In this document: in pieces, positions 1 through 7,357 of the stretch
How the letters are laid out: every line of letters begins with the position of its first letter
How positions within the stretch are numbered: position 1 is the first letter of the stretch
Assembly: GCA_024655865.1 (NCBI GenBank)
Contig: JANLFM010000044.1
Coordinates: forward strand, 1-7,357
Origin: Caldisericota bacterium
GTDB taxonomy: Bacteria > Caldisericota > JANLFM01
Length of the DNA stretch: 7,357 nt
Direction: 5' to 3'
Notes under the pieces: model-generated
Told to the model about the DNA's origin: nothing
The model's input: only the letters and a program-made list of their open reading frames with translations
Database searches by the model: none
Position numbers and translations under genes: made by a program

Positions 1-27
1 TCAGGAAAAGAATGTAACTTTTCCTGA
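1..27. repeat. 10-bp perfect inverted repeat at window edge
   Basis: Positions 1-10 and 18-27 are exact reverse complements with a 7-nt spacer, so an RNA from either strand could fold into a hairpin. It falls inside the apparent last codons of the partial gene ending at 79. It has no T-run after it, so it is not a convincing terminator. Its role is unknown, and the window edge hides its context. Confidence 0.4.
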
Positions 28-79
28 GAGTCTCTGCCGTCCGATTATCGAGGCAACGGTGAATCAGCTACAATCGTAA
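2..79 (+). CDS. C-terminal end of an unidentified protein (partial)
   Basis: The second forward frame is open from the window edge to a TAA at 77-79, encoding 25 residues that end in IIEATVNQLQS. The other two forward frames hit stops almost at once. A strong stem-loop begins 8 nt after the TAA, which fits the end of a transcription unit. The fragment is too short to assign a family. The assignment as coding rests only on the open frame and on the stem-loop that follows it. Confidence 0.42.
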   Translation, partial: QEKNVTFPESLCRPIIEATVNQLQS

Positions 80-86
80 TGACAGG

Positions 87-119
87 ATAGAGGGGCCATT
101 TTAAAAATGGCCCCTCTAT
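87..119. terminator. Strong GC-rich stem-loop, probable terminator without a clean U-tract
   Basis: Positions 87-102 and 104-119 are perfect reverse complements around one central A. In RNA this would be about 12 GC-rich pairs capped by an A/U-rich loop. It sits between the partial gene ending at 79 and the ribosome-binding site of the lipoprotein gene at 147. Neither flank has a proper T-run, so it may act as a pause or RNA-stability element rather than a classical intrinsic terminator. The symmetry would work on either strand. Confidence 0.6.
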
Positions 120-146
120 GTTAAAACGTTAAAAAAGGAGGAGGTT

Positions 147-521
147 ATGCGAGAGAAATTAATAAGAAAGACGTTTCTTGTTTTGGCTTTTTTCCTAATA
201 GCGCTCAGCATAAGTGCTTGCTCTACTGGAAGCGGAACCATCGCTCCAACGGGTCCTGATAAAATAGAAGCCTATGTGATGGCGCAGGTCTTTGTCGAGA
301 AATGGCTCAAAGCCCCTTCCACCGCACAGTATCCCTTGGCTTCGGAAGCAACCATCGATGACTTGGGAGGCGGGCGCTGGAGAGTTCGGGCTTGGGTAGA
401 TTCCCAAAATAGTTTTGGGGCAATGGTTAGAAGTAATTTTGATTGCACGCTTAAATATACGGGCAATGAAAACTGGCGGGTAGAAAAGTTAATTTTAGGA
501 GGAGAACAAGTATTTCCCTAA
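147..521 (+). CDS. Small lipoprotein of unknown function
   Basis: This 124-residue protein begins with a basic N-terminus and a hydrophobic stretch (about residues 9-24), ending in an ISAC lipobox with Cys25 as the expected lipidation site. It should be anchored at the outer face of the cytoplasmic membrane. The mature part has a motif resembling KAPSTAQYP (about 55-63), then RWRVRAWVDSQNSFGAMVR and a CTLKY strand before a final WRVEKL. This PST...VDSQNSFGA pattern recalls a small family of uncharacterised bacterial proteins; I recognise the pattern but know no function. The start is well supported: GGAGGAGG lies at 136-143, just before the ATG. Upstream is the stem-loop at 87-119, leaving little room for a separate promoter. 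A hairpin at 529-551 follows the stop. Confidence 0.88.
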   Translation: MREKLIRKTFLVLAFFLIALSISACSTGSGTIAPTGPDKIEAYVMAQVFVEKWLKAPSTAQYPLASEATIDDLGGGRWRVRAWVDSQNSFGAMVRSNFDCTLKYTGNENWRVEKLILGGEQVFP

Positions 522-528
522 TTATAAA

Positions 529-551
529 GGCAGGGTAGGTTAGGCCCTGCC
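529..551. terminator. Hairpin after the lipoprotein gene, possible bidirectional terminator
   Basis: GGCAGGG (529-535) pairs perfectly with CCCTGCC (545-551) across a 9-nt loop. It starts 8 nt after the lipoprotein stop. Read on the minus strand the stem is followed by TTTATAATTA, a weak U-tract, so it could end minus-strand transcripts coming from the small membrane-protein gene at 657-959. On the plus strand there is no U-tract. Confidence 0.45.
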
Positions 552-571
552 CCAGAAAGGAGGTTGAGAAG

Positions 572-628
572 GGACAGCTTCGGATAGTTTATCAACTATC
601 AGGCGTAGTGCCTCTGGTCCTACTGTCC
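572..628. other. Predicted multi-branched RNA structure, unknown class
   Basis: GGACAG (572-577) is complementary to CTGTCC (623-628) and encloses two smaller hairpins: GATAGTT/AACTATC (583-589 with 594-600, 4-nt loop) and AGGC/GCCT (601-604 with 610-613). Together they make a closed three-way junction. It lies between convergent reading frames, so it would be in a 3' untranslated region on either strand. I compared it by eye with common riboswitch and tRNA patterns and recognised none. It might be a processing or stability element. Confidence 0.35.
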
Positions 629-656
629 ATTAGCAATATAGCAAACCTGAATTAGG

Positions 657-959
657 TTATTTGGTTGAATTCTTTTGCTCTGAAAGTTCGGCCATGCGCT
701 TTGTTGTTCCCCGCACAGCGGGGAACAACAAAGCGAAAAAGAGAGCCGTTGTTATCCACAAGGACCATTCTGGAATAAAGTTGGACTGTCTCAACGCATT
801 TGGTAAAAATAGGAGAAGGCCAGCCACAGCCCATACTCCCAGGTAAAATCTGATGGCGAACTTTCTCTAAGCAGGGATCTCAGCTCTGCGGAAATAGATA
901 TAAGTGCCAAGGATTGCCCCCAGTATTCCTAAAATTGCCCCAATCCACCCTGCGATCAT
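657..959 (-). pseudogene. Small three-helix membrane protein gene interrupted by an in-frame amber codon
   Basis: From ATG (959-957) the minus strand encodes 30 residues, MIAGWIGAILGILG... to ...RRAEIPA, then a TAG at 869-867. The same frame stays open for 69 more codons to a TAA at 659-657. The rest is clearly protein-like: RKFAIRFYLGVWAVAGLLL, then PEWSLWITTALFFALLFPAV and a polar tail ending KNSTK. The whole frame would be 100 codons with three hydrophobic helices (about 2-23, 33-54, 64-80). The first is a small-residue G-xx-G helix. From memory this layout matches a family of roughly 90-100-residue membrane proteins with a polar GPRERAF-like segment after helix 1; the TAG would align with its Glu, so GAG to TAG is the simplest explanation. 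AAAGGG lies 6 nt before the ATG. No good internal start follows the TAG. Pseudogene, amber readthrough or sequencing error are all possible. Confidence 0.72.
697..735. repeat. Perfect 18-bp inverted repeat with a 3-nt loop
   Basis: Positions 697-714 and 718-735 are exact reverse complements around ACA. The stem would be very stable and includes a run of five GC pairs next to the loop. It lies within the 3' part of the minus-strand membrane-protein frame (657-959), encoding the ALLFPAVRGTTKR segment without breaking the frame. The core looks like the palindromic half of a type I-E CRISPR repeat, but it occurs once only and there is no array. Confidence 0.7.
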
Positions 960-976
960 TTCATACCCTTTTTTAA

Positions 977-985
977 ATTATATCA
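977..985 (-). promoter_or_regulatory. Extended -10 promoter for the small membrane-protein gene
   Basis: On the minus strand TGA-TATAAT reads from 985 to 977, an exact -10 hexamer with the TG extension that can replace a good -35 box. A TTGAAC further upstream is only 13 nt away, too close for normal spacing. Transcription would start near 970, about 10 nt before the ATG at 959. The promoter looks intact although the gene is interrupted. Confidence 0.5.
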
Positions 986-1019
986 TTTGAAGCAAGTTCA
1001 ATTTTCTGCTTTTTCTTTT

Positions 1020-1913
1020 CTACCTCAGCATGTTCACGGGGCTCGCTTTCCTCTGCGCCCGGGCCAGGTCATTCTGAGTCAAGCTCAAGTACCTCTGGGT
1101 GACAGCATAGGAGGTGTGCCCTAAAAGGCGCCTTACGGTCTCTAAATCGGCGCCGTTCTGGAGATAGGAAGTAGCTGAGGTGTGGCGGAAAAGGTAGGGG
1201 TAAAGCCTGCCCACCTGACTTCTCTCTTTGAGGAGGCGCATGATGGAGCGCAGGGCGCAGTAAGTTAAAGGACGGCCGTCTGAGGTAGTGAAGAGCGCAT
1301 CCTCCATAGGTGGGGCTTTCCTCTTCTTCAGGTAGGCCTGAATGGCCCTCTTGGTAACCTGAGAGATGGGGAGAAATCTCTCCCCGGTCTTACCGCGCAC
1401 CCTGATGTAATCTCCCTGAAAATCCTTCAAGGTCAGGCTTAGGAGTTCTCCGGGCCTCAGGGCAACATCAATTAGAAGGAGCAGAATGGCCTGGTTTCTC
1501 TGGGAGTTCCTCTCTAATTTTTTGACGATGTCTAAGAGTTCCTGAAGGGCAGAGGGAGTCAAGGTGGGAAGGAGCTTCCTAGGGATTTTTAGGTAAGGAA
1601 TGCCTTCCAAGGGATTGGACTTCAGGAAGCCCTGGGACTTCGCCCACCTGAAGAAAACTTTTAAGTGCCGGAGATGAATGTTTATGCTCTCCGGACTATT
1701 TGAGGGCCTCAGCCAGGAAATGTAGGAAAAGGGGTCAAATTCTTTAAGCCCCTTACCATCCAAGAAGGTTAGGAATTTCATCAGCTTTTCTCGGTAAATA
1801 CCTACGGTGCGCGGGGAAAGGCCTTTCAAGTCGCAGTACCTTAAAAAGAGGGAAACTAAAGAGCCAACGGATGTTTGAAAAGGGCCCTCCCTTTTGGTGC
1901 CTGCAGGTCGCAT
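1020..1913 (-). CDS. Tyrosine recombinase/integrase, XerC/XerD-like
   Basis: This 297-residue protein should catalyse site-specific DNA strand exchange through a 3'-phosphotyrosine intermediate. An N-terminal SAM-like, core-binding domain (about 14-95; YCDLKGLSPRTVGIYREKL) precedes the catalytic domain. Recognisable active-site residues are Arg153 (ALRPGELLSL), Lys175 (VRGKTGER), Arg243 (LFRHTSAT), His266 (LLGHTS) and the nucleophile Tyr275 (QRYLSLT). The His normally found at the first position of H-x-x-R is Tyr240. Length is typical of the Xer family. ATG at 1913 is the first possible start, because an in-frame TGA lies three codons upstream; AGAGGAG supplies the ribosome-binding site. The gene begins 14 nt after a truncated tRNA-Arg on the same strand, pointing to an integrative-element integrase rather than a chromosomal dimer-resolution XerC/D. 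It ends in TAG. Confidence 0.93.
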   Translation of the reverse strand: MRPAGTKREGPFQTSVGSLVSLFLRYCDLKGLSPRTVGIYREKLMKFLTFLDGKGLKEFDPFSYISWLRPSNSPESINIHLRHLKVFFRWAKSQGFLKSNPLEGIPYLKIPRKLLPTLTPSALQELLDIVKKLERNSQRNQAILLLLIDVALRPGELLSLTLKDFQGDYIRVRGKTGERFLPISQVTKRAIQAYLKKRKAPPMEDALFTTSDGRPLTYCALRSIMRLLKERSQVGRLYPYLFRHTSATSYLQNGADLETVRRLLGHTSYAVTQRYLSLTQNDLARAQRKASPVNMLR

Positions 1914-1927
1914 TAAAAGTCAACTCC

Positions 1928-1988
1928 TCTCGAACTCCCAACCATCGGATTAGAAGTCCGATGCTCTGTCCTCTTGAGCTATGGGCCC
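1928..1988 (-). pseudogene. tRNA-Arg(TCT), 3' part missing
   Basis: Read on the minus strand from 1988 the sequence fits a tRNA: 5' acceptor strand GGGCCCA, TA, D-stem GCTC/GAGC with a GG-containing loop, anticodon stem TCGGA/TCCGA around CTTCTAA (anticodon TCT, arginine), a 5-nt variable loop, 5' T-stem GGGAG and T-loop TTCGAGA. The next bases should be CTCCC then TGGGCCC, but they are GGAGTTGAC, which leads into the integrase. The 3' T-stem and 3' acceptor strands are absent, so the gene as written cannot give a normal tRNA. T-loop breakpoints are typical of integrase crossover sites in tRNA genes. Confidence 0.82.
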
Positions 1989-2133
1989 AGACCTGCCTTA
2001 ATATATTAGCAGAAAAGACCCAGGAAAATCAGGTCTTCGATTGGAGTTATGTGCCTGGATGTTAATGCTAATTCGCGAAAACCGTTTGTGTCCTATTTAT
2101 ACTGGGTTACTCATTCTTAAATAAGGAGCAAAT
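1989..2133. other. Intergenic region between the tRNA remnant and the ATC-hydrolase-like gene
   Basis: This 145-nt region lies between divergent units. It holds a 6-bp hairpin (AAGACC 2015-2020 with GGTCTT 2032-2037), an imperfect inverted copy (2036-2048) of the tRNA/integrase junction sequence at 1922-1934, and a weak -10-like TATACT at 2098-2103 on the plus strand. No tRNA 3' fragment that could complete the broken tRNA is present. Confidence 0.35.
2003..2011 (-). promoter_or_regulatory. Possible extended -10 element before the truncated tRNA
   Basis: TGC-TAATAT reads from 2011 to 2003 on the minus strand, 14 nt before the mature tRNA 5' end at 1988. I see no convincing -35 hexamer. If active, transcription would cross the tRNA remnant straight into the integrase gene, since no terminator separates them. 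Confidence 0.33.
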
Positions 2134-2652
2134 ATGGGTTACGGAGAAGAGGGTTCTCTAACATTAGACCAGGTTCCGGTCCTTTTAAGGCGGGAAATTG
2201 AAGCGCGCATCCTGGGTCCTATAATTGAAGCACTGTGTAAACGATTCCCAGAAGAGGCAGTGCTGGATATCCTACAGGAGACAATTGAAACAATCGCAAA
2301 AGCCCAGGGTGAAGAGCTCAAAGAAAAAATGGGCGGGAATTCCCTGGAGCATTTCAAAAAGGCCCAGGATGCCTGGAGAAAAGGGGGTGCCGTGGAAATC
2401 GAGGTGATAAAGAATACAGATCAGGAGTACGCCTACCTCGTTCACCGCTGCCTTTATGCCGAACTTTATGAGTCCTTGGGACTTAAAAAATTGGGAGTAA
2501 TCCTCTCCTGCATGAGGGATTTTCCGCTGATTGAGGGCTTTAACTCCCAAATTAAATTGGAGCGCGAGCACATGATTATGGAGGGATATGATTTTTGCGA
2601 TTTTCGCTATTTCTACTCCCGCTTTCCAGAAGACCAGATGCCACCCAAATAA
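2134..2652 (+). CDS. L-2-amino-thiazoline-4-carboxylic acid hydrolase (ATC hydrolase) family protein
   Basis: This 172-residue cytoplasmic protein has the layout of the ATC_hydrolase family: a helical N-terminal half (about 10-85), a segment with RCLYAELYESLG (105-116), then LSCMRDFPLIEGFNSQIKLER (124-144) and the diagnostic ending MEGYDFCDFR (149-158), with Cys106, Cys126 and Cys155. The founding enzyme opens a thiazoline ring on the way to L-cysteine. Most family members are uncharacterised and occur in anaerobes, so the real substrate here is unknown. There is no signal peptide or membrane segment. AAGGAG sits just before the ATG. The gene is divergent from the integrase unit and 100 nt ahead of the Nudix gene, with hairpins between. 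Confidence 0.8.
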   Translation: MGYGEEGSLTLDQVPVLLRREIEARILGPIIEALCKRFPEEAVLDILQETIETIAKAQGEELKEKMGGNSLEHFKKAQDAWRKGGAVEIEVIKNTDQEYAYLVHRCLYAELYESLGLKKLGVILSCMRDFPLIEGFNSQIKLEREHMIMEGYDFCDFRYFYSRFPEDQMPPK

Positions 2653-2707
2653 AGAGGCAGCGCCTCTGGCCTCAAAGCTTGTGTCGGGTTTCTTAAGCTT
2701 TTTGAGG
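2653..2707 (+). terminator. Tandem hairpins after the ATC-hydrolase-like gene
   Basis: AGAGGC/GCCTCT (2653-2658 with 2662-2667, 3-nt loop) starts right after the stop codon. A second stem pairs CCTCAAAGCTT (2670-2680) with 2695-2707, with a two-T bulge. In the shorter version, AAAGCTT/AAGCTTT is followed by more T, giving a five-T run at 2699-2703. This could be a weak intrinsic terminator or an attenuating structure before the Nudix gene. Confidence 0.35.
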
Positions 2708-2752
2708 GTCGAGAGTAAGAATAAAAAATTGCCCTAACTGGAGGATATTACT

Positions 2753-3220
2753 ATGTGTTATCTGAGAAACGCTATAAAAGCCATAATTATTGAGGACGGG
2801 CGCATTTTACTGATTAAAAACGTGGATGGCCACGGTACCTATTACATCCTTCCTGGCGGAGGCCAGAAAGCTGGAGAGAATTCTCATGAGGCATTACAAC
2901 GGGAATGCAAAGAGGAATTGGGGAAAGGAGCGGAATTGGAAATTGGAGATCTCATCCTCGTGCGAGAGTATGTATCCAGTCATCACGAATTCGCCGAGGA
3001 AGAGGAGGAGGTCCATCAAATAGAGTTGATGTTCAAAGCGAAGTTGCTGCCCCGGTCTGATCTGGAAGGCCCTCTGGAGCCGGATTCAAGGCAGGTGGGG
3101 TTAGAATGGGTGCCGCTTTCCAGCTTAGTCGAATTGCGCATTTATCCCAAAATTCTCGCGGAAATTCTTCCTCGCCTTGATGAATACAATGGTCCGGTTT
3201 ACCTTGGGGATATAAACTAA
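2753..3220 (+). CDS. Nudix hydrolase
   Basis: This 155-residue protein has a complete Nudix box, G-x5-E-x7-R-E-x-x-E-E-L-G: Gly36, Glu42, Arg50, Glu51, Glu54, Glu55, Leu56 and Gly57. The metal-binding glutamates are therefore intact and the enzyme should be an active Mg2+-dependent pyrophosphohydrolase of a nucleoside-diphosphate-linked substrate. The surrounding alpha/beta fold is visible: a first strand with AIIIEDGRILLIKN, the TYYILPGGG loop, and later VGLEWVPLSSLVEL, which is typical of the family's C-terminal half. An acidic run EEEEEV (about 84-89) is a local oddity. The exact substrate (mutagenic nucleotide, nucleotide sugar, NADH and others) cannot be read from the sequence. GGAGG lies 8 nt before the ATG. 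No membrane segment or signal peptide is present. Confidence 0.93.
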   Translation: MCYLRNAIKAIIIEDGRILLIKNVDGHGTYYILPGGGQKAGENSHEALQRECKEELGKGAELEIGDLILVREYVSSHHEFAEEEEEVHQIELMFKAKLLPRSDLEGPLEPDSRQVGLEWVPLSSLVELRIYPKILAEILPRLDEYNGPVYLGDIN

Positions 3221-3337
3221 ACTTTTGTTTTTTCTCTGATTGGCCATCCTGGGGAAATAAGGCGCAATTTTCACTGGAACAGCCTGATTTTTGCTTTCCA
3301 GTCCTTTAGGCAGGGTATGCCCATCGACTTAAATACG

Positions 3338-3364
3338 GCGTGCAGGGATTCATTCCACGCTTTT
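3338..3364. terminator. Candidate bidirectional terminator between convergent genes
   Basis: GCGTG (3338-3342) pairs with CACGC (3356-3360) across 13 nt, followed on the plus strand by TTTT. It lies between the Nudix gene (+, ends 3220) and the minus-strand gene ending at 3389. The stem is short. Another hairpin, ACTGGAA/TTCCAGT, occupies 3273-3279 with 3296-3302. The rest of the 168-nt gap holds nothing I recognise. Confidence 0.35.
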
Positions 3365-3388
3365 CATGTGTGAGAAGTAAGGCGCTTC

Positions 3389-4084
3389 TTAGGGGTTGGA
3401 AAACCGTCTTCCTCTCTTCGAGCTTCTTAAGATGAGAAAGATAACGAGTCCCAGGATAACAAGGATCAGGATCACAAATCCCAGGAGGAATTCCCCAATG
3501 ATCCCATTGAAGACGTCGAAAAATGACCCTTCGAAGAAGCTCATTTTAAGGGCCGGAAGGACTCCCAGAGTTCGCAACATCTCCGAGACCGGGAAGGACT
3601 CCAACTTTCCCACGGCAAGCACGTATTTGGCATGGGGATTGGAAGAAGAGATGGTAATCAAATATATTCCCGGATCCACCCTGGCTTCCCATTCTGGGCC
3701 CATGTAATAATTATCTCCCGCGAACTCCTCGTAGTATTCTTTCCAGGGGTAATCCGCAGTTTTAATCTCTTTCAGGACAAGCTCCTTAGTTCCAACTACT
3801 TGCGAAATAGTAAGGGTAAAGTCTTTTTCTGCATTGGGCAGTCTGGGTGCAAGGAGGTTCAAATAGAGATTAAAGGTGGTAGGGGAATTTATCAGATAAT
3901 TGTGCGGCGTATCCTCCAGGGTTCCATAAAACGCCCGGGAGATCTCGGGGTCCTGAATCTCAATTCTTGCGTTCTCGACCAGATTAGGCTGATGGGCAAA
4001 GGCGGCCTGGGGCAAGGCGAGAGGCATGACAGAGGCCAGGGCAAAAACCAGGAATTTAATCCCTTTCGAGTTTTTTCCTTTCAA
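3389..4084 (-). CDS. Secreted protein with C-terminal membrane anchor, AHQP-type, unknown function
   Basis: The 231-residue product has a basic N-terminus, a hydrophobic core (about 10-27) and a cleavage site AFA|HQPN after residue 30. A roughly 165-residue extracytoplasmic domain follows, then one transmembrane helix (about 197-219; FLLGFVILILVILGLVIFLI) and a basic RSSKRGRR tail, giving type I topology. Recognisable segments are DPEISRAFYGTLE (45-57), INSPTTFNLYLNLLAP (65-80), GDNYYMGPEWE (123-133) and PGIYLITISSSNPHAKYVLAVGK (138-160). The strand pattern suggests a beta-sandwich. I recall similar AHQPR...YYGEL...FNLYVN proteins in uncultured bacteria but know no function. The start is TTG: AAGGA precedes it by 7 nt and no ATG lies upstream in frame. 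It is 81 nt behind sfsA on the same strand, so probably co-transcribed. Confidence 0.8.
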   Translation of the reverse strand: MKGKNSKGIKFLVFALASVMPLALPQAAFAHQPNLVENARIEIQDPEISRAFYGTLEDTPHNYLINSPTTFNLYLNLLAPRLPNAEKDFTLTISQVVGTKELVLKEIKTADYPWKEYYEEFAGDNYYMGPEWEARVDPGIYLITISSSNPHAKYVLAVGKLESFPVSEMLRTLGVLPALKMSFFEGSFFDVFNGIIGEFLLGFVILILVILGLVIFLILRSSKRGRRFSNP

Positions 4085-4120
4085 AGCAAATTCCTTCCAG
4101 GCGAGTTTATGAGTTTTAAC

Positions 4121-4150
4121 AGAAAACGGGAGGAAATAATTTCGTTTTCT
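4121..4150 (-). promoter_or_regulatory. 8-bp hairpin in the sfsA to secreted-protein intergenic region
   Basis: AGAAAACG (4121-4128) is a perfect complement of CGTTTTCT (4143-4150) with a 14-nt loop. It lies about 36 nt before the TTG start of the secreted protein and 15 nt after the sfsA stop. With no trailing T-run it is more likely a partial attenuator or an mRNA processing or stability element than a terminator. Confidence 0.3.
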
Positions 4151-4165
4151 AACCAGTACCCCATC

Positions 4166-4909
4166 TCAGCTTCCAAGGAAAACGGGGAGGTCTTGGTCTA
4201 AAAGCAGTACTTCCCAATTTCTGGAATCCAGAACCAGGTTTATAGCCCGGATGATCACGCCTTCACCCTGAGCCTGGCGGAGAAGTAACGCGATCCTGGG
4301 GTCTGTTTCCTCGTTCGGAGAGAAAGCCCTGACTTTAGGCAAAGAGGAGATAAAAAGAATGGCGCTCCCTCCACCCTTTCGCGCATGATCCATAAGCGCC
4401 TGGATATGCTTTTTTCCTCGAAGGGAAGGGGCATCGGGATACAAAGCGAGGTCTCCCTTGAGCATAACTGCTCCTTTGATTTCTAAAAATAGTTCCTGAT
4501 CGCTTTTCTTAAGCAGGTAGTCGATCAGGGAGTCCATTAGCCTGACGTTTCTACCCTTCAGCTTCCATCCTTTTAACCAGGGGATAAATTCCGATTCCAG
4601 AGCTTTCTCGAAAGATAGCATGTGGGTTCGCGTATCAAGGATGCTCCAGTATTCGCCCTCTCCGGAAGCAATAAGCCTTAGCTGGCTTTTTGCGGGTCTT
4701 TCTTGAGGAAGGCAAAGGCAGAGGGTCCGGGGTTTCAAAAATTGTTCTAATCTTCCTGAGTTTGCCAGGTGCGCCAGAAGGATTTCCCCTCCGTTCTCCA
4801 CCTCTACCAGGAAGCGATTGGCCCTCCTTCTAATGTGGCATACTTGAAGCTTTTCAAATTTCAACAAAGGCTTTAGCAGCATTCCCCATAAATTAGAAAC
4901 AACCTCCAC
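4166..4909 (-). CDS. sfsA: SfsA family protein (putative DNA/RNA nuclease)
   Basis: This 247-residue protein matches SfsA along its length: RRRANRFLVEVENGG (27-41) and AHLANSGRLEQFL (46-58) in the N-terminal OB-like half, then a PD-(D/E)xK-type domain with DSLIDYLL (Asp130), LEIKG (Glu143, Lys145), YPDAPSLRGKKHIQ (157-170) and AFSPNEETDPRIALLLRQA (195-213). E. coli SfsA was named for maltose-fermentation stimulation; later work describes nucleic-acid binding and nuclease activity. The usual SR-x-D before the catalytic Asp reads SL-I-D here, losing the Arg. The open frame begins with GTG at 4909, weakly supported by AAGG 3 nt before. Met10 at 4882 gives a start more like the family, but GGAGG is about 20 nt away, so the start is uncertain. 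The secreted-protein gene follows; the cbi operon is divergent. Confidence 0.88.
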   Translation of the reverse strand: MEVVSNLWGMLLKPLLKFEKLQVCHIRRRANRFLVEVENGGEILLAHLANSGRLEQFLKPRTLCLCLPQERPAKSQLRLIASGEGEYWSILDTRTHMLSFEKALESEFIPWLKGWKLKGRNVRLMDSLIDYLLKKSDQELFLEIKGAVMLKGDLALYPDAPSLRGKKHIQALMDHARKGGGSAILFISSLPKVRAFSPNEETDPRIALLLRQAQGEGVIIRAINLVLDSRNWEVLLLDQDLPVFLGS

Positions 4910-5187
4910 AAACCTTATGTTAATTCATATCGGCCCCACCCACCAATTGCTCCGCTCAGACGGGAAGCTCGACAAAAATGAATTTTCCCAAAGCCAGTCC
5001 AGGGCGTGTGAGATTTTTGCTGCCTACCTTCCTCCTCTAAATCAATTAAAGCATGATCCTGAGGGAAGAGAAAATGAGGATCGAACCCCCGAAGAAAACC
5101 TTTGGCTTCTTGTCTCCTCTAAAGGGGGTTTGCTCAAATTTAAGGAAGGACAGACCTTTCCTCCTTCGAAACTCAAATCTGTTTTTC
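4910..5187. other. Intergenic region between sfsA and the cbi operon
   Basis: About 280 nt separate sfsA from the cbiM promoter. The frames running through here are long but lack coding character. One visible structure is AACCCCC/GGGGGTT (5084-5090 with 5124-5130) enclosing GAAG/CTTC (5091-5094 with 5106-5109). A TAACAT (4922-4917, minus) with TTGGTG 18 nt upstream could be a weak sfsA promoter. I found no cobalamin-riboswitch signature (no GCCACTG box) and no NikR-type palindrome. Confidence 0.35.
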
Positions 5188-5216
5188 TTGACTCTTTCCA
5201 TTTCTGGTGTTATTTT
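5188..5216 (+). promoter_or_regulatory. Promoter of the cbi transporter operon
   Basis: TTGACT (5188-5193) and TATTTT (5211-5216) are separated by exactly 17 nt, a good housekeeping-sigma arrangement. Transcription would start near 5223, giving an untranslated leader of about 20 nt before the cbiM ATG at 5245. The leader includes GGAGGG (5235-5240). Such a short leader leaves no room for a riboswitch, so any metal control would act on the promoter. An A/T-rich stretch with TTTTTTTAAAAAA lies just downstream of the -10. Confidence 0.6.
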
Positions 5217-5244
5217 TTTAAAAAATTTATTACTGGAGGGCAAA

Positions 5245-5928
5245 ATGCATATACCCGACGGTTATCTGGGACCAAGCACTTATCTCGTGATGTATGGAGC
5301 CAGCGCCCCATTCTGGGTTCTGAGCCTCGCCAAACTCAAAAAAGCCCTGAAGAGCAAAGCGGTCCCTCTCCTGGCTTTAGGAACGGCATTCATATTTATC
5401 ATTATGATGTTCAACGTCCCCATCCCCGGCGGCACTACGGGGCACGCGGTGGGCGCTTCTTTAGTGACTATCCTTCTGGGACCCTGGGCGGCCTCCCTGG
5501 CCACAAGCCTTGTCCTTTTAATTCAGGCTCTGGTCTTCGGGGATGGAGGAATCACGGCCTTGGGGGCCAACTGCTTCACCATGGGGGTCATTATTCCCTT
5601 TTCCACCTGGGCCCTCTTCCGCCTCCTGGTCGGAAAGAGCCCTTCTCGTTCTTACCGAGTTCCCATTGCCGGCGGGATTACGGCTTACATTGCGCTTAAT
5701 CTGGCGGCTTTAGCCACAGCCTTCCTTCTGGGAATCCAGCCTCTCCTTTATCACACTGCAGACGGGAAGGCCCTTTATGCCCCCTACCCTCTCTCAGTTT
5801 CTATTCCGGCCATGGGGTTGGAGCACTTGCTTATTTTTGGCTGGGTGGAGGCAGTGGTAACAGCCCTGGCCCTTTTCTTTATTCAAAAATATGATGCTTC
5901 TTTAATTGCTCTGGCAAAGAAGGAGTGA
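5245..5928 (+). CDS. cbiM: ECF-type cobalt/nickel transporter substrate-binding subunit CbiM
   Basis: This 227-residue polytopic protein is the S component that captures Co2+ or Ni2+. It starts MHIPDGYL, the invariant CbiM/NikM N-terminus in which the amino group of Met1 and His2 bind the metal; this fixes the start at 5245. The frame is open back to 5053, but an extended N-terminus would destroy that site. Further signatures are PGGTTGHAVGASL (61-73) with metal ligand His67, LVFGDGGITALGANCFTMG (96-114) and GLEHLLIFGWVEAVVTAL (191-208). About six or seven hydrophobic helices are visible. GGAGGG precedes the ATG by 4 nt and a promoter lies at 5188-5216. It is first in a four-gene operon. Cobalt versus nickel cannot be decided from sequence; no B12 genes are in view. 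The symbol is by family. Confidence 0.95.
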   Translation: MHIPDGYLGPSTYLVMYGASAPFWVLSLAKLKKALKSKAVPLLALGTAFIFIIMMFNVPIPGGTTGHAVGASLVTILLGPWAASLATSLVLLIQALVFGDGGITALGANCFTMGVIIPFSTWALFRLLVGKSPSRSYRVPIAGGITAYIALNLAALATAFLLGIQPLLYHTADGKALYAPYPLSVSIPAMGLEHLLIFGWVEAVVTALALFFIQKYDASLIALAKKE

Positions 5929-5935
5929 AAAAAGT

Positions 5936-6253
5936 ATGAAGAAATTTAAACCCTTTTTCCTAGTAATACTAGTGCTGGCGATCCTCACGCCTATCGGAAT
6001 ATACCTGCCCGAGAAACTCCAGGCCGGGGATGCCTGGGGAGAGTGGAGCCCGGAGGACCTCTCCCAGGAAATTGGATATGTTCCTCAGGGGATGGAGAAG
6101 CTATCAAGCGTTTATCAGGCACCGCTTCCTGACTATACTGCAGGAGAACTTAACCCTTATTTAGCCTACATTCTGAGTGCTATTTTGGGGATTCTCCTGG
6201 CCGGGGGATTGATCTATCTAATAGGGTGGGCGATCTCAGCGCGTGAGCATTAA
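5936..6253 (+). CDS. Small two-helix transporter subunit, CbiN/PDGLE-like
   Basis: The 105-residue product has two transmembrane helices (about 6-24 and 76-98) joined by an extracytoplasmic loop of roughly 50 residues. The loop contains DAWGEWSPEDLSQEIGYVPQ (32-51) and KLSSVYQAPLPDYTAG (55-70). This topology and position are those of CbiN/NikN, the auxiliary subunit needed by CbiM for metal loading, and the protein resembles the PDGLE-domain group that often replaces CbiN. The literal PDGLE motif is not present, so the assignment rests on layout and context. AAGGAG (5919-5924) lies inside the end of cbiM; the ATG at 5936 comes 7 nt after the cbiM stop. The open frame extends upstream to 5906, but that would overlap cbiM without a ribosome-binding site. 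The following cbiQ overlaps its end by 11 nt. Confidence 0.8.
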   Translation: MKKFKPFFLVILVLAILTPIGIYLPEKLQAGDAWGEWSPEDLSQEIGYVPQGMEKLSSVYQAPLPDYTAGELNPYLAYILSAILGILLAGGLIYLIGWAISAREH

Positions 6254-6887
6254 CTTTATCAGGAAAACCCGTCAGGCGCTTTCCTCAGGAGAGCTGGCTT
6301 TTACTTCCCATGGCTTGAAAAAAGGAGGAATTGGCTTTCCCTGGCAGGTTCCCGCCTCTTTAGCTCTGGCTTTCTCAATCAGCTTCCTCCAAAGCTGGAC
6401 TGCGTTGGTATCCTCTCTTGCTCTGGCATTACTACTTTGCCTACTTTTACGAGTGGCCTGGGACAAGCTGCTCGCTCGGGCTGGTTTACTGGGGCTTTTC
6501 ACTTTCCTCCTTTTTCTACCCTCGCTTTTCTGGGGAACGGATATCTGGCGGGTACTTTTTCTCGCCTGTCGTTCCTTTTTAATTATTTCCAGCACTCTTC
6601 TTCCAGTTTTTTCCCTGGGATGGCACGGAGTACTTCTTTCCCTGAAAAAGCTCAGGGTCCCCTCCCTGGTTCTCATCCTCCTGGATTTGAGCACACGCTT
6701 CATCATGCTCCTTTTCAAGGTAGCGAAGGAATCCTGGGAGGGAGCCGAATCCCGTGTTTTTAACCTGACCGGCAGGGAGGGGAGGAGAATCACCGCCCAC
6801 CTCTTTTCTTCCCTTTTTATCAAGACTTTCCTATTGACCGAGGAGGTTCACGAGGCCATGCTGGCACGGGGATATGCGGATTTTTGA
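6243..6887 (+). CDS. cbiQ: ECF transporter transmembrane coupling subunit CbiQ (T component)
   Basis: This 214-residue integral membrane protein has an N-terminal hydrophobic block (about 36-70), a central one (78-125) and a long C-terminal amphipathic region that in the family forms coupling helices contacting the ATPases. Visible coupling signatures are AESRVFNLTG (168-177) and VHEAMLARGYADF (202-214), the latter with the family's Ala-Arg-Gly motif. It is slightly short for CbiQ but looks complete. The frame begins with GTG at 6243 inside the end of the preceding gene, an 11-nt overlap suggesting translational coupling; GGGTGGG is a plausible ribosome-binding site. Its 3' end overlaps cbiO by 14 nt. 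Together these place it in one tightly coupled transporter operon. The start could be slightly further downstream, but no better candidate is evident. Confidence 0.9.
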   Translation: MSINFIRKTRQALSSGELAFTSHGLKKGGIGFPWQVPASLALAFSISFLQSWTALVSSLALALLLCLLLRVAWDKLLARAGLLGLFTFLLFLPSLFWGTDIWRVLFLACRSFLIISSTLLPVFSLGWHGVLLSLKKLRVPSLVLILLDLSTRFIMLLFKVAKESWEGAESRVFNLTGREGRRITAHLFSSLFIKTFLLTEEVHEAMLARGYADF

Positions 6888-7357
6888 GCTGGATAACATC
6901 TCATTCCAGTACCCTGATGGCACGCCCGGGCTCTCGGGCGTTTCCCTCTTCCTGAACCAGGGCGAGTGTCTGGGGGTTGTTGGCCCCAATGGCTCTGGAA
7001 AATCGACGCTGCTTAAAATCCTAGCTGGTCTCTATTTTCCCCAGGAGGGAGAGATCCTCTATATGGGAGAGAGGCTCTCCGAAGAAAGGTTTAAAGAAAA
7101 ACCCTTCCGGGAAAACTTTCGCCGCAAGGTAGCCATTCTTTTCCAAAACCCGGAGTCCCAGATCCTCTTTCCCACCGTCTGGCAGGAAGTCCTCTTCGGA
7201 CCAGAGCAGTTGAAGATGGATCAAAAGGAAGCGGAGAATAGAGCGACCGCCATCCTCAGATTTTTTCACATCGAGCACCTTAAGGAGCGCCATCCTTACA
7301 AGCTCTCGGGCGGGGAAAAGAAAAAAGTGATTCTGGCATCACTTCTTATTCTGGATC
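6874..7357 (+). CDS. cbiO: ECF transporter ATP-binding subunit CbiO (partial, runs off window)
   Basis: The frame opened by ATG at 6874 runs to the window end, giving 161 residues of an ABC ATPase normally about 250-280 long. It energises metal import by CbiM/CbiQ. Motifs in order are the aromatic A-loop Tyr13 (FQYPDG), Walker A GPNGSGKST (37-45), the Q-loop FQNPESQIL (90-98) of the ECF/CbiO type, the signature LSGGEKKKV (144-152) and the start of Walker B, LASLLILD, cut after Asp161; the catalytic Glu lies beyond the window. Everything expected is intact. The start is MRIFELDNISFQYP, a normal CbiO beginning, and it overlaps the cbiQ end by 14 nt. The ribosome-binding site is weak (GGGG close to the ATG), as in coupled genes. 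Only one ATPase is visible, so it probably acts as a homodimer unless another follows. Confidence 0.95.
   Translation, partial: MRIFELDNISFQYPDGTPGLSGVSLFLNQGECLGVVGPNGSGKSTLLKILAGLYFPQEGEILYMGERLSEERFKEKPFRENFRRKVAILFQNPESQILFPTVWQEVLFGPEQLKMDQKEAENRATAILRFFHIEHLKERHPYKLSGGEKKKVILASLLILD

Follow-up and report, generated by a model that had tools for sequence, protein, structure and literature searches.

The window analyzed here is a 7,357-nucleotide stretch of DNA that forms the whole of one contig from a metagenome-assembled genome (1.82 Mb, 63 contigs, 96% complete). On its minus strand, a truncated tRNA gene is followed by a tyrosine integrase gene and, directly behind the latter, by a small frame that resembles a membrane-protein gene and is interrupted by a TAG codon. 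The features are as follows.

657-959, minus strand: reading frame for a small membrane protein with three helices; 100 codons and a TAA, broken at codon 31 (translation, profile, hydropathy, AlphaFold2)
867-869, minus strand: in-frame TAG, codon 31; the second copy has CAG (Gln) here, and every intact distant relative found has Glu (translation, alignments)
870-959, minus strand: part before the stop, a 30-residue peptide with one hydrophobic helix (translation, hydropathy, match to the family profile)
657-827, minus strand: 56-codon in-frame ORF from a GTG that covers helix 3 and part of helix 2; a restart here is possible (ORF list, Shine-Dalgarno pairing)
697-735: perfect inverted repeat, arms of 18 bp and loop of 3 nt, over codons 75-88; missing from the second copy (repeat scan, copy comparison)
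979-987, give or take a base or two, minus strand: TGATATAAT, an extended -10-like element 5' of the frame, kept in the second copy (sequence comparison)
1020-1913, minus strand: intact tyrosine integrase, 297 aa, ending in TAG; one of four copies of full length in this genome (ORF list, family match)
1932-1990, minus strand: displaced 5' fragment of tRNA-Arg(TCT), cut within the T loop at TTCGA; marks the end of the element on the integrase side (ARAGORN)

Translation from 959 to 657 gives MIAGWIGAILGILGAILGTYIYFRRAEIPA, a stop, and then RKFAIRFYLGVWAVAGLLLFLPNALRQSNFIPEWSLWITTALFFALLFPAVRGTTKRMAELSEQKNSTK up to the terminal TAA. The frame is therefore open save for the TAG at 869-867, as an earlier note on this DNA had read it. 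In shuffles at the frame's base composition, the chance of at most one stop in 100 codons is 0.03, and openness alone is only mild evidence for a gene. We judge the frame to be a real gene because homology on both sides of the TAG, rather than openness, decides the matter. Hydrophobic segments lie at residues 1-19, 34-52 and 61-79 (mean hydropathy 1.98, 2.01 and 1.57), and an AlphaFold2 model of moderate confidence (mean pLDDT 75, pTM 0.46) places helices at 2-25, 29-59 and 64-99. Hydropathy and model thus both predict three transmembrane helices. No match passed the curated cut-offs of Pfam or NCBIfam, or E <= 0.001 in PHROGs, and comparison with solved structures returned nothing meaningful for the membrane protein. 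The promoter-like element upstream of the frame is absent from the list produced by a sigma-70 scan.

Elsewhere in the window, the plus strand carries a lipoprotein-like ORF (147-521, 124 aa). Its matches are to PHROG families without a known function (phrog_13160, E 1.8e-17), with none in Pfam. Upstream of it, at 87-119, lies a perfect inverted repeat with arms of 16 bp and a 1-nt loop (ATAGAGGGGCCATTTT/AAAATGGCCCCTCTAT), possibly a transcription terminator.

A search of the organism's own genome revealed a second, diverged copy of the membrane-protein frame on another contig (C55). A profile made from these two sequences led to a relative in a distant genome (G166), and queries with that sequence led to relatives in three others (G325, G394 and G303). 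A contig search anchored on the window protein found none, and a search of the same kind anchored on the distant family found eight loci in named MAGs. These MAGs belong to Gammaproteobacteria, Gemmatimonadota, Planctomycetales, Blastocatellia, Kiritimatiellae, Verrucomicrobia and Deltaproteobacteria. None of the relatives listed so far has a stop at the site. The relatives, of approximately 95-105 codons and from several phyla, cover both sides of the TAG, so the spanning homologue on which the earlier note had made its reading depend does exist. One relative (G343) is itself interrupted.

When scored with a profile built without the window frame and without its second copy, the full frame reached 42.2 bits (E 2.6e-11 in a set of 6006 sequences), a value attained by none of 2000 block shuffles (maximum, 24.8). 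Against the family profile, the part before the stop scored 20.2 bits, which 0 of 2000 shuffles reached; the part after the stop scored 11.6 bits, which is low for this part alone and was reached by 18 of 2000. Identity between the window frame and the distant members is 26-32%. The other searched genomes of the same phylum contain no copy of the membrane gene, and therefore no close strain that could show a sense codon. Viral, phage and plasmid collections yielded no relatives of the protein, and viral contigs yielded no occurrence of the exact pattern around codon 31.

At codon 31, the intact distant members that were found all have Glu, within a P-x-E-R motif. The second copy has CAG (Gln) in an otherwise identical CCT GCT nAG AGA AAG. 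Hence the earlier proposal of a Glu codon at the site of the TAG is right for the distant family and wrong for the nearest copy, and the invariant Glu is missing from both copies in this genome. Homologues with a sense codon at this position that read on past it, as is required for a nonsense pseudogene, are thus available. The change is a single step from either codon: CAG to TAG is a C-to-T transition, and GAG to TAG is a G-to-T transversion. The proposal that one G-to-T change explains the TAG is therefore sound as to the single step, but C-to-T from CAG would be as simple a history or a simpler one. We prefer C-to-T because the nearest copy, in the same genome, has CAG, with the direction of change presumed from this comparison.

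Beyond the TAG, the window frame and the second copy differ at 31% of first, 31% of second and 66% of third codon positions (Fisher p=2e-5). For the 30 codons before the stop, a small sample, the values are 30%, 40% and 33%, with no excess at third positions. The pattern past the TAG indicates that this part was translated and under protein-level selection until recently, so that the stop would be young relative to the divergence of the two copies. The copy on C55 lies directly behind an integrase that is 82% identical to that of the window, and it carries a lesion of its own, namely a 1-nt deletion that causes a -1 frameshift. Because each copy was damaged independently, the gene looks like dispensable cargo.

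The earlier note also held that the frame has no other lesion, but this overlooked the 18-bp perfect inverted repeat at 697-735. A scan of 400 kb of the genome for perfect inverted repeats with short loops and arms of at least 14 yielded only eight, of which one lies within a long ORF. A template switch (quasi-palindrome correction) may have rewritten one arm of the repeat from the other, with the frame kept by luck or by selection, and the palindrome would then be a second departure of the frame from a normal gene. We also considered the palindrome as a terminator and rejected this assignment: no T-run follows on either strand, and a terminator scan did not list it.

The window integrase starts approximately 20-25 nt past the truncated tRNA-Arg(TCT). 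The genome holds four near-identical full-length integrases and one broken relative, each of which begins some 20-25 nt past a truncated tRNA; the tRNAs concerned are Arg-TCT, Lys-TTT, Arg-CCG, Ser-GCT and Thr-CGT. Related integrases were absent at E<=1e-40 from the other 60 genomes searched. The integrase/truncated tRNA sites, and two pairs of shared contig ends discussed below, are as follows.

Window 1913-1990, minus strand: integrase/truncated tRNA site
L009 2609-2690: integrase/truncated tRNA site
L020 3680-3744: integrase/truncated tRNA site
L021 3715-3803: integrase/truncated tRNA site
L022 1-74: integrase/truncated tRNA site
L023 3744-3798 and L022 1-55: shared 55-base ends
L009 about 2625-2680 and L061 1-55: shared 55-base ends

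The tRNA-Lys(TTT), tRNA-Arg(CCG) and tRNA-Thr(CGT) sites are arranged like that of the window, and the tRNA-Ser(GCT) site is different. At four of the five sites, what has been displaced is the 5' portion of the tRNA. Therefore, judging from the layout, the tRNA promoter probably drives the integrase; ICEKp1 offers a demonstrated case of an integrase transcribed in this way (PMC13023037). An intact tRNA-Arg(CCG) lies on contig C62, and its upstream region is closely similar to that of the broken one on C6 (L020 3600-3735, L027 1498-1650), as would be expected if the island carried the tRNA promoter along with the 5' part. A candidate far end with an intact tRNA was seen only for this sister element (C6/C62); the window holds the end with the 5' fragment. 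We considered whether insertion would disrupt a tRNA lethally and rejected this idea. In addition to the intact tRNA-Arg(CCG) with its matching upstream region, there is a near-complete tRNA-Lys(TTT), at the start of contig C8, whose 3' half is undamaged. Given these intact or near-complete tRNAs, the layout fits known islands with 5' fragments.

Several further observations concern these elements. The ends of contigs C23 and C42 have exactly 55 bases of tRNA sequence in common, as do those of C55 and C8. The assembly breaks at tRNA fragments, as expected for a short repeat or a mixed population. In the tRNA-Ser(GCT) element (C22, L021 3715-3790), it is the 3' part of the tRNA that adjoins the integrase, with the cut near the anticodon arm, and contig C15 (L059 1-75) opens with a fold-back of tRNA-Ser sequence. 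Within integrase residues 238-245, all four copies have Tyr (YLFRHT) in place of the His that is usual in the HxxR motif of tyrosine recombinases.

The interruption is quite probably a recent nonsense mutation in a dispensable accessory gene of a tRNA-integrated element. Conversion of sense codon 31 to TAG would have inactivated the membrane-protein gene directly behind the integrase of the tRNA-Arg-integrated element; translation would end after the 30-residue, one-helix peptide, and the three-helix protein would not be made. That one substitution accounts for the only stop in the frame amounts to minimal damage and speaks against loss, as do the lack of a third-position excess before the stop and the low score of the part after it. 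Recent loss is nonetheless favored because the second copy has a different lesion and because sister elements are decaying, with the integrase on C42 disrupted and that on C23 reduced to a remnant. The stop is most likely real and probably abolishes function. Were the TAG instead an error of sequencing or assembly, or the variant of a minority strain in this contig of metagenomic origin, the gene would be intact. A single base explains the lesion, the window is one short whole contig (C38), and the 63-contig assembly has N gaps and contig ends at repeats. However, isolated substitutions are uncommon in short-read consensus, and the different lesion in the second copy, together with the broken integrases of sister elements, argues for real decay. 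We consider an artifact of this type improbable.

The remaining explanations retain some product from beyond the stop. The earlier statement that the segment after the stop has no usable initiation codon was mistaken: a GTG at 827-825 is in frame, 40 nt past the TAG, with GGGAG 8 nt 5' of it, and its predicted anti-Shine-Dalgarno pairing is stronger than that of ATG959 (-6.8 versus -4.5 kcal/mol). A split gene that stops at the TAG and restarts at this GTG, so that the one-helix peptide and a second peptide assemble, is nevertheless decidedly unlikely. The GTG falls within predicted helix 2, and a product begun there would be without the conserved loop and the start of that helix (P..ERAF.IR), which makes a working two-piece protein unlikely, and no member of the set of relatives found is split in this way. 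Amber read-through or suppression, which would yield the full 100-residue protein, draws on the coding signature retained past the TAG and on the Gln at codon 31 of the second copy, Gln being a residue often inserted at UAG. The genome itself argues against it. Release factor 1 (RF1) is present and intact, and TAG is a normal stop, ending 53 of the 286 ORFs of at least 150 codons (19%) in 400 kb of the genome as well as the neighboring integrase gene. The TAG is not conserved, since the lesion in the second copy is a frameshift. Among the tRNAs named by ARAGORN around Rfam tRNA hits, none has a CUA anticodon. Matches to PF01409, the Pfam family that covers pyrrolysyl-tRNA synthetase, comprise a full-length protein of the phenylalanyl-tRNA synthetase type and, in a further long frame, a weak match over part of the family; no pylS-like gene was found. 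The search for pylS or an amber-suppressor tRNA that had been suggested earlier thus found neither, a result that is strong but not absolute in an assembly that is 96% complete and has some tRNA genes cut at contig ends. Of the expected signs of amber decoding (pylS or a CUA tRNA; TAG avoidance or RF1 loss), none was found. We therefore regard this explanation as very unlikely, although low-level read-through may occur. Because both copies are interrupted, one by the TAG and the other by a -1 shift, it is also conceivable that recoding holds the full protein at a low level and that the short peptide is the main product; this we rate as the least probable of all. In-frame stops under purifying selection have been reported in bacteria (PMC7918605). 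Thus, among the options previously raised (a young pseudogene, read-through or an error), recent loss is the best supported, and read-through is without support.

Little hinges on a recent nonsense mutation at this site: it would be a clean but ordinary case of fresh decay of mobile-element cargo. If the full-length protein were detected, the finding would matter more, given a genome without a visible means of decoding TAG. In either case, the comparison documents a widespread, unnamed family of three-helix membrane proteins.

We call this the ERAF/LLWIPYG family. Its members have approximately 100 residues, a glycine-rich helix 1, an NTxGPxERAFxIR loop and an LLWIPYG helix 3, and those found are G166, G325, G394/L070, L069 and L071-L076. 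The window frame resembles them in length, in its three helices, in the glycine spacing of helix 1, in P-x-(E)-R and in the Trp of helix 2. It differs in the stop at the invariant Glu, in extra residues between helices 2 and 3, and in a C-terminal part changed by the palindrome. On these alignments, the frame is best described as a diverged, broken relative of the family rather than as a typical member.

The element as a whole is comparable to Islander-type tRNA islands, with which it shares an integrase beside a truncated tRNA and, in this genome, an intact tRNA-Arg(CCG) whose upstream region matches that of the fragment. The window differs in that the far end of its own element is absent from the assembly. 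Islands with a displaced 5' tDNA fragment are a minority type, accounting for 159 of 3919 in Islander (PMC4383910). Like nonsense-mutation pseudogenes among mobile-element cargo, the membrane-protein gene has one stop substitution in a frame that is otherwise open, an integrase nearby, and other copies in the genome that are decaying.
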